Assembly: GCF_013408535.1 (NCBI RefSeq)
Contig: NZ_JACBZA010000001.1
Coordinates: forward strand, 558,001-622,000
DNA from: Actinopolymorpha cephalotaxi
GTDB lineage: Bacteria; Actinomycetota; Actinomycetes; Propionibacteriales; Actinopolymorphaceae
DNA: 64,000 nt
Reading direction: 5' to 3'
The translations under genes and the position numbers were made by a program. Shown here piece after piece: positions 1 to 64,000 of the stretch (position 1 is its first letter; each line of letters starts with the position of its first letter). The notes under the pieces are model-generated. The model ran no database searches. It was given only the letters and a program-made list of their open reading frames with translations, and was not told where the DNA came from.

Positions 1-1381
1 CGCCGGCCGGGATCCTGGTAGCCGCCGCCGGCGGCAGCACCTCGGTCAGGTGGGTGGACAGCCGGCTGGTGAGGATCGCCCCGAACACCGCCGTGCCGAG
101 TGCGCCGCCCATGCTCCGGAAGAACGTCGTCGCGCTGGTCGCGGTGCCCATGTCGCGGAAGTGCACGGAGTTCTGCACCGCCGTCATGATCGTCTGCATG
201 GTGAGGCCGAGCCCGAAGCCGAGGACGTACTGGTAGACCCCGATCGTCCACATCGAGGACCCCGAGCTCAGCCGCGACAGCAGCCACACCGCGAGCGCCA
301 TGAACAGCGCACCCAGGATCGGGTAGATCTTGTAGCGGCCGGTCTTGCTGATCAGCCGGCCGGAACTGATCGAGGACGTGAAGATGCCGGCCACCATGGG
401 CAGCATCGCCAGCCCGGAGGCGGTCGGGGACAGACCGTGCACCACCTGCAGGTAGAGCGGGAGGTAGATGATCGCGCCGAACATCACGAACCCGGCGATC
501 AGGCCGAAGACGTTGCTGATCGAGAACACGGAGTTGCGGAACAGCCGCAGCGGCAGGATCGGCTCGGCGGCCCGCGACTCGACGAAGACGAACAGCACGG
601 CAAGCGCGATGCCGGCGCCGAGCAGGCCCAGCGCCCCGCCCTCGGTCCAGCCGTAGGACTGGCCCCGCCAGGACAGGTAGAGCAGGATCGAGGACACCGA
701 GGCGACGATCGTGGCCGCGCCGAGGTAGTCGATCTGGTGGTTGCGCCGGACCGTGGGCATCCGCAGCGCGTACGTCGTGACGATCAGCGCGGCGACACCG
801 ATCGGGAGGTTGATCCAGAAGATCCACCGCCAGCCGGGACCGTCGGTGAACCAGCCGCCGAGCAGCGGGCCGGCGACGCTGGAGATGCCGAACACGGCGC
901 CGAAGTAGCCCTGGTACTTACCGCGCTCACGCGGCGGGATGATGTCGCCGATGGTGGCGAAGGCCAGCGCCATCAGGCCGCCGCCGCCGAGTCCCTGGAT
1001 CGCCCGGAACGCCACCAGTTCGGGCATGTTCTGCGCGAGGGCGGCCAGCACCGAGCCGACCAGGAAGGTGCCGATCGCCGCCTGGAAGATCAGCCGGCGG
1101 CCGTACAGGTCGGAGATCTTTCCCCACAGCGGGGTGGACGCGGTGGAGGTCAGGAGGTACGCCGTGACCACCCAGGACAGCTTGTCCAGGCCGCCGAGGT
1201 CGCTGACGATGCGGGGCAGCGCGGTGCCGACGATGCTCTGGTCGAGCGCGGCGAGCAGCATCCCGGCCATCAGGCCGCCGAGGGTGATCAGGATCTGCCG
1301 GTGGGACAGGTAGGAGGGGCCGTCGGCGGGCGCGGGGGTCGTTCCCGCGCCGGCCGACGGCCCGCGTTGGGGTTCGTTCAT
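1..1381 (-). CDS. DHA2-family MFS drug efflux transporter (C-terminus cut by window edge)
   Basis: Major facilitator of the 14-helix EmrB/QacA drug:proton antiporter type; 460 codons are visible and the 3' end lies outside the window. It starts at an ATG at 1381 (MNEPQRGPSAG). Visible features are a short hydrophilic N-terminus, the first helix with LDQSIVGTALPRI, the helix 2-3 loop motif A as LWGKISDLYGRR (about residues 63-74), and many further hydrophobic segments. Family knowledge says such proteins export hydrophobic drugs or antibiotics across the cytoplasmic membrane using the proton gradient; the substrate cannot be read here. It lies 142 bp downstream of a MarR-family gene on the same strand, so the pair is probably a repressor-pump unit. 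The leader carries a 15-bp direct repeat. Confidence is high for family, low for substrate. Confidence 0.93.
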   Translation of the reverse strand, partial: MNEPQRGPSAGAGTTPAPADGPSYLSHRQILITLGGLMAGMLLAALDQSIVGTALPRIVSDLGGLDKLSWVVTAYLLTSTASTPLWGKISDLYGRRLIFQAAIGTFLVGSVLAALAQNMPELVAFRAIQGLGGGGLMALAFATIGDIIPPRERGKYQGYFGAVFGISSVAGPLLGGWFTDGPGWRWIFWINLPIGVAALIVTTYALRMPTVRRNHQIDYLGAATIVASVSSILLYLSWRGQSYGWTEGGALGLLGAGIALAVLFVFVESRAAEPILPLRLFRNSVFSISNVFGLIAGFVMFGAIIYLPLYLQVVHGLSPTASGLAMLPMVAGIFTSSISSGRLISKTGRYKIYPILGALFMALAVWLLSRLSSGSSMWTIGVYQYVLGFGLGLTMQTIMTAVQNSVHFRDMGTATSATTFFRSMGGALGTAVFGAILTSRLSTHLTEVLPPAAATRIPAG

Positions 1382-1398
1382 CGAAACAGCACTCCGTG

Positions 1399-1428
1399 TG
1401 ACTTGTTGCCTGGTGACTTGTTGCCTGG
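1399..1428. repeat. 15-bp tandem direct repeat in the MFS gene leader
   Basis: Two exact adjacent copies (1399-1413 and 1414-1428), unit TGACTTGTTGCCTGG, sit 18 bp upstream of the transporter start in the MarR-MFS intergenic gap. The TTGC/GCAA element recurs in the two inverted repeats over the marR promoter, so these could be further MarR contact sites. That link is inference; recent tandem duplication without function is equally possible. Confidence 0.5.
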
Positions 1429-1523
1429 TGAACCAGTGCTTCGTGGTGGGCGCGCGGTGGCGCGCCGGTGAGTTCGCTTTGTGCGGGTGAGGTCGTGGTG
1501 TGGCCATGGCGGCGTCCTCCGGG

Positions 1524-2015
1524 TCAGGGCCCAGGCGGCGTGGACGTCTCGGCCTCCAGGTCCTTGGCGAGCTGGTCGAGCAGTCGCTCGAGGGTGTGTA
1601 CGTCGTCGGCCGGCCACTGGGACAGCACGGCGTCGATGCGGGCGCGCCTGCGGGCCGCCGCCTCCTCCAGAACGCGGTTGCCGACCTCGGTGACCGAGAC
1701 CAGTGCGGCCCGGCGGTCGTCGGGATCGGTGACGCGTCCGAGGTAGCCGGAGGTCTCCAGCGCGCGGACGTGCCGGCTCACGGTCGACACGTCGAGCTGC
1801 ACCTGGCCGGCGAGATCGGACAGCCGGGTCGGCCCCGAACACGCGACCGTGTGAAGAACGTAATGCAGAGCGGGCTCGATCGGCGCGTCATTTCCGCGCT
1901 TGACCAGCCGCACCAGCCGCATCAGGGCGACCAGCAACGTCTCCGGCGCCGGACCGGAGGCGGAGGGGGAGCCGCCGGGTTCGCCGGTCGGAGCGGGATT
2001 GCCAGTTGCTTGCAC
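1524..2015 (-). CDS. MarR-family transcriptional regulator
   Basis: A 163-residue winged-helix regulator. The core reads as MarR: a helix with EPALHYVLHTVA, the HTH segment GPTRLSDLAGQVQLDVSTVSRHVRALE, and the wing YLGRVTDPDDRRAALVSVTEVG. It probably represses itself and the MFS efflux gene 142 bp downstream on the same strand, with relief by a small ligand, as is usual for MarR-pump pairs. I chose the GTG at 2015 rather than the upstream ATGs at 2081 or 2045 because a good -35/-10 pair (TTGCAT, 16 nt, TATACT) ends 6 nt before this GTG, which puts the upstream ATGs in or before the promoter. The N-terminal 25 residues are Gly/Pro/Ser-rich and likely flexible. The ligand is unknown. Confidence 0.9.
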   Translation of the reverse strand: MQATGNPAPTGEPGGSPSASGPAPETLLVALMRLVRLVKRGNDAPIEPALHYVLHTVACSGPTRLSDLAGQVQLDVSTVSRHVRALETSGYLGRVTDPDDRRAALVSVTEVGNRVLEEAAARRRARIDAVLSQWPADDVHTLERLLDQLAKDLEAETSTPPGP

Positions 2016-2021
2016 GCCGCA

Positions 2022-2049
2022 AGTATACGGGTTTGCATGCGCCATGCAA
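2022..2049 (-). promoter_or_regulatory. marR promoter with overlapping palindromic operator
   Basis: On the minus strand, TTGCAT (2049-2044) and TATACT (2027-2022) are 16 nt apart and the GTG start follows 6 nt later, so the transcript is probably leaderless. A perfect inverted repeat, TTGCATG-CGC-CATGCAA (2033-2049), covers the -35 region, and a second one (CTTGC-N5-GCAAG, 2009-2023) covers the -10/start. This is the arrangement expected for negative autoregulation by a MarR dimer; binding itself is inferred. Confidence 0.65.
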
Positions 2050-2052
2050 CCA

Positions 2053-3636
2053 TTACCGAGGGCCGTCCGGATCTCGCTCACGGTGGTCCTGACCGGTGCC
2101 CGGAAAGTGTCTCCGAAGGTGCCCTGGGAAGTGTCGCGGAGAGTGCTCCGGGGAGTGCTCGCGGAGTACGACCGGCATGCCTCCGCCGGGCCGCAGGGTG
2201 ACCGCCGCCTGGGGCCTCACCCGGTGCCCGGGCACCGCCTGGGGCGCCCATCGGCGGGCCAGCGTGGCGAGGACGAGCACCCCCTCGGTCCAGGCGAAGC
2301 CCAGCCCGACACAGATCCGGGCACCCACCCCGAACGGCAGGTACGCCGCCCGCGGCTGGCCCGGGACGCCCTCGCCGAAGGCCCCGTCGGAGCCGATCCA
2401 GCGAGCCGGTGCGAACGCGTCCGGGGCCGCCCAGAACCGCGGGTCGCGGTGCAGGGCGTACTGGCTGGTCACGCACAGCGACCCCGCGGGCAGTGTCCAG
2501 CCGTCCAGTTCGACGTCGGTGAGCGTGCGCCGGCCGAGAATCCACGACGGTGGGTAGAGGCGCATCGCCTCCGCGAGCACCGCCCTCGTCCGCGGCAGCC
2601 GGTCCAGGTCGGCGTAGGTGAGCCGGGCGGGATCGGTCACCACGGCGTCGAGTTCGGCGTGCAGCCAGGTCGCCGCCACCGGGTTCCGGTCCAGCAGCCA
2701 CCACGCCCACGACAGCGCGCTCGCCGTGGTCTCGTGCCCGGCCAGCAGCAGCGTCATCACCTCGTCCCGTACGACCGTGTCGGCGTCGGTCGCGGCGCCG
2801 TTCCCGGTGCCGTTCCCGTCGGCCGCCGCCTCGAGCAGGGTGGACAGCAGGTCGGGGCCGGGCGGGCGGCCGCGGCGTTCGGCGATCATGGTCCGCACCA
2901 GGGCGTCCAGGCGGTCCGCGGCGGCGAACAGCCTGGCCCGGCCGCGCGTGGGCACCGACAGCAGCAGGTCGGCGCCCGGGAGCATCCGCCGGGAGAACCC
3001 GTCCATCAGCTCACCCAGCGCGTCGGCCACCTCGGCGCTGCGGTCCCGCAGGTCGGTGCCGAACAACGCCTCGCCCACCACCGCCACCGTCAGCGCGGAC
3101 ATCTCCCGGGCCAGGTCGACCTGGCGGCCGTCCCGCCAGCCGGCCGCGCGGTCGAGTGCCGCCCGCACCATCACCGGCGCGTACGCCCGCAGCCGGTCGC
3201 CCTGCAGCGCGGGCTGGATCAGCCGCCGCTGGGAACGGTGCCACTCGCCCTCGCTGGTGAGCAGGCCCTCGCCGAGGAGGATCCGGATCCGCTCCAGCGT
3301 GCGGCCCTTGCGAAGATCCCGCCCCCGGGTGACGAAGAGTTCGTGCACCAGGTCGGGATGGCTGAGGACGTAGACGTGTTCGCCGCCGAGCCGCAGATGG
3401 GCCAGCCGGGGATGTCTGCGGGCGATCCGGAGGAAGTACGCCGGCGGGTCGCGGCGCAGGGCGAGTCCGGCGTACAGCAGCGCACCGGGCGGACCCGGCG
3501 GCCGGGCCACCCGGCCGGTCCTGCCGAGCCTGCCGGGTCTGCCGGGTCTGCCCGGACGGCGGTGCGGGCCACGTCGCTGCGGGCGGTCGTCGTCGCGCGG
3601 CGGGTCGGTGCGGTCGGACGGAGGGCTGGTGGCCAT
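2053..3636 (-). CDS. cytochrome P450
   Basis: Haem-thiolate monooxygenase of 527 residues. Diagnostic motifs are all present: the I-helix oxygen-activation motif AGHETT (299-304), the K-helix ExxR as EAMR (356-359), and the haem-binding loop FGVGARICVG (435-444) with Cys442 as the axial ligand. The N-terminal 50 residues are an Arg/Pro/Gly-rich tract and the last 35 are His/Pro-rich; both are extensions beyond the usual fold and have no membrane anchor. No ferredoxin or ferredoxin reductase is adjacent, so electrons must come from elsewhere. It is divergent from the threonine dehydratase (108 bp apart) and its stop lies just before the marR promoter. The substrate cannot be inferred. A TAGAAC box lies 6 nt before the ATG, a weak leaderless-promoter candidate. 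Confidence 0.93.
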   Translation of the reverse strand: MATSPPSDRTDPPRDDDRPQRRGPHRRPGRPGRPGRLGRTGRVARPPGPPGALLYAGLALRRDPPAYFLRIARRHPRLAHLRLGGEHVYVLSHPDLVHELFVTRGRDLRKGRTLERIRILLGEGLLTSEGEWHRSQRRLIQPALQGDRLRAYAPVMVRAALDRAAGWRDGRQVDLAREMSALTVAVVGEALFGTDLRDRSAEVADALGELMDGFSRRMLPGADLLLSVPTRGRARLFAAADRLDALVRTMIAERRGRPPGPDLLSTLLEAAADGNGTGNGAATDADTVVRDEVMTLLLAGHETTASALSWAWWLLDRNPVAATWLHAELDAVVTDPARLTYADLDRLPRTRAVLAEAMRLYPPSWILGRRTLTDVELDGWTLPAGSLCVTSQYALHRDPRFWAAPDAFAPARWIGSDGAFGEGVPGQPRAAYLPFGVGARICVGLGFAWTEGVLVLATLARRWAPQAVPGHRVRPQAAVTLRPGGGMPVVLREHSPEHSPRHFPGHLRRHFPGTGQDHRERDPDGPR

Positions 3637-3732
3637 GTACTTGTTCTACGTGGTTTCCGGCCGCCCGGACGCACAGTCGGCGCGGCTGGGCCCGTTGTCC
3701 GCCGGGCTGTCGGTCTGGCTGCCGGGGAGTGC

Positions 3733-3738
3733 CAGACT
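3733..3738 (+). promoter_or_regulatory. candidate -10 box for leaderless threonine dehydratase mRNA
   Basis: CAGACT lies exactly 6 nt before the ATG at 3745, the same geometry as the TANNNT boxes elsewhere in this window. It lacks the leading T, no -35 is obvious, and there is no Shine-Dalgarno sequence before the ATG. Confidence 0.35.
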
Positions 3739-3744
3739 GCGGCC

Positions 3745-5031
3745 ATGACCGGTGCCCGCCCCCACGACAGCCCGTACGACAGCGCAACCGGCAGCCCCGA
3801 TGGCAGCGCGGAAGACAGCCCGGACCTGGGCGCCCTGCTCGCCGACATCGAGGACGCCGAGCGCACCCTGCGCGGGATCGCCCGCACCACGCCGATGGAG
3901 GCGTCCCGCTGGCTGGCGGACCGGGTGGGCGGGCCGGTGCACCTGAAGTGCGAGAACCTCCAGCGGGCGGGGTCGTTCAAGATCCGTGGCGCGTACGTGC
4001 GGATCTCCCGGCTGAGCCAGGCCGAACGCGCCCGCGGCGTGGTGGCGGCCAGCGCCGGCAACCACGCGCAGGGGGTCGCGCTGGCCGCCCGGCTGCTGGA
4101 CACCCGGGCGACGGTGTTCATGCCGTTCGGCGCGCCCATCCCGAAGGAGGAGGCCACCCGCTCCTACGGCGCCGACGTGCGGTTCCACGGCCACACCATC
4201 GACGAGGCGCTGGTCGCCGCGCGGCAGTACTCCGAGGAGACGGGTGCGGTGTTCATCCACCCGTTCGACCACGCGGACATCATGGCCGGCCAGGGCACGC
4301 TCGGCCTGGAGATCCTGGAGCAGTGCCCGGACGTCGCGACCGTCCTGGTGTCGACGGGCGGCGGCGGGCTGGTGGCCGGGGTGGCGGCGGCGCTGGCCGG
4401 GCGCGGCTCGAAGGCCCGGGTCGTCGGGGTCCAGGCGGCCGGCGCGGCCGCCTACCCGCCGTCACTGGCGGCCGGTCGTCCGGTCCCGGTGGAACGCATG
4501 CGGACGATGGCCGACGGGATCGCGGTCGGCTGCCCGGGCGGGGTGCCGTTCGAGGTCGTCCGGCGCTGGGTCGCCGGCGTGGTCACCGTGTCGGAGGAGT
4601 CGCTGTCGCGGTCGCTGCTGCTGCTCCTCGAACGCGGCAAGCTGCTGGTCGAGCCCGCGGGGGCGGCGGCCGTCGCGGCTGCGCTGGACGCCCCGGGCGC
4701 GTTCGAGCCGCCGGTGGTCGCGGTCCTGTCCGGGGGCAACATCGATCCGCTGCTGCTGATGCGGGTGCTGCGCCACGGCATGATCGCCGCCGGACGCTAC
4801 CTGTCCCTGCGCGTGCGCGTGCCCGACCAGCCGGGCGGACTGGCCGCGCTCCTGCGCCAGCTCGCCGAGGCGGACGCGAACGTGCTGGACGTCGTACACC
4901 AGCGCACCGGCGCCGGCCTGCACCTCGGCGACGTCGACGTGGCCCTGCAGCTGGAGACGCGCGGGAAGCACCATCGCGAGGAGATCCTGCACCGACTGCG
5001 ATCAGCTGGCTACACGGTCAACTTTTCGTAG
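3745..5031 (+). CDS. ilvA: threonine ammonia-lyase (threonine dehydratase, PLP-dependent)
   Basis: Converts L-threonine to 2-oxobutyrate and ammonia, feeding isoleucine synthesis or threonine catabolism. The 428-residue protein has the fold-type II PLP motif SFKIRGAY with Lys79 as the Schiff-base lysine, the substrate loop ASAGNHAQGVA, and the glycine-rich phosphate loop STGGGGL. A C-terminal ACT-like regulatory domain follows (RYLSLRVRVPDQPGGLAALL and beyond). The single ACT domain and length match the shorter catabolic/TdcB-like form found in many actinobacteria rather than the long E. coli IlvA. The first 28 residues are Asp/Ser/Gly-rich. Start ATG 3745 is preceded by a CAGACT box rather than an RBS. 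No other isoleucine gene is adjacent, so biosynthetic or catabolic use is open. Confidence 0.88.
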   Translation: MTGARPHDSPYDSATGSPDGSAEDSPDLGALLADIEDAERTLRGIARTTPMEASRWLADRVGGPVHLKCENLQRAGSFKIRGAYVRISRLSQAERARGVVAASAGNHAQGVALAARLLDTRATVFMPFGAPIPKEEATRSYGADVRFHGHTIDEALVAARQYSEETGAVFIHPFDHADIMAGQGTLGLEILEQCPDVATVLVSTGGGGLVAGVAAALAGRGSKARVVGVQAAGAAAYPPSLAAGRPVPVERMRTMADGIAVGCPGGVPFEVVRRWVAGVVTVSEESLSRSLLLLLERGKLLVEPAGAAAVAAALDAPGAFEPPVVAVLSGGNIDPLLLMRVLRHGMIAAGRYLSLRVRVPDQPGGLAALLRQLAEADANVLDVVHQRTGAGLHLGDVDVALQLETRGKHHREEILHRLRSAGYTVNFS

Positions 5032-5048
5032 GTCAGATATCAGGTTCT

Positions 5049-5089
5049 GTAAAGACTGTCTTGACACTCCATGATTCGCGGAGTGGAAT
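5049..5089 (+). promoter_or_regulatory. strong promoter with operator-like palindrome ahead of the DUF2089 pair
   Basis: TTGACA (5061-5066), 17 nt, then TGGAAT (5084-5089) ends 6 nt before the ATG at 5096, the best -35/-10 pair seen in the window and a leaderless arrangement. A 17-bp inverted repeat centred on 5057 (AAGAC-T-GTCTT core, one mismatch in the outer arms, 5049-5065) overlaps the -35, where a repressor would block RNA polymerase. The second gene of the operon encodes a zinc-ribbon/HTH protein, an obvious but untested candidate to bind it. Confidence 0.65.
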
Positions 5090-5095
5090 CGACCC

Positions 5096-6256
5096 ATGCC
5101 TGAGAACACATCTCCCGAATCGGACCCCTGGGCCGAGGCGACCGACGCCGTGCCGACCCACCGCGACGAGCCCACCCCCACCGCTGAAGGCCACAGCACC
5201 CCCGACCCGGCGGAGGAGCGGGTGCGCGCCGAGGCCGAACGCCTCCAGCGGGAAGCCGCCGAGCGCGCGGAGCAGGCGCAGACCGCCGCCAACGAGGCGA
5301 TCCGCGGAGCCGAGCATGCAGCCGGTCCGCACGGCAACGGCGAGCACCCCGCCTCCGAGCCGCCCGTAACGCCCACGCCGCCGACGCCGCCGACGCCCCC
5401 CACGCCGCCGGAAGGCGACGATCCCGTACGCCGGATCCTGGCCGACGTCGCCGCCGGACGGCTCGGCCCGGAGGAGGCGGCCGCCCGCCTGGACGAGGCC
5501 CGCCGCACCACCGACACCGGGTCCGCCCCGTCCGGACAGCAGTCCGGAGGCGGAGCGACCCCGGGAGGGGCGACGGCACCGGGCGGGTCCGAGCGGCGGA
5601 CGCTGCCCACTGCCTCCTCGGCCGAGCCGACCAACCGGGTGCGGATCCGCGCCGTCGGCCGGCGGGTCCGGATCATCGGTGAGCCGTTCGTCTCCACGGT
5701 CGCGGTCGACGGCCCGCACGTCGTACGCCAGGAGGGCGACACGCTGGTCGTCACCAGCGAGGGTGAGTTCGGGGCGTCCCTGGACGGCTTCACGCTGATG
5801 CGCACCCGGTCGCTGCGCGACGTGCAGGAGCGGGTGTTCGACCTCGGACGCGAGCTGTCCGTCCGCGTCAACCCCAGCTTGGCGGTGGAGATCGAGGTCA
5901 CCGCGGGCAGCGTGAACGCCGAACGCATCCCGGGCCTGGAGCAGGTGCGGGTCACCGGCGGCTCCGCACGGGTCCGCGACGTGGAGGGCCCGATCGACGT
6001 ACTCGTGCAGGCGGGTTCGGCGCAGGTGGAGGGACGCATCCACCGGGGCAAGTCGCGGTTGCGGGCGGAGTCCGGCTCTCTCCAGCTGCGGCTGCTGCCG
6101 GGTTCGAGCGTGCGGGTGCGCCCCGACGTCCAGCTCGGCCGGGTGCAGTGGGAGCCGCCGGGCGCCGACCGGGACGAGCACGTGATCGGCACCGGCGACG
6201 GCCAGCTGGCCCTGGAGGTCGTGATGGGGATGGCGACCGTCAAGCAGGCGCCGTGA
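5096..6256 (+). CDS. beta-rich protein with SHOCT-like segment, coupled to a DUF2089 protein
   Basis: A 386-residue protein of unknown function. From the N-terminus: an acidic/Pro-rich region, a predicted coiled coil rich in Glu/Ala/Arg (about 40-75), a Thr-Pro-Pro repeat (92-105), a SHOCT-like helical hairpin RRILADVAAGRLGPEEAAARL (112-132), and a repetitive beta-rich C-terminal half (about 170-386) resembling the DUF4097/adhesin-like repeats seen beside SHOCT domains. No signal peptide or membrane helix is visible, so it is probably cytoplasmic. Its stop overlaps the next gene's GTG by 4 nt, indicating translational coupling. The downstream protein ends in a similar SHOCT-like hairpin, suggesting that the two proteins associate. 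A strong promoter with an operator-like palindrome sits directly upstream. Confidence 0.8.
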   Translation: MPENTSPESDPWAEATDAVPTHRDEPTPTAEGHSTPDPAEERVRAEAERLQREAAERAEQAQTAANEAIRGAEHAAGPHGNGEHPASEPPVTPTPPTPPTPPTPPEGDDPVRRILADVAAGRLGPEEAAARLDEARRTTDTGSAPSGQQSGGGATPGGATAPGGSERRTLPTASSAEPTNRVRIRAVGRRVRIIGEPFVSTVAVDGPHVVRQEGDTLVVTSEGEFGASLDGFTLMRTRSLRDVQERVFDLGRELSVRVNPSLAVEIEVTAGSVNAERIPGLEQVRVTGGSARVRDVEGPIDVLVQAGSAQVEGRIHRGKSRLRAESGSLQLRLLPGSSVRVRPDVQLGRVQWEPPGADRDEHVIGTGDGQLALEVVMGMATVKQAP

Positions 6257-6741
6257 GCATGGCGTACGGCACGGGTGGTTACCCGGGGCACTCCTCCGCC
6301 CACGCGCACCGGCCGCCGCGCGACTGTCCCGTCTGCGGCGCCGGACTGCAGGTGACCCGGCTCAGCTGCGACGCGTGCGCCAGCGAACTGTCGGGAGTGT
6401 TCGAGTCGTGCGGGTTCTGCGGCCTGACCGACGCCGAACGCGACCTGCTCCGCGTCTTCCTGGTCTCGCGCGGCAACATGCGGGAGGTGGAGCGGCACCT
6501 CGGCGTGAGCTATCCGACGGCCCGGCAGCGCTACGCCGACCTGCTGGCGAAGCTGGGCCTGGAGGGCGCCGGGTCGCCGGCCGCCGCGGCCGGTCCGTCA
6601 GGTCAGGCGGGTCCGTCGGGTCAGGCGGGTCCGGCAACTCCGGCCGAGCCGGAGCAGAGCCGGGAGGACGTCCTCGCCATGCTCGCCCGGGGCGAGATCG
6701 ACGTGGACGCGGCCGCCGACCGGCTCCGTCAGGTCGGTTAG
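6253..6741 (+). CDS. DUF2089-type zinc-ribbon/HTH protein with C-terminal SHOCT-like hairpin
   Basis: A 162-residue putative DNA-binding regulator. Three CxxC knuckles (C25/C28, C40/C43, C53/C56) suggest a zinc ribbon. Residues 58-102 (LTDAERDLLRVFL, then MREVERHLGVSYPTARQRY) read as a helix-turn-helix, and residues 136-162 form a SHOCT-like hairpin (REDVLAMLARGEIDVDAAADRL). A Gly/Pro/Ser linker joins them. This is the DUF2089 architecture. I chose GTG 6253, in a 4-nt GTGA overlap with the upstream stop, over ATG 6259. The shared SHOCT motif and coupling suggest that the upstream protein is its partner or modulator and that it regulates its own promoter; both are inference. Confidence 0.82.
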   Translation: MSMAYGTGGYPGHSSAHAHRPPRDCPVCGAGLQVTRLSCDACASELSGVFESCGFCGLTDAERDLLRVFLVSRGNMREVERHLGVSYPTARQRYADLLAKLGLEGAGSPAAAAGPSGQAGPSGQAGPATPAEPEQSREDVLAMLARGEIDVDAAADRLRQVG

Positions 6742-6775
6742 CGACCGTCCCGGCGAACCCCGGCGCGTACGAAGA

Positions 6776-6812
6776 AACCCACGATGCGCGGCGTCACCGC
6801 GCATCGTGGGTT
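6776..6812. terminator. 16-bp stem hairpin between convergent genes (greA side)
   Basis: Perfect arms at 6776-6791 and 6797-6812 with a 5-nt loop (CGTCA) lie between the convergent DUF2089-type gene and greA. Read on the minus strand, the stem is followed by TTCTTC, so it would serve greA best. On the plus strand it is followed by only a short T-poor run. A bidirectional rho-independent-like terminator is the simplest reading. Confidence 0.75.
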
Positions 6813-6877
6813 CTCGCTGTCCGGTGGTGGCCCGGGCGACAGGCCGGCGCCGGGCTCAGCCGGTGGTCAGCCGGTGG

Positions 6878-7384
6878 TCAGCCGAACGGCACGGCGTCGA
6901 CGATCTCCACCTTGACTTTCCGGCCGTTGGGCGCGGAGTAGGTCGCCTGGTCGCCCTTGCGCTTGCCGCTGATGGCGCGGCCGAGCGGCGACTCGGGGGA
7001 GTAGACCTCCAGGTCGACCGAGGAGTCCAGCGACAGCAGTTCGCGCGAGCCGAGCACGAACGTCTCGGTCTCGTCGTCGCCCTGGAAGCGGATGGTCACC
7101 TTCATGCCCGGCTCGACGATCCCGTCGTCTGCCGGCGTGTCACCCACCCGGGCGCGGCGCAGCATGTCCTGCAGCTTGCGGATCTGCGCCTCGACCTTGC
7201 CCTGCTCCTCCTTGGCGGCGTGGTAGCCGCCGTTCTCCCGCAGGTCACCCTCGTCGCGGGCTTCACCGATCCTCTTGGCGAGCTCCGCGCGCACAGTGCC
7301 CGTGAGATGGTCCAACTCCGCCTTCAGACGGTCGTAGGCGTCCTGCGTGAGCCAGATGACGTTCTCGTCGGTCGACTGCGTCAC
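6878..7384 (-). CDS. greA: transcription elongation factor GreA
   Basis: Rescues backtracked RNA polymerase by stimulating cleavage of the nascent RNA through the secondary channel. The 168-residue protein has the N-terminal coiled coil (YDRLKAELDHLTG through LRENGGYHAAKEEQGKVEAQI) with the acidic tip residues DEGDLRENG, followed by the FKBP-like C-terminal domain (VTIRFQGDDETETFVLG, SPESPLGRAISGK). Length is typical. The start is a GTG at 7384 with AAGGAG 7 nt upstream. It is divergent from mca, as in mycobacteria (Rv1080c/Rv1082), but the DUF4307 gene that usually lies between them is missing. A 16-bp stem hairpin follows the stop. Confidence 0.96.
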   Translation of the reverse strand: MTQSTDENVIWLTQDAYDRLKAELDHLTGTVRAELAKRIGEARDEGDLRENGGYHAAKEEQGKVEAQIRKLQDMLRRARVGDTPADDGIVEPGMKVTIRFQGDDETETFVLGSRELLSLDSSVDLEVYSPESPLGRAISGKRKGDQATYSAPNGRKVKVEIVDAVPFG

Positions 7385-7634
7385 AGCTTCGCTCCTTGGT
7401 CATGCGGGGGCACTTCGGTCATTCGAAAAAGATCCGGTCATTTCGCGCGGGTGCGCTCTCGGTGCGTGTCCGGAACTGTACGGACTGACCTATCAGGCTA
7501 ACAACGCGCGGCTCTCCCGGCCATCCCACGTCGGTACGTCGAGGTCGGTGAGCAGAATGTCGGTCGTCTGAGCCACCATGGTGGTCGCGCGCACTTTTTG
7601 CAACCCGCGCCGCCGGACAGAGGAGACAACTACG

Positions 7635-8570
7635 GTGCCTTCCACCGCACCCGCACCGCTACGACTCATGCACGTGCACGCCCACCCCGACGACGAGTCG
7701 AGCAAGGGGGCCGCCACCACCGCCCGTTACGTCGCGGAGGGTGTCGAGGTCCTGGTCGTGACCTGCACGGGGGGTGAGCGCGGATCGATTCTCAACCCGC
7801 ACATGGACCGGCCCGACGTCCTGGACAACCTCGCCGACATCCGCCGGCAGGAGATGGACCGGGCCCGGGAGATCCTGGGCATCCGGCAGGAGTGGCTCGG
7901 TTTCGTCGACTCCGGCTTCCCCGAGGGCGACAACCCCGGCCCGCTGCCGGAGGGGTCGTTCGCGGCGACGCCGGTCGAGGAGTCCGCCGGTGCGCTGGTG
8001 GGGGTGATGCGCGAGTTCCGCCCGCACGTCGTGACGACCTACGACGAGAACGGCGGATACCCCCACCCCGACCACATCATGTGCCACAACGTCACCATCG
8101 CCGCGTGGGAGGCCGCCGGTGACCCCGACGCCTATCCCGAGGCCGGCGAGCCGTGGCATCCGCTCAAGCTCTACTACCACCACTCGTTCCACTGGGAGCG
8201 CACCAAGGCGCTGCACGACGAGATGGTGCGGCGGGGCCTGGAGTCGCCCTACGCCGAGCGGCTGAACGAATGGAAGCAGGACCCCGCGCACGCCGCCAGG
8301 GTGACCACCCGGGTGCCGTGTTCGGACTACTTCCCGGTCCGCGACAAGGCCCTGCTCGCACACGCCACCCAGATCGACCCCGAGGGGCCGTGGTTCGCCT
8401 GCCCGCTGGAGGTGCACGTCGCCGCGTGGCCGACCGAGGACTACGAACTGGCCCGCAGCCTGGTGGAGGCGCCCGTCCCCGAGGACGACCTGTTCGCCGG
8501 GCTGCGTGATCTCGTCGAGGACGCGCCCGGCCCGCGAGGCGCCGGACGGCTCGCCCCGGAGGCGTCCTGA
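7635..8570 (+). CDS. mca: mycothiol S-conjugate amidase
   Basis: Zinc amidase that cleaves mycothiol S-conjugates of electrophiles and antibiotics, releasing a mercapturic acid for export and GlcN-Ins for mycothiol recycling; cytoplasmic. The 311-residue protein has the LmbE/PIG-L fold with zinc ligands in HAHPDDE near the N-terminus and HPDH (in [12 protein letters not shown]), plus the conserved [12 protein letters not shown] chose GTG 7635 because AGGAGA lies 8 nt upstream and the protein then begins just before [13 protein letters not shown]; the longer reading from 7578 adds an unconserved, Arg-rich tail. It is followed 91 bp later by the small membrane-protein gene that accompanies mca in other actinobacteria. 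Close relative MshB is less likely given the neighbours and C-terminal sequence. Confidence 0.93.
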
Positions 8571-8661
8571 GGTCGTGTCCGCATCCTCGGCTGCGACAAT
8601 CGGCTGACGGGCCCGTGCCTGTCGCGGACCACGAACACCCAGGTGGGAGAAGGTACGTCCA

Positions 8662-8961
8662 GTGCTGTACATGATCGTCGAGGCGGCCGCGCCGCAGGAT
8701 GACGCGGCGTGGGTGGGCCCCGGTCTGCTCGGTTTCGTGGTGATCGCGGCCATCGGCGTGGCGACGGTGCTGTTGTGGCGCAACATGAACAAACAGCTGC
8801 GCAAGGTGCGGTTCGAGGAGCCCGAGCCGCGCCGCCGCCCGGGACCCGGACAACCGCCCGCCGGTGGTGACCGGCCAGGACCGGCCGGCGGGCCGGGCGA
8901 CACCGCGGAGGACGGCGGGTCCGGCCCGGACCACCCCGGCGCGGAGGATCGCCGCCGCTGA
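8662..8961 (+). CDS. small single-pass membrane protein of the mca neighbourhood
   Basis: A 99-residue protein of unknown function. A hydrophobic helix spans about residues 19-37 (GPGLLGFVVIAAIGVATVLLW), followed by a basic stop-transfer segment (RNMNKQLRKVRFEEPEPRRR) and a disordered Pro/Gly-rich tail, so the tail is probably cytoplasmic. The GTG at 8662 has GGAGAAGG 8 nt upstream; an in-frame ATG lies at 8671. The position right after mca matches the small membrane protein following mca in mycobacteria (Rv1083 position), which supports it being real despite its low complexity. No role is known. Confidence 0.75.
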   Translation: MLYMIVEAAAPQDDAAWVGPGLLGFVVIAAIGVATVLLWRNMNKQLRKVRFEEPEPRRRPGPGQPPAGGDRPGPAGGPGDTAEDGGSGPDHPGAEDRRR

Positions 8962-9009
8962 CCTACTGACCCGCTGAGTTGGTGACCCGCTGACCTGGTG
9001 ATTCGCCGG

Positions 9010-9816
9010 TCAGGGGACCACGCGGACGTCGAGTGCGGCCCGGGCCGCCGCCTGGTCGCCGTCGACGGTGAGTCGCCGGCCGAGGTCGTCGGCCGGTAGC
9101 CGCCGCCACAGCGCGAGCAGCAGGTCGCCGGCCGTTCCCGTGACGGTGGCGGTCGCGGCCGCAGCCTCGGTGTCGGTGAGCGCGGGGCCGATTCCGACCG
9201 GTACGCCGTCCGGCTCGGCCGGAGGGCTGACCAGCCAGCGGCCGGCGTGGTCGGTACACCGCAGCAGGACCGGCGCGAGGAGCCGATGCGGCCCGAAGCG
9301 CTGTGACCTCGGCATCATCACCTCCACGACCTCACCCACGCCGTCGGCGGCCAGGTCGGGGTCGACCACCGGCGTACCGCCGACAGCCTGTTCGGCGTCG
9401 ACCCGGTGGATGCACACCTCGTGCGCCTGGCGGCGGGACCAGAACTCCGCCGTGCCGCCGTCGCCGAAAGCCCAGGTCGGCCGGGCAGGGTCGGTCGCCG
9501 CCAACTGGTCGAGCAACAGGTCGACCGACTCGGCGTACCACGGTCCCAGCTCGGAGTCGGCCGGGCTGGGCACCGTGTCCGACCCGCCGCCGGGAAACTC
9601 GCCGGTCCGTACGATCTTCGCGGCCCACCGGTGCACCCGGCCGGTGTGTGCCACCAGGTCGGCGAGCGTCCATTTCGGGCATGACGGGACGCGGGCGGTG
9701 TCCGGGCCGGTCTCGTACGCCGCCAGCAGGCGGGCGGCCTCGGCCCGGATGAAGGCCGCGTAGGCAGGTGGGTCCAGCGCGCCGTGCAGCGGAACGGAGT
9801 TGGCGGGGTTGTTCAT
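9010..9816 (-). CDS. maleylpyruvate isomerase family mycothiol-dependent enzyme
   Basis: A 268-residue DinB-superfamily protein of the mycothiol-dependent maleylpyruvate isomerase type. The N-terminal four-helix bundle includes the metal-ligand helices CPKWTLADLVAHTGRVHRW (His) and WSRRQAHEVCIHRVDAE (two His), and a C-terminal MDMPI/SCP-like domain ends in WRRLPADDLGRRLTVDGD. Family members use mycothiol as a cofactor for isomerisation, dehalogenation or thiol transfer; the substrate here is unknown. It lies convergent to the small membrane protein and divergent from ung (172 bp). TAGGTT is 6 nt before the ATG with no Shine-Dalgarno sequence, so the mRNA is probably leaderless. Confidence 0.88.
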   Translation of the reverse strand: MNNPANSVPLHGALDPPAYAAFIRAEAARLLAAYETGPDTARVPSCPKWTLADLVAHTGRVHRWAAKIVRTGEFPGGGSDTVPSPADSELGPWYAESVDLLLDQLAATDPARPTWAFGDGGTAEFWSRRQAHEVCIHRVDAEQAVGGTPVVDPDLAADGVGEVVEVMMPRSQRFGPHRLLAPVLLRCTDHAGRWLVSPPAEPDGVPVGIGPALTDTEAAAATATVTGTAGDLLLALWRRLPADDLGRRLTVDGDQAAARAALDVRVVP

Positions 9817-9822
9817 GAGCTC

Positions 9823-9828
9823 AACCTA
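9823..9828 (-). promoter_or_regulatory. -10 box of a leaderless promoter for the mycothiol-dependent enzyme
   Basis: TAGGTT on the minus strand ends 6 nt before the ATG at 9816. No clear -35 and no Shine-Dalgarno sequence are present. Confidence 0.5.
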
Positions 9829-9988
9829 AGGTGTCCGGTCCCCCGGTGGATCACGTGGCGACTGGTGATGCGGGGGCTCGCGCACCGGCGCGGCGGGTGG
9901 ATCCGGTGGTGTCGGTGCGGTCCCATAGGCTCGGTCGACGCAGCAGGGGCGAAGGCGGCCGGGTCCGGCGACAGCCCAGGAGGCAGGC

Positions 9989-10792
9989 ATGAGCGAAGCG
10001 GCCCAGACGCAACTGAGTGGTGTCGCCGAAGGCACCGAAGACCCAGGCGCCACCGAAGTCATGGGTGGCACCGAGGGCACCGGCAGCACGCCTGCGGGCG
10101 AGCGGCAGACCACCGACGGCCGCGGATCGCTGGCCGAGCTGGTGGCCGCCGGCTGGGAGGATGCCCTGGCGCCGGTCGCCGGGCAGATCGCCGCGATGGG
10201 CGACTTCCTGCGCGCCGAGCTCGCCGCCGGGCGGCGCTACCTCCCGTCCGGTCCCGACGTCCTGCGGGCGTTCCAGCAGCCGTTCGCCGACGTGCGCGTC
10301 CTCATCGTCGGCCAGGACCCCTATCCCACGCCCGGGCACGCGGTGGGGCTGAGCTTCTCCGTGGCACCCGAGGTGCGGCCGATCCCGCGCAGCCTGACCA
10401 ACATCTACCGCGAGTACGCCGCCGACCTCGGTCATCCGCTGCCGTCCAACGGCGACCTGTCGCCCTGGTCGCGGCGCGGCATCCTGCTGCTCAACCGTTC
10501 GCTCACCGTCGAGCCCGGCAAGCCCGCCGCCCACCGCGGCAAGGGCTGGGAGGCCGTCACCGACCAGGCCATCCGGGCGTTGGTGGCCCGGGAGACGCCG
10601 CTGGTGGCGATCCTGTGGGGGCGGGACGCGCAGAGCCTGCGGCCGTTGCTGGGCAAGGTGCCCAGGATCGAGTCCGCGCACCCGAGCCCGATGTCGGCCG
10701 ACCGGGGGTTCTTCGGTTCCCGCCCGTTCAGCCGGGCCAACGCCCTGCTGACCGAGCAGGGCGGGGAGCCGGTCGACTGGGCTCTCGACTGA
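9989..10792 (+). CDS. ung: uracil-DNA glycosylase (family 1)
   Basis: Removes uracil from DNA to start base-excision repair. The 267-residue protein carries the family 1 signatures: the catalytic water-activating loop [18 protein letters not shown], the [11 protein letters not shown] segment, the LLLNRSLTV strand, and the leucine loop [18 protein letters not shown]. The first 45 residues (Gly/Thr/Glu-rich) are a non-conserved extension. A strong AGGAGG lies 7 nt before the ATG at 9989, fixing the start. It stands alone, between a divergent mycothiol enzyme and a codirectional penicillin-binding protein, and belongs functionally with the nearby polX. Confidence 0.96.
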
Positions 10793-10864
10793 CCTGCACT
10801 CGACCGACTGCACCGACTGACCTACCCGACACTCGTGCACCGATGCATCGCACCGGGGGATCTC

Positions 10865-12766
10865 ATGCGTACACGCCTGGCCGCGGCGGCGGTCGCGTTC
10901 GCCCTACTCACGGGTGCGGCGGCCTGCTCGCAGGGCCCGCCGGAGGAGGCGTCCAGGGCGGCACGGGCGTTCGCCGCGGCGTGGTCGTCCGGCACGCTCG
11001 GCGCCACGGTCGACCCGCGCACGGCGAAGGCCGCGGGCCGCGACCTGACGGCCGACGCGCGGGCAGTGCGGGTCCGGAAGACGACCGTCCGCCCGGCCGG
11101 TGAGCTGACCTGCCTCGACAGCGACCAGGCCGCGAAGCTGAAGGCCGACGGGAAGGTCTGCCGCCAGCCGCTGACCGTCACCCACGAGCTGGCCGGCCTG
11201 GGCGACTGGCATTACACCACCACCGCGCAGGTACGCCAGGACGACCAGGGCAGGTGGAAGGTGTGGTGGACGCCACAGACGTTCCACCCGAAGCTCGTGG
11301 CGGGCACGGAGTTGCTCCGCCACCGGGAGCTCCCGAAGCGGGCGTCCATCCTGGACCGCGCGGGGAAGCCGCTGACCAAGGAGACGCCGGTGGTCCGGGT
11401 CGGGGTGGAGCCGCGCCGGGTCGAGCCGGACGTCACCTACGCCAAGCTGCAGCAGGTGCTCGACGTCGACCCGAACGCCCTGCGCAGGCGGGCCGAGGCG
11501 GCCGACCCGACGTTCTTCGTCGACGTGCTGACCCTGCGCGAGCCCGCCTACCAGAAGGCGCGGGCCCGGCTGGACGACATCCCCGGGGTGGTGACCCGCG
11601 AGGACACCATGTCGCTCGGCCCGTCGTCGTCGTTCGCCCGCGGCGTGCTCGGCGTCGTCGCGCCGGCGACGGCGGACTCGCTGAAGGACGCGGGCCCGTT
11701 CGCGACGGACGGCGACGCGGTGGGCGCGAGCGGGCTGCAGGCGGCGTACCAGACCCGGTTGGCCGGTAGCCCGAGCGGCCGGATCGACGTGGTGCGCACC
11801 GCCGACGACCACCGGGTGGCCACGGTGTTCTCGCGGACGGCGAAGCCGGGCAGGTCGCTGCGCACGACGCTCGACCAGGACGCGCAGAACGCCGCGGAGG
11901 ACGCGGTCGCGGGCCAGCAGAAACCGACCGCGCTGGTGGCGGTCCGGGCCGGCACCGGTGAGGTGCTGGCCGCCGCGAACGGCCCTGGCGTGACGTCGTA
12001 CAACCGTGCCTTCGTCGGCCACTACGCACCCGGCTCGACCTTCAAGGTGGTGTCGGTGTCCGCGCTGCTGGAGGGCGGGCTGCGTCCCGGCGACACGGTG
12101 ACCTGTCCGGCCGACACGTCCGTGGGCGGCAAGCACTTCAAGAACGCCTACTCCTTCTCCCTGCCCGACGGTCCGATGACCGACGCGTTCGCGCACTCCT
12201 GCAACACCACCGTGGTCGACCGCGCCCGCGACCTGGACGACGGCGACCTGGTGGCGATGGCCGAGCGGTTCGGCATCGGCACGAAGTGGAAGCTCGGGCT
12301 GCCGGCCTATTCCGGCTCGGTCCCCGAGCCCCACGATCTGGTCGACCGCGCGGCCAGCATGATCGGCCAGGGCCGGGTGCTGATGAGCCCGCTGGGCATG
12401 GCGCTGGTCGCCGCGACGGTGGACGCCGGACGGCCGTACAAACCGGTGCTGCTGCCCGACGTGGCGCCCGGCGGTCCCGCGGGCGAGGCGCTTCCGGCCG
12501 GACTGGTCCAGGAGATGCGGGGGCTGATGCGGGCGGTGGTGGCCGACGGCTCCGCCAAGCAGTTGGACCTGCCCGGCCCGGACGTCCACGCCAAGACCGG
12601 CACGGCGGAGTACGGCAGCGACGACCCGCCGCGCACGCACGCCTGGATGATCGGCTACCGCGGCGACATCGCGTTCGCGGTGCTGGTCGAGGACGGCGGC
12701 GCCGGCGGCAAGGACGCGGGACCCGTGGCGCGCACGTTCCTGCGCGGCATCAACTTCGTGGAGTGA
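10865..12766 (+). CDS. penicillin-binding protein, MecA_N/PBP2-like transpeptidase (probable lipoprotein)
   Basis: Peptidoglycan DD-transpeptidase of 633 residues acting outside the membrane. A short basic-hydrophobic signal ends at Cys21 (LLTGAAAC), a slightly atypical lipobox, so it is probably a lipoprotein. It is followed by an NTF2-like MecA_N domain (about 26-150), a PBP dimerisation region (about 150-330) and the transpeptidase domain. The active-site triad is intact: STFK (nucleophile Ser391), SCN (445-447) and KTGTAE (about 577-582). The start at ATG 10865 follows GGGGGA; an in-frame ATG at 10835 would put extra residues before the signal. It resembles the class B PBPs common in actinobacteria with MecA-like architecture; intrinsic beta-lactam tolerance is possible but cannot be inferred. 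No elongasome or divisome genes adjoin it. A MITE-like element begins 13 bp after its stop. Confidence 0.92.
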   Translation: MRTRLAAAAVAFALLTGAAACSQGPPEEASRAARAFAAAWSSGTLGATVDPRTAKAAGRDLTADARAVRVRKTTVRPAGELTCLDSDQAAKLKADGKVCRQPLTVTHELAGLGDWHYTTTAQVRQDDQGRWKVWWTPQTFHPKLVAGTELLRHRELPKRASILDRAGKPLTKETPVVRVGVEPRRVEPDVTYAKLQQVLDVDPNALRRRAEAADPTFFVDVLTLREPAYQKARARLDDIPGVVTREDTMSLGPSSSFARGVLGVVAPATADSLKDAGPFATDGDAVGASGLQAAYQTRLAGSPSGRIDVVRTADDHRVATVFSRTAKPGRSLRTTLDQDAQNAAEDAVAGQQKPTALVAVRAGTGEVLAAANGPGVTSYNRAFVGHYAPGSTFKVVSVSALLEGGLRPGDTVTCPADTSVGGKHFKNAYSFSLPDGPMTDAFAHSCNTTVVDRARDLDDGDLVAMAERFGIGTKWKLGLPAYSGSVPEPHDLVDRAASMIGQGRVLMSPLGMALVAATVDAGRPYKPVLLPDVAPGGPAGEALPAGLVQEMRGLMRAVVADGSAKQLDLPGPDVHAKTGTAEYGSDDPPRTHAWMIGYRGDIAFAVLVEDGGAGGKDAGPVARTFLRGINFVE

Positions 12767-12779
12767 GGGCCCTCCCGGC

Positions 12780-12948
12780 CTAGGGTCTGTCCTGCGGATC
12801 ATGGCCGGTTCGCGTGCCCCCGCATCCCGCCCGGCCGCGTTGTCGTCGTCGCGCGTAGAACACCGCTACGCGTCTCCTCCTCCGCCTTGCCGGACGGGCG
12901 CGGATGACCCGCTCACTGTTCGGCCATGATCGGCAGGACAGACCCTAG
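12780..12948. mobile_element. MITE-like foldback element with 28-bp terminal inverted repeats
   Basis: The 28-bp terminal repeats (12780-12807 and 12921-12948) match with one mismatch; each ends in CTAG followed by GGGTCTGTCC reading inward. The 113-bp interior has no ORF and contains a central hairpin (CGCGTAG, 7-nt loop, CTACGCG at 12852-12872) and further self-complementarity, so the whole element can fold back. CTAG at both outer edges fits a 4-bp target duplication of the kind made by IS5-family transposases, and IS5-like ends often begin GGG-CTGTC; that assignment is from memory. It fills nearly the entire gap between the PBP gene and polX. No transposase is in the window. Confidence 0.75.
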
Positions 12949-12951
12949 ACT
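12946..12951 (+). promoter_or_regulatory. -10 box for polX formed at the MITE edge
   Basis: TAGACT begins within the last three bases of the foldback element and ends in flanking DNA; the ATG of polX follows after 7 nt, the leaderless geometry. No good -35 is seen, and upstream sequence is entirely the element. Confidence 0.5.
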
Positions 12952-12958
12952 CGACACC

Positions 12959-14875
12959 ATGGCGCGACCGAACGAGCAGGTGGGCGCGCTCCTGCAGGAG
13001 TACGCCGACCTGGTGGCGATCACCGGTGGCGCGCCCTACCGTGCCCGGGTCTACGAGAAGGCCGCGCGATCGCTCGCCGGGCATCACCTCGACGTGTCCA
13101 CGCTCGACGAGGCCGGTCTGCGCGAGATCCCCAATGTCGGCGACTCGATCGCGGCGAAGGTGGTCGAGTACTTCCGAACCGGCCGAATCGAGGAGGTCGA
13201 GCGGCTGCGTGCCCGCATCCCGCCCGGCGTGCGCGAGCTGACGCGGATCCCCACGCTGGGCCCGCGCAAGGCGATGATGCTGTACGACGACCGCGGCATC
13301 GCCTCGGTGCAGGACCTGCTCGACGCACTGGACGCGGGGCGGCTGAGGGGCCTGAAGGGGTTCGGGCCGAAGACCGAGGAGAACCTCCGGCACGGCATCA
13401 CCCTGCTCCGCCAGGCCGGTGGCCGGGTCACCCTGGACGTGGCGATGGCGCTCGCCGAGGAGATCGTCGCCGCCCTGTCCGCCCTGCCCGAATGCGAGCG
13501 CTGCACCTTCGCCGGGTCGCTGCGCCGGATGCGTGAGACCGTCGGCGACCTGGACATCCTGGCCGCGTCCACGCAGCCGCGGTCGCTGATGAACGCGTTG
13601 ACCGGGCTGTCGCTGGTGGCGGAGGTGATCGCGCACGGCGACACCAAGACGTCGGTGCGCACCACCGCGGGAATGCAGGTCGACCTGCGCGTCGTACCCC
13701 CGGAGTCGTGGGGCGCGGCGCTGCAGTACTCCACCGGCTCGAAGGCGCACAACGTGCGCACGCGCGAGATCGCGGTACGCCAGGACCTCAAGCTGTCCGA
13801 GTACGGCCTGTTCACCGTCCCGCCCGCGCAGCGCCGGCACCGGCGCAAGGCTGGGTTGACAGCCGAAACGGTAAGTGGTGAAGGGGATTCGGGCGAGGAG
13901 AAGGTCGAGGCGGCAGAGGAGCCCGGACCTCCCGAGGCCGGCGAGCTGGTGGTGTCGAGGTCGGAGAAGGAGGTGTACGCCCGGATCGGGCTGCCGTGGA
14001 TCCCGCCGACCCTGCGGGAGGACCGCGGCGAGATCGAGGCGGCCCGCGACGGCGCGCTGCCCGACGTCGTGACCGAGCAGGACATCAGCGGCGACCTGCA
14101 CACCCACACCGACCTCACCGACGGGGTGGCGCCGATGGCTGCGATGGTGGCCGCCGCGGCCGAGCGCGGCTACGACTACTACGCGGTCACCGACCACGCG
14201 CCGAACCTCTTCATGCAACGGATGACGGACGAGAAGATGCTGGCCCAGCGCGAGCAGTTGCACGCCCTGGCGAAGCGGTACCCGGCGATGACTCTGCTGC
14301 ACGGGACCGAGCTCAACATCGACCCCGACGGCGAGGTCGACTGGCCGGCGGACTTCCTTGCCGGGTTCGACATCTGCGTCGCGTCCGTGCACTCCCACTT
14401 CGATCAGACCAGGGCGGAGCTGACCCGGCGGCTGGTCCGGGCCTGCGAGAACCCTCACGTCAGTGTGATCGGGCATCCGACCGCGCGGCTGATCGGCCGC
14501 CGGCCGCCGATCGACGTGGACCTGGAGGCGGTGTACGAGGCGTGCGCGCACACCGGCACCGCCCTGGAGGTGAACGCCTCACCGGGCCGGCTGGACCTGA
14601 ACGACGAGCACATTCTGGCCGCGCGCCGCCACGGGGTGAGGTTCGCCATCGACACCGACGCGCACGCGGTCGCCCACCTGGACTACCTGCGGTACGGCGT
14701 GGGGACCGCCCAGCGGGGCTGGCTCACCGCGGACGAGGTGATCAACACCTGGCCGCTCCGCCGGCTTCGGACGTTCCTGCGCAAGGGCCGGGAAGTAAGC
14801 ATGGGCCGGGAAGTAAGCATGGGCCGGGAAGCAGGCATGGGCCGGGAAGCACGGAAGGGACGGAAGGAACCGTGA
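12959..14875 (+). CDS. polX: PolX-type DNA polymerase with PHP domain
   Basis: Bacterial family X DNA polymerase/3'-5' exonuclease of 638 residues for gap-filling repair. Helix-hairpin-helix segments occur at about 55-70 and 96-140 ([39 protein letters not shown]). The nucleotidyltransferase motif is [16 protein letters not shown] (186-201) with metal ligands Asp198, Asp200 and Asp242. After an acidic linker (about 289-328) comes the PHP phosphoesterase domain beginning [12 protein letters not shown] (379-389). The C-terminus ends in a four-copy hexapeptide repeat (GREVSM-like). ATG 12959 is preceded by TAGACT 7 nt upstream rather than an RBS; longer readings begin inside the MITE. The stop overlaps the rtcB start by 4 nt. 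Confidence 0.93.
14785..14856. repeat. 18-bp in-frame tandem repeat at the end of polX
   Basis: Unit GGGCCGGGAAGTAAGCAT: copies at 14785-14802 and 14803-14820 are exact, 14821-14838 differs at two positions, and a partial copy begins at 14839. It encodes GREVSM-type hexapeptides at the PolX C-terminus. The GGAAGGAA that follows is the likely Shine-Dalgarno sequence of rtcB, so repeat growth has pushed the polX end right up to the rtcB start. Confidence 0.85.
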
Positions 14876-16317
14876 CCCGGGGGAGCGCACCCGCACTGGT
14901 CCAGGAGACGGCGTACCGCTACCGGATCGACCCCATCGGGCGGATGCGGGTGCCCGGCGTGGTGTTCGCCTCTCCCGGACTGCTGCCCGAGGTGGGCGGT
15001 GACCAGGCGCTGCAGCAGGTGGCGGACGTGGCGACACTGCCGGGAATCGTGGACGCGTCGTACGCCATGCCGGACGTGCACTGGGGCTACGGCTTCCCGA
15101 TCGGCGGGGTGGCCGCCACCGACATCGCCGAGGGTGGCGTGGTGTCCCCGGGCGGGGTCGGCTTCGACATCTCCTGCGGCGTCCGGCTGTACGCGGCCGA
15201 CCTCGACGCGGCGGACCTCGCGCCGAGGAAGGAGGCGGTGCTGGACGGACTGAGCCGGTCGACACCGCGCGGCATGGGGAAGGGCGCGGTGTGGGAGCTG
15301 TCCGGGACCGACCAGCTCGCGAAGGTGCTGGCGTCCGGCGCGAGGTACGCCGTCGAGCAGGGACACGGGGTGCAACGCGACCTTGACAGGTGTGAGGACC
15401 TCGGCGCGGTCGATGACGCCGACCCTGCCGGACTGAGCGAACGCGCTGTCAACCGCGGCTTGCACCAGCTGGGAAGCCTGGGGTCGGGCAACCACTTCCT
15501 GGAGGTCCAGGTCGTCGACGCGGTGCGCGACCGGGTTGCGGCGGAGGCCTTCGGGCTCCGGGCGGGCCAGGTGTGCGTGATGATCCACTGCGGATCGCGC
15601 GGACTCGGCCACCAGATCTGCACCGACCACGTACGCACGATGGAGCAGGCGATGGCGGGGTTCGGCATCACCGTGCCCGACCGGCAGCTGGCGTGTGTGC
15701 CCGTCGACTCCGATCCCGGACGGGCCTATCTGCGGGCGATGGCGGCGGCCGCCAACTACGCCCGTGCCAACCGGCAGTTGCTCGGCCAGGCCGCGCGCGA
15801 GGTGTTCGAACGCCTCACCGGCGCCGGCCTGAACCTGGTCTACGACATCTCCCACAACCTGGCGAAGGTGGAGACGCACGTGGTGGCGGGGCAGTCGCGG
15901 CGCCTGTGCGTGCACCGCAAGGGCGCGACCCGAGCGCTCCCGCCCGGCCATGCCGACCTGCCGGCCGACCTGCGCGACCTCCCGGACGTGGGGCAGCCGG
16001 TGCTGATTCCGGGGTCGATGGGCACGGCGTCGTACGTCCTCACCGGCGTGCCGGGCGGTCCGGCGTTCGCCTCCACCTGTCACGGCGCGGGCCGCACGCT
16101 CAGCCGGCACCAGGCGGCCCGGTCCGTCCGCGGCCAGGAGCTCCGCACCCAGTTGGAGCGCAGGGGAGTCGCCGTGCGCGGGGCGTCGTGGCGTGGGCTG
16201 GCCGAGGAGATGCCCGAGGCGTACAAGGACATCGACGCGGTGGTCGAGGCGGCCGAGGGCGCCGGGCTGGCCCGGGCGGTGGCCCGGCTGGTGCCGGTCG
16301 GGGTGGTCAAGGGCTGA
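14872..16317 (+). CDS. rtcB: RNA-splicing ligase RtcB
   Basis: GTP- and Mn-dependent ligase joining 2',3'-cyclic phosphate (or 3'-phosphate) RNA ends to 5'-OH ends in RNA repair. The 481-residue protein shows the metal and catalytic signatures: [29 protein letters not shown] (metal Cys), [29 protein letters not shown], and STCHGAGR, whose His takes the GMP adduct. GTG 14872 overlaps the polX stop (GTGA) with GGAAGGAA upstream, so it is translationally coupled to polX. The archease gene lies immediately downstream on the opposite strand. A substrate cannot be inferred; roles in tRNA or rRNA damage repair are described for the family. Confidence 0.96.
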
Positions 16318-16364
16318 CCGACGGCTCTGGGGACCGTCGCCTGGTCGCTTGTCTGCCTGGTCGC

Positions 16365-16781
16365 TCAGACGTCGAGGGTGACCGCGCAGGACCAGCCGTC
16401 GGGGCCCTGCTCGAACCGCAGGCCGTGCAGCGAGACCGCCTTCGGGACCGCGCCGACCAGCTCCACCTCGCCGGTCCCGGTGACGTCGAAGTGCACGTCG
16501 TACCCCTCCTCCAGTGCGGGTTCGACCCGGGTCGCGAGCGGGATCACGTCGGCGGTGTCGAGGAGGTAGACCACCTCGTCCAGCACCGCGACCAGGAGGT
16601 CCTCGTCGGTGTCCGCGGTGACCTCGAAGCTCGCGGAGTCGGTCGGCCGGGCCGCCGAGGTGTCGGCGAACGTCTCCACCATCGCGGCGACCGCCTCGGC
16701 CACACAGGCCTCCCGGGTCGGCCCCCAGGCCTCGATCCGGGCGTCCGCGGTGTGCGGGACGCTTCGGTGTCCGAGCTGCAT
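16365..16781 (-). CDS. archease (RtcB cofactor)
   Basis: A 138-residue archease, the small metal-binding protein that speeds RtcB guanylylation and allows multiple turnover. Recognisable segments are HTADARIEAWGPTREACVAEAVAAM near the N-terminus, with the conserved His-Thr-Ala-Asp and acidic residue, the central DEDLLVAVLDEVVYLLDT helix, and the C-terminal strands AVSLHGLRFEQ. ATG 16781 has GGAGG 8 nt upstream. The gene is convergent with rtcB, 47 bp apart, a tight functional pairing despite opposite strands. Confidence 0.93.
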   Translation of the reverse strand: MQLGHRSVPHTADARIEAWGPTREACVAEAVAAMVETFADTSAARPTDSASFEVTADTDEDLLVAVLDEVVYLLDTADVIPLATRVEPALEEGYDVHFDVTGTGEVELVGAVPKAVSLHGLRFEQGPDGWSCAVTLDV

Positions 16782-16973
16782 CGTCCGCCTCCGGCGCGAC
16801 TGGCCTACGTAGGTTCCGGGGACTGTCCTTCCCCTCGCCGCGCACGCTACGCGACCAGGTTCCTGCGCGCTGTGCACCGCGCGGACACCGGGGCCGGCAA
16901 TTTCGCGGCCTGCTCCGGACGGAAGGCGCCGCGGTGGGGAAGCCCGTTCGACCGGGACGGGACAATCGGACCC

Positions 16974-19319
16974 GTGAGCGACCTCGGCGAGACCTGCGAA
17001 GAGCAACTGATCGAGACGGTGCCCGGACTGTCCGCACCGGTGGAGATCGTCGTCGACACCTGGGGCGTTCCACACATCTACGCCGAGAACGACCGCGACG
17101 TGTTCTTCGCCCAGGGCTTCAACGCCGCCCGGGACCGGCTGTTCCAGATCGACCTGTGGCGACGGCGGGGGCTGGGCCTGCTCGCCGGGGCGTTCGGGCC
17201 GGACCACCTCGACCGCGACCGGGCCGCCCGGCTGTTCCTGTACCGCGGTGATCTCGACGCCGAGTGGGCGTCCTACGGCGCCGACGCGCGGATGACCGTC
17301 ACGCGGTTCGTGGGGGGCGTGAACGCCTACCTGGACTGGCTGGAACGCCATCCGGAGGCGCTGCCGCCGGAGTTCGGGCTGCTGGACTACCGGCCGGACC
17401 GCTGGAGCCCCGAGGACGTCGTACGGATCCGTAGCCACGGTACGGCGTACAACCTGCTGCACGAGGTGGCCCGGGCCCGGGTGACGCACGCGGGCGGCTG
17501 GGAGTCCGACCTGGTACGCCAGTCGCTGCTGCCGCACCGTCAACCCCACCTTGCGGACGGGATGGACCTCGACCTGCCCGACGACGTGCTGCGGGTGTGG
17601 GAGCTCGCCACCACGCCGGTGGTGTTCACCGGCGACCCGCGGACACCCCTCAGCACCGAGACCGCCGCCGCTTCGACGGGTGATCTCGACGGCGGCAGCA
17701 ACAACTGGGTGGTGGCCGGCACCCGTACGGCGACCGGGCGGCCGATCCTCGCCAGCGACCCGCACCGGCCGTTCGCCACGCCGTCGCTGCGGTATTTCGC
17801 GCACCTGTCCGCGCCCGGCCTGGACGTGATCGGCGCGGGCGAGCCGGCGGTGCCGGGAGTGACCCTGGGACACAACGGCCGGGTGGCGTTCGGCTACACG
17901 ATCTTCCCGATCGACACCGTGGACCTGTACGTGTACGAGCTCGATCCGGGCGACCCGACGCGCTACCGCCACGGCGACGGCTGGGAGCCGATGCGGACCG
18001 AACGCCAGACCGTGCCGGTGCGCGACGCCGGCCCGTGTCAACTCGACCTTGCGTTCACCCGGCACGGCCCGGTGGTCCACGTCGACGCCGAACGCCTGCG
18101 GGCCTACGCCGTGCGGATCACGTGGTCGGAGCCGGGCACCGCGCCGTACCTGGGCAGTCTGGAGTACCTGCGCGCACGCGACGGCGAGGAGTTCCGTGCC
18201 GCGCTGCGCGCCTGGGGCGGTCCGGGGGAGAACCACGTCTTCGCCGACGCAGGCGGCCGCGTCGGCTGGCAGACCGCCGGGCTGGCGCCGCGGCGGACCG
18301 GCTGGGACGGCCTGCTGCCGGTGCCCGGCGACGGGCGTTACGAGTGGACCGGCTTCCACTCCCCGGAGGAGCTGCCCGGCTCCGCCGACCCCGCTACCGG
18401 TTTCGTCGCCACGGCCAACGAGTACAACCTGCCCGCGGACTATCCGGCCGACCGGCAGCTGTCGTACGAATGGTCCGACCCGGCCCGTCAGCAGCGGATC
18501 ACCGAGGTGCTCGAACGGCCCGAACCACACCGGCTCGAGGACTCGATGCGGCTGCAGAACGACCGCCGCTCGGTGGGCACCCGGCAGGTCCTGGCGCTGG
18601 TGGCCGGGTTGCGCCCGAACGGCGACCGGCGGCTGGCGACCGCGCTGGCGATGCTGCGCGACTGGGACGGCGTGGAGGCGCCCGAGTCCGCGGCGGCGGC
18701 GTTGTACCAGGTGTGGTTCTCCCGGCACCTGCTGCCCGGCTTCGCCGAGGCGGTGCTTCCGCCCGGCGTACCACCCCTGCTGCCCACCTTCGACCAGGCC
18801 GCCGTACGGTCCGCGCTGGCCGACCCGGCCACGGTGTGGAGCGACGGCGGGGACGACGGCGGGGATGGGGACGCGGACCGGCGCCGGGACGACCTGCTCC
18901 TCGGCACCCTGCGTGCGGCGGTCGCGGACCTGGAGGACCTGCTGGGTCCGGACCCGCGCGGTTGGAGCTGGGGTGCGCTGCACCGCAACCACCAGCCGCA
19001 CCCGCTGGGGTTCCTGGACCCGGCGCTGGACGTGGGACCGTTCCCGGTCGGCGGCTCCGGCACCACCCTGAACGCCGCGCCCTACCTTCCCAACGACTTC
19101 GTGCAGACCATCGGCGCGTCCGCCCGGGTGGTGATCGACGTCGGGGAGTGGGACAACTCGGTGTTCGTCAACACCCCGGGTCAGTCGGGGGACCCGCGCA
19201 GCCCGCACTACCGCGACCTCGCCGAGCGCTGGCGGGACGGCGAGTACGTCCCGCTGCTGTACAGCCGGGCGGCGGTGGAGCGGTCCGCGGCGACCCGGAT
19301 CCGGCTGCTGCCGGGGTGA
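16974..19319 (+). CDS. penicillin acylase family protein (Ntn hydrolase)
   Basis: A 781-residue Ntn-hydrolase of the penicillin amidase (S45) family, which self-cleaves and hydrolyses amides such as acyl-homoserine lactones, beta-lactam side chains or other acyl-amines. The N-terminal alpha region has DTWGVPHIYAENDRDVFFAQGF and ARDRLFQIDLWRR. The spacer precedes GGSNNWVVAG, whose Ser242 would become the beta-subunit N-terminal nucleophile. Oxyanion-region segments include TLGHNGRVAFGYT and FTRHGPVV. No signal peptide is visible from GTG 16974, unlike classical periplasmic family members, so a cytoplasmic enzyme is likely. It is divergent from archease (192 bp) and followed by a VOC gene. The substrate is unknown. 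Confidence 0.88.
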   Translation: MSDLGETCEEQLIETVPGLSAPVEIVVDTWGVPHIYAENDRDVFFAQGFNAARDRLFQIDLWRRRGLGLLAGAFGPDHLDRDRAARLFLYRGDLDAEWASYGADARMTVTRFVGGVNAYLDWLERHPEALPPEFGLLDYRPDRWSPEDVVRIRSHGTAYNLLHEVARARVTHAGGWESDLVRQSLLPHRQPHLADGMDLDLPDDVLRVWELATTPVVFTGDPRTPLSTETAAASTGDLDGGSNNWVVAGTRTATGRPILASDPHRPFATPSLRYFAHLSAPGLDVIGAGEPAVPGVTLGHNGRVAFGYTIFPIDTVDLYVYELDPGDPTRYRHGDGWEPMRTERQTVPVRDAGPCQLDLAFTRHGPVVHVDAERLRAYAVRITWSEPGTAPYLGSLEYLRARDGEEFRAALRAWGGPGENHVFADAGGRVGWQTAGLAPRRTGWDGLLPVPGDGRYEWTGFHSPEELPGSADPATGFVATANEYNLPADYPADRQLSYEWSDPARQQRITEVLERPEPHRLEDSMRLQNDRRSVGTRQVLALVAGLRPNGDRRLATALAMLRDWDGVEAPESAAAALYQVWFSRHLLPGFAEAVLPPGVPPLLPTFDQAAVRSALADPATVWSDGGDDGGDGDADRRRDDLLLGTLRAAVADLEDLLGPDPRGWSWGALHRNHQPHPLGFLDPALDVGPFPVGGSGTTLNAAPYLPNDFVQTIGASARVVIDVGEWDNSVFVNTPGQSGDPRSPHYRDLAERWRDGEYVPLLYSRAAVERSAATRIRLLPG

Positions 19320-19367
19320 CGGACAGCGCCCTCACCAGGGGCTACGGCGCCTGTCGGTGGTGGGTTC

Positions 19368-19373
19368 TAGGGT
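19368..19373 (+). promoter_or_regulatory. -10 box of a leaderless promoter for the VOC protein
   Basis: TAGGGT ends 6 nt before the ATG at 19380; no Shine-Dalgarno sequence is present. The same TAGGGTCTG start is used by xseA and xseB. Confidence 0.5.
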
Positions 19374-19379
19374 CTGCGC

Positions 19380-19832
19380 ATGGCCGTGAGATACAAGGTG
19401 TGCGTCGACTGCTCAGACCCTCACCTGCTGGCGAGTTTCTGGGCGCGGGCGCTGGACTACGTCGTCGAGGATCACTCGCCGCTGATCGAGTCGCTGCTGG
19501 CCGAGGGCGCGCCGATCCGTGACCACCTCGTCGAGGTCGGCGGCCGGCCGGCCTGGCGGACCGCCGCCGGGATCCGCGACCCCGACCACCCGGTCAACGC
19601 CGGGACCGGCGTCGGGCAGGGCGGCCGGATTCTCTTCCAGACGGTGCCGGAACCCAAGCAGGGCAAGAACCGCCTGCACCTCGACCTGCACGTCGGCGCC
19701 GACCGGGTGGACGCGGAGGTCGCGCGCCTGTGCGGCCTCGGCGCGACCCGGCTGGGCGAGGGCAACGAGGAGGGAGGTTCCCGCTGGACAGTGCTCGCCG
19801 ACCCGGAGGGCAACGAGTTCTGCGTGGCCTGA
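19380..19832 (+). CDS. VOC-family (glyoxalase-like) protein
   Basis: A 150-residue protein of the vicinal-oxygen-chelate fold, glyoxalase-like domain type. It shows the two beta-alpha-beta-beta-beta modules: KVCVDCSDPHLLASFWARALDY at the N-terminus and LHLDLHVGADRVDAEVARLCGLGA in the second half, ending with the typical WTVLADPEGNEFCV. Potential metal-site residues are sparse in the first module (Asp/Cys instead of His), so catalysis is uncertain; many actinobacterial relatives are binding or resistance-like proteins without known substrate. It has its own leaderless-type promoter and lies 60 bp after the penicillin acylase gene. Confidence 0.85.
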   Translation: MAVRYKVCVDCSDPHLLASFWARALDYVVEDHSPLIESLLAEGAPIRDHLVEVGGRPAWRTAAGIRDPDHPVNAGTGVGQGGRILFQTVPEPKQGKNRLHLDLHVGADRVDAEVARLCGLGATRLGEGNEEGGSRWTVLADPEGNEFCVA

Positions 19833-19865
19833 GACCCGACCTGGACCCTCGCGGGGATCCTCGGC

Positions 19866-20834
19866 TCAGTCGGTCAGCTCCCTGACCCGGGACTGGTCGG
19901 TGATCCGGTAGCCCAGGCTGGTGTAGAGGTTGATCGCCGTGGTGTTCGGGCCGAAGACGTTCAGCGCCAGCACGGGGTCACCCGCGGCGAGCACCGCGCG
20001 TTCGCCGAGGTGCATGACCGCCCGGCCGAGCCCGCGGCCGCGCAGCTCGGGCACCACCGAGACACCGAAGACGAACGCACGTCCGGCGTCGAGGTGGTGC
20101 CGGACCCAGATCTCCGCGGAGTACGTCGATCCGGGCGGCTCGTCGCCGGTCTCCAGCACCAGGATGCTGTGGTTCTCGGTGGCCGGGCCGTCCGGCAGCA
20201 GCTCGTCGAACTCCGCGTTGGCCTGGGTCAGCGCCTCCTCGGGGGACAGTGCCCGGCCGACGGCGATCTCCTCGGCGTACCCCGCGACGGACCCCTCCCG
20301 CCAGGCCGGGAACTCCGCCTCGGTCATCGCCCGGCCGGCCAGGCCCTCGGGGAGTTCGGGTGGCGGCGCGTCGGTGAGTGTCCGCTGCATGCGCTGGGCG
20401 GTGACGGTGTACGCGCCGAACAACGCCGACTGTGCCGGGTCGTTCGGGTCGATGGTGGTCGCCACCCGGGGCAGACCGTTCGCCCGGGCCCAGTCCTCGA
20501 CGTGTGCGCGGGCCGCGGAGCCGGCCCCGTGCCGGCGCCACTGCGGGCCGACCCAGATGTCGTACACGAACGCCCGCGGGCTGGCCGGGTCCGTCCGGCT
20601 CCCCGCGGCGACAAGTCCCACGACCTCCTCGCCGGCCGGCCCGGTGGTCCGCAACGTCCACACCGGGTGCTGTGCGGCCTCGGCCCGCATCCGGTCCAGG
20701 CGTTCCACGTGGCCCGCGACGTCGTCGTCTGCCAGGCCCTGCCGGCGCCACTCCTCCCCGCGACGTGCCAGCCAGTCGGCGTGCCACCGCGCCTCGTCCT
20801 CCGCAGACGCCACCTCGACACCGAAGTCGACCAA
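19866..20834 (-). CDS. tandem GNAT-domain N-acetyltransferase
   Basis: A 322-residue protein with two GNAT folds. The first (about 1-170) has FVYDIWVGPQWRRHGAGSAARAHVEDWA, the second (about 180-322) has GVSVVPELRGRGLGRAVMHLGERA and ALNVFGPNTTAINLYTSLGYRI. The Arg/Gln-x-x-Gly-x-Gly/Ala acetyl-CoA loop is clear in the second (RGRGLG) and partly kept in the first (RRHGAG). I chose a TTG start at 20834 because GGAGG lies 7 nt upstream, inside the short gap after the SDR stop; the longer reading from 20906 overlaps SDR coding sequence and is not GNAT-like. It is last in the IclR-MBL-SDR-GNAT run, so cotranscribed. The acceptor is unknown. Confidence 0.85.
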   Translation of the reverse strand: MVDFGVEVASAEDEARWHADWLARRGEEWRRQGLADDDVAGHVERLDRMRAEAAQHPVWTLRTTGPAGEEVVGLVAAGSRTDPASPRAFVYDIWVGPQWRRHGAGSAARAHVEDWARANGLPRVATTIDPNDPAQSALFGAYTVTAQRMQRTLTDAPPPELPEGLAGRAMTEAEFPAWREGSVAGYAEEIAVGRALSPEEALTQANAEFDELLPDGPATENHSILVLETGDEPPGSTYSAEIWVRHHLDAGRAFVFGVSVVPELRGRGLGRAVMHLGERAVLAAGDPVLALNVFGPNTTAINLYTSLGYRITDQSRVRELTD

Positions 20835-20859
20835 CTTTCCGCCTCCCCACCAGCCGTCC

Positions 20860-21651
20860 CTACTGCAGGTTGACGAACATACCGCCGTCCACCAGTACGT
20901 CGGCACCGGTCATGTACGCCGACTCCGGCTGGGACAGCAGCCACAGCACCCCGGCCACATCGGCCGGCTCGCCCATCCGGCCGGCGGGGATGCGCGAGCG
21001 GAAGTAGTCGACCTTCCCCTGGTCGGTCCAGTCGGCCTTGTTGATGTCGGTGGCGATCGCGCCGGGCAGAACGGCGTTGCAGGTGATGCCGTGCGGGCCG
21101 AGCACGATGGCCAGGCTCTTCATCAGCGAGCTGATCCCGGCCTTGGTGGTGCAGTAGTGCACCTGCTGGGAGCCGCCGACCCAGGCCGAGATGGACGACA
21201 CCGACAGCACCCGGCCGCCGCGTCCGGCCTCGACCATCGCCTTCGTGAACGCCTGCGTCACCAGGAACGCGCCGCGCAGGTTGACGTGCTGGACGCGGTC
21301 CCACAGCTCCACGTCGATGTCGAAGAAGTCGGCGAACGGGCAGATGCCGGCGTTGTTGACCAGCACGTCCAGCGGACCCCAGGTCGCGTGCACGATCGCG
21401 GCCAGCTCCGTCACCGCGGCCGGGTCGGCGACGTCCGCCTCCACCACCAGCGGCGTACCGCCCTCCTGGCGGACCAGCTCGGCCGTCTGCTCGGCGTACT
21501 CGCGTTCGCCCGGTGGGTGGTTGACGACCACCCGGGCACCCTCGCGGCCGAACCTCGCCGCGGTCGCCCGGCCGATGCCGCGGGCCGCGCCGGTCACCAG
21601 CACGGTGCGAGGCCCCGCGCGGATTGTGTCGCGGCTCGCCCCGCCGCTCAT
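20860..21651 (-). CDS. short-chain dehydrogenase/reductase of the rhamnonate locus
   Basis: A 263-residue classical SDR with the NAD(P) loop TGAARGIG (about 19-26), NNAG, and the Ser-Tyr-Lys active site (SISAWVGGSQQVHYCTTK). Acidic/neutral residues after beta-2 (VVVNHPPGE) do not settle NAD versus NADP. It starts at ATG 21651, overlapping the upstream MBL stop by 4 nt. Because an L-rhamnonate dehydratase is encoded just across the regulator, oxidation of 2-keto-3-deoxy-L-rhamnonate at C4 (the diketo-hydrolase branch of rhamnose catabolism) is a reasonable role, but it is an inference from context; oxidation of another sugar acid is possible. Confidence 0.88.
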   Translation of the reverse strand: MSGGASRDTIRAGPRTVLVTGAARGIGRATAARFGREGARVVVNHPPGEREYAEQTAELVRQEGGTPLVVEADVADPAAVTELAAIVHATWGPLDVLVNNAGICPFADFFDIDVELWDRVQHVNLRGAFLVTQAFTKAMVEAGRGGRVLSVSSISAWVGGSQQVHYCTTKAGISSLMKSLAIVLGPHGITCNAVLPGAIATDINKADWTDQGKVDYFRSRIPAGRMGEPADVAGVLWLLSQPESAYMTGADVLVDGGMFVNLQ

Positions 21652-22421
21652 GCCACCCTCCCCTCGGGGAAGCGTTCGAGGTTGTCCGGGTCGTACAGCG
21701 GAACGATCACGTCGGCGGTGCGGCGTACCCGCTCGTAGGCGGCGATCGCCTCGTACAGGTTCTCGTTGATCCCGATCGGGATGTTCTTCTCCACGTTGTC
21801 CAGCACGAAGAAGCTGTCCGAGATCGCCACCACACCACGGGCGGTGTCCGCCTCCACCACGACGGACGCACGGTGGTGTACGCCGGACCACCACGTGCGC
21901 AGGCCGGGCGCGAGCTCGTCCTCGTCGGCCAGCAGCCGCACCCGCGGCCAGGCCTCGGTCACCAGGTGGACGAGCACGTCGTCGGGCAGCGACGTCGCCC
22001 GGTTGTCGTGCGGGTGCGCGTGCGTGGTGTGGAAGTGCACCCAGCCGCGTTCGGCGACGCAGATCCGCGCGTGGGTGAACAACGCGACGTTGCTCACCGT
22101 GTAGAGCTGCAACGGCGTCAGGACGACATGGGTGACGTCCTCCGGCGTGAGGCCGAACCGGGCCAGCTGGTCGACGACGAACTCACCGGGCTCGCGCCCC
22201 ATCCGGGCACGCGCGCCGAGCACCTGCTCCCAGTGGGCGTTCATGGGTTCGAGATCGCGCGCCGGACCGGTGTTCACCAGCGCGACGACACCGTCGCCGC
22301 GCAGCAGGACCGACTGGAACAACAACGTGTGCCACTCGTCCCAGCCGCTCATCCAGAACAGCTCCGGCCCCGGCACCTCGCCCCGGCCGAGGGGCAGTAC
22401 GTCGACGCGGAACTCACTCAT
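21648..22421 (-). CDS. MBL-fold protein lacking the canonical HxHxDH metal motif
   Basis: A 257-residue protein whose layout follows AHL-lactonase-like metallo-beta-lactamase folds: SVLLRGDGVVALVNTGPA at the first strands, the LARFGLTPEDVTHVVLT segment leading to the expected metal loop, and later strands VHHRASVVVEAD and VVAISDSFF. Where the family has THxHxDH, residues 101-111 read LTPLQLYTVSN, so all three ligands of that motif are gone, while later His183/His184 and Asp202 remain. It is therefore either a pseudoenzyme or a variant with different chemistry. It begins 6 bp after the IclR stop with AAGGAG 11 nt before the ATG, and overlaps the SDR start by 4 nt. A sugar-lactone hydrolase or binding role fits the pathway but is speculative. 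Confidence 0.82.
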   Translation of the reverse strand: MSEFRVDVLPLGRGEVPGPELFWMSGWDEWHTLLFQSVLLRGDGVVALVNTGPARDLEPMNAHWEQVLGARARMGREPGEFVVDQLARFGLTPEDVTHVVLTPLQLYTVSNVALFTHARICVAERGWVHFHTTHAHPHDNRATSLPDDVLVHLVTEAWPRVRLLADEDELAPGLRTWWSGVHHRASVVVEADTARGVVAISDSFFVLDNVEKNIPIGINENLYEAIAAYERVRRTADVIVPLYDPDNLERFPEGRVA

Positions 22422-22427
22422 GAACGG

Positions 22428-23234
22428 TCACACTCCTTGGGTCTGTGCGGGTGTCCGGTGCTGGCGTCCGTAGCCCAGCGCGGCCGAGAGCCGGTGGGCC
22501 GCCTCGGCCAGCAGCCGGTGGGCGTTCTCCCGGTGGGCAGGTGTGCAGCGGATCGCCGGGACGGACACGCTCAGCGCGGCGACCGTACGCCGGCTGACGT
22601 CGTACACCGGCACGGCGACGCACCGGATGCCGAGCGTGTACTCCTCGTTGTCGACGGCGAACCCGCGCCGGGCCACGGTGCGCAGCTGACCGAGCAACCT
22701 GGCCTTGTCGGTCACCGTGTGCCGGGTGAACGCCGGCAGTGGTTCCGCGGGCAGGCGCGCGTCGAGGTCGTCGTGGCGAAGACCGGCCAGCAGCACCTTG
22801 CCGACGCCGGTGGCGTGGGCGGGCAGCCGGCGGCCGACTTCGGACGCGAGGGTGAGGGTCTGGCGGCCGTCGACCTTCGCGACGTAGACGTTGTGCAGTC
22901 CGTCCAGCACCGCCAGCTGGACGGTCTCGTCGATGGTGTCGCGGATGCGTTCCATCAGCGGCAGCGCGCGTTCGACCAGCCCGAGCGTGCGCGTGTAGGC
23001 GTTGCCTGCTTCCAGCGTGCGAAGGCCGAGGGAGTAACACCGCCCGCCGGGATCGAACTCCGCCCAGCCGCGTTCGACCAGCGTCCGCAGCAGCCCGTGC
23101 AGGCTGGAGCGCGGATAACGCAGGGCCTGCGCGATCGCGGTGAACGTGAGCGGCTCCTCGTGCCGGGTGAGCAGCTCCAGGATCGCGAGGGTGCGTTCGG
23201 CCGACTTCACCACGCCGGTGGTCGGGTCGTTCAC
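22428..23234 (-). CDS. IclR-family transcriptional regulator
   Basis: A 268-residue regulator with an N-terminal winged HTH (SAERTLAILELLTRHEEPLTFTAIAQALRYPRSSLHGLLRTLVERGWAEF split across about 11-60) and a C-terminal IclR ligand-binding GAF-like domain (LPAHATGVGKVLLAG, RRGFAVDNEEYTLGIRCVAVPVYD). It is divergent from rhmD and is the first gene of an operon with MBL, SDR and GNAT genes. It most likely controls both directions in response to L-rhamnonate or a derivative, as IclR proteins commonly do in sugar-acid loci; this is inference. GTG 23234 is preceded by GGAGG 5 nt upstream. Confidence 0.92.
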   Translation of the reverse strand: MNDPTTGVVKSAERTLAILELLTRHEEPLTFTAIAQALRYPRSSLHGLLRTLVERGWAEFDPGGRCYSLGLRTLEAGNAYTRTLGLVERALPLMERIRDTIDETVQLAVLDGLHNVYVAKVDGRQTLTLASEVGRRLPAHATGVGKVLLAGLRHDDLDARLPAEPLPAFTRHTVTDKARLLGQLRTVARRGFAVDNEEYTLGIRCVAVPVYDVSRRTVAALSVSVPAIRCTPAHRENAHRLLAEAAHRLSAALGYGRQHRTPAQTQGV

Positions 23235-23265
23235 GGCGACCTCCGGACGTCGATCGTTCGGATAC

Positions 23266-23281
23266 GTGAACTCAGGTTCAC
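23266..23281. promoter_or_regulatory. candidate IclR operator between the regulator and rhmD
   Basis: A perfect inverted repeat GTGAAC-TCAG-GTTCAC lies in the divergent region. Overlapping imperfect dyads share its half-sites (GTTC-N8-GAAC starting about 23256, and GGTTCA-N6-TGAAAC to about 23292), as expected for IclR proteins that bind two adjacent palindromes. A further CCTGA-G-TCAGG palindrome is at 23320-23330. Confidence 0.5.
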
Positions 23282-23340
23282 CGAGCTGAAACTGCGCATA
23301 ACCTACGCCGACATGGCGACCTGAGTCAGGCTCGTGTCCG

Positions 23341-23366
23341 CCCTTGGCAGGAACCCTTGGCAGGAA
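23341..23366. repeat. 13-bp tandem duplication before rhmD
   Basis: Two exact copies of CCCTTGGCAGGAA (23341-23353, 23354-23366) lie in the rhmD leader. The second copy's end, with the following CGGAG, forms the purine-rich ribosome-binding region of rhmD. Confidence 0.7.
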
Positions 23367-23379
23367 CGGAGTGAGTGCG

Positions 23380-24558
23380 ATGGCGATGCCGAAGGTACGG
23401 GAGGTCCGCGCGTACGTCGTGCGCGGCGGAGGTGCGGACTACCACGACCAGGCCGGGCAGCACTGGATCGACGACCACGTGGCCACGCCGATGGCGTACT
23501 ACCCCGACTACCGCGACAGCCGGCAGAAGTTCGGCCTCAACGTGCTCGGCACCCTCGTGGTCGAGGTGGAGGCCGACGACGGGACAGTCGGGTTCGCGAC
23601 CACGACGGCCGGCGAACCCGGCGCGTACATCGTGGAGAAACACCTTGCCCGCTTCGTGGAGGGCGCCCCGGTCACCTCGATCGAGAAGATCTGGGACCAG
23701 ATGTACGCCTCGACGCTCTACTACGGGCGCAAGGGAATCGCGGTCAACTGCATCAGCGCCGTGGACCTCGCGTTGTACGACCTGCTCGGCAAGCTCCGTC
23801 AAGAGCCGGTTTACGCGCTGCTCGGCGGTCCCGTCCGCGACGAACTCGTCTTCTACGCAACAGGTGCGCGCCCGGACATCGCCGAGCAGCTCGGCTTCGT
23901 CGGGGGCAAGCTGCCCTTGCAGCACGGGCCGGCCGAGGGCCCCGAGGGCATGCGCGCCAACCTGGACAGGCTCGCCTCGATGCGCGAACGGGTGAGCGAG
24001 GACTTCTTCCTCAGCTGGGACTGCTGGATGTCGCTCGACCTGGACTACGCCACCCGGCTCGCCCAGAGGTCGGCGGAGTTCGGCCTGCGCTGGATCGAGG
24101 AGCCGCTGCCACCCGACGACTACTGGGGGTACGCCGAGCTGCGGCGCCGGGTGCCGACCGGCATGTGGGTCACCACCGGCGAACACGAGTGGACGAGGTA
24201 CGGCTTCCGCCTGCTGCTGGAGATGGGCTGTGCCGACATGATCCAGCCGGACGTCAACTGGTGCGGCGGCATCACCGAGCTCGCCCGGATCAGCGCCCTC
24301 GCCGACGCGCACGGCGTGCCGGTGATCCCGCACGGGTCGAGCGTGTACTCCTACCACTTCGTGCTCACCCGTCGGAACAGCCCGTTCTCGGAGTTCCTGA
24401 TGATGCATCCGCAGGCCACCGAGGTGGTGCCGATGTTCCACCCGCTGCTGCTGGACGAGCCGGTGCCGGTGGGTGGGCGGCTGCGGGTGCCGGAGACCCC
24501 GGGGTTCGGCGTACGGCTGAATCCCGAGTGCGCGCTGCACCGCCCGTACACGCACTGA
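23380..24558 (+). CDS. rhmD: L-rhamnonate dehydratase (enolase superfamily)
   Basis: Dehydrates L-rhamnonate to 2-keto-3-deoxy-L-rhamnonate in the non-phosphorylative rhamnose pathway. The 392-residue protein matches RhmD closely in segments I know: IEEPLPPDDYWGYAELRRR, TTGEHEWTRYGFRLLLEMG, ADMIQPDVNWCGGITE and PVIPHGSSVYSYHFVLTR. The barrel carries metal ligands Asp (in SWDCWMSLD), Glu (IEEPLPP) and Glu (TTGEHEW), with a His-Asp pair from IPHGSS/IQPD; RhmD uses His rather than the KxK motif of other enolase subgroups. ATG 23380 follows a GGAACGGAG stretch. It is divergent from the IclR-MBL-SDR-GNAT operon. No rhamnose dehydrogenase, KDR aldolase or transporter is visible nearby, so the pathway is incomplete here. 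Confidence 0.92.
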   Translation: MAMPKVREVRAYVVRGGGADYHDQAGQHWIDDHVATPMAYYPDYRDSRQKFGLNVLGTLVVEVEADDGTVGFATTTAGEPGAYIVEKHLARFVEGAPVTSIEKIWDQMYASTLYYGRKGIAVNCISAVDLALYDLLGKLRQEPVYALLGGPVRDELVFYATGARPDIAEQLGFVGGKLPLQHGPAEGPEGMRANLDRLASMRERVSEDFFLSWDCWMSLDLDYATRLAQRSAEFGLRWIEEPLPPDDYWGYAELRRRVPTGMWVTTGEHEWTRYGFRLLLEMGCADMIQPDVNWCGGITELARISALADAHGVPVIPHGSSVYSYHFVLTRRNSPFSEFLMMHPQATEVVPMFHPLLLDEPVPVGGRLRVPETPGFGVRLNPECALHRPYTH

Positions 24559-24600
24559 CCTGCCCTCCGCACGGCGAGGGTCTCCTGGACACTTGTCCGC

Positions 24601-25760
24601 ATGGAACTCACCGGTGCCGGTCTCGGTGTGCCGTTCGAGGTTTCCGGTCAGGTCGCCACCGCGCTCGGGCGTACGGTCGAGGAGGTCCGGGCCGCCGAGG
24701 TCGACCCGCTGGCCGCGCCCGCCGTCGACGGCATCGCCACCGCCGGCATCTGGCGGGTGCGCGGCGCGGGCTGGTCGGCCGTGGTCAAGGTGCTTCGGCA
24801 CGTCGCCGACGGCGGCCTGTCGGTGTGGCGAACGGACGCGGACCCCACGCACCCGTTCCACTGGCGGCGGGAGGCGGACGCGTTCGCGGACGGTCTGCTC
24901 GGCGCGCTGCCCGGTGACCTGCGGGCACCGGCGTGCCACGGCGTCGTACCCGGCCCCGACGGCACCCTCGCGATCTGGATGGAGGACGTCGCCGGCCGCG
25001 AGGGATCGACCTGGGCGCTGCCGCGGTACCGGCTCGCGGCCGTTCACCTCGGCCGGGTGCAGGGGCACCTGGCGCTGGCGCAGCTGGCGGGCGCCCCCGT
25101 GCTGGATCGCCCGTGGCTGAGCCGCGGGTGGCTGCGCATGTACGTCGAACGCCGGACCGCCCGGGGTGCCGCGGAGGCCGACCCCGCCGACCCGCGGGTC
25201 TGGTCGCCCCCACCGGTGCGGCGGCTCGTCCCGGCCGACCGGGTGCCGGCGTTCCAGGCGCTGTGGGCGGACCGCCACCGGCTGCTCGACGTGGTGGACG
25301 GGTTGCCGCGAACCCTGTGCCAGCTCGACTTCCACCCGCGCAATCTCTTCGACGTGGCCGGGCAGACCGTGGTGATCGACTGGGCGTTCGCCGGGGTGGG
25401 CGCGCTGGGGGAGGACCTCGGCAACCTCCTCGTCGACGCGGTGACCGACTTCCACCTGCCGCCGGCGAAGCTGCCGGAGCTGTTCGAGACGCTGGTGGGC
25501 GGGTACGCCGACGGGCTGTCCGCCGCCGGGTTGCCGGGGTCGGGAGGGGCTGAGGTCGCCCGGATGGTCGCCGCCGGGGCCGCCGCGAAGTACGGCTGGC
25601 TGGCCCCGGCGATTCCCGCCGTGGTGGCGCAGGGCCGCACCACGCTGAACGGCCGTCCGATCGAGGAGTCCGCCCCGGTGTGGGTGGCCTGCGGGGACTT
25701 CCTGGTGCAGCTCGCCGACCTGGCGCTGCGGGGCGGCGCCGCACCAGGCGCCGGGCGACG

Positions 25761-25764
<4 letters not shown>
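24601..25764 (+). CDS. aminoglycoside phosphotransferase (APH)-fold kinase-like protein
   Basis: A 387-residue protein of the APH/choline-kinase fold. The catalytic loop reads [12 protein letters not shown], matching the HxDxxxxN motif with Leu in place of the first His, and [11 protein letters not shown] gives the metal-binding Asp. The N-lobe contains [12 protein letters not shown] with the likely ATP-binding Lys. Such proteins phosphorylate small molecules; the acceptor is unknown and resistance should not be assumed. It begins 42 bp after rhmD on the same strand and overlaps the convergent copA end by 4 bp. GACACT lies 7 nt before the ATG, a weak leaderless-type box. Confidence 0.83.
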
Positions 25765-28177
<2,413 letters not shown>

Positions 28178-28181
<4 letters not shown>

Positions 28182-28402
28182 GAGGTGACGAGGCGGTAGT
28201 CTCCCGCCTCGTCCAGGGCCTCGGACACGGCCTCGGGTGAAACCTCGTTGGCGCTGGTCACGGTGACGGTGGAGTTCCCGCCGGGCACCAGGTCGACCGA
28301 GACGTCGGACACGCCGTCGACGGCTTTGAGCTCACTGGTGACGGCGGCCACGCAGTGCTCACAGGTCATGCCGGACACGGTGTAGGTCGAGGTGAGCGAC
28401 AC
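28178..28402 (-). CDS. copZ: copper chaperone, CopZ-like HMA protein
   Basis: A 74-residue ferredoxin-fold chaperone that hands Cu(I) to CopA. The metal loop is [12 protein letters not shown], followed by the typical [21 protein letters not shown] strands. I chose the GTG at 28402 (giving [14 protein letters not shown]) because AAGGAG lies 6 nt upstream; the ATG at 28420 places that Shine-Dalgarno sequence inside the gene. Its stop overlaps the copA start in ATGA. It lies 96 bp downstream of csoR. Confidence 0.94.
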
Positions 28403-28461
28403 AGGAGTCTCCTTGTGCATTCTGGGTTCCGGGGATGCGTGGGTGTGCTGGGTGGTGCTGC

Positions 28462-28491
28462 GGGTCTCGCGGGGTCTCGAGGGGTCTCGCG
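28462..28491. repeat. 10-bp triplicate between csoR and copZ
   Basis: Three adjacent copies, GGGTCTCGCG, GGGTCTCGAG and GGGTCTCGCG, followed by a partial GGGGTC, fill most of the short csoR-copZ gap. No function is evident; slippage expansion is the likely origin. Confidence 0.7.
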
Positions 28492-28498
28492 GGGGTCG

Positions 28499-28948
28499 TC
28501 AGGAACGAACGAGGCGGGCGATGGCGGCCGAGGCCTCCTTGACCTTGCCCTGCGCGTCCTGGTCGCCACTGGCCAGCGCCGCACTCACGCAGTGGGCGAG
28601 GTGCTCGTCCAGCAGTCCGAGCGCGAACGACTCCAGCGCCCTGGTCGCCGCCGACACCTGGGTGAGGACGTCGATGCAGTACGTGTCGTTCTCCACCTGC
28701 CGCTGCAGGCCGCGAACCTGGCCCTCGATCCGGCGCAGCCGCTTGAGGTGCGCGTCCTTCTGGTCGAGGTAGCCCGGCGGCCGGTGACCGGCGTACGGGC
28801 TGGGAGTCCGGACGCTGCCGGGACTGCCGGTTTCGTCGCTGTCGGCGACGACATCGGCAGCGGTGTCCGCTGCGTCCTGAACGGGGGATAGATCCGCGTT
28901 GCTCGGTTTGCCCGCCTTGGACCGGCGGGACGGCGGTGTGCTGGCCAT
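28499..28948 (-). CDS. csoR: copper-sensing repressor CsoR
   Basis: A 149-residue four-helix DNA-binding repressor that releases DNA on binding Cu(I). The core begins at HLKRLRRIEGQVRGLQRQVENDTYCIDVLTQ, with Cu ligands Cys (TYCIDVL), His and Cys (DEHLAHCV) in the conserved C-H-C pattern. A 60-residue disordered N-terminal extension is unusual in length. ATG 28948 has GGGAG 6 nt upstream. It heads the csoR-copZ-copA operon. An operator-like TACCCC/GGGGTA palindrome lies 15 bp upstream of the start. Confidence 0.94.
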   Translation of the reverse strand: MASTPPSRRSKAGKPSNADLSPVQDAADTAADVVADSDETGSPGSVRTPSPYAGHRPPGYLDQKDAHLKRLRRIEGQVRGLQRQVENDTYCIDVLTQVSAATRALESFALGLLDEHLAHCVSAALASGDQDAQGKVKEASAAIARLVRS

Positions 28949-28962
28949 GGCTGTCTCCCTGC

Positions 28963-29015
28963 TACCCCCAAGGGGTATCTCTTCGGGCGTGCTCCACCAT
29001 ACCCCAGCCAGGTAT
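28963..29015. promoter_or_regulatory. two CsoR operator-like sites upstream of csoR
   Basis: TACCCC-CAA-GGGGTA at 28963-28977 has the TACCCC/GGGGTA arms typical of CsoR operators. A second weaker dyad, ATACC-N7-GGTAT, lies at 28999-29015. A TATGGT box on the minus strand falls in the second site, so both could cover the promoter. Copper-responsive autoregulation of the operon follows from family knowledge. Confidence 0.65.
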
Positions 29016-29065
29016 GTAGCCAACCGGCTCCCCGGGTTGCGTGGCGGTGAACCTCGGAGTCCTCG

Positions 29066-29500
29066 TCATCCCCGATCCGGCCGCGCCTCGGGGGCCGCTC
29101 TCGGTTGTCGCTGCCTGAAGGCCAGTACGACGGCGATGCCGAGGCACCCGGCCATGACGAGTACGACCAGCGCGAGCACCGGGTTGACCCAGGCGCCGAC
29201 CAGGTCGTACTGGGCGTCGCACGGGTGGGTCATCGGAAACAGGTCGCTGCGATGTGTGAGGACGTAGTCGGCGTCGTACGCGTGGCCGGAGAGCGCGCAC
29301 GCCTCCGCCTCGTCGAACCCGCCCGCGAACGCGCCGAAGAGATAGGTGAGACCGGCTGCCGGCAGGAGCAGCGCGCTGGTCCCGGCGAACCATCCCGGAC
29401 TGGTCCGCCAGCGTCCGGACGCAAGCGTGGCGATCCAGTGGACGAGTCCGATGACGTACGCGGCCAGGCCGATCAGCGACACCAGGACGAATGCCAGCAC
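29066..29500 (-). CDS. small multi-pass membrane protein, unknown function
   Basis: A 144-residue protein with three hydrophobic segments: about 2-22 (LAFVLVSLIGLAAYVIGLVHW), about 37-62 (WFAGTSALLLPAAGLTYLFGAFAGG) and about 102-128 (WVNPVLALVVLVMAGCLGIAVVLAF). Between the second and third is a loop of some 40 residues with two Cys (EACALSG, HPCDAQ) that may form a disulfide outside the cell. The tail is basic. It lies between the copper operon and the restriction-modification pair on the same strand, and no role can be read from sequence or context. Confidence 0.65.
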   Translation of the reverse strand: MLAFVLVSLIGLAAYVIGLVHWIATLASGRWRTSPGWFAGTSALLLPAAGLTYLFGAFAGGFDEAEACALSGHAYDADYVLTHRSDLFPMTHPCDAQYDLVGAWVNPVLALVVLVMAGCLGIAVVLAFRQRQPRAAPEARPDRG

Positions 29501-29519
29501 CGGATCGCGACCTCGAGGC

Positions 29520-30659
29520 TCAGCCGGAGCCGAGTACGTCGCCGAGCGTGCGTACGGCGCGCATTGCCTCCGCGGCCGCGGCGGCGGACCGGTCGTGCAG
29601 CGCCTGACGCAGGCTGCGTTCGACCTTCTCGGACACGACGTCGGGGTCGGCCTGGTCGCTGTGGAGACGCAGGAAGCGGTGCCAGTCCTGGATCCGGATG
29701 CCGAGCACCTCGAGTTCGTTCGAGGCCTGGATGAAGTCGTCCATCATGCCGCGCACCCGGGCGACCCGGCCGAAGTTCTTCCCGCCGTCATAGGCGGGCA
29801 CGTCGGCGATCTGGGCGTCCCGGGCGGGGTAGGGCCGCGCGCCGGCGGGATGGTGGATGCCGCGGTCGGTGCCGCGCGCGGCGTCGCGTGCGTGCTGCCA
29901 GTAGTAGGTGCGGTAGTCGGCGGCCCAGCGCGCCGATGCGACGAAGGGCTGCGCGGCGACGGGGGAGCCGGACAGGACGTTGTCGAGGTACCACGGGACG
30001 ACGACCAGCAGGTCGTGGTCCGCGCAGGCGCCGGCCGTGGTGCTGAACCGGAAGCTCGGCTCACCTTCCTTGGCCAGCAGGAACCAGCCCTTCAGCTCGA
30101 TGCCGAGCGCGATGGCCGGCCCGCCCGTCGAGCTCTTACGGACCAGGCGTACGTCGGGAAACCGCTGCGACTGGCGTTCGAAGGTGTACCCCAGCCACTC
30201 GTTGTCCGGATCCCACAACGGACGTTGCTGGTTGAGCGCCTTCACCACCTGGCCCTCGATCGAGGTGCCCAGCAGGGTGTTGAGGCTGTGCAGGTCGGTG
30301 GCGTTGACGCCGGCGACGTGGTTGCTGAACTCGAAGTACGCCGGCAGGCCGAGCAGCAGGGTGCGCAGCCTCGCCTGCAGGTGGGTCAGCGGGTCGTCCG
30401 GGTCGAGGTCGGGCTCGGCCGGTGCGCCCGGCCCCAGGATCTCCGGCTCGGCGGCGAAGAGTCCGTCCGCCTCCGCGGCGGCGGCCTCCAGGTCGGGACC
30501 GCCACCGACGGCGGGCCCGTCCGTCCGGTCGCCGACGCCGCTGGTGCCGCCAACATCACCGACGCCGCTGGTGCCGCCGACGCCGCCCACGCCGTTGGCA
30601 CCGCTGGCATTACTGGCACCGCTGACGTCGCCGCGCGGGGCGGGGGATCCGGCGGTCAC
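29520..30659 (-). CDS. probable type II restriction endonuclease, PD-(D/E)XK type
   Basis: A 379-residue protein directly coupled to a DNA methyltransferase gene. The nuclease core is supported by a helix with GTSIEGQVVKAL (Glu135) and by FPDVRL (Pro168-Asp169) followed 18 residues later by GIELKGW (Glu188-x-Lys190), the PD-x(n)-ExK signature of this superfamily. The N-terminal 50 residues are a Gly/Val/Ser/Asp repeat tract with a 27-bp-period DNA duplication. GTG 30659 overlaps the methylase stop (GTGA) with AGGAGG just upstream, so the methylase is made first, as expected for safe establishment. Recognition sequence is unknown. Evidence is motif plus partner; no relative was recalled by name. 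Confidence 0.72.
   Translation of the reverse strand: MTAGSPAPRGDVSGASNASGANGVGGVGGTSGVGDVGGTSGVGDRTDGPAVGGGPDLEAAAAEADGLFAAEPEILGPGAPAEPDLDPDDPLTHLQARLRTLLLGLPAYFEFSNHVAGVNATDLHSLNTLLGTSIEGQVVKALNQQRPLWDPDNEWLGYTFERQSQRFPDVRLVRKSSTGGPAIALGIELKGWFLLAKEGEPSFRFSTTAGACADHDLLVVVPWYLDNVLSGSPVAAQPFVASARWAADYRTYYWQHARDAARGTDRGIHHPAGARPYPARDAQIADVPAYDGGKNFGRVARVRGMMDDFIQASNELEVLGIRIQDWHRFLRLHSDQADPDVVSEKVERSLRQALHDRSAAAAAEAMRAVRTLGDVLGSG
30532..30578. repeat. 20-bp direct repeat, 27-bp period, in the nuclease gene
   Basis: Two exact 20-bp copies (30532-30551 and 30559-30578, beginning CCGACGCCGCTGG on the plus strand) sit in frame in the disordered N-terminal region of the nuclease gene, encoding repeated GGTSGVGD-like units. 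Confidence 0.8.
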
Positions 30660-31780
30660 GGTGCCTCCTGCGTGGTGGGCCGGCGGTGGTGCTCGGCGGG
30701 GACGGCGGCCTCTTCGGCGGACGGGTCGGCGGTGGCGGCGGCGACCCGGAGCCGTTCCCGGGCGAGCTTCGCGAAGCCCTTGTCGCGTTCGGCGACGTAG
30801 GCGCGCCGGCCCAGGGCGACCGCCGCGACCGAGCCGGACGCCAGCCCGCCGAACGGCTCCCACACCACGTCGCCCGGCTCGGTCACCGCGCGGACCAGTC
30901 GCTCCATGAACTCCAGCGGCTTCTGGTTGAGGTGGGCGGAACTACCCGCGGTCGGTTTGTAGACGCGGGGCGCGGCCCGGCGCAGCGTCCCCTTGAGGCG
31001 TTCGTCGTCGTGCAGCGGGCCGCGGTGCCAGATGTTGGTGAGGCCGTGCTGGTGGTTCCAGCGGTAACGCAGGCCGTCCCACTCCTTCGCGGTGACGATC
31101 GCCTCGCCGTCGAGGCTGAAGTAGGGCCAGCCGGTGCGGGTGCCGTGCTCGTTGGCGTACGTCGCGAGCTTCTCGAACATCGCACCCGGCGGCCAGTACC
31201 ACAGCCAGTCCTGGGTGAGGTATTTGCGCGTGGCGGCGTTGCGTACGCCGCAGGCCTCGTTGGCGCGGTAGAGCGGCAGCCCGCTGCGGACCCACTCGTG
31301 CCGCAGCCAGCGGCGCACCGGCATCGGGCCTTCGGGCGTGTCGATCGCGAACCTGCGTTGGTAGAGCACGCAGACCTCCGACACCACCGGGAACCTGCGG
31401 ATCGTCTTGCCGTTGACGTTGCCGGCGACGTGGGCGATCCCCTTGTCCCAGGTGATGGTCTGGACGTACTCCCAGCCGTGCTCGGCCAGCAGTGGATGGA
31501 TCGTCGCCCAGCCCACCTCGGTGTTCCACACCCACAGCGTGGTGGACGGGTGCGCGGCCGCCGACCAGGACTCCACGTGCGGGCGGTACCACTCCGCGAG
31601 TCCCTCGGGGCCGGTCGTGTCGCCGTGGAAGCCGCGGACGCCGTAGGCGCCGTCGCTGATGATCGTCGTCGGGGTGGGCCAGCGCGCGTAGGCGCGGGCG
31701 ACGTCGCCGGTGTACAGGTCGTACGCCCGGGGCCCGCGCCGGCCCGGCAGCGGCGCGCGGACGCCACGGTCTTCTTCCAC
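30656..31780 (-). CDS. beta-class DNA methyltransferase (N4-cytosine or N6-adenine)
   Basis: A 374-residue SAM-dependent DNA methylase. Motif IV comes first, as SDGAYGVRGF (42-51; a DGAYG variant of DPPY), then a long target-recognition region, then motif I near the C-terminus as EPFGGLASGSVAAVALGRRAYVAE. This circular order defines the beta class, which makes N4-methylcytosine or N6-methyladenine. NQKPLEFMERLV before motif I is typical motif X. GTG 31780 is supported by TAGCCT 7 nt upstream; other in-frame GTGs lie further up. The nuclease gene follows with a 4-nt overlap. The pair is a probable self-contained type II system. Confidence 0.87.
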   Translation of the reverse strand: MEEDRGVRAPLPGRRGPRAYDLYTGDVARAYARWPTPTTIISDGAYGVRGFHGDTTGPEGLAEWYRPHVESWSAAAHPSTTLWVWNTEVGWATIHPLLAEHGWEYVQTITWDKGIAHVAGNVNGKTIRRFPVVSEVCVLYQRRFAIDTPEGPMPVRRWLRHEWVRSGLPLYRANEACGVRNAATRKYLTQDWLWYWPPGAMFEKLATYANEHGTRTGWPYFSLDGEAIVTAKEWDGLRYRWNHQHGLTNIWHRGPLHDDERLKGTLRRAAPRVYKPTAGSSAHLNQKPLEFMERLVRAVTEPGDVVWEPFGGLASGSVAAVALGRRAYVAERDKGFAKLARERLRVAAATADPSAEEAAVPAEHHRRPTTQEAP

Positions 31781-31787
31781 GCCCCGC

Positions 31788-31793
31788 AGGCTA
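31788..31793 (-). promoter_or_regulatory. -10 box of a leaderless promoter for the DNA methylase
   Basis: TAGCCT on the minus strand ends 7 nt before GTG 31780. No -35 or Shine-Dalgarno sequence is evident. It would drive both methylase and nuclease. Confidence 0.45.
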
Positions 31794-32056
31794 TCCGCCG
31801 CCACCGACAGCACTCCTCCGGCTCGCCCGGGCACACCCCACCAGGGACCGAACGGTGACCGGACAGGCGACCGGAGCGGGTGACCGGAGCAGGACGCTTC
31901 GAAGTCGGGCCGTGGCGGCCGGAAGCGCCGTGTGCGATCTTGTGACCCTGGTAAGCGCATTCCCAGAGTGCCGGCACATCGGGCCGACCCGGAGCGCGGA
32001 CCCGGTGGGCCGTCCTGGCGACGTGTCGGAGGCGGACGCGAGAGCAGGGAGTGGCC

Positions 32057-34030
32057 ATGGGCATCCCGTACGACGACCAGGCCCGGCGCGTGAGCCGGCG
32101 CGACCTGCTGGCCTGGGGAGGCGGTGCGCTGTCCGCGCTGTCCGCGCTGTCCCTGTCCGGGTGCAGCCTGCTGTCCACCGATCCCACCGGCAAGGGCGGC
32201 AAGGGTGGCGCCGGTGGTCCGCGGACCAAACAGGCACCGGACCTGGCCGCCCAGGTGAAGGCCGGGAAGCTCCCTCCGCTCGGGCAGCGGCTGCCGAAGA
32301 AACCGCGGGTGATCAAACCTGTCGAGAAGCTCGGCACGTACGGCGGTGACTGGCGGACCGCCCTGCTGGGGCCGGGCGACACGGCCTGGGCGTACCGGAC
32401 GGTGGGGTACGAGCAGTTGGTGAACTGGGATCCGGGCTGGACGAAGCCGATCCCCAACATCGCCGAGTCGGTCGAGACCGACCCCACGGGCAAGGAGTTC
32501 ACCTTCCGGCTGCGGGCCGGCATGAAGTGGTCGGACGGCAAGCCGTTCACCGCCGACGACCTGGTCTTCGCCTACGACGACGTGTACATGAACAAGGAGC
32601 TCAACCCGCAGCCGCCGACGTGGCTCGTCACCGACGGCAGGCCGGGCAGGATGGAGAAGATCGACGACACCACGGTGAAGTTCGTCTTCAGTGCGCCCAA
32701 CGGCCTCTTCCTGGCGAACATCGCCCAGCCCGCGGGCGAGGGCCTCACCAACAAGCCGCGCCACTACCTCGAGCGGTTCCACAAGAAGTACAACCCCGAC
32801 GTCGCCACCCTCACGAAGAAGGGGAAATTCGACGACTGGGTGGACCTGTTCGGGGCGATGGCCGACCCGTGGAACCACGTCGGGCTGCCGAGGATCACCG
32901 GCTGGGTCGTCACGGACGCGCTCGGCACCGGCTCGCGGATGGTGGTCGAACGCAATCCGTACTACTGGAAGGTCGACACCGACGGCTCGCAGCTGCCCTA
33001 CATCGACCGGGTGATCTTCAACGTCATCAACAACGAGGAGACGATGGTCCTCAAGGCCGTCAACGGCGAGCTCGACATGCAGGAACGCACGATCAACACC
33101 CCACAGAACAAGCCGGTTCTCGCCGCCGGCCGGGACAAGGGGGAGTTCCACTTCGTCCCCGAGACCGGCAGCTCCATGAACAACCTGATCATCGCGCTCA
33201 ACCTCACCCACAAGAACGCCGCGCTGCGCGAGGTCTTCGGCAACCGCGACTTCCGGATCGGGCTGTCCCACGCCATCGACCGCAAGGAGATGATCAACGC
33301 GGCGTTCCAGCGGCAGGGCACGCCGTGGCAGGCCGCACCCCGGCCGGAGTCGGACTACCACGACGAGGAACTCGCCACGCAGTACACGCAGTACGACGTC
33401 GCACTCGCCAACAAGCACCTCGACCGTGCCGGTTACAAGCGCGGGGCCAATGGTGCCCGGATCGGCCCGGACGGAAAACCGATCGTGTTCCAGGTCGACG
33501 TCGCCGTCCCGTCGGCGCTGTGGACCGACGGGATGGAGCTGGTACGGAAGTACTGGCAGGAGGTCGGCGTGAACATCCGCGTCAACGGCATCGACCGTAC
33601 GCTGATGTACGACCGCAAGACGGCGAACTCCCAGGACGCCAACGTGTGGGGCGGTGACGGCGGCCTGGCCGACGCGATCCTCGACCCCCGGTGGTTTTTC
33701 CCGTTCAGCGGCGAGTCCAACTACGCGATCCCCTGGGCGAACTGGTTCAACAACATCGCCCCCAAGGAGAAGCCGCCCGCCGCGGCGCTGCAGCAGATGG
33801 AGCTGTACCGAAAGCTGATGACGACGCCGGACGCCGACGGGCGGGACGAGATCCTCCGGCAGATCCTGAAGATCGCCAAGGAGCAGTTCTACGCGATCGG
33901 GACCGTGCTGCCGCCGAAGGGCTACGCGATCGTCCGCAACAACTTCCACAACGTGCCGAAGTCGTTGTTGAATGCGTGGATGTATCCGGGTCCAGGTCCG
34001 ACGATGCCGGAGCAGTACTTCATCTCCTAG
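32057..34030 (+). CDS. peptide/oligosaccharide-type ABC transporter substrate-binding lipoprotein (SBP family 5)
   Basis: A 657-residue extracytoplasmic binding protein. The signal has twin arginines (RRVSRRDLLAWGG) and a lipobox (LSLSGC), so it is a Tat-exported lipoprotein. Family 5 segments include EFTFRLRAGMKWSDGKPFTADDLVFAYDD, WYF-like RNPYYWKVD and REVFGNRDFRIGLSHAIDRKEM. Large SBPs of this subtype in actinobacteria often bind oligosaccharides or peptides; no permease or ATPase genes are adjacent, so it is an orphan here. ATG 32057 has AGGGAG 6 nt upstream, better placed than the in-frame GTG at 32051. It is divergent from the restriction-modification genes. Confidence 0.9.
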   Translation: MGIPYDDQARRVSRRDLLAWGGGALSALSALSLSGCSLLSTDPTGKGGKGGAGGPRTKQAPDLAAQVKAGKLPPLGQRLPKKPRVIKPVEKLGTYGGDWRTALLGPGDTAWAYRTVGYEQLVNWDPGWTKPIPNIAESVETDPTGKEFTFRLRAGMKWSDGKPFTADDLVFAYDDVYMNKELNPQPPTWLVTDGRPGRMEKIDDTTVKFVFSAPNGLFLANIAQPAGEGLTNKPRHYLERFHKKYNPDVATLTKKGKFDDWVDLFGAMADPWNHVGLPRITGWVVTDALGTGSRMVVERNPYYWKVDTDGSQLPYIDRVIFNVINNEETMVLKAVNGELDMQERTINTPQNKPVLAAGRDKGEFHFVPETGSSMNNLIIALNLTHKNAALREVFGNRDFRIGLSHAIDRKEMINAAFQRQGTPWQAAPRPESDYHDEELATQYTQYDVALANKHLDRAGYKRGANGARIGPDGKPIVFQVDVAVPSALWTDGMELVRKYWQEVGVNIRVNGIDRTLMYDRKTANSQDANVWGGDGGLADAILDPRWFFPFSGESNYAIPWANWFNNIAPKEKPPAAALQQMELYRKLMTTPDADGRDEILRQILKIAKEQFYAIGTVLPPKGYAIVRNNFHNVPKSLLNAWMYPGPGPTMPEQYFIS

Positions 34031-34058
34031 GCGAGCCGGGCCACGGGCGTACCTGATC

Positions 34059-36080
34059 TCAGAACGGTGGCAGGCCATCGTCGACCGTCCTGATGCTCGT
34101 GCCGGCGGCGGTTGCCGGCTCGGCTGGTGCCACCGGGTCGGTGAGGGAAGGTGCGCTGCTGCGGTAATTCCGCCCGAACGGATCGGTGAGGGTGTGCTCG
34201 CCGGGGCCGGTCTGCTTCAGTTTCCAGTCCCTCTCGGTTTTCGCCTTGTGGTGGCGTGGGCACAGTGGGGCGATGTTGTCGACGGAGGTTTCTCCGCCGT
34301 CGGCGTACTCGGTGTTGTGGTCCAGGTGACACGTCGCGGCGGGTCTGCGGCAGGTGGTCCAGACACAGCGCTGGTCGCGGGCATGCACCAGCTCTGCCTG
34401 CAGTCCGCGCAGGAACCTCGCAGGAATCGGATGCAGGTGCAGTAACCGTCCGGTGACCGGATGGGTGACCCCGACGCTGAATCGGGCTTCGGGGTTGTCG
34501 AGATGGTTCGCCACGATCCGGCGAGCCACCTCGGTGATGATCGGTCCGACTCCGCCGAGCTCACCGGGCCGGGTGGACAGCCCCATCAGGGTGGTCAACG
34601 GCATGTTCAGCTGCACCTTGGCGCGCGTCTTGATCGGACCCCAGCTCGGCTGCGAAGAGGTCCACGGCGGTGGTGGCGGTGTGGAGTTGTCTGTCGGCGG
34701 ATCAGGCCGACCCCGCGGATCAGGCGGATCAAGTGGATCAGGTGGATCGGCCTGTCCTGGCGGCTCGGCGTTGCGTGCGGCGGCCTCGTGGGCGGCAGTG
34801 TCGTGGACTCGGACGCCGTTCATCGCGGCCGCACCACACACTGTGCAGCTGGCCACCGGTGCCGGAGAACAGTTCCCACACTCACACCAGCTGTCGTGCA
34901 GGTCGTGGTCGGGGAACCGGTGCACGGCACAGTGCCCCTCCCCACCCTGGTCAGTCTCGCCCTGCGCGCGCCGGGTCTCGGCCTCGTTCTCGCTGTGCGT
35001 CTGCGCGTTCTCGCTCTCCGGGGAGACGCCGTCTTCGGCCGGGGGTTCGTCTTCGACCTGTTCGGCGTCGGCCTTCTCCTGCGGGGCGTAGCCTTCCGCG
35101 GGCCGCAGCCCAAAGTCGTCCTGGACAGACTCGTCCTGCACCGCCTCGTCTTGCTTAGCCTCGTCCTGCGCGGCGTGGTCCTGCGCGGCGTGGTCCTGCG
35201 CGGCCCGGTCCTGCGTGCTCTGGCCCTGGTCGGCGTGGTTCTCCTTGCCGACTGGGGCGGAGCAGTCGCCGATGTCGGCGGTGCCGCTGAGCAGGGAGAA
35301 GGCGACGTCCGCGCGTAGCTGGCTCAGCTTGCGCGGGTCGCCGGCAGACTTCACGGCACGGGCAATCGCGTCGATGTACCCGTACGCCTCCGCGGCCTGG
35401 TCAGCGGACAGGCCTCGGATCGCCAGGTCGGCGACACCGTCGACAGCCGGCCAGATCGCGACGTTCCGCCCCGTCCGCGCGGCGCGGTGCCGTTTGCCGG
35501 CAGCCTCGGGGTCGGCTTTGATGACCTCGGCTTCGAGCTTGGCCCGCAACAGCCCGCCGCGCAGCTCGAGCACCTTGGGGAAGATGGCGTCCTCGATGGC
35601 TCCCCACAGGTCGGGTTTCGCGTCGGTGATCCGGTCCACGATCGCCCGCACGTCGGGCAGCTCCAGCCCACCGGACGCCAGCGCCACACGCACACGGGGC
35701 AGGCGGGGCAGGGTGAGGGCCAGCGCCAGATACCAGCTGGCGTGGTAGCCCGACCACCGCAGCAAAGGTTCCAGCACGGCCTGGGTCATCGGGTCCATCT
35801 CGGGACTGCGCTGCGCCGGCTCGTCGGGCATACCGGGTTCGGCGTAGGCCAGCTCGTTCACCTCGGCCAGACACTCCGCCTCCGCCCAGCCGATCAGCCG
35901 CCGCCACGCCCTGGCCCGCTCCTCCACCTCGAACCCGTTACACACCCCGCGATCCACCGAGGCGAGCAGCACCGCAAGCCGCGGCCCACCCGGCACATCA
36001 GCAAACCCGGCAGGCAGCACCCGACGACGACCCGGACCATCGCCCGGGTCGCCGCCGAAGTATCCACCGCCGTCGCTCAT
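34059..36080 (-). CDS. DUF222/13E12-type HNH endonuclease with Cys-rich insert
   Basis: A 673-residue protein of the large actinobacterial DUF222-HNH family. The N-terminal DUF222 helical domain spans about 1-275. The HNH nuclease is at about 568-615: [25 protein letters not shown] and [13 protein letters not shown], with zinc-type Cys572, Cys577, Cys607 and catalytic His. Between them is an insert (about 275-470) made of a Gln-Asp-Ala-Ala repeat tract ([14 protein letters not shown]), an acidic stretch, a Cys cluster (C384, C399, C401, C404, C412, C415) that could form a zinc knuckle, and Pro/Asp repeats. Family members are abundant and poorly understood, often suspected mobile or defence-related. 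ATG 36080 has TAGACT 7 nt upstream. Confidence 0.88.
35131..35220. repeat. 15-bp in-frame repeat tract in the DUF222/HNH gene
   Basis: About six imperfect 15-bp units (plus-strand TCCTGCGCGGCGTGG-type) encode QD-x-AA pentapeptides at about residues 289-320. The repetition is clear in both DNA and protein and suggests slippage in a disordered linker. Confidence 0.75.
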
Positions 36081-36087
36081 GTGTTCG

Positions 36088-36093
36088 AGTCTA
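36088..36093 (-). promoter_or_regulatory. -10 box of a leaderless promoter for the DUF222/HNH gene
   Basis: TAGACT on the minus strand, then 7 nt (CGAACAC), then ATG 36080. It is nearly identical to the polX start (TAGACT-CGACACC-ATG). Confidence 0.55.
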
Positions 36094-36315
36094 CCGCACA
36101 AGATCGGCTCAGGCTTGCGGGAAACCGCTTGTCCACAAGGAATTTCGTGTCAACTTCAACTTGCGCATCCTGTCGGATCGGCAGCCATCCACGGTACTTT
36201 CGGGTCAGCGGCTGAACGAAGGCCGCCCGCCGCCCGACCTTGTACCGACGCGGTGCCCCTCGCGGTTGTACACCGGTGATGACCGGCGGGTGGGGCGGGT
36301 GTCGGAGTGCGTGCG

Positions 36316-36321
36316 TAGGTT
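36316..36321 (+). promoter_or_regulatory. -10 box of a leaderless promoter for the YyaL-like gene
   Basis: TAGGTT ends 7 nt before GTG 36329. The intervening GGGAGG is too close to the GTG (1 nt) to act as a Shine-Dalgarno sequence. Confidence 0.5.
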
Positions 36322-36328
36322 GGGAGGC

Positions 36329-38434
36329 GTGAACCGTCTCGCGAACGCCACCAGCCCGTACCTCCGCCAGCACGCGGACAATCCGGTCGACTGGCACACC
36401 TGGGGGGAGGAGGCGTTCGTGCAGGCGCGCGAGCGTGACGTCCCGATCCTGTTGTCCGTCGGCTACTCCGCCTGCCACTGGTGTCACGTGATGGCGCACG
36501 AGTCGTTCGAGGACGACACCACCGCCGCGTACATGAACGAGCACTTCGTCAACATCAAGGTCGACCGCGAGGAGCGGCCCGACGTCGACGCCGTCTACAT
36601 GGAGGCGACCCAGGCGATGACCGGCCAGGGTGGCTGGCCGATGACCTGCTTCCTCACCCCCACGGGTGAGCCGTTCTACTGCGGCACCTACTTCCCGCCG
36701 ACGCCGCACCACGGGCTGCCGTCGTTCGCGCAGGTGCTGGAGGCGGTCGAGCGCACCTGGCGCGAGCGGCGCGAGGAGGTCGTGCAGTCGGCGGGGTCGA
36801 TCGTCGCCCAGCTCGCCGGCTCTGGATTCCCGTCCGGCGACGCGCCGGGCGTGGACCGGCTGGACGCGGCGGTCGAGGTGTTGCGGCACGACTTCGACCT
36901 ACGGAACGCCGGCTTCGGCGGGGCGCCGAAGTTCCCGCCGTCGATGGTGCTGGAGTTCCTGCTCCGGGCCGCCGTACGCCGCGGCGAGCAGTCGGACACC
37001 GAACCCTCCGACACCGACAGTGCGGACACGGCCGACACCGCCGACACCGCTCTGGCCATGGTCGAGCAGACCTGCGACCGAATGGCCCGCGGCGGGATGT
37101 ACGACCAGCTCGGCGGTGGGTTCGCCCGCTACAGCGTGGACGCGGGCTGGGTCGTTCCGCACTTCGAGAAGATGCTGTACGACAACGCCCTGCTGCTGCG
37201 GGTCTACGTCCACTGGTGGCGGCTCACCGGCGCTCCGCTGGCCGAGCGGGTGGTCCGGGAGACCGCCGACTTCCTGCTCCGCGAGCTGCGCACCGCCGAG
37301 GGCGGCTTCGCCTCCGCTCTGGACGCCGACAGCGAGGGCGTGGAGGGGAAGTTCTACGCCTGGACGCCGGACCAGTTGCGCGAGGTGCTCGGCTCCGACG
37401 ACGGGGCCGCGGCCGCGCGGACGTTCGCGGTGACCGAGCAGGGCACGTTCGAGCACGGCGCCTCCACCCTGCAACTTCCGCGCGACCCCGAAGACCGGCG
37501 GTGGTTCGCCGACGTCCGTGCCCGCCTGGCCCGCGCACGGGAGGAGCGCGTCCGTCCGGGGCGTGACGACAAGGTGGTCGCGGCGTGGAACGGCCTTGCG
37601 ATCGCGGCGCTGGCCGAGGCGGGCGCGCTACTGGAGGCGCCCGAGTACGTCCGGGCGGCGACGGAGGCTGCCGACCTGCTGGTCCGGCTGCACACCGACG
37701 TCGGTGGGCGGCTCGTGCGGACGTCCCGGGACGGCGCGGCGGGGGACAGCCCCGGTGTCCTGGAGGACTACGCCGACGTGGCGGAGGGATACCTCGCCCT
37801 GCTGGCGGTCACCGGCGACCCCGTCTGGCTGGATCGCGCCGGCGGTCTGCTGGACGTCGTACTCGACCGGTTCGGCACCGGCGACGGCGGCTTCTTCGAC
37901 ACCGCGGACGACGCCGAACGCCTTGTCCGCCGCCCGCAGGACCCGACCGACAACGCCGTTCCGTCCGGACGTTCGGCCGCGGCCGGCGCGCTGCTCACCT
38001 ACGCCGCGCTCACCGGGTCCGACCGCCACCGGGCCGCCGCGGAGAGCGCCCTCGCGGTGGCGGGCCGGCTCGCCGACCGTGCGCCGAGGGCGGCCGGCTG
38101 GGGGCTCGCGGTCGCCGAGGCGCTGCTCGCCGGCCCGGTCGAGGTGGCGGTCGTCGGTACGCCGGACGACCCGGACCGCGAGCGGCTGCACCGGCTGGCG
38201 CTGCGCTCGCCCGCGCCGGGCGCCGTCGTGGTCGTCGGCGCGCCGGAGGCGTCGGCGCGCGACGCAACGCCGCAAACCGGCAACAATGGCGACGGTCAGG
38301 TTCCGCTGCTGGCGCATCGTGGACTCGTCGACGACCGGGCCGCGGCCTACGTCTGCCGAGGGTTCGTCTGCGACCGTCCGCTCACCGAGCCGGCCGAGCT
38401 CGCCCGTCGGCTCGGCGTACGCGGCACCACCTGA
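36329..38434 (+). CDS. YyaL/SSP411-like thioredoxin-domain protein (DUF255)
   Basis: A 701-residue protein. The N-terminal thioredoxin-like DUF255 domain starts [21 protein letters not shown] and has the redox motif SACHWCHVM (Cys49, Cys52) and [25 protein letters not shown] long alpha/alpha-barrel domain like N-acylglucosamine epimerases follows ([46 protein letters not shown]). The molecular role is unknown; the family is nearly universal. A Ser/Asp/Thr repeat (DTADTADTA) interrupts it at about residue 230. GTG 36329 is chosen because the conserved MNRLA begins there and TAGGTT lies 7 nt upstream. Its place after mca and before the prenyltransferase matches Rv1084 synteny. Confidence 0.9.
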
Positions 38435-38471
38435 CATCCGATCCAGCAGGCGATCAGGAAACGGAGAGACC

Positions 38472-38804
38472 ATGGCGAAGCGCAAGAACAAGAAGCGACG
38501 CAAGCTGGACTCGCTGCTCTGGGCGACGACCGGGGCACTCGTGGCCGCGTCCGTGACCCGGGAGCTGCGCCGGCCCTCGGCGGAGCGGACCTGGCAGGGC
38601 CGGATCGTCGGCGTTCCGTACGACTACCGCGTGCCGAGCGTGGACAAGGTGCGGTCGGCCTGGTGGGCGCCGGAGGACCGGCGGCTGTTCATGCCCAAGG
38701 TGTTCGGCGTGGGGTGGGACGTCAACTTCGGCCGGGTCGTGACGCTTGGCCAGCAGAAGCTCGCCGAGCGGAAAGAACGCCAGTCGGTGGGCAGCGCGTC
38801 CTAG
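38472..38804 (+). CDS. DUF5808-like small membrane-associated protein
   Basis: A 110-residue protein starting with a very basic segment (AKRKNKKRRKLD), one hydrophobic stretch (SLLWATTGALVAASV), then the domain GVPYDYRVPSVDKVRSAWWAPEDRRLFMPKVFGVGWDVNFGRV, which fits the actinobacterial DUF5808 pattern (W-P-x-D-R, P-K-x-x-G-x-G-W-x-x-N). ATG 38472 follows GGAGAGA. It begins 37 bp after the YyaL-like gene and may be cotranscribed. Function unknown; this family often occurs as a short C-terminal domain in membrane proteins. Confidence 0.78.
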   Translation: MAKRKNKKRRKLDSLLWATTGALVAASVTRELRRPSAERTWQGRIVGVPYDYRVPSVDKVRSAWWAPEDRRLFMPKVFGVGWDVNFGRVVTLGQQKLAERKERQSVGSAS

Positions 38805-38901
38805 TACGCCGCAATACCCCCCAGTGCGTCCCCCGTACGTCGTAGTACGTACGTCTGACCTCCTCGGCGGTCGCCCCGGTCCCCAGCCTTGTCGGGAGCT
38901 C

Positions 38902-38923
38902 GTAACGGTGTAATCATCGTTAC
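38902..38923. promoter_or_regulatory. 22-bp operator-like palindrome abutting the RHH gene start
   Basis: Arms GTAACGGTG (38902-38910) and CATCGTTAC (38915-38923) surround TAAT, with one mismatched pair, and the ATG follows at once at 38924. The centre contains TAATCA, a -10-like hexamer 7 nt from the ATG. A repressor here would cover the core promoter and start. The gene downstream encodes an RHH-like protein, so autorepression is the simple hypothesis. Confidence 0.6.
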
Positions 38924-39523
38924 ATGACACGGCAGGAACGCGAGGAACGCATCCGCGGCTGGCTCTCCGGCCGGATCCCGCAGGAGTGGTTCGAGATCGT
39001 CGAGCTCACCACCGACCGGGAGGAGATCACCGTCGTCGGGACGCTGCCCGCGCCCCGCCACGACGGTGACGTGTCACCGGCCGAGCGGGCGGCCGCCGAG
39101 CTGGGCAGGATCAAGGAGTTCCGGGAGCGCACCCGCGACGACCGGATCCGGATCGCCCGCGAGCTCGAGCACGCCACCGGCCAGAAGGTCGCCTGGGGCG
39201 CGCTGTGCGGGGAGACTCGCGAGTCGTTCACCACGCTGTCGGTGCCGGTGATGACCCGGCTGCGGCAGTCCGAGCGGCGGGTGCTGGACACCTTGGTGGA
39301 GTCGGGGGTGGCCCGGACCCGGTCGGAGGCGCTGGCCTGGTGCGTGAAGCTGGTCGGCAAGCACGCGGAGAGCTGGCTGGGTGAGCTGCGCACGGCGATG
39401 GCCCACGTCGAACGCGTGCGCGCGGAGGGCCCGGACGCCACGGCGGCGGACGATCCGCTCGCGGTCGAGGACCCGCACGAGAACCCGCCCGAGACCAAGC
39501 CGGGGGACGAGCCGAAGAGCTGA
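38924..39523 (+). CDS. RHH-like DNA-binding protein, unknown targets
   Basis: A 199-residue protein. Residues about 98-145 (SFTTLSVPVMTRLRQSERRVLDTLVESGVARTRSEALAWCVKLV in pieces) have the beta-strand, helix, turn, helix pattern of ribbon-helix-helix regulators, notably SGVARTRSEALAW. The N-terminal part (1-95) is a highly charged helical region starting REEREERIRGWLSGRIP. The C-terminus is acidic and disordered. The ATG directly abuts a palindrome, consistent with autoregulation. No toxin gene follows; the next gene is convergent (24 bp). It could alternatively be an RNA-polymerase- or chromosome-associated protein; RHH assignment is from pattern only. Confidence 0.7.
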   Translation: MTRQEREERIRGWLSGRIPQEWFEIVELTTDREEITVVGTLPAPRHDGDVSPAERAAAELGRIKEFRERTRDDRIRIARELEHATGQKVAWGALCGETRESFTTLSVPVMTRLRQSERRVLDTLVESGVARTRSEALAWCVKLVGKHAESWLGELRTAMAHVERVRAEGPDATAADDPLAVEDPHENPPETKPGDEPKS

Positions 39524-39547
39524 CCCCGGGGGTTCGGCCCGGCCAGG

Positions 39548-40636
39548 TCAGCCGCGGGGCTTCGTCGCCACCAGCACGTCCCGCAGGATGGCCTGGTCGA
39601 CCCGGTGCCGGAAGCCGAGGTACGCCGGGTCGTCGCACACCTCCAGGCCCGCTGCGCTGAGCGCGGCCGCGGCGTCCTCGCGCCGGGCCACGTGGGTGTT
39701 CCACGACATCCCCAGGGCGCCGCCCGGCCTGAGCAGGTCGACCCAGCCGGGCAGCGCGGCCGACAGCAGGTCCAGCGGCGAGCGGGACAGCTCGCCCGGC
39801 CCGCCGGAGCGGCTGCCGTGCTGGACGCCGTACGGCGCGTCGGTGACGATCGCGTCGAACGAACCGGACCGGAAGAAGTCGCGTGCCCGGCGGGTGTCGG
39901 CGTTCACCACTGTGAGGTCGAGCGCGTCCCCGGACTTGTACGCCGCCTTGTCCGCGGCCAGCGTCACGTGGAACCTCCGGCCCAGCACCTTGCGGTCGCG
40001 CCGGATCGGGGTCAGCTCCGCCTGGTGCTTGAGCCGCTTGCGCTTGAGGTAGGTACGCAGGAAGCCGGAGTACGCCTCGACGTCCTTGCCGTCGATCTCG
40101 ATGCCCGCGGCGTCCCAGCCGTACATCAGCACCTGGTTGAGCGTGGTGCCGCGCCCGCACAGCGGATCCAGGATCCGCAGCCGGCGGTCCAGCATGTCAC
40201 CGGCGGACGACGAGGCCAGCACGGTGACGTTGAGCAACAGCTTGGTGAAGAACTCGTTGGTCTTCCCGACGTACTTCTGGATGGTCAGCAGGTCGTCGTC
40301 GAACTGGTCCGGCGGGGTCAGCGTCACCGGGCTCAGCAGCGGGGCGTCTGCCCCGGAACCGCCCGGCTCGCGGGGGTCGCGCGGCTCGTGTAGCTCGAAC
40401 AGCGCGTACGCCGAGGAGAGCAGGGAGAGGTACGCGACGTCGCGGCCACCCAGCGGCTCGGCGACCCCGAACGTGACGTACGGGACCCCGCCCAGCCGCT
40501 CCTCGGCGACGTCGGTGAGCCGCCCGTCCAGCACGGCCCGGGAGAAGACGCCGAGCTCGGCGCGGGTGAGGTCGATCGAGGCCTCGGCGTACACCCGGTT
40601 GGTGGCGGGCAGCACGAGCAGGGCGTAACGCGGCAT
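39548..40636 (-). CDS. TRM11/UPF0020-like SAM-dependent nucleic-acid methyltransferase
   Basis: A 362-residue methylase with SAM motif I as RILDPLCGRGTTLNQ (155-169) and the catalytic motif IV as IVTDAPYGVQHG (263-274), the NPPY-like motif of N6/N2 methylases acting on RNA or DNA. An N-terminal region (1-110) replaces the THUMP domain of true TRM11 proteins. The KYVGKTNEFFTKLLLNV segment before motif I is characteristic of this actinobacterial group. The likely substrate is tRNA, by family resemblance, but this is unproven. ATG 40636 is in the gap before the divergent uncharacterised sequence, and the gene lies downstream of the MBL hydrolase on the same strand (106 bp). Confidence 0.82.
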   Translation of the reverse strand: MPRYALLVLPATNRVYAEASIDLTRAELGVFSRAVLDGRLTDVAEERLGGVPYVTFGVAEPLGGRDVAYLSLLSSAYALFELHEPRDPREPGGSGADAPLLSPVTLTPPDQFDDDLLTIQKYVGKTNEFFTKLLLNVTVLASSSAGDMLDRRLRILDPLCGRGTTLNQVLMYGWDAAGIEIDGKDVEAYSGFLRTYLKRKRLKHQAELTPIRRDRKVLGRRFHVTLAADKAAYKSGDALDLTVVNADTRRARDFFRSGSFDAIVTDAPYGVQHGSRSGGPGELSRSPLDLLSAALPGWVDLLRPGGALGMSWNTHVARREDAAAALSAAGLEVCDDPAYLGFRHRVDQAILRDVLVATKPRG

Positions 40637-40742
40637 GGGCTCCACGATCCCAGGTCCGGCTCCCGCCGCCGCTCCCAGGCCCCGGTGTCGGCCCGTGCCG
40701 GCCCAGGCCACCCCGGACCGCCCCGGGCCGGCACCAGGCAGG

Positions 40743-41372
40743 TCAGATGTCGATCGACCCACCGGACGCGAGCCGGCGGAACTCCGACCCGGCCTGCTCG
40801 GCCATCCCGCCCACGAGGTTGTCCACCAAGCCCAGCCCGATGTCGTTCAGCAGCCCGTCGTGCACCGACACGGCGAGCCGTGGCCGCACAGCGCGGATGT
40901 AGTCGATCGACTCCGAGGACTTCAGCCAGGGAGCGGACGTGGGCACCATCAGGGTGTCGACCGGCCGGTCGGGCACGGTGAACGCGTCGCCGGGATGGAA
41001 GAACGAGTCGTCGACGAAGAAGCCGATGTTGGGCACCGGCGGCAGGTCGGGGTGGATCACCTCGTGCAGTTCGCCGTACACGCTCACCTCGAAGCCGGCC
41101 GCGATGAAGTCCTCGCCGGCGGCGACCACGTGCAGCCGGTCGGGGTCGACGTCGGTCAGCAGGGAGGCGGTCGCGGCGTTGGTCCAGATCTGCAGGTCGG
41201 GGTGCCGGGAGAGCTTGTCCACGTCGAGGTGGTCGGTGTGCTCGTGGGTGATCAGGACGGCCTCGGCCCCGTCCAGCGGCTCCTCCTCGCTGAAGGAGCC
41301 GGGGTCGATCACCAGCGCCCGGTCGCTCTTCTCCAGCCGGACCAGGGAGTGGGTGTACTTGAGGATCCGCAT
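40743..41372 (-). CDS. UlaG-like MBL-fold metal-dependent hydrolase
   Basis: A 209-residue compact metallo-beta-lactamase-fold hydrolase. The metal motif is complete: VLITHEHTDHLD (His-x-His-x-Asp-His), followed by later ligands in FFHPGDAF and VSVHDGL. Short UlaG/YcfU-type proteins of this size act on lactones, phosphodiesters or are uncharacterised. ATG 41372 is supported by TAAACT 6 nt upstream (leaderless). In contrast with the MBL protein at 21.6-22.4 kb, all metal ligands are intact. Confidence 0.87.
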   Translation of the reverse strand: MRILKYTHSLVRLEKSDRALVIDPGSFSEEEPLDGAEAVLITHEHTDHLDVDKLSRHPDLQIWTNAATASLLTDVDPDRLHVVAAGEDFIAAGFEVSVYGELHEVIHPDLPPVPNIGFFVDDSFFHPGDAFTVPDRPVDTLMVPTSAPWLKSSESIDYIRAVRPRLAVSVHDGLLNDIGLGLVDNLVGGMAEQAGSEFRRLASGGSIDI

Positions 41373-41378
41373 GCGGGA

Positions 41379-41384
41379 AGTTTA
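41379..41384 (-). promoter_or_regulatory. -10 box of a leaderless promoter for the UlaG-like gene
   Basis: TAAACT on the minus strand ends 6 nt before ATG 41372; no Shine-Dalgarno sequence. Confidence 0.5.
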
Positions 41385-41490
41385 GGGACTGTTCCGCGGG
41401 TACGGCGGGGTCGCGGCGCCGTACCAGCCGGTCACCGAGCGGAGCCGAAGGCACCGGCGGTAGCCTCGGTCCAGCGTTTCGGAGGTGACG

Positions 41491-42255
41491 ATGGCCCTGC
41501 CCGGCCTGCTCTACCGCATCTACCAGCGCCGCCTGACGGCATCGATCCCGTCCGAGCGGGTGCCGCGGCACGTCGCGGTGATGATCGACGGCAACCGCCG
41601 GTGGGCGCGCGCGGCGGGTGCCGACGACGTGCGCTTCGGCTACGACGCCGGCGCCGCCAAGGTGCCGCACTTCCTCGGCTGGTGCGAGGAGGTGGGCGTA
41701 CGCGTCGTCACGATCTACATGCTCTCCGCCGACAACCTCCGCCGCCCGGCCGAGGACGTCGACCCGCTGCTGGAGGTCATCGGTGGGCTGGTCGGCGAGC
41801 TCGCCGCGACCGGCCGCTGGCGGATCCACCCGGTCGGCGCGCGCGACCTGCTGCCCGAGCGGATCGCCCAGGTACTCAAGGACGCCGAGGAGACCACCGC
41901 CGAGGTGGACGGCGTGCTGGTCAACGTCGCGGTGGGGTACGGCGGCCGGCGGGAGGTCACCGAAGCGGTGCGGGCGCTGCTGCACGAGCACGCCGACAAG
42001 GGCACGACCATCGAGGACCTCGCTGAGGTGCTCGACGTCGAGCACATCGCCGCCCACCTCTACACCAAGGGCCAGCCCGACCCCGACCTGGTGATCCGTA
42101 CCTCGGGGGAGCTGCGGATGTCGGACTTCCTGTTGTGGCAGAGCGCCTACAGCGAGTTCTTCTTCTGCGAAGCGCTCTGGCCGGATTTCCGGAAGGTCGA
42201 TTTTCTCCGGGCGATCCGGGCGTACGCAGCCCGAAACCGCCGCTACGGCCTTTGA
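41491..42255 (+). CDS. uppS: cis-prenyltransferase (isoprenyl/polyprenyl diphosphate synthase)
   Basis: Condenses isopentenyl diphosphate onto allylic diphosphates in Z configuration to make short or long polyprenyl diphosphates for cell-wall lipid carriers. The 254-residue protein has HVAVMIDGNRRWARAAG (catalytic Asp33), ADNLRRPAEDVDPLL, and the C-terminal signature DLVIRTSGELRMSDFLLWQSAYSEFFF. ATG 41491 has GGAGG 5 nt upstream, which excludes the in-frame GTG at 41485. Its place matches mycobacterial Rv1086 (a Z-FPP synthase), so the product could be short-chain rather than C50-C55; chain length cannot be judged from sequence alone. The related essential uppS may lie elsewhere. Confidence 0.92.
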   Translation: MALPGLLYRIYQRRLTASIPSERVPRHVAVMIDGNRRWARAAGADDVRFGYDAGAAKVPHFLGWCEEVGVRVVTIYMLSADNLRRPAEDVDPLLEVIGGLVGELAATGRWRIHPVGARDLLPERIAQVLKDAEETTAEVDGVLVNVAVGYGGRREVTEAVRALLHEHADKGTTIEDLAEVLDVEHIAAHLYTKGQPDPDLVIRTSGELRMSDFLLWQSAYSEFFFCEALWPDFRKVDFLRAIRAYAARNRRYGL

Positions 42256-42578
42256 CGAATTCGCTCGCCGGCAAGGCGGGCGCAACGCGGGCTTCATCCA
42301 CCGGCTCGCGTGTCCCCCTGTTCGGCCGCCCGCTCGGCACGTACCGTCGAAGCTGACGGGCCGGATCATCCCGGCCGTCCGGGAGGCCCATCGATGCGTG
42401 TGCAGCAGACCTCCTCCCGCCGGAAGGCGGAGCGGGCCACGCACGACGATCGCGCCCAGGGGTGGCAGACCCCGGGCACGAGGCGGGCCGGCACCCGGCC
42501 CGACGGCCGGTACCGGCCAGTTGCTCGCACTCAGGACCGGGCGCCGGGTGCGCGCCGCGGGTCCGAAGGGGACCGAAC
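42256..42578. other. 323-bp region before phoH2, no secure gene
   Basis: No terminator or clear promoter stands out. An Arg-rich reading frame begins at ATG 42394, with GGGAGG 7 nt upstream, and runs to 42735, overlapping the phoH2 start by 157 bp. This is the layout of the PhoAT antitoxin gene of mycobacteria, but the composition is also typical of a high-GC shadow frame, so it is not called as a gene. Confidence 0.4.
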
Positions 42579-44063
42579 GTGGCTGCATCTGAGTCGTCTG
42601 AGTCGTCGATGGCGTTGTCGACCTCGGCCGGGACTGTGGACACCTCCGCTGGTCACCCGAACGCCGGTCACCAGAACGCCGGTCACCAGAATGCCAGTCA
42701 CCAGAATGCCGGTCAGTCGAACGAGGGCGACCTGAGGACCGGGCCCGACCCGGCACCGGACCAGGACCCGAACGCCAACCGCACGTACGTCATCGACACC
42801 AGCGTTCTGCTCGCCGACCCGAACGCGCTGCGGCGCTTCGAGGAGCACGAGATCGTGCTGCCGGTCGTGGTGGTCACCGAACTCGAGGGCAAGCGCCACC
42901 ACCCCGAGCTCGGCTACTTCGCCCGCACCGCCCTCCGGCTGCTCGACGAACTCCGGGTACGACACGGCCGGCTGGACGAGCCGGTGCCGATCGGTACGTC
43001 CGGAGGCTCCCTGCGGGTCGAGCTCAACCATGCCGATCCGGAGGTGCTGCCGGTCGGTTTCCGGCTGGGCGACAACGACACCCGCATCCTCGCGGTGGCA
43101 CTCAACCTGGCCGCGGAGGGCCGCGAGGTGGTCCTCGTCTCCAAGGACCTGCCGCTGCGGGTGAAGGCGTCGGCCGTCGGCCTGGTCGCGGAGGAGTACC
43201 GCGCGGAGCTACCGGTCGAGACCGGGTGGACCGGCATGGTCGAGGTCGACCTGGCCGGCGCCGACCTGAACACGCTGTACGCGGAGGGGACGATCGACCT
43301 CGAAACCGCCCGCGAGCTCCCCACCCACACCGGCCTGGTGCTGTTGTCCGAACGCGGCAGCGGCCTGGGCCGGGTCACCCCCGACAAGCGGGTACGCCTG
43401 GTCCGCGGCGACCGGGAGGCGTTCGGCCTGCACGGCCGCTCGGCCGAGCAGCGCGTCGCCCTCGACCTGCTGCTGGACCCCGACATCGGCATCGTGAGCC
43501 TCGGCGGAAGGGCCGGAACCGGAAAGTCCGCACTGGCACTGTGCGCCGGTCTGGAGGCGGTGATGGAGCGCCGCCAGCACCGCAAGGTCGTCGTGTTCCG
43601 GCCGCTGTACGCGGTGGGCGGGCAGGATCTGGGCTATCTGCCGGGCAGTGAGGCCGAGAAAATGGCCCCGTGGTCACAGGCGGTGTTCGACACGTTGGGC
43701 GCGGTGACGAACGCGAACGTCGTGGAGGAGGTCATCGACCGGGGCATGCTCGAGGTGCTTCCGCTCACGCACATCCGCGGCCGGTCCCTGCACGACGCCT
43801 TCGTCGTGGTCGACGAGGCACAGTCGCTGGAACGCAACGTACTGCTCACGGTATTGTCCCGGATTGGTTCCGGTTCCCGAGTTGTCCTGACTCACGACGT
43901 TGGTCAGCGGGACAACCTGCGAGTCGGACGCCATGACGGAGTAGTGGCCGTGATCGAGAAGCTCAAGGGGCATCCGTTGTTCGCGCACGTGACGCTGACC
44001 CGCTCCGAGCGTTCCCCGATCGCCGCCCTCGTGACGGAGATGCTCGAGGACATCTCGTTGTGA
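42579..44063 (+). CDS. phoH2: PhoH2-like PIN domain-ATPase fusion
   Basis: A 494-residue protein joining an N-terminal PIN ribonuclease domain ([19 protein letters not shown] with Asp73; later [23 protein letters not shown]) to a C-terminal PhoH P-loop ATPase ([16 protein letters not shown], Walker [18 protein letters not shown]). In mycobacteria PhoH2 is an RNA helicase and sequence-specific RNase, with PhoAT as antitoxin. The first 65 residues are a disordered tail with a five-residue NAGHQ repeat. GTG 42579 has AAGGGGA 6 nt upstream; an ATG at 42609 is the alternative. Context matches Rv1095. Confidence 0.92.
42658..42720. repeat. 15-bp in-frame tandem repeat in phoH2
   Basis: Four units of AACGCCGGTCACCAG with single-base changes encode NAGHQ pentapeptides near residues 28-45. 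The repeat lies in the disordered N-terminal tail and overlaps the reading frame that could encode a PhoAT-like protein. Confidence 0.8.
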
Positions 44064-44136
44064 GGACGGCCGGCGTGGTCGCCGAGAAGACGACCCCGAC
44101 ACCACCGCGAGGTGGCCGAAAGCCTCCACTTCGTTT

Positions 44137-44168
44137 CGTACCGTAGGCGTTCGTACGCGAGCGGTACG
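44137..44168. promoter_or_regulatory. inverted repeat upstream of the lytic transglycosylase gene
   Basis: CGTACCG (44137-44143) and CGGTACG (44162-44168) are separated by 18 nt, about 70 bp before the start codon. It may be an operator or a weak RNA hairpin. I looked for a ydaO-type c-di-AMP riboswitch, known before cell-wall hydrolase genes, and did not recognise one. Confidence 0.35.
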
Positions 44169-44238
44169 CAAACCGAACGCACTGTAGTCCGACGCGGTGT
44201 GGCTCCGGCCGGGCCGCGAGAGATCTCTGGAGGCGTGT

Positions 44239-45279
44239 GTGGCGAGCTACGCCGGTAAGCACCGGGCACCCGCGAAGCATCGGGAGCGCGGACGCGGCGC
44301 AGGATTCACGACCCGGCAGGCGGCCCCTTCCCCTGGGGGCTCGCGACGGGCCGACGTCACCCCGAAGGTCGCGCAGACCTCGCCGGTCACGGCCCGCGAG
44401 GTGATCGACGTACGTGACGTCGCCGACGTCCGCGAGCTGGTCGACACACCCGCGGTCGCCGGCGGACGCGGGGTGGTGGCGCCTCGCCCGGCGGTCGAGG
44501 CCCGGGAGCCGCAGGTCGTCGCCCTTCCCGCCGTGATGCCGGAGGCCGAGCCGGAGCCCGCGGCCCGCCGCGGGTTCCGGATCAGCCCCGCCTTCGCCGC
44601 CGTCACCGCGGCCAGCCTCGGGGTGACCGGGGCGGTGGGCGCGGGCGTCCTGGTGGCCGGGAGCCACCGGACCGGCGCGATCAACAACCTCGCCGTGTCC
44701 GACCTCGGTGGCCGCGGCGCACTCACCGCGAAGCGGGCCGCCGAGCTCAAGCCGAAGTCCGCGACACCGCGGCACACCACCCGCACCGTGACCCCGAAAC
44801 CCACGCCCACACCGACGGCGACGGAGAAGCCGGAGAAGGTCGTTCCGGCGACGGGCGAGGACGTCATCGACCGCACCGCCGTCGAGCGGGTTCGCGCCGC
44901 CGAGCGCGCCTCCCGTGCGGCCGAGCGCGAGGCCCTCGCGCGCGAGCAGGCCGCCAAGGAGCGGGCGCGGATGGAGAGCGGGTCGCCGAAGGAGATCGCC
45001 GCCCGCCTGGTCGCCGCGCGGGGCTGGAGCGACGCGCAGTACCAATGCCTGGTGACCATGTGGACGCGGGAGAGCAGCTGGAACCACCACGCGGTCAACG
45101 CCGGTTCGGGCGCGTACGGCATTCCCCAGGCGCTGCCCGGAAGCAAGATGGCCGCGTACGGCTCGGACTGGCGCGACAACCCCACCACCCAGATCAAGTG
45201 GGGCCTGGCCTACATCGAGTCCCGCTACAACACCCCCTGCGGCGCATGGTCGTGGTGGCAGGCCCACAACTGGTACTGA
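44239..45279 (+). CDS. membrane-anchored lytic transglycosylase-like protein
   Basis: A 346-residue probable peptidoglycan hydrolase. A long charged N-terminal part precedes one hydrophobic helix (about 113-140, FAAVTAASLGVTGAVGAGVLVAG), then a Thr/Pro/Lys-rich wall-spanning linker (TPKPTPTPTATEKPEK), a charged coiled coil, and a C-terminal goose-lysozyme/SLT-like domain of about 80 residues: MWTRESSWNHHAVNAGSGAYGIPQALPG with the catalytic Glu, ending WSWWQAHNWY. Family members remodel the wall during growth or resuscitation. GTG 44239 has GGAGG 5 nt upstream, fixing the start over the longer reading from 44197. It stands 175 bp after phoH2. Confidence 0.87.
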   Translation: MASYAGKHRAPAKHRERGRGAGFTTRQAAPSPGGSRRADVTPKVAQTSPVTAREVIDVRDVADVRELVDTPAVAGGRGVVAPRPAVEAREPQVVALPAVMPEAEPEPAARRGFRISPAFAAVTAASLGVTGAVGAGVLVAGSHRTGAINNLAVSDLGGRGALTAKRAAELKPKSATPRHTTRTVTPKPTPTPTATEKPEKVVPATGEDVIDRTAVERVRAAERASRAAEREALAREQAAKERARMESGSPKEIAARLVAARGWSDAQYQCLVTMWTRESSWNHHAVNAGSGAYGIPQALPGSKMAAYGSDWRDNPTTQIKWGLAYIESRYNTPCGAWSWWQAHNWY

Positions 45280-45342
45280 GCACGTCCGCTGCTGTCTGAG
45301 CGCGTCCGCGAGACCTGAATCACAGCTCTCATTTCGTCCGGA

Positions 45343-45375
45343 GTGCCCGGCATTCGGCTGTAGGGGCACGGTTTT
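45343..45375 (+). terminator. candidate terminator after the lytic transglycosylase gene
   Basis: GTGCCC (45343-45348) pairs with GGGCAC (45364-45369), followed by GGTTTT. The stem is short with a 15-nt loop, so this is a weak rho-independent candidate 64 bp after the stop. Confidence 0.35.
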
Positions 45376-45509
45376 CCGGCTGCCGTCGCCAACGACGCAA
45401 GCACGCCTTGCCTGATACTCTCCCCGCGTTTCCGCAGGCCCACGGTCGCGAACGCGGCGCAGCGGCCTGCGCTCTCGTGGTGTGGCGTGTTGCGGAATCG
45501 GTCAAGTGC

Positions 45510-45563
45510 GACAGGATGAAGGAACGGGACAAAAGTCCTCCACGACCATTCGTTCATCCTGTC
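45510..45563. promoter_or_regulatory. 11-bp inverted repeat in the lpqY leader region
   Basis: GACAGGATGAA (45510-45520) and TTCATCCTGTC (45553-45563) are perfect complements 32 nt apart, in the otherwise featureless 335-bp gap before lpqY. It could be a two-site operator for a sugar-responsive repressor or an RNA stem. A GATACT box at 45414-45419 is a possible upstream -10. No other feature was seen in this gap. Confidence 0.45.
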
Positions 45564-45614
45564 TGATCGTGATCTGACCGAAGGAACGCGCAGGCGAGTC
45601 GACCTGGAGGCGCA

Positions 45615-47024
45615 GTGCGTGACGCAGCCGGCCGAAAGGGCCGGAGACCGCAGTCCAAGTACGCCGAACGACCTGCCGGGCGCCGCCGGGCGGCGCTGTT
45701 CGCGGCGCTCACCCTCGCGGCCGCGGCGGCCCTGGCCGGGTGCGGGAGCGACTCCGGGCCGCCGGTCGTGACGTGGTACGTCAACCCCGACAACGGCGGC
45801 CAGGCGAAGCTGGCGGCCAAGTGCACGCAGCAGGCCGGCGGGAAGTACCGCATCGCCACCGCGCTGCTGCCCCGCGACTCCACCGCCCAGCGCGAGCAAC
45901 TCGTCCGCCGGCTCGCCGCCGGTGACAAGGGCATCGACCTGATGAGCCTCGACCTTCCCTACCTCGCGGAGTTCGCCAACGCGGGCTTCCTGCACAAGTT
46001 CCAGGGCAGCGAGGCGAGCGAGCTCACCAAGGGCATGCTGGCCGGGCCGCTGGAGGCGGCGAAGTGGAAGGACGAGCTCTACGCTGTCCCGTTCAACTCC
46101 AACACCCAGGTGCTGTGGTACCACAAGTCGGTCGCTGCGAAGGCCGGCCTGGACATCGGCCCCAACTCCGACGTGACCTGGAAGCAGGTCATCGCGGCCG
46201 CGGAGAAGTCCGGCACCACGGTGCAGGTGCAGGCGTCCCGCTACGAGGGCTACACCGTGCTGATCAACTCGCTGGTGGCCTCCGCGGGCGGGAAGATCCT
46301 GAAGAATCCCGAAGCGGGCAAGGACGTCACGCCCGCCATCGACTCCGCCGCCGGCCGTGCCGCCGCCGACGTGCTGCGCACGCTGGGGCGTTCGAAGGCG
46401 GCGTCGGCCGATATCAGCAACTCCGACGAGGGCACCAGCCAGGCCGGGTTCAACGCCGACAACGGCGGCTTCATGACCAACTGGCCGTTCGTCTACACCG
46501 CCGAGACCGGCACGCTGAACGACCTGAAGACGCAGCGCAAGAGCGCTCCGGCGGGCAAGCGGGCCGCGCTGGACAAGCAGATCAGGGAACAGCAAGCCAA
46601 GGTTGACGACTTCGGCTACGCCCGCTGGCCCGGCGTCGTCAAGGGCAGGCCGAGCGCGCCGCCGCTGGGCGGCATCAACCTCGCCGTCGGCGCGTTCAGC
46701 CAGCACACCAAGGAGTCGGTCGAGGCGGCGCGCTGCATCACCTCACCGGCCAGCCAGAAGGAGTACATGCTCGGCGAGGGCCTGCTGCCGACGGTCGAGT
46801 CGGTGTACGCAGATCCCGAGATCCGCAAGGCGTTCCCGATGGCCGGCCTGCTGCGGAAGTCGGTCGACCAGGGCGCGCCCCGGCCGATCACGCCGTACTA
46901 CCCCGACATCACCGCGGCCGTCCAGCGCACCTGGCACCCGGCGTCGGCGGTCAGCCCGAGCAGGACTCCCGAGGCCACCGCGAAGCTGATCGTCGCGGTC
47001 CTCCACGACAAAGAGCTGATCTGA
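45615..47024 (+). CDS. lpqY: LpqY-like trehalose-binding lipoprotein
   Basis: Extracytoplasmic sugar-binding lipoprotein of a trehalose ABC importer. The 469-residue protein has a basic N-terminus, a hydrophobic signal and lipobox LAGC. It shares with mycobacterial LpqY, as I remember it, the pattern LLPRDSTAQREQLVRRL, DLMSLDLPYLAEFANAG, NTQVLWY, NWPFVYT, GGINLAVGAF and GLLPTVESVYADP. GTG 45615 has GGAGG 4 nt upstream. It is first of four codirectional genes in the same order as lpqY-sugA-sugB-sugC, a system that recovers trehalose released during mycolate metabolism in mycobacteria; in a non-mycolate host it would scavenge trehalose generally. Substrate is inferred, a different alpha-glucoside is possible. 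Confidence 0.87.
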   Translation: MRDAAGRKGRRPQSKYAERPAGRRRAALFAALTLAAAAALAGCGSDSGPPVVTWYVNPDNGGQAKLAAKCTQQAGGKYRIATALLPRDSTAQREQLVRRLAAGDKGIDLMSLDLPYLAEFANAGFLHKFQGSEASELTKGMLAGPLEAAKWKDELYAVPFNSNTQVLWYHKSVAAKAGLDIGPNSDVTWKQVIAAAEKSGTTVQVQASRYEGYTVLINSLVASAGGKILKNPEAGKDVTPAIDSAAGRAAADVLRTLGRSKAASADISNSDEGTSQAGFNADNGGFMTNWPFVYTAETGTLNDLKTQRKSAPAGKRAALDKQIREQQAKVDDFGYARWPGVVKGRPSAPPLGGINLAVGAFSQHTKESVEAARCITSPASQKEYMLGEGLLPTVESVYADPEIRKAFPMAGLLRKSVDQGAPRPITPYYPDITAAVQRTWHPASAVSPSRTPEATAKLIVAVLHDKELI

Positions 47025-47040
47025 GGCGGAGGGAGGAACC

Positions 47041-47976
47041 ATGACGACAACGACACTCGAGAAACCGGCTCCCTCGACCGCCAGGCGGCGCAGGCTGACC
47101 GACCGGGCCCGCCACGAGCAGCGGCTGGGGTGGTATCTCTGCGCCCCGGCCTTCATCGTGATGCTGGCGGTCACCGCCTATCCGATGCTGCAGGCGGTGT
47201 GGCTTTCCCTGCAGAGCTACCGGATCACCGACCCCGAGTCCCGGCGGTTCGTGGGCCTGGCCAACTACACGATGGTGCTGAGCGACGGACTGTGGTGGCG
47301 CGACGTCGGCGTCACCGTGCTGATCACCATCGTCACCGTGATCGTGGAGCTGATCATCGGCTTCGCGTTCGCGATGGTGATGCACCGCATCCTGTTCGGG
47401 CGGGGCATCGTCCGCACCGCCATCCTGGTGCCCTACGGCATCATCACGGTGGTCTCGGCGTTCGCCTGGAAGTTCGCGTTCGCGCCCGACTCGGGGTTCT
47501 TCAACTCCTGGTTCGGCCTGGACAACTACGACGTCTTCGCGCAGTTCGGCTCCTCGATCGCGGCGATCTCGATGTCGGAGATCTGGAAGACGACGCCGTT
47601 CATGTCGCTGCTGTTGCTGGCCGGGCTCGCGCAGGTCCCCGAGGACCTGCAGGAGGCCGCGAAGGTCGACGGCGCCACCTGGTGGCAGCGGCTGTGGAAG
47701 GTCACCATCCCCAACATGCGGGCGGCGATCATGGTCGCCCTGCTGTTCCGCACGCTGGACGCCTACCGCATCTTCGACAGCGTGTTCGTGATGACGAACG
47801 GCGCGCAGGGCACCGAGACGGTCTCCTTCCTGGCGTACCGGCAGATGATCACCCGCACGGCGGTGGGTCTCGGCTCGGCGGTGTCGGTGCTGTTGTTCCT
47901 CACGGTGCTGATCATCGCGTTCGTCTTCATCAAGCTGTTCCGGACCGACCTGTCCCAGGTGCGAGGTGATCGGTGA
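47041..47976 (+). CDS. sugA: ABC sugar permease, SugA-like
   Basis: Inner-membrane permease of 311 residues in the MalF class. Six helices are visible starting [22 protein letters not shown]. The conserved ATPase-contact EAA loop is [25 protein letters not shown] 47041 has GGAGG/GAGG repeats 6 nt upstream and lies 16 bp after lpqY. Its stop overlaps the sugB start, so the permease halves are co-translated in equal amounts. Confidence 0.92.
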
Positions 47977-48791
47977 TGAACGCCCGCAAGGTGTGGTGGG
48001 CGGTCGCCGGGCTGGCGATCGTCTTCTACACGCTGTTCCCGGTGGCGTGGATCCTTTCCCTGTCACTGAAGAAGGACGCCAACACGCCGGGCTTCTTCCC
48101 GACCGAGGCCACCTTCGACAACTACCGCACGGTGTTCGACTCGGGACTGTTCCTCAGCGCGCTGCGCAACTCCGTCGGCATCTCGCTGATCTCCACCGTC
48201 GCGTCGGTGGTGCTGGCCACGCTGGCCGCCTACGCGATCGCGCGGCTGGAGTTCAGGGGCAAGAAGCTGGTGCTGTCGATGGCGCTGGCGATCGCGATGT
48301 TCCCGACCATCTCGCTGGTGCCGCCGCTGTTCGACATGTGGCGGACGCTCGGGCTGTACGACACCTGGCTCGGGCTGATCATCCCCTACATGTCGTTCAC
48401 CCTGCCGCTGGCGATCTGGACGCTCTCGGCGTTCTTCCGGGAGATCCCCTGGGAGATGGAGCAGGCCGCCCAGGTCGACGGCGCCACCCAGTGGCAGGCG
48501 TTCCGCAAGGTGATCGTCCCGCTGGCGGCCCCCGGTGTGTTCACCGCCGCCATCCTGACGTTCTTCTTCGCCTGGAACGACTTCGTGTTCGGCATCTCGC
48601 TGACCGCCTCCGACGCGGCCCGGCCGGTGCCCGCGGCGCTGGCGTTCTTCACGGGTGAGTCCTTCTTCGAACAACCCACGGCCGCGATCGCGGCGGCCGC
48701 GGTGGTCGTCACGATCCCGGTGATCGTGCTCGTCCTCTTCTTCCAGCGCAAGATCGTGGCCGGGCTGACGTCCGGCGCGGTGAAGGGTTGA
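47973..48791 (+). CDS. sugB: ABC sugar permease, SugB-like
   Basis: Second permease subunit, 272 residues, MalG class, with helices from [25 protein letters not shown] onward and the EAA loop [26 protein letters not shown]. It starts at GTG 47973 in a GTGA overlap with sugA, with GAGG 6 nt upstream; the next codon is ATG (47976), an equally possible start. Pairs with SugA to form the translocation channel. Confidence 0.92.
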
Positions 48792-48797
48792 TGCGCC

Positions 48798-50000
<1,203 letters not shown>

Positions 50001-50042
50001 GCTTTTCCGCCTGGGCTTTTCTGCCTGGGCTTTTCTGCCTGG
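50001..50042. repeat. 14-bp triplicate directly after sugC
   Basis: Three adjacent copies of GCTTTTCTGCCTGG (first copy with C for T at position 8) follow the sugC stop without a gap. The T-runs could help release RNA polymerase, but there is no stem before them. Confidence 0.8.
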
Positions 50043-50056
50043 CAAGGGGCGAGTTG

Positions 50057-50104
50057 GATGATGGCCGACTTCGGGGTCAGACGACCTCGAAGTTGGCCAT
50101 CATC
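50057..50104. terminator. 21-bp inverted repeat between convergent sugC and the oxidase gene
   Basis: Arms at 50057-50077 and 50084-50104, loop 6 nt, with two G/A differences that become G-U pairs in one of the two transcripts. The right arm is the last seven codons of the oxidase gene, the left arm lies just past its stop. Neither strand has a clean U-run after the stem, so it may be an RNA 3'-end stabiliser or bidirectional terminator. Confidence 0.6.
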
Positions 50105-51657
50105 GCCATGTCCTCGTGTTCGAGGTTGTGGCAGTGCAGCACGTACCTCCCGCGGTAGCCGTCGAAGCGGGCGATGATCTCCGCCGTCTGTGCGGGACGC
50201 AGGTCGAGGGTGTCCTTGCGGCCGAGGTCGGCCTTCGGCGGTTCGCCGTCGAGAGTGAGCACCTGGAACTGCACCAGGTGCAGGTGCACCGGATGTTCCA
50301 CGTCACTGGTCAGCCGCCACACCTCGGTGGCACCGAGCCGGGGCCGGGCGAGGGTCTTCGCCGGGTCGAACGCCTCGCCGTTGACGGTCCAGCCGGCGTG
50401 CCCGTGCACGTCCCCGGACTCGAACGCGAACTCGCGGGTGACGCTCGCCTTCGCCGGGTCGAGCCGCTCGATCTTCGCCAGCCGGGCCGGCACGTGAGTC
50501 GTGTCGCGTTCTCGGCGTACGACCCGAAACCTCATCACCCGCGCGGCCCCGTCCTCACCGGCGGCGTTGGCGAGCACCACGGTCGTACCCACCGGAAACC
50601 GGCCGAAGTCGACCACCACGTCGACGCGTTCGCCCGGCGCGAGAGTGAGCGTGGACCGCGGCACCGGGCGGGCCAGCAGGCCGCCGTCGCTGCCGATCTG
50701 CACGAACGCGGGTTCGCCGGCGGGCGCGGGGCGCAGCGTGAGCTCGTAGCGCCGGGCGTTGGAGGCGTTCAGGATCCGCAGCCGGTAACGCGTCGCGCTG
50801 ACGTCGAGATGTGGCCAGGGTGCGCCGTTGACCAGGATGACGTCGCCGAGCACACCGCCCGAGTACGCCTCCCGCACACCGGGCCGGTCGCGCAGGTGCG
50901 GGTCGAGCGCGGGGTAGAGCAGGTTGCCCTTCGGGCCGAAGGACCGGTCGCAGATCATCAGCGGGAGTTCGCGTTCGTCCCTGGGCAGGGGCAGCGCGTC
51001 CTCTTCGTCGTCGCGGACGAACCACATGCCGGCCAGCCCGCGCCACAGTTGCGGCGCGGTGAAGTCCATCCGGTGGTCGTGGTACCACAGCGGCGCGGCG
51101 GGCTGGTCGAGCGGGAAGTCGTACGTCCTGCTGCCGCGCGTCACCCGCGCCCGCGGGTCGGCCATGCCTGCCCTGCCCGCCGCGCCCGCCGTGCCGGTCG
51201 GGAAGTCGCCGTGCCGGGGGAGCAGCAGGTCGGTCGGGTAGCCGTCGCTCGCCGGTGGTGTGCGCCCGCCGTGCAGGTGGGTCACCACCGGCACCGGTAG
51301 CTCGTTGGTCTGGTGCACGACCACCCGTCGGCCGCTGCGCGCCTCGACCGTGGGCCCGGGGAACCGCCCGGCGTACCCCCAGATCCGCGTACGGGTACCG
51401 GGCAGGATCTCCTGCTCGGCCACCCGCGGCGACAGGTCGTAGTAGTCGGTGGTGGCGTCGCTGCGGGTGGGCCGGGCCACCGGCGGGATCGGCAACGGCA
51501 CCCGGAACGGCAACGGTAGCTCGGCGGTGCTGGGCAGCAGCCGGGGCGCGGGGCTGCTGGTCCCCAGCAGGGAGCAAGCCGCGGTTGACGATGCCGTCAG
51601 CGCGCCGAGAGTCCCCGCGCCGAACAGCCGCAGCGCCTGCCGGCGGGTCAGGCTCAC
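50077..51657 (-). CDS. Tat-exported multicopper oxidase (CotA/bilirubin-oxidase-like)
   Basis: A 526-residue three-domain multicopper oxidase. The signal has TRRQALRLFGAGTLGALTA (twin-arginine) and a possible lipobox (STAACS). All four copper motifs are intact: HLHGG, WYHDHRMD, HPVHLHLVQF and HCHNLEHEDMAMM, the last carrying the type 1 Cys-His. Such enzymes oxidise phenols, bilirubin, metals or Cu(I) with O2. GTG 51657 overlaps the upstream membrane protein's stop (GTGA), so the two are coupled. Possible links with copper tolerance exist, but the csoR locus is 22 kb away and no CsoR site was seen here. Convergent with sugC across a strong inverted repeat. Confidence 0.92.
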   Translation of the reverse strand: MSLTRRQALRLFGAGTLGALTASSTAACSLLGTSSPAPRLLPSTAELPLPFRVPLPIPPVARPTRSDATTDYYDLSPRVAEQEILPGTRTRIWGYAGRFPGPTVEARSGRRVVVHQTNELPVPVVTHLHGGRTPPASDGYPTDLLLPRHGDFPTGTAGAAGRAGMADPRARVTRGSRTYDFPLDQPAAPLWYHDHRMDFTAPQLWRGLAGMWFVRDDEEDALPLPRDERELPLMICDRSFGPKGNLLYPALDPHLRDRPGVREAYSGGVLGDVILVNGAPWPHLDVSATRYRLRILNASNARRYELTLRPAPAGEPAFVQIGSDGGLLARPVPRSTLTLAPGERVDVVVDFGRFPVGTTVVLANAAGEDGAARVMRFRVVRRERDTTHVPARLAKIERLDPAKASVTREFAFESGDVHGHAGWTVNGEAFDPAKTLARPRLGATEVWRLTSDVEHPVHLHLVQFQVLTLDGEPPKADLGRKDTLDLRPAQTAEIIARFDGYRGRYVLHCHNLEHEDMAMMANFEVV

Positions 51658-52142
51658 GGCCGGGAGGCAGCGGTGGAGGCGGCGAGGGAGCCGCCGCCCG
51701 GACGCGACCACGCCCGCATGACCATCACGATGATGCCGCCGAACAACGCCACCCCGAGCGGTACGTGCAGCAGCTTCTGGTGCTCACCGCCGAGGACGGC
51801 CTGTACGACGACGAGGACCAGCATCACGGCGCTGGGCACGATGATCCGGGCCGGACCACCACCGGGCTTCCACACCAGGATGGCCGCGACCACGGTGAGC
51901 AGGGAGAACGCGAACGCCAGGGTGGCGGTGCCGCCGTGCAGGTCCTTCGCACCCGACCGGCCCGCGACGATCATCCCGGCGGTGATCGCCTGCACGAAGA
52001 TCGCGACCGCCTGCAGGGCAACCAGGGTGCGGAACGCGGTGAACGGCCAGGCCTTCGCCGGCGCTCCCGCGGGCCCGCCCGCTGCCTGCTGCCCGCCGGT
52101 GCGGGTACTCCTGGTGCCTGCCGAAGCGTCGTGTGTCGCCAT
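51654..52142 (-). CDS. four-helix membrane protein coupled to the multicopper oxidase
   Basis: A 162-residue protein. After a 35-residue Gly/Ala/Thr-rich tail come four hydrophobic segments: about 37-58 (FRTLVALQAVAIFVQAITAGMIV), 70-90 (GTATLAFAFSLLTVVAAILVW), 98-116 (RIIVPSAVMLVLVVVQAVLGG) and 125-143 (LHVPLGVALFGGIIVMVM). His residues at helix ends (LHGG, EHQKLLHVP) hint at haem binding, as in small DoxX/cytochrome-like proteins, which would suit an electron-transfer role with the oxidase; this is speculative. Its stop overlaps the oxidase start by 4 nt. Confidence 0.75.
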   Translation of the reverse strand: MATHDASAGTRSTRTGGQQAAGGPAGAPAKAWPFTAFRTLVALQAVAIFVQAITAGMIVAGRSGAKDLHGGTATLAFAFSLLTVVAAILVWKPGGGPARIIVPSAVMLVLVVVQAVLGGEHQKLLHVPLGVALFGGIIVMVMRAWSRPGGGSLAASTAASRP

Positions 52143-52389
52143 GACCTGAGCCCTTCTCGCCCGTGGTGGCCGCGGCCGCGCCGTGGCTCGCTGCGGCCGC
52201 GGCTGCTCCGCGGCTCGTCGCGGTCCAGCCTCGCCGAGGGGACCGGTCGCCCGCGTCCTTCCCCGGAAGGTCCTGCTAGTACCGCGTCCGGCGTACTCAG
52301 AGCACGATCAGGTCGCCGGCCGGAGTAGGCCGGAGTAAGGCCGGAGCAGGTGTGGGTCGCGCGGCGGGCTGGTGGTCAGAAACTGTCGG

Positions 52390-53124
52390 TCAGAAATCGG
52401 CCCGGGCGCCGGGCGGCAGTGCGGGGATGGGCCACCTCGGGTCGGGACGCCAGTCCTCCCAGCCGTCGCGGAACGGCGAACCCCACCGGGCTACCACCTC
52501 CTCGACGGCACGGGCGTCCTTCTCGAATTCCGCGGCGTCGGCGGCGTCGTAGCGGCCCCAGCGGACGGCGGCGGCGAGTTCGTCCTCGTCCTTCCAGCGC
52601 ACGGTGCGGTCGGGATGCACCACGACGTCGAGGACGTGATCCTGGGTCACCACGTGGAGGTCGTCACGGACGTGGACGTCCTCGAGGTTGACGTACCAGT
52701 TGCGGAATCTCCCGTCGGGAAGCCAGAACAGCCAGACCGACCACGGGACACCGGTCGGCGCGACCTTGAGGATGCCCGTTCCGCGCCAGCGGTCCCGCTT
52801 GAGCGCGCGGTTGTCCGGCCTTCGGTACCAGTCGTCGATCTGGGCGGCGCGCAGGTCGCGGCCGTCGGTGAGCACCGGCCGCAGCACCGGGGTCCCCGGC
52901 GCCAGCCAGGCCACCAGGGCGTCGGCGTCGTCGCGTACGACAGTCATCGGCCGGACGGTCTCCGGACTCCCCGGCAGCCAGGTGCGCCGACGGTAGTGCC
53001 ACCAGATGTGCGTGCCCGGCTGCCAGTACGGCGGTGGGCCGGACGGGCGCATCCCGGCGGTCCCGGGACGCTGGGCGGGCAGACCGCCCGGATCGGGAGT
53101 CGTACCGGAGGAAACGTTCACCAT
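52390..53124 (-). CDS. DUF402-domain protein
   Basis: A 244-residue protein with the DUF402 beta-barrel in its second half: WSVWLFWLPDGRFRNWYVNLEDVHVRDDLHVVTQDHVLDVVVHPD, followed by WKDEDELAAAVRWGRYDAADAAEF. Characterised DUF402 relatives are nucleoside di/triphosphatases or part of RNA-processing proteins, using Asp/Glu in these segments to bind metal. TAGGAT on the minus strand lies 4 nt before ATG 53124 and 7 nt before the in-frame GTG 53121, so the true start may be that GTG. Its upstream region contains the palindromic repeat cluster. Confidence 0.83.
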   Translation of the reverse strand: MVNVSSGTTPDPGGLPAQRPGTAGMRPSGPPPYWQPGTHIWWHYRRRTWLPGSPETVRPMTVVRDDADALVAWLAPGTPVLRPVLTDGRDLRAAQIDDWYRRPDNRALKRDRWRGTGILKVAPTGVPWSVWLFWLPDGRFRNWYVNLEDVHVRDDLHVVTQDHVLDVVVHPDRTVRWKDEDELAAAVRWGRYDAADAAEFEKDARAVEEVVARWGSPFRDGWEDWRPDPRWPIPALPPGARADF

Positions 53125-53128
53125 CGCG

Positions 53129-53134
53129 ATCCTA
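53129..53134 (-). promoter_or_regulatory. -10 box of a leaderless promoter for the DUF402 gene
   Basis: TAGGAT on the minus strand, 4 nt before ATG 53124 and 7 nt before GTG 53121; the 7-nt spacing favours the GTG as first codon. Confidence 0.45.
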
Positions 53135-53210
53135 GTCGCGAACGATCGCCGGTACCCGGGTCGTGGTCATCCTCGGCCAACCGGCTCAGCAGGCACCGAC
53201 GCTGCGGGTC

Positions 53211-53503
53211 CGGCGGGATTCTTCCGCGGAAGAATCCCGCCGATGGAAGACATAGCCCCGGGACATGATCTGAGGATCAGGGGCCGACCGGGGCTCTTCG
53301 TGCAAGACGCTACCCAGAAATCTCGCCGCCGACTCCTCCGCAGAATGGTCCGGCCGCGTCGGGAGTGCTGCGCGAGAAGAGATTCTGGTGCCGGGAAAAG
53401 GCGTGGCCCCGGGGCATGATCCGAAGAGCAGAGGCCTACCGGGGCTTTTCGCGAATGACGGTACCACTTGTCGTCTCAGCTGGATTCTTCCGCGGAAGAA
53501 TCC
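53211..53503. repeat. cluster of palindromes (P1-P3) and two hairpin repeats (R1, R2)
   Basis: P1 (53211-53242) is a 32-bp perfect spacerless palindrome centred on TTCCGCGGAA. P3 (53482-53503) repeats its inner 22 bp exactly. P2 (53330-53351) is a degenerate copy (15 of 22 match). R1 (53254-53314) and R2 (53405-53465) match at 49 of 61 ungapped positions; each has a GCCCCGG/CCGGGGC stem, and R1 has a nested TGATC/GATCA stem. R1 to R2 and P2 to P3 are both about 151 bp apart, so an R-P unit was duplicated and has diverged, with an extra P in front. No coding frame is convincing. P3 overlaps the last codons of the MazG-like gene. Confidence 0.8.
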
Positions 53504-53928
53504 GCGTGGCCCGCGTCTCGCAGGAGGGGGGCAATGTCCGGTGCGGCGAATCCCGGCCCCTTCACCACCTTGCCGTCCGCCCGCAGGATCGGGCGGCCGC
53601 CCGGGCCGAGCTTGCTCATGTTGGAGCGGTGCACCTCGGCGAGTACGGCATCCAGCGGGATGCCGTACTCGCACGCCGTTCCGTAGATCACGTACGTCAT
53701 GTCGGCGAGCGCGTCGGCCACCGCCACCAGGTCACCGGCCGCGGCGGCCTCGACGTACTCCTCGAACTCCTCACGCAGCAAGGCGATCCGCAGCCGCCAG
53801 GAGTCCGGGCGCGGCACCGGGGCGTCGGAGGCTCCGAGCCCGAACGCCTCGTGGAACTCCCGCGCCATCACGGCCACCCCGGCGACCGCGGCCACCCGGG
53901 CCGTCGGCTCGCGCTCCCCGTCCAGCAT
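53476..53928 (-). CDS. MazG-like nucleotide pyrophosphohydrolase (all-alpha NTP-PPase)
   Basis: A 150-residue protein. The helical core has MAREFHEAFGL, then the metal motif LLREEFEEYVEAA (ExxxE) and DALADMTYVIYGTACEYGI (ExxD-like second site), then HRSNMSKLGPGGRPILRADGKVVKGPGF, a pattern typical of the short phosphoribosyl-ATP-pyrophosphohydrolase-like group. It would hydrolyse (deoxy)nucleoside triphosphates or similar metabolites. The C-terminus (HADSSAEESS) is encoded by palindrome P3, so the natural end has been replaced or extended by repeat DNA. It lies 13 bp after fumC on the same strand. Confidence 0.85.
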   Translation of the reverse strand: MLDGEREPTARVAAVAGVAVMAREFHEAFGLGASDAPVPRPDSWRLRIALLREEFEEYVEAAAAGDLVAVADALADMTYVIYGTACEYGIPLDAVLAEVHRSNMSKLGPGGRPILRADGKVVKGPGFAAPDIAPLLRDAGHADSSAEESS

Positions 53929-53941
53929 CGCCGGTCCCAGA

Positions 53942-55342
53942 TCAGGGATGCGTCATCGACAGGACGTCGAGTGCCTTGTCGAGTTGCTCCTCGGTGAGAT
54001 CGCCGCGCTCGACGTACCCCTGCTCGATCACGACCTGCCGGATGGTCTTGCGTTCGGCGAGTGAGGTCTTCGCGACCTTCGCGGCGTTCTCGTAGCCGAT
54101 GTAGCGGTTCAGCGGGGTGACCACCGACGGCGAGGACTCGGCGTACTCGCGGCAGCGTTCGGCGTTGGCGGTGATGCCGGCCACCAGCCGGTCGGCGAAC
54201 AGCACGCTCACGTTGGTGAGCAGCCGGATCGACTCCAGCAGGTTGCGGGCGATCACCGGCAGCATGACGTTGAGCTCGAAGTCGCCCTGCGAACCCGCGA
54301 ACGCCACCGCGGCGTCGTTGCCGACGACCTGCGCCACCACCTGCCGGGCGGCCTCGGGGATGACCGGGTTGACCTTGCCGGGCATGATGCTCGACCCCGG
54401 CTGCAGGTCGGGCAGCGCCAGCTCACCGAGGCCGGCGCGCGGGCCGGAGCCCATCCAGCGAATGTCGTTGGCCGCCTTGTAGAGGCCGACCGCGATCGTA
54501 CGCAGCTGACCGGACAGCTCGACCAGCGCGTCGCGGGCGCCCTGCGCCTCGAAGTGGTTGCGGGCCTCCCGCAGCGGCAGCCCGGTCGTCTCGACGAGTT
54601 CGGCGATCACCTTCTCGGCGAACCCGGGCGGGGTGTTGATGCCGGTGCCGACCGCGGTGCCGCCGAGCGGCAGCTCGCCGACGCGGGGGAGCGTGGACTC
54701 CACCCGCTCGATGCCGTACCGGATCTGTGCGGCGTAACCGCCGAACTCCTGGCCGAGTGTCACCGGCGTGGCGTCCATCAGGTGCGTACGCCCCGACTTC
54801 ACCACCGTGGCGAACTCCGTCGCCTTCGTCTCCAGCGAGTCCGACAGGTGCGACAGCGCCGGGATCAGGTCGTTGAGGACGGCATACGTCGCGGCGATGT
54901 GGATGGAGGAGGGGAACACGTCGTTGCTGGACTGCGAGGCGTTGACATGGTCGTTGGGGTGGACGGACCGGCCGAGCGCCTCGGTGGCCAGCGTGGCCAG
55001 CACCTCGTTGGTGTTCATGTTGCTGGAGGTGCCCGAGCCGGTCTGGAACACGTCGATCGGGAAGTGCACGTCGTGGGTGCCGGCGGCCACCGCGGCCGCG
55101 GCCTCCTGGATCGCCTTGGCGAGGTCGGCGTCGATGACGCCGAGCTCCGCGTTGACCTTCGCCGCCGCGCCCTTGATCAGGGCGAGTGCCCGGATGTGCT
55201 GGGCCTCCAGCATCGAGCCGGAGATCGGGAAGTTCTCCACCGCGCGCTGGGTCTGGGCCCGCCACTTCGCCTCGGCGGGAACCCTGACCTCGCCCATGGT
55301 GTCGCGTTCGATCCGGTAGTCCTGCTCTCGCTCCTGCGCCAT
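53942..55342 (-). CDS. fumC: class II fumarate hydratase
   Basis: TCA-cycle enzyme hydrating fumarate to L-malate without an iron-sulfur cluster. The 466-residue protein shows the class II signatures [66 protein letters not shown] and the superfamily loop [11 protein letters not shown] with the catalytic Ser. ATG 55342 has TAGAGT 6 nt upstream and no RBS. It is divergent from the first citrate synthase (51 bp), linking two TCA enzymes through one short control region, and precedes the MazG-like gene. Position matches Rv1098c synteny. Confidence 0.96.
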
Positions 55343-55348
55343 GGCCCG

Positions 55349-55354
55349 ACTCTA
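55349..55354 (-). promoter_or_regulatory. -10 box of a leaderless promoter for fumC
   Basis: TAGAGT on the minus strand ends 6 nt before ATG 55342. It lies within the 51-bp divergent region shared with a citrate synthase gene. Confidence 0.55.
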
Positions 55355-55393
55355 TTCCGCCCGCCTCGTCGTCGATGTGATGAGGTTGCCGAT

Positions 55394-56632
55394 GTGAGCG
55401 AGTCCACCCGCTGGATGACCACCGCCCAGGCCGCCGACCTGCTCGGGGTGAAGGCCGAGACGGTGTACGCCTACGTGAGCCGGGGCGTGCTGACCCGGCA
55501 CCCGGGTGCGGACCGGCGGTCGTCGCGGTTCGACCGGATCGAGGTCGAACGCCTGGCCCGGAGGAACCGCCGCGGCGGCCGGGCGGGCGCGCTGGAGGTG
55601 GTCGTCGACACCGGGCTGACGTTGCTCGACCCGGAGGGCGCGCTGTACTACCGCGGACGGGACGCGATCGCGCTCGCCCGGACGGAGTCGTTCGAGGCGG
55701 TCGCCGGGCTGTTGTGGGAGAGCGCGTACGCCGGGCCGTGGCAGGCCTCCGCCGCGGCGGTCGAGGTGGGCCGGCGGGCACAGGAGGCGTTGCCCGCGTC
55801 CACCCGGCCGGTGGACCGGATGCGGGTGGTGGTGGCCGCGCTGGCCGCCGCGGACCCGATGCGCGACGACCGGCGCCCGGCGGCGGTGGTGGCGTCCGCC
55901 CGGGCGCTGGTCGCCGGCATCGTCGACTCCCTGCCCGAACGCTCGCCCGTCACCGGGTCGTCGGTTGCCGAACGGTTGTGGTCGCGGCTGGCCGACCGGG
56001 CACCCGGGCCGGGTGAGATCCGGGCGCTGAACGCGGCGCTGGTCCTGCTCGCCGACCACGAGCTCGCCGCCTCCACCCTCGCCGCCCGGGTCGCGGCGTC
56101 GGTGTGGGCCGATCCGTACCTCGTGGTGCTCACCGGGCTGAGTGCGGGCGGCGGGATCCTGCACGGTGCGAGTGCCTCGGGCCTGGAGTCGTTGTTGCGT
56201 ACGACACCGGACCCGGCGGCGGTGCCCCGGGTGGTCGGTGACCGGCTGCGTGGCGGAGAACACCTGCCGGGGTTCGGCCACAAGGTCTACACCGGCCGGG
56301 ATCCGCGCGCGGACGCCCTGCTGGAGCTGGTACGCGAGGCCGACGGGGACTCCGCGCAAGCTGGGGTTGACGCTGTTGTGGCAGAACTGGTGCGGGTGGT
56401 CGGCCGGCACGGCGGCCCGGCGCCCAACGTGGACCTGGCGCTGGCCGCACTCGCTGTCAAGTTCGGCTTGACAGAGGGGTCCGGCGAGATGGTCTTCCTG
56501 TTCGGGCGGATCGCGGGGCTGGTCGCGCACGCGCTGGAGGAGTACCCCCATCGGGTACGGTTCCGGCCCCGCGCCCTCTACACCGGCCCGCCGCCCGGTG
56601 CGCCGCCCGATGCGCCGAGCACCCGGGGCTGA
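55394..56632 (+). CDS. citrate synthase with N-terminal MerR-like HTH
   Basis: A 412-residue citrate synthase-family protein. The first 50 residues form an excisionase/MerR-like helix-turn-helix (MTTAQAADLLGVKAETVYAYVSRGVLTRH). The synthase part keeps the catalytic His in GGGILHGASASGLE, the second His in LPGFGHKVYTGRDPRAD and the Asp in GPAPNVDLALAAL, so activity is plausible. HTH-citrate synthase fusions recur in actinobacteria, where a DNA-binding role is unproven. It could make citrate or 2-methylcitrate. GTG 55394 is chosen as the residue shortly before the HTH. It is divergent from fumC and ends 4 bp from the convergent second citrate synthase. Confidence 0.87.
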   Translation: MSESTRWMTTAQAADLLGVKAETVYAYVSRGVLTRHPGADRRSSRFDRIEVERLARRNRRGGRAGALEVVVDTGLTLLDPEGALYYRGRDAIALARTESFEAVAGLLWESAYAGPWQASAAAVEVGRRAQEALPASTRPVDRMRVVVAALAAADPMRDDRRPAAVVASARALVAGIVDSLPERSPVTGSSVAERLWSRLADRAPGPGEIRALNAALVLLADHELAASTLAARVAASVWADPYLVVLTGLSAGGGILHGASASGLESLLRTTPDPAAVPRVVGDRLRGGEHLPGFGHKVYTGRDPRADALLELVREADGDSAQAGVDAVVAELVRVVGRHGGPAPNVDLALAALAVKFGLTEGSGEMVFLFGRIAGLVAHALEEYPHRVRFRPRALYTGPPPGAPPDAPSTRG

Positions 56633-56636
56633 GCCG

Positions 56637-57902
56637 TCAGAGGTCCGGCACCGGCTGCGGGGGAGGCGTCCCGACGTACTTCGCGTCCGGCCGGATGATC
56701 TTGCGGTCGCGCGCCTGCTCCAGCACGTGCGCCGACCAGCCGATCACCCGGCTGGAGGCGAACGTCGGGGTGAACATGCTCCGCGGCAGTCCGCACAGCT
56801 CCATCACCACGCCGGCGTAGAACTCCACGTTGGTGTGGATCTCCCGGTCCGGCTTGAGTTCGGCGAGCAGCGCGAGCACCCGGCTCTCCACCGCCATCGC
56901 GAACTCCACCAGGTCGCCGCCGAGTTCCTGGGCGGTACCGCGCAGCATGCGCGAGCGCGGATCCTCGGTGCGGTAGACGGGGTGGCCGAACCCCATGATC
57001 CGCTCGCCGCGCTCGATGCGTTCGCGCACCCACCCGTCGATCCGGTCCGGCGTACCGATCGCGTCCAACGCGTCCAGCGCGCGGCTCGGCGCACCGCCGT
57101 GCAGCGGACCGGACAGCGCGCCGACCGCGCCGACCAGGCAGGCCGCGACGTCCGCGCCGGTGGAGGCGATCACCCGGGCGGTGAACGTGGAGGCGTTGAA
57201 GCCGTGGTCGATGGTGGAGACGAGGTAGCGCTCGACGGCGCGGGCGTGCTCGGGGCGGGGATCGGTGCCGGTCAGCATGAAGAGGTAGTTCGCGGCGTAC
57301 GGCAGATCCGGGCGGGGCGGGATCGGCTGCTCGCCGCGCGCCAGCCGGTGCAGCGCGGTCAGCAGGGTGGGCACCTGTGCACACAGGCGCAGCGCGTCCT
57401 CGCGCCGGGCCTCCTCGTCCAGGTCCCACACCGGCCGCATGCCCTGCGCCGCGCCGGCGAGGGAGAGCGCGGTCCGCAGGCCGTCGAGGGGCGCGGGGGC
57501 CGCGGCGGCGATCGCGGGCAGTACGTCCCGTACGCCGGCCGGCAGTTCGCGGTAGGCGGCGAGGCGGGCGGTGAACTCCGCGCGCTGTGCGCGGTCGGGC
57601 AGTTCTCCGGCGAACAGCAGGTGCCAGACGTCCTCGACCGTACGGCGCTCGGCGAGGTCGACCGCGGAGTACTGCCGGTAGTGGTAGAAGCCCTCCCGCC
57701 CGCGGACGTGGCCGATCGAGGTGTCGGTGACGCTCACCCCGGCCAGGCCGGGCGGGACGACGATCTGACCGGCGTCGGCGTCGGCGCCGGTGCCAGCGCC
57801 GGCACTGGCGCTTGTGGCGGTCGGGGCGCCGGGCTTGGCGTCGTGGCGCGTGCTGCCGGGGTCGCCGGACTGGGAGCGCGTGGTGGCGGCGGTGGACGGC
57901 AT
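56637..57902 (-). CDS. citrate synthase/methylcitrate synthase
   Basis: A 421-residue second citrate synthase without HTH. Catalytic elements are ALSGPLHGGAPSRALD (His), RIMGFGHPVYRTEDPRS (His) and EFYAGVVMELCGLP in the Asp-region (TNVEFYAG has Glu where many have Asp). A 45-residue Ala/Thr/Gly-rich tail precedes the fold. ATG 57902 has GGGAGG 6 nt upstream; the ATG at 57977 would extend it with promoter sequence. Actinobacterial homologues are annotated citrate synthase 2. Two synthases end-to-end next to fumC suggests one serves as the housekeeping enzyme and the other a conditional or methylcitrate role; which is which is not evident. Confidence 0.9.
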   Translation of the reverse strand: MPSTAATTRSQSGDPGSTRHDAKPGAPTATSASAGAGTGADADAGQIVVPPGLAGVSVTDTSIGHVRGREGFYHYRQYSAVDLAERRTVEDVWHLLFAGELPDRAQRAEFTARLAAYRELPAGVRDVLPAIAAAAPAPLDGLRTALSLAGAAQGMRPVWDLDEEARREDALRLCAQVPTLLTALHRLARGEQPIPPRPDLPYAANYLFMLTGTDPRPEHARAVERYLVSTIDHGFNASTFTARVIASTGADVAACLVGAVGALSGPLHGGAPSRALDALDAIGTPDRIDGWVRERIERGERIMGFGHPVYRTEDPRSRMLRGTAQELGGDLVEFAMAVESRVLALLAELKPDREIHTNVEFYAGVVMELCGLPRSMFTPTFASSRVIGWSAHVLEQARDRKIIRPDAKYVGTPPPQPVPDL

Positions 57903-57963
57903 GGGTGACCTCCCGTGGATGCGGATGACAGGAGCGTCCGGCCGAACGAAATACCTTGTCAAT

Positions 57964-57978
57964 GTTGATCGGATCAAC
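57964..57978. promoter_or_regulatory. operator-like palindrome upstream of the second citrate synthase
   Basis: GTTGATC-G-GATCAAC is a perfect 15-bp dyad 61 bp before the ATG at 57902. On the minus strand its TTGATC is 19 nt from TATTTC, a possible promoter, so a bound repressor would cover the -35. The HTH on the neighbouring citrate synthase is one candidate binder; a TetR or GntR protein elsewhere is as likely. Confidence 0.5.
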
Positions 57979-58086
57979 CTGTGGCGTTGCTACGCGGAGG
58001 ATCCGTACGGAGGTGACGCGTTTCACGCCCGGATGAGGTCCGGCCGCGGTCCGGGGCTCAGGCGGCGTTCCGGCCGTGGTCAGGGC

Positions 58087-58845
58087 TCAGCCGACGTTCC
58101 GGCCGACGTAGAGGTAGTAGTCCAGCTGCCGGCCCTCCCGGGGGACCACCCGGTGGAGCTCCTGGCAGGTCCCGAACTCCCGCTCCAGCCGGCGGCGCAG
58201 GCCCGTGGACCGGGTGGCCGACCACACCGCGACCACCCCGCCCGGCCGCAGGGCGCGCCGTACGACGCCGAGGAACGGGCGTTCGTACACCTCGGTGTTG
58301 GCGCGGTGCACGAGGAAGTCCGGGCCGTTGTCGACGTCCAGCAGGATCGCGTCGGCGCCACCGGCGGGCAGAGCCGGCAGCCAGCGGCGTACGTCGGCGA
58401 CGTGGGCGTGTACCCGTTCGTCGGCGAGGACGCCCGCCGTGGGCGGGACCAGCCCGTCGCGTACCCAGTCGACGACGGCGGGCTCGAGTTCGATCACGTC
58501 GACCCGGGCGACCCGGGCGTCGGCGAGGAGTTCGCGCACCGTGAACCCCAGGCCCAGGCCACCGACGACCACAGACCAGGCGGCGCCGGCCGGTGCGTAC
58601 GCCAGCGCGGCCCGGGCGAGCAGGCGCTCGGTGGTGGTCTCCAGCGTGTCCATGACGAAGGTGCCGTTGGTGATCAGCTCGTACACCTCGCCGGTGCCGT
58701 CGGGCTCCAGCGACCGGCGGCGCAGGGCGACCGAGCCCCGCGGCGTCTCGTCGGCGGCCAGGGTCACCGGCCGCGTCGGGTCGAAGGCCACACCAGCGTC
58801 AGGAACAGGGCCGCGAACAGGGTCGGGAACGGGGTCGGGCAGCAC
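58087..58845 (-). CDS. spermidine-synthase-like SAM-dependent protein
   Basis: A 252-residue Rossmann-fold protein of the polyamine synthase family. The nucleotide motif is SVVVGGLGLGFTVRELL, the ribose-binding acidic end of beta-2 is VIELEPAVVDWV, and ILLDVDNGPDFLVH corresponds to the catalytic Asp strand. Compared with SpeE, the N-terminal strand domain is short (LRRRSLEPDGTGEVYELITNGTFVMDT) and the gatekeeping residues differ, so true aminopropyl transfer is uncertain; many actinobacterial relatives have unknown methylase-like roles. GTG 58845 has TAGGGT 6 nt upstream. Confidence 0.82.
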   Translation of the reverse strand: MLPDPVPDPVRGPVPDAGVAFDPTRPVTLAADETPRGSVALRRRSLEPDGTGEVYELITNGTFVMDTLETTTERLLARAALAYAPAGAAWSVVVGGLGLGFTVRELLADARVARVDVIELEPAVVDWVRDGLVPPTAGVLADERVHAHVADVRRWLPALPAGGADAILLDVDNGPDFLVHRANTEVYERPFLGVVRRALRPGGVVAVWSATRSTGLRRRLEREFGTCQELHRVVPREGRQLDYYLYVGRNVG

Positions 58846-58851
58846 GGCCCC

Positions 58852-58857
58852 ACCCTA
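58852..58857 (-). promoter_or_regulatory. -10 box of a leaderless promoter for the spermidine-synthase-like gene
   Basis: TAGGGT on the minus strand ends 6 nt before GTG 58845; no Shine-Dalgarno sequence. Confidence 0.5.
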
Positions 58858-58996
58858 GGCTGGGCCGCGAAGGTGCCGGCGCGGGTGATGCGTGATCCGC
58901 CGGGCGCGTCCTGGCTGTCGTTCGTCGGGAGGAGGCCACGGCCGCGCTCAGCGGCTAACCTTCAGAGGCTGTGACAGTGAGGTCGAGGGAGTGACG

Positions 58997-59611
58997 ATGA
59001 GCAACACCCCGTGGGCGTCCGGCGGCTCCGGTGAGCTTCGTGCCTCCGACGCCGACCGCGAGCAGACCGCAGAGGTGCTCAGGCGCGCCGCCGGGGCCGG
59101 CCGGCTGGACTTCGAGGAGTTGGACAACCGGCTCGAACGCACCTACGCGGCGAGGACCTACGCCGAACTCGTGCCGCTGACCGCGGACCTGCCCGAGGCC
59201 GCCGAGCGGCCGTCCCGTCAGCAGGGCGGCACCGCCGCGAACGCCCCGGCCCGTCCGGGACCCGCGGAGGTGAACGCCCTGCTCAGCTCGCAGAAGGTGA
59301 ACGGCCGCTGGCTGGTGCCGCCGCGGCTGTCCGCCCGCGCGTATCTCGGCGACGTGACCCTGGACTTCACCGAGGCGGCCATCCCGCACGAGGTCGTCCT
59401 GGACGTCCAGGTGGGCATGGGCCAGCTCACGCTGATCGTTCCCGACGACATCGCCGTGGACTTCGAGCGTGGGACGACCGTCCTCGCCGAACGCAAGAAC
59501 AAGACCCGTGGGGTGCAGGGGCCCGGCACCCCGGTGATCAGGGTGCGCGGGACCGTCGTCCTCGGTGAGCTCACGGCGAAGCCGCCGCGCCGCGGGTGGT
59601 TCCGCCGCTGA
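58997..59611 (+). CDS. DUF1707 SHOCT-like domain protein
   Basis: A 204-residue protein. Residues about 13-65 are the DUF1707 domain (LRASDADREQTAEVLRRAAGAGRLDFEELDNRLERTYAARTYAEL), a short helical domain common in actinobacterial regulators. The second half (about 105-195) is beta-rich: SARAYLGDVTLDFTEAAIPHEVVLDVQVGMGQLTLIVPDDIAVDFERGT, similar to DUF4097/LiaF-like beta repeats, ending in a basic RRGWFRR tail. No membrane helix. ATG 58997 has GAGGGAG 5 nt upstream. Possible role in cell-envelope stress sensing by analogy with LiaF-like proteins. Its architecture echoes the SHOCT/beta-rich protein at 5.1 kb. Confidence 0.85.
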   Translation: MSNTPWASGGSGELRASDADREQTAEVLRRAAGAGRLDFEELDNRLERTYAARTYAELVPLTADLPEAAERPSRQQGGTAANAPARPGPAEVNALLSSQKVNGRWLVPPRLSARAYLGDVTLDFTEAAIPHEVVLDVQVGMGQLTLIVPDDIAVDFERGTTVLAERKNKTRGVQGPGTPVIRVRGTVVLGELTAKPPRRGWFRR

Positions 59612-59679
59612 GCGACCGGAGCGCTCAGGCCCCGAGCGACCGGAGCGCTCAGCCGGCGGGGCCGAGCGAGGACGCTCAG
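59610..59679. repeat. 19-bp repeats (two full, one shortened) between DUF1707 gene and glpX
   Basis: Copies GAGCGACCGGAGCGCTCAG at 59610-59628 and 59634-59652 are exact; a 16-bp version lies at 59664-59679 and includes the glpX stop codon. The first copy begins in the DUF1707 stop codon. Each unit can form a TGAGCG/CGCTCA-type stem. They sit between convergent genes, so a role in transcript ending is possible. Confidence 0.7.
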
Positions 59680-60728
59680 CCGGCGCGGCCGAAGTCGATC
59701 GTGGAGTAGGCCCGGAGCTTGCTGAGCGCGTGCTCGGACATGATGGACCGGATCGTGCCGCTGCGGGCCCGCATCACCAGCGAGTGCGTCGTCGCCCCGT
59801 CGCCGCTGTAGCGGACGCCCTGCAGCAACTCGCCGTCGGTGATGCCGGTCGCCACGAAGAACACGTCGTCGCCTTCGACCAGGTCGTCGGTGGTGAGGAC
59901 CTTGCCGATGTCGTGGCCCGCGTCGATCGCCTTCTGGCGTTCGACGTCGTCCTTCGGCCACAGCCGGCCCTGGATCATGCCGCCGATGCACTTCATCGCG
60001 CAGGCGGCGATGATGCCCTCGGGCGTGCCGCCGATGCCGGCCAGCAGGTCGACGCCGGTGCCCGGGCGGGCCGCCATGATCGCGCCGGCCACGTCGCCGT
60101 CGGTGATGAACTTGATCCGCGCGCCCGTCGCCCGGACCTCCTGCACCAGCTCCTCGTGCCGGGGCCGGTCGAGGATCACCACCGTGACGTCCTCGGGCGA
60201 CTCGTGCTTGGCGCGGGCGACCCGGTGGATGTTCTCGGTGATCGGCGCGGTGATGTCGATGGCGTCGGCCGCCTCGGGACCGGTGGCCAGCTTCTCCATG
60301 TAGAAGACCGCGGACGGGTCGTACATCGCGCCGCGCGGTGCCACCGCGAGCACGGACACGGCGTTGCTCATGCCCTTGGCGGTGAGGGTGGTGCCGTCGA
60401 TCGGGTCGACGGCGACGTCGCACTCCGGTCCTTCGCCGGAGCCGACCTCCTCGCCGTTGTAGAGCATCGGCGCGTTGTCCTTCTCGCCCTCGCCGATGAC
60501 CACCACGCCGTGCATGCCGACGGAGGCGATGAGCGTGCGCATGGCGTTGACGGCCGCCCGGTCGGCGCCGTTCTTGTCGCCGCGGCCGACCCACCGGCCA
60601 CCCGCCATCGCGGCCGCCTCGGTCACCCGGACGAGTTCGAGGGCGAGGTTGCGGTCGGGTGCGTCCGCGTCGGTCCGGAGCGGAGGGGGCACGCCGTCGC
60701 TGCTGGCGGTGGTGCTCGTGCTGACCAT
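59676..60728 (-). CDS. glpX: class II fructose-1,6-bisphosphatase
   Basis: Gluconeogenic phosphatase releasing phosphate from fructose 1,6-bisphosphate. The 350-residue protein has the GlpX motifs [33 protein letters not shown] and [13 protein letters not shown] (metal-binding Asp/Asp/Gly-Thr), plus [20 protein letters not shown] and [20 protein letters not shown] 60728 has GGGGAG 3-4 nt upstream. It lies 62 bp downstream of xseB on the same strand and matches Rv1099c in the conserved block. In many actinobacteria it is the only FBPase. Confidence 0.96.
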
Positions 60729-60790
60729 GGTCTCCCCTGCTGTCCGTCGCCGGCGTTGGCCGCTGTGCGGTTCCGCGCTCCGATGTGTTG

Positions 60791-61042
60791 CTACTCGTCC
60801 TCGTCGAGATCCTCGATCTCGTCCTGCTCCTTCGACGCGCGGGCGGCCTCCAGCCGAGCGCGGGCGCCGTCGAGCCAGCCCTGGCAGATCGCCGCCAGCT
60901 CCTCGCCGCGCTCCCACAGGCGCAGCGACTCCTCGAGGGTGGTGCCGCCGGCCTCCAGCTGGCGTACGACGTCGACCAGCTCGTCTCGGGCCTGTTCGTA
61001 CGACAGTGCGGTCTCGGGCTCGCGGGTGTCGGGCTTGCTCAC
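60791..61042 (-). CDS. xseB: exodeoxyribonuclease VII small subunit
   Basis: An 83-residue helical subunit that assembles along the coiled-coil of XseA to form exonuclease VII, degrading single-stranded DNA to oligonucleotides. The core [54 protein letters not shown] matches the family; an acidic tail follows. GTG 61042 is chosen because the protein then begins just before the conserved core and TAGGGT lies 7 nt upstream; GGAGG abutting the GTG is too close to serve as RBS. It lies 61 bp after xseA. Confidence 0.94.
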
Positions 61043-61049
61043 CCTCCAG

Positions 61050-61055
61050 ACCCTA
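61050..61055 (-). promoter_or_regulatory. -10 box of a leaderless promoter for xseB
   Basis: TAGGGT on the minus strand ends 7 nt before GTG 61042, in the xseA-xseB gap. It gives xseB a promoter separate from xseA and nearly identical to it over TAGGGTCTGG. Confidence 0.5.
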
Positions 61056-61103
61056 TCGACGCCCACCCCCGGGCAGGTGCCGATGGTCCGAACCCGGGCG
61101 ACC

Positions 61104-62399
61104 TCATCGGCCGGCACCGGTGGCGCGCGCCGACTCCGGCTCCGCTTGCGCCTGCGACCCCGGCTCGGCCGCGGCGTCCGGCGCGCCGTCGGCGTCCTGT
61201 ACGCGGACGGAGAACTGCCCGCCGGCCACCCGGGCGGCGAGCAGCTCGCCCCCGCTCACCTCGGCCGGATCGCGTACCGCGTGCCCGTCGGCCTTCTGTA
61301 CGACGGCGTAGCCGCGGTCCAGCGTCGCCTTGGGAGACAGCGCACGCACCCTGGCCAGCTGGTGGTGCAGGTTGTCGTCGGCGCGGTCCAGCAACTGCCC
61401 GACACAACGGTCGGCGCGGTCGCGCAGCGCCACGATCTGCTCGGCCCGGCGTCCCAGGTCACGCTCCGGGTCGCCGAGCGCCGACCTGGCCCGCAGCGTG
61501 TGCAGGCCGGTCAGCTCGCGGTCCAGCCACCCACCGAACAGCTGGCGGGCCCGGCCGCGCAGAGCTTCCACCCTCGCGGTCTCCTCGCCGACGTCGGGCA
61601 CGATCCGCCGGGCCGCGTCGGTGGGTGTGGAGGCGCGTACGTCGGCCACCAGGTCGAGCAGCGGTGAGTCCTGCTCGTGCCCGATCGCGCTCACCACCGG
61701 CGTACGGCAGTCCGCCACGGCACGGATCAGGCCCTCGTCGGAGAACGGCAGCAGGTCCTCCACCGACCCGCCACCGCGGGCCACCACGATCACGTCCACG
61801 GTCGTGTCGGCGTCCAGCCGTCGCAGCGCCTCCATCACCTGGCCGGCGGACTGGGGTCCCTGGACGGCGACGTTCTCCACCCGGAACCTCGCCGCCGCCC
61901 ACCGGCGCCGGGTGTTCTCGAGTAGGTCGTGCTCGGCGGCGGAGTTGCGGCCGCAGACCAGGCCGATCCGGGTGGGCAGGAACGGCAGCGGGCGCTTGCG
62001 CTCGCGCGCGAACAACCCCTCGGCGGCCAGCAGCCGCTTGCGGCGCTCGAGCCGGGCGAGCAGGTCGCCGAGGCCGACCGGGCGGATGTCGGACGCAGCC
62101 AGGGACAGCGTGCCCCTCGGCGCGTAGTAGGCGGGCCGGGCGTGGACGAGCACCCGCGCGCCCTCGACCACCGGCGGGTCCACGATGTCGAACACCCGGC
62201 GCGGGCAGGTGACCTGCACGGAGATGTCGGCCACCGGGTCGCGCAGGGTCAGGAAGACCGTGGACGTGCCGGGCCGCCGGGTCAGCTGCGCCACCTGGCC
62301 CTCGACCCAGATCGCTCCGAGCCGGCCGATCCACTGACCGATCAGGTTGGCGACCTGGCGTACTGGCGCGGGGCTTTCCGGCGACGTCTGCAAAGCCAT
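61104..62399 (-). CDS. xseA: exodeoxyribonuclease VII large subunit
   Basis: Catalytic subunit, 431 residues. An N-terminal OB fold ([53 protein letters not shown]) is followed by the nuclease domain with [87 protein letters not shown] in pieces, and a long coiled coil. The C-terminal tail is Ala/Glu-rich. ATG 62399 has TAGGGT 6 nt upstream and no RBS. It is divergent from ispH (188 bp) as in mycobacteria. Confidence 0.95.
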
Positions 62400-62405
62400 G
62401 GCCAG

Positions 62406-62411
62406 ACCCTA
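62406..62411 (-). promoter_or_regulatory. -10 box of a leaderless promoter for xseA
   Basis: TAGGGT on the minus strand ends 6 nt before ATG 62399; -35 not obvious, no Shine-Dalgarno sequence. Confidence 0.55.
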
Positions 62412-62574
62412 CGGGCCGCCTCCGACGTACGGGTGGAGGTGCCCCTTTCGTCCCCTTCCGCAGGCGGCCGCAGGCGAGGTCACGCGCGGTTGCGGGAGGT
62501 CGGCGGGGAGTCGCCCGCGGTGCACGTGGCACGCCTCACCCCGCCGGGCGGGAGCCCCTGCCCGGCGGGCCACC

Positions 62575-62580
62575 TACCAT
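62575..62580 (+). promoter_or_regulatory. -10 box of a leaderless promoter for ispH
   Basis: TACCAT ends 7 nt before ATG 62588. An in-frame ATG at 62579 lies inside this box, which argues for 62588 as the real start. Confidence 0.5.
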
Positions 62581-62587
62581 GAGTGCC

Positions 62588-63553
62588 ATGACGTCGAGCG
62601 AACGCCGAGTCCTGCTCGCTGCCCCGCGCGGTTACTGCGCCGGAGTCGACCGGGCGGTGATCACGGTCGAGAAGGCTCTGGACAAGTACGGCCCGCCCGT
62701 CTACGTCCGCAAGCAGATCGTGCACAACAAGCACGTGGTCAGCAGCCTCGAGGCCCGTGGCGCGGTGTTCGTGGACGAGCTGGAGAGCGTGCCGGAGGGG
62801 GCGACCGTGGTGTTCTCCGCCCACGGCGTCTCACCCGCCGTGCACGCGGAGGCCGAGGAGCGGTCGCTTCGTACGATCGACGCGACCTGCCCGCTGGTGA
62901 CCAAGGTGCACAACGAGGCGCGCAGGTTCGCCGGCGGTGGCCAGGACATCCTCCTCATCGGTCACGCCGGGCACGAGGAGGTCGAGGGCACCGCCGGGGA
63001 GGCCCCCGACAGCATCCAGCTCGTCGAGGGACCCGACGACGTGGACCGGATCGAGGTTCGCGACCCGTCCCGCGTGGCGTGGCTGTCCCAGACGACGCTG
63101 TCGGTCGACGAGACGATGCAGACGGTCGATCGGCTCAGGGAGCGGTTCCCGCAGCTGATCGACCCGCCGAGCGACGACATCTGTTACGCCACCCAGAACC
63201 GCCAGGTCGCGGTGAAGGAGATCGCCGACAAGGCGGACCTGGTGATCGTGGTCGGATCGGCGAACTCCTCCAACTCCGTACGCCTCGTGGAGGTCGCGCT
63301 GGAGGCCGGTGCCCACGCCGCCTACCGGGTGGACAACGCCGAGGAGATCGAGGACGCCTGGCTGGACGGCGTACAGGTCGTGGGTGTCACCAGCGGAGCG
63401 TCGGTGCCGGACTCGCTCGTCGAGGGTGTGCTCGACCTGCTGACCGAACGGGGCTTCCCCGCCGCCGAGGAGGTCAGGACCGCCGAGGAGAGCCTGATCT
63501 TCGCGCTGCCTCCGGAGCTGCGTACGCCTCGGCGGGCCGCCTCGGCGGGCTGA
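62588..63553 (+). CDS. ispH: 4-hydroxy-3-methylbut-2-enyl diphosphate reductase
   Basis: Last step of the MEP isoprenoid pathway, making IPP and DMAPP with a [4Fe-4S] cluster. The 321-residue protein has the three cluster Cys in [25 protein letters not shown] and [11 protein letters not shown], with catalytic segments [21 protein letters not shown] and [20 protein letters not shown] 62588 is preferred over 62579 because of the TACCAT box. It supplies substrates for the cis-prenyltransferase encoded at 41.5 kb. Its 3' end overlaps the convergent DUF6542 gene by 80 bp. Matches Rv1110 in position. Confidence 0.96.
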
Positions 63554-63974
63554 CCCGGGCGCGGCGCGCGAACACCGCCCGCACCGCGATCGTCACGAGC
63601 GCCACGGCGCAGCCGGCGACGATCGTCCACGACTCCCACGCCAGTCCGACCAGTACCGCGCGCACCGGCGACGCGGTGGTGGCGATCCGCTGCGGGTCCA
63701 CGGCGGCGACCACGACCAGGCTTGCCAGAGCTGCGAACGGCGGCAGGACGCCGGCGGTGAACATGCCGGTACGTCGTACGGCGGCCGCCACCCCGAACGC
63801 CGTCAGCACGAAGCACAGGCTGAACAACAGGCCGACGCCGCCGGTCACCAGGATGTCCAGGAACGCGCCGAGCACGCTGCCGCCCACGCCGACGAGCACC
63901 GCGACGAAAGCCGGCATCCCCATCTCGTGCGGATCGGTGTTCCGCCGACCGGTGCGACGTTGCGCCGGTTCCAC
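63474..63974 (-). CDS. DUF6542 multi-pass membrane protein
   Basis: A 166-residue protein from GTG 63974, with four hydrophobic segments: about 19-42 ([23 protein letters not shown]), 45-66 ([22 protein letters not shown]), 72-92 ([20 protein letters not shown]) and 110-133 ([21 protein letters not shown]), then a basic tail. It fits the actinobacterial DUF6542 family found convergent with ispH (Rv1111c position). The reading frame stays open toward the window edge, so the true start may lie beyond 64000. Function unknown. Confidence 0.82.
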
Positions 63975-64000
63975 GGGCCCTCGGAGCTCCGGCTGTGGGC

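What the first reader, a model, noticed from the sequence alone, without database searches (positions are those of the whole stretch)
53211..53503. Unclassified repeat cluster: 32-bp perfect palindrome, its copies, and duplicated nested hairpins
P1 is a 32-bp palindrome with no spacer; P3 repeats its inner 22 bp exactly, P2 is a decayed copy. R1 and R2 (61 bp, 49 matches) each form a GCCCCGG/CCGGGGC stem, and R1 has an inner TGATC/GATCA stem. R1-R2 and P2-P3 spacings are both about 151 bp, so an R-P module was duplicated and kept its pairing potential. This looks like a REP/BIME-type or structured-RNA element rather than random sequence, and it has replaced the natural 3' end of the MazG-like gene. 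I do not recognise the family.
Basis: seen in the sequence. Interest (0 to 1): 0.75.

Follow-up and report, generated by a model that had tools for sequence, protein, structure and literature searches.

The report
Palindrome-bounded repeat mosaic in Actinopolymorpha
A short perfect palindrome, scattered about sixty times in a soil bacterium and often unchanged in related species while the DNA around it drifted, has at this spot gained a small hairpin-bearing insert with a copy of the palindrome on each side.

Summary
The repeats are real and belong to a larger system. P1 (32 bp) is the longest perfect palindrome in the window. Its core TTCTTCCGCGGAAGAA occurs 62 times in this genome and 2-22 times in five other Actinopolymorpha genomes, but in none of 51 searched relatives of other genera. 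Copies lie mostly near gene 3' ends. In six single-P ortholog pairs the core is identical while bases 5-14 outside it match at only 51 of 120. Outer stems differ between copies yet pair far more often than chance. In two related species the site by the MazG-like gene has one P; the window has P3-R2-P2-R1-P1, so about 266 bp, including a second P, were gained. Elsewhere P often accompanies another hairpin pair (HH), which came after P. The layout resembles Neisseria dRS3/NIME mosaics. It is not a typical REP/RAYT system: no Y1 transposase in the P-rich genomes and no tag beside P. R is rare (four copies found) and in the window does not fold better than shuffles. Best reading: a conserved gene-end palindrome that also serves as an insertion/rearrangement site for small hairpin cassettes. 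The enzyme and the host function are inferred, not shown.

The parts
53211..53242 (.). P1: perfect 32-bp palindrome; core TTCTTCCGCGGAAGAA at 53219-53234; right-hand copy of the site
   Evidence: right flank matches the right flank of the single P in G004 and G001
53247..53314 (.). R1: repeat with GCCCCGG/CCGGGGC and TGATC/GATCA inverted repeats
   Evidence: 79% identical to R2; 92% to L072:2402-2449 over 49 nt
53330..53351 (.). P2: probable decayed P (7 of 22 mismatches)
53398..53465 (.). R2: second R copy, offset 151 from R1
53482..53503 (.). P3: perfect 22-bp palindrome, core 53485-53500, in frame near the end of the MazG-like gene; left-hand copy of the site
   Evidence: in MazG orientation its left flank matches that of the single P in G004 and G001
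53235..53484 (.). Stretch between the two P cores (R-P2-R) that, together with one P (266 bp in all), is absent from the orthologous sites of G004 and G001
53476..53928 (-). MazG-like gene (PF01503, PRA-PH), 150 aa, ending ...ADSSAEESS just behind P3
52390..53124 (-). DUF402 gene (PF04167) whose start lies 94 bases from the P1 core

Best explanation
P is a genus-specific palindromic site kept letter for letter at the ends of particular genes, and it is also the place where short hairpin-bearing cassettes enter. A cassette X (R-P-R here, the double hairpin HH elsewhere) joins at P so that P ends up on both sides: P becomes P-X-P. Orthologs with one P are the unfilled state; the window is a filled site with two R-P units. 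Shown: the layout, the dispersed copies, the conserved core, one-P orthologs, and that at shared loci P is older than H. Inferred: that joining happens by recombination or transposition acting at P rather than by several independent changes; that the enzyme is not a Y1 transposase; and that the core is kept by a host role (3'-end hairpin or protein site).
For: Dispersal: 62 exact cores, reversed control 0. Window: one P in G004 and G001; left flank matches P3 (0.72, 0.78) and right flank P1 (0.70, 0.75), against 0.55-0.60 for the crossed comparisons and an unrelated median of 0.62, 95% point 0.70; P-core to DUF402 ATG 94 bases here, 95 in G004. Same pattern at L048 (three species; one of the three is ambiguous at flank lengths 30 and 45) and L049, weaker at L047. 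P before H: for 15 own P+H loci with a G004 interval, G004 has P+H 3, P only 7, H only 0, neither 5. H gathers at P: 24 of 33 own H loci have a P (at most 1 mismatch) within 200 bp. Rearrangement at P: at L195 the gene next to P, with its P, is inverted relative to both G004 and G001, with P within about 30 bp of a breakpoint; at L062 a gene bracketed by HH and P is inverted relative to G004.
Against: No enzyme identified. Over 16 multi-P versus single-P comparisons the split-flank pattern appears in 9, 8 and 10 (flanks 30, 45, 60), against 184 of 575 (32%) with unrelated flanks, so the overall excess is modest. Short intergenic regions bring gene ends into the flanks and favour the pattern. 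P-to-H distances vary (about 25-150 bp), so P-HH-P is no rigid unit; 9 of 33 own H loci have no P found. At L054 and L061 HH came without a second P. L195 has only one P, so its inversion is not simple P-by-P exchange, and no baseline inversion rate was measured. Deletion between two P copies in the other species is not strictly excluded, as the species tree is unknown.
Confidence: 0.42

Rival explanations
1. P is simply a conserved two-way gene-end hairpin (terminator-like or mRNA 3'-end element). R and HH landed beside it because such regions tolerate insertions, and extra P copies arose by local duplication.
For: 33 of 65 own copies lie between convergent genes; 29 of 55 within 60 bp of a stop, random mean 18.3, maximum 28 of 2000. 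Outer stems vary but pair: 22 of 111 copies have at least 6 extra perfect pairs, permutation mean 2.1, maximum 8. Paired changes between orthologs at L065/L106 and L069/L157.
Against: No T-run behind the hairpins and no terminator-like site in 52900-54000. Stability alone does not explain an invariant A/T-containing apex. In the other species 28 of 45 lie within 60 bp of a stop, not beyond random (25.1). P also lies inside genes and upstream of DUF402 genes. Filled sites repeatedly end in P on both sides.
Confidence: 0.28
2. P is a hairpin-prone sequence that causes replication stalling and template switching; duplications and perfected palindromes arise from copying errors without any dedicated enzyme.
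For: P occurs in close tandem with varied spacers: starts 29 and 34 apart at L071 and L049, six copies in about 670 bp in G001 L146. Palindromic extensions differ between copies. Single-P inversion with a breakpoint near P at L195.
Against: Template switching keeps symmetry, not one particular 16-letter core; the core is exact in 13 of 26 G004 intervals. It does not bring dispersed families such as HH to P.
Confidence: 0.15
3. P is the binding site of a chromosome-organising or regulatory protein (parS/Noc/matS-like).
For: Symmetric, nearly invariant 18-20-bp site; some origin bias: 26, 10, 15 and 10 of 61 sites by quarter of distance from the parS cluster.
Against: By locus the bias is weak (16, 8, 11, 5 of 40). 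Copy number 62 to 2 between congeners. Extra paired stem outside the core is not expected of a plain protein site.
Confidence: 0.1
4. A classic REP/BIME family moved by a RAYT (Y1 transposase).
For: Size, location downstream of genes, clustering and occasional in-gene copies match published REP traits (PMC3733652, abstract and passages seen). Y1_Tnp matches exist in G003 (7) and G005 (9).
Against: No Y1_Tnp match in G000, G001, G002 or G004, which hold 62, 22, 7 and 21 P, while the two genomes with Y1 hold 2 and 4. No P (up to 4 mismatches) or H in the 10 fetched Y1 loci (of 16 matches). No conserved tag: beyond the third base outside the core no column exceeds 36 of 60 for one base.
Confidence: 0.05

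Closest known systems
Neisserial intergenic mosaic elements (NIMEs) with dRS3 repeats
   Same: A roughly 20-bp inverted-repeat sequence in many copies and longer repeat units (30-160 bp) build intergenic arrays; dRS3 is a target of filamentous phage integration and recombination between dRS3 copies was suggested (PMC3898611, passages).
   Different: Other sequence (dRS3 is ATTCCC N8 GGGAAT), other phylum, P is a full palindrome, about ten times fewer copies, no phage or integrase linked to P found.
REP/BIME/REPIN elements with RAYT
   Same: Short palindromes, intergenic, downstream of genes, clustered, sometimes inside genes (PMC3733652, abstract and passages).
   Different: No GTAG or CGTC tag, no Y1 transposase in the P-rich genomes, perfect rather than imperfect palindrome with invariant 16-bp core.
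Rickettsia palindromic elements (RPE)
   Same: Palindromic repeat that also occurs inside genes in a tolerated frame; RPEs are mentioned as REP-like in PMC3733652 (passage); the in-frame trait is recalled.
   Different: RPEs are longer (recalled) and in another phylum; P is mostly intergenic.
parS / Noc-type chromosomal sites
   Same: Perfect 14-16-bp palindromes in several to tens of copies (recalled).
   Different: Other sequence, copy number varies widely between congeners, paired outer stems, gene-end location.

Membership tests
REP/BIME with RAYT | Y1 (RAYT-type) transposase in the genome | tested here: not met
   PF01797: no match in G000, G001, G002, G004
REP/BIME with RAYT | GTAG or CGTC tag at one end of the palindrome | tested here: not met
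   No conserved column beyond the third base outside the core in 60 copies; tag rule from PMC3733652
REP/BIME with RAYT | Dispersed, mostly intergenic, downstream of genes | tested here: met
   62 copies; 33 convergent, 22 same-direction, 9 divergent, 1 in a gene of 65
NIME/dRS3 | Short inverted repeat bracketing longer repeat units in intergenic arrays | tested here: met
   P-R-P-R-P in the window; P-HH-P at L036, L037, L040, L047, L048, L056 and others
NIME/dRS3 | Sequence ATTCCC N8 GGGAAT | tested here: not met
   P reads GGATTCTTCCGCGGAAGAATCC; pattern from PMC3898611
NIME/dRS3 | Site used by an integrase | tested here: inconclusive
   IS110-type matches 6, 3, 3, 49, 5, 1 in G000-G005 do not track P; 12 fetched IS110 loci hold no P or H; other recombinases not searched
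Intrinsic terminator | Hairpin followed by a T-run | tested here: not met
   No site in 52900-54000; other P loci were not scanned with that tool
Known RNA family | Rfam match at gathering score | tested here: not met
   0 matches in the window
parS/Noc-type site | Bound by a ParB-like protein; distribution tied to origin or terminus | tested here: inconclusive
   Weak origin bias only; binding not testable here

The most novel reading that the evidence does not exclude
P is the attachment site of an unknown site-specific system that moves gene-free hairpin cassettes of 100-250 bp, filling, emptying and sometimes inverting DNA at P sites at gene ends, with the palindrome kept intact because the host also uses it there.
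Probability: 0.2. Interest if true: 0.8.

Novelty: new variant of a known kind. Interest (0 to 1): 0.5.

Why it matters
It is a palindrome family for which my searches found no published record (open-access texts only), in a genus with several genomes to compare, so filled and unfilled states of the same site can be read side by side. That makes it testable how bacterial mosaic repeats are built, whether an invariant palindrome persists by host selection or by its own copying, and how REP-like expansion happens without a detectable Y1 transposase.

Tried and rejected
Structured RNA for R: no Rfam match, no fold better than shuffles in the window; members found are R1, R2, L072:2402-2449 and G004 L210. 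The many other weak matches (E up to 10) were taken as chance and not read. No covariance model of R was built.

Origin of P from DUF222-HNH genes: two such genes carry P in and near them (L033, L053), but G000 has 44 DUF222 matches and G007 has 27 with no P; taken as incidental.

H as a covarying RNA: RNAalifold gave 11 pairs and a covariation term of 0.14; H is conserved mainly in sequence. A loose H pattern over-called H, so one search uses a profile built from P-linked copies.

Virus or plasmid origin: no 20-mer in viral contigs, no plasmid match. Outside the genus the 22-mer appeared only in two Geodermatophilaceae MAG contigs with similar flanks, apparently one shared locus.

Correction on rechecking: one search listed L195 as lacking P in G004 and G001. 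Both have an exact P beside the same gene, but gene and P are inverted there. The G004 count is therefore 13 exact, 4 changed, 9 none of 26.

Full report
CHECK OF THE OBSERVATION. P1 (53211-53242) is a perfect 32-bp palindrome and P3 (53482-53503) a perfect 22-bp one; they are the two longest in the window, the next being 18 bp. R1 and R2 share 54 of 68 bases, against a maximum of 43 in 199,565 random 68-mer pairs. P2 (53330-53351) differs from the 22-mer at 7 places; besides P1 and P3 only two places in the window come as near, so P2 is probably a decayed copy. P1 folds better than shuffles (z -3.92); R1 and R2 do not.

WHERE IT IS. The window is 558001-622000 of a single 6.86-Mb contig.

THE P FAMILY. 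The core TTCTTCCGCGGAAGAA has 62 exact copies here and 22, 7, 2, 21 and 4 in the five other genomes of the genus, with 0 in the 51 relatives of other genera searched and 0 for the reversed control. I located and read 61 of the 62. A scan of the one-genome-per-species collection for the 22-mer found six stretches of A. rutila and two Geodermatophilaceae MAG contigs that look like one shared locus; records near the window's genome may be left out there. Of 65 own copies with at most one mismatch, 33 lie between convergent genes, 22 between same-direction genes, 9 between divergent ones and 1 in a gene (home-made gene calls, and some 'divergent' cases are missed genes, as at L033 and L053). In this genome 29 of 55 non-divergent copies lie within 60 bp of a stop codon (random mean 18.3, maximum 28 of 2000); in the other species 28 of 45, not beyond random (mean 25.1).

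THE CORE IS KEPT. Of 17 fetched G004 P loci 13 match own P loci by flanking proteins. Of 26 own P loci with a syntenic G004 interval, one search gives 12 exact cores, 4 with one or two changes and 10 without; one of the ten (L195) has an exact P beside the same gene in inverted order, so 13, 4 and 9. The remaining own loci were not mapped, and L071/L113 fell out by the filter although both hold P. G001 and G002 loci were fetched because they hold P, so their figures are not unbiased. In six single-P ortholog pairs with identical cores, bases 5-14 outside the core match at 51 of 120. The outer stem varies but pairs: 22 of 111 copies have six or more extra perfect pairs, permutation mean 2.1, maximum 8. 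L065/L106 and L069/L157 show paired changes, L049/L133 palindromic ends with different letters, and the G004 site L154 reads CTCTTCCGCGGAAGAG. Either the hairpin matters, or a copying process perfects palindromes.

WHAT HAPPENED IN THE WINDOW. In G004 (L105) and G001 (L142) the same neighbourhood has one P, in frame in the MazG-like gene (ADSSAEE). Its left flank matches that of P3 and its right flank that of P1, and the P core lies 94 bases from the DUF402 ATG here and 95 in G004 (my pattern did not find the ATG in G001). So this genome holds about 266 bp more, one P plus R-P2-R. Behind the P core the MazG-like frame has two more codons before its stop here, 28 in G001 and 17 in G004.

THE SAME LAYOUT ELSEWHERE. 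Many P sites also carry a second family, H: about 50-bp hairpins of consensus GAAGCGTGAAGAC...GTCTTCACGCTTC, mostly two copies 73-77 bp apart. G000 has 60 H positions in 33 loci; 23 loci have an exact P and 24 a P with at most one mismatch within 200 bp, 9 have none found (two of the nine, at 1457872 and 2121015, were not read). The H model was built from P-linked copies and only 150 candidates were scored, so these counts carry some bias. In G004 intervals for 15 own P+H loci: P+H 3, P only 7, H only 0, neither 5: at shared loci P is the older. Split flanks around a gained insert are clear at the window (two species) and L049 and good at L048 (three species, one ambiguous at two flank lengths), weaker at L047. 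Over 16 comparisons the split pattern appears in 9, 8 and 10 (flank lengths 30, 45, 60), and in 184 of 575 trials with unrelated flanks. The overall excess is modest; the window, L048 and L049 carry the argument.

REARRANGEMENT AT P. At L195 a 0.5-kb stretch with one gene and its P is inverted relative to both G004 (L110) and G001 (L137), with P within about 30 bp of a breakpoint; no second P is present at the other end. At L062 a phosphotransferase-family gene bracketed by HH and P on both sides is inverted relative to G004, which lacks P and HH there. No baseline for such inversions away from P was measured.

WHO MOVES IT. No Y1_Tnp match in G000, G001, G002 or G004. IS110-type matches number 6, 3, 3, 49, 5 and 1 in G000-G005 and do not track P. 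The 12 fetched IS110 loci and 10 fetched Y1 loci, a part of all matches, contain neither P (up to 4 mismatches) nor H. Other recombinases were not searched.

COMPARISON. The layout is closest to Neisseria dRS3/NIME mosaics, where a 20-bp inverted repeat and 30-160-bp RS elements form intergenic arrays and dRS3 is a phage integration target (PMC3898611, passages). Location and size also fit REPs (PMC3733652, abstract and passages), but transposase and tag are missing. I file it as a new variant of the short palindromic repeat/mosaic kind, not as a member of REP/RAYT or of dRS3.

LIMITS. Gene calls are home-made; the species tree is unknown; gain rather than loss rests on parsimony over two to four genomes per site; function and enzyme are inferred.

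Noticed in passing
L035-L071, e.g. L037:2266-2396; G002 L196-L200: H family: about 50-bp hairpins, often two copies 74 bp apart in this genome; single, nearly perfect palindromic copies near gene ends in G002. Matches (both strands counted): G000 117, G001 12, G002 20, G003 0, G004 29, G005 27, G006 and G007 0.
   Followed up: partly
L036:2625-2679, L057:2058-2107, L064:2681-2736, G004 L107: A further hairpin (GGGAAGACnTnTGGG...CCCACAnGTCTTCCC type), apparently a subfamily of H, inserted in G004 L107 where the own ortholog L055 lacks it.
   Followed up: partly
window MazG-like gene; L033, L053, L102, L116, L143, L149: In the in-gene copies read, P is translated in one frame, giving SSAEE; two further P copies in the uncertain N-terminal part of the L053 reading frame read ILPRKN instead.
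   Followed up: partly
L195:1670-2193 against G004 L110 and G001 L137: A gene together with its P is inverted between species, P within about 30 bp of a breakpoint.
   Followed up: partly
L062:1355-2587 against G004 L168: A phosphotransferase-family gene (PF01636), bracketed by HH and P on both sides, is inverted relative to G004, which has no P or HH there.
   Followed up: partly
window 52390-53124; L059:2426-3019; G002 L117:1914-2585: Two different DUF402 genes each have P upstream of their start, one of them with three P copies in G002.
   Followed up: no
L033:901-2985, L053:1771-4419: Two similar DUF222-HNH genes with P inside and upstream; DUF222 has 44 matches in this genome.
   Followed up: partly
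G001 L146:2678-3347: Six exact P cores within about 670 bp, between genes whose orthologs at L070 have three exact and one changed P.
   Followed up: no
L064:2335-2470 and G004 L161: A longer tandem repeat (gagtgagcgaagcggtcggcgaggaacgagcc...) next to P, with more copies in G004, which lacks P there.
   Followed up: no
L192, L200, L206: Another shared inverted repeat (cagtagggccg...cggccctactg type) between genes.
   Followed up: no
L173:7099-7128, L179:514-535: The P 22-mer in two Geodermatophilaceae MAG contigs with similar surrounding sequence, probably one shared locus.
   Followed up: partly
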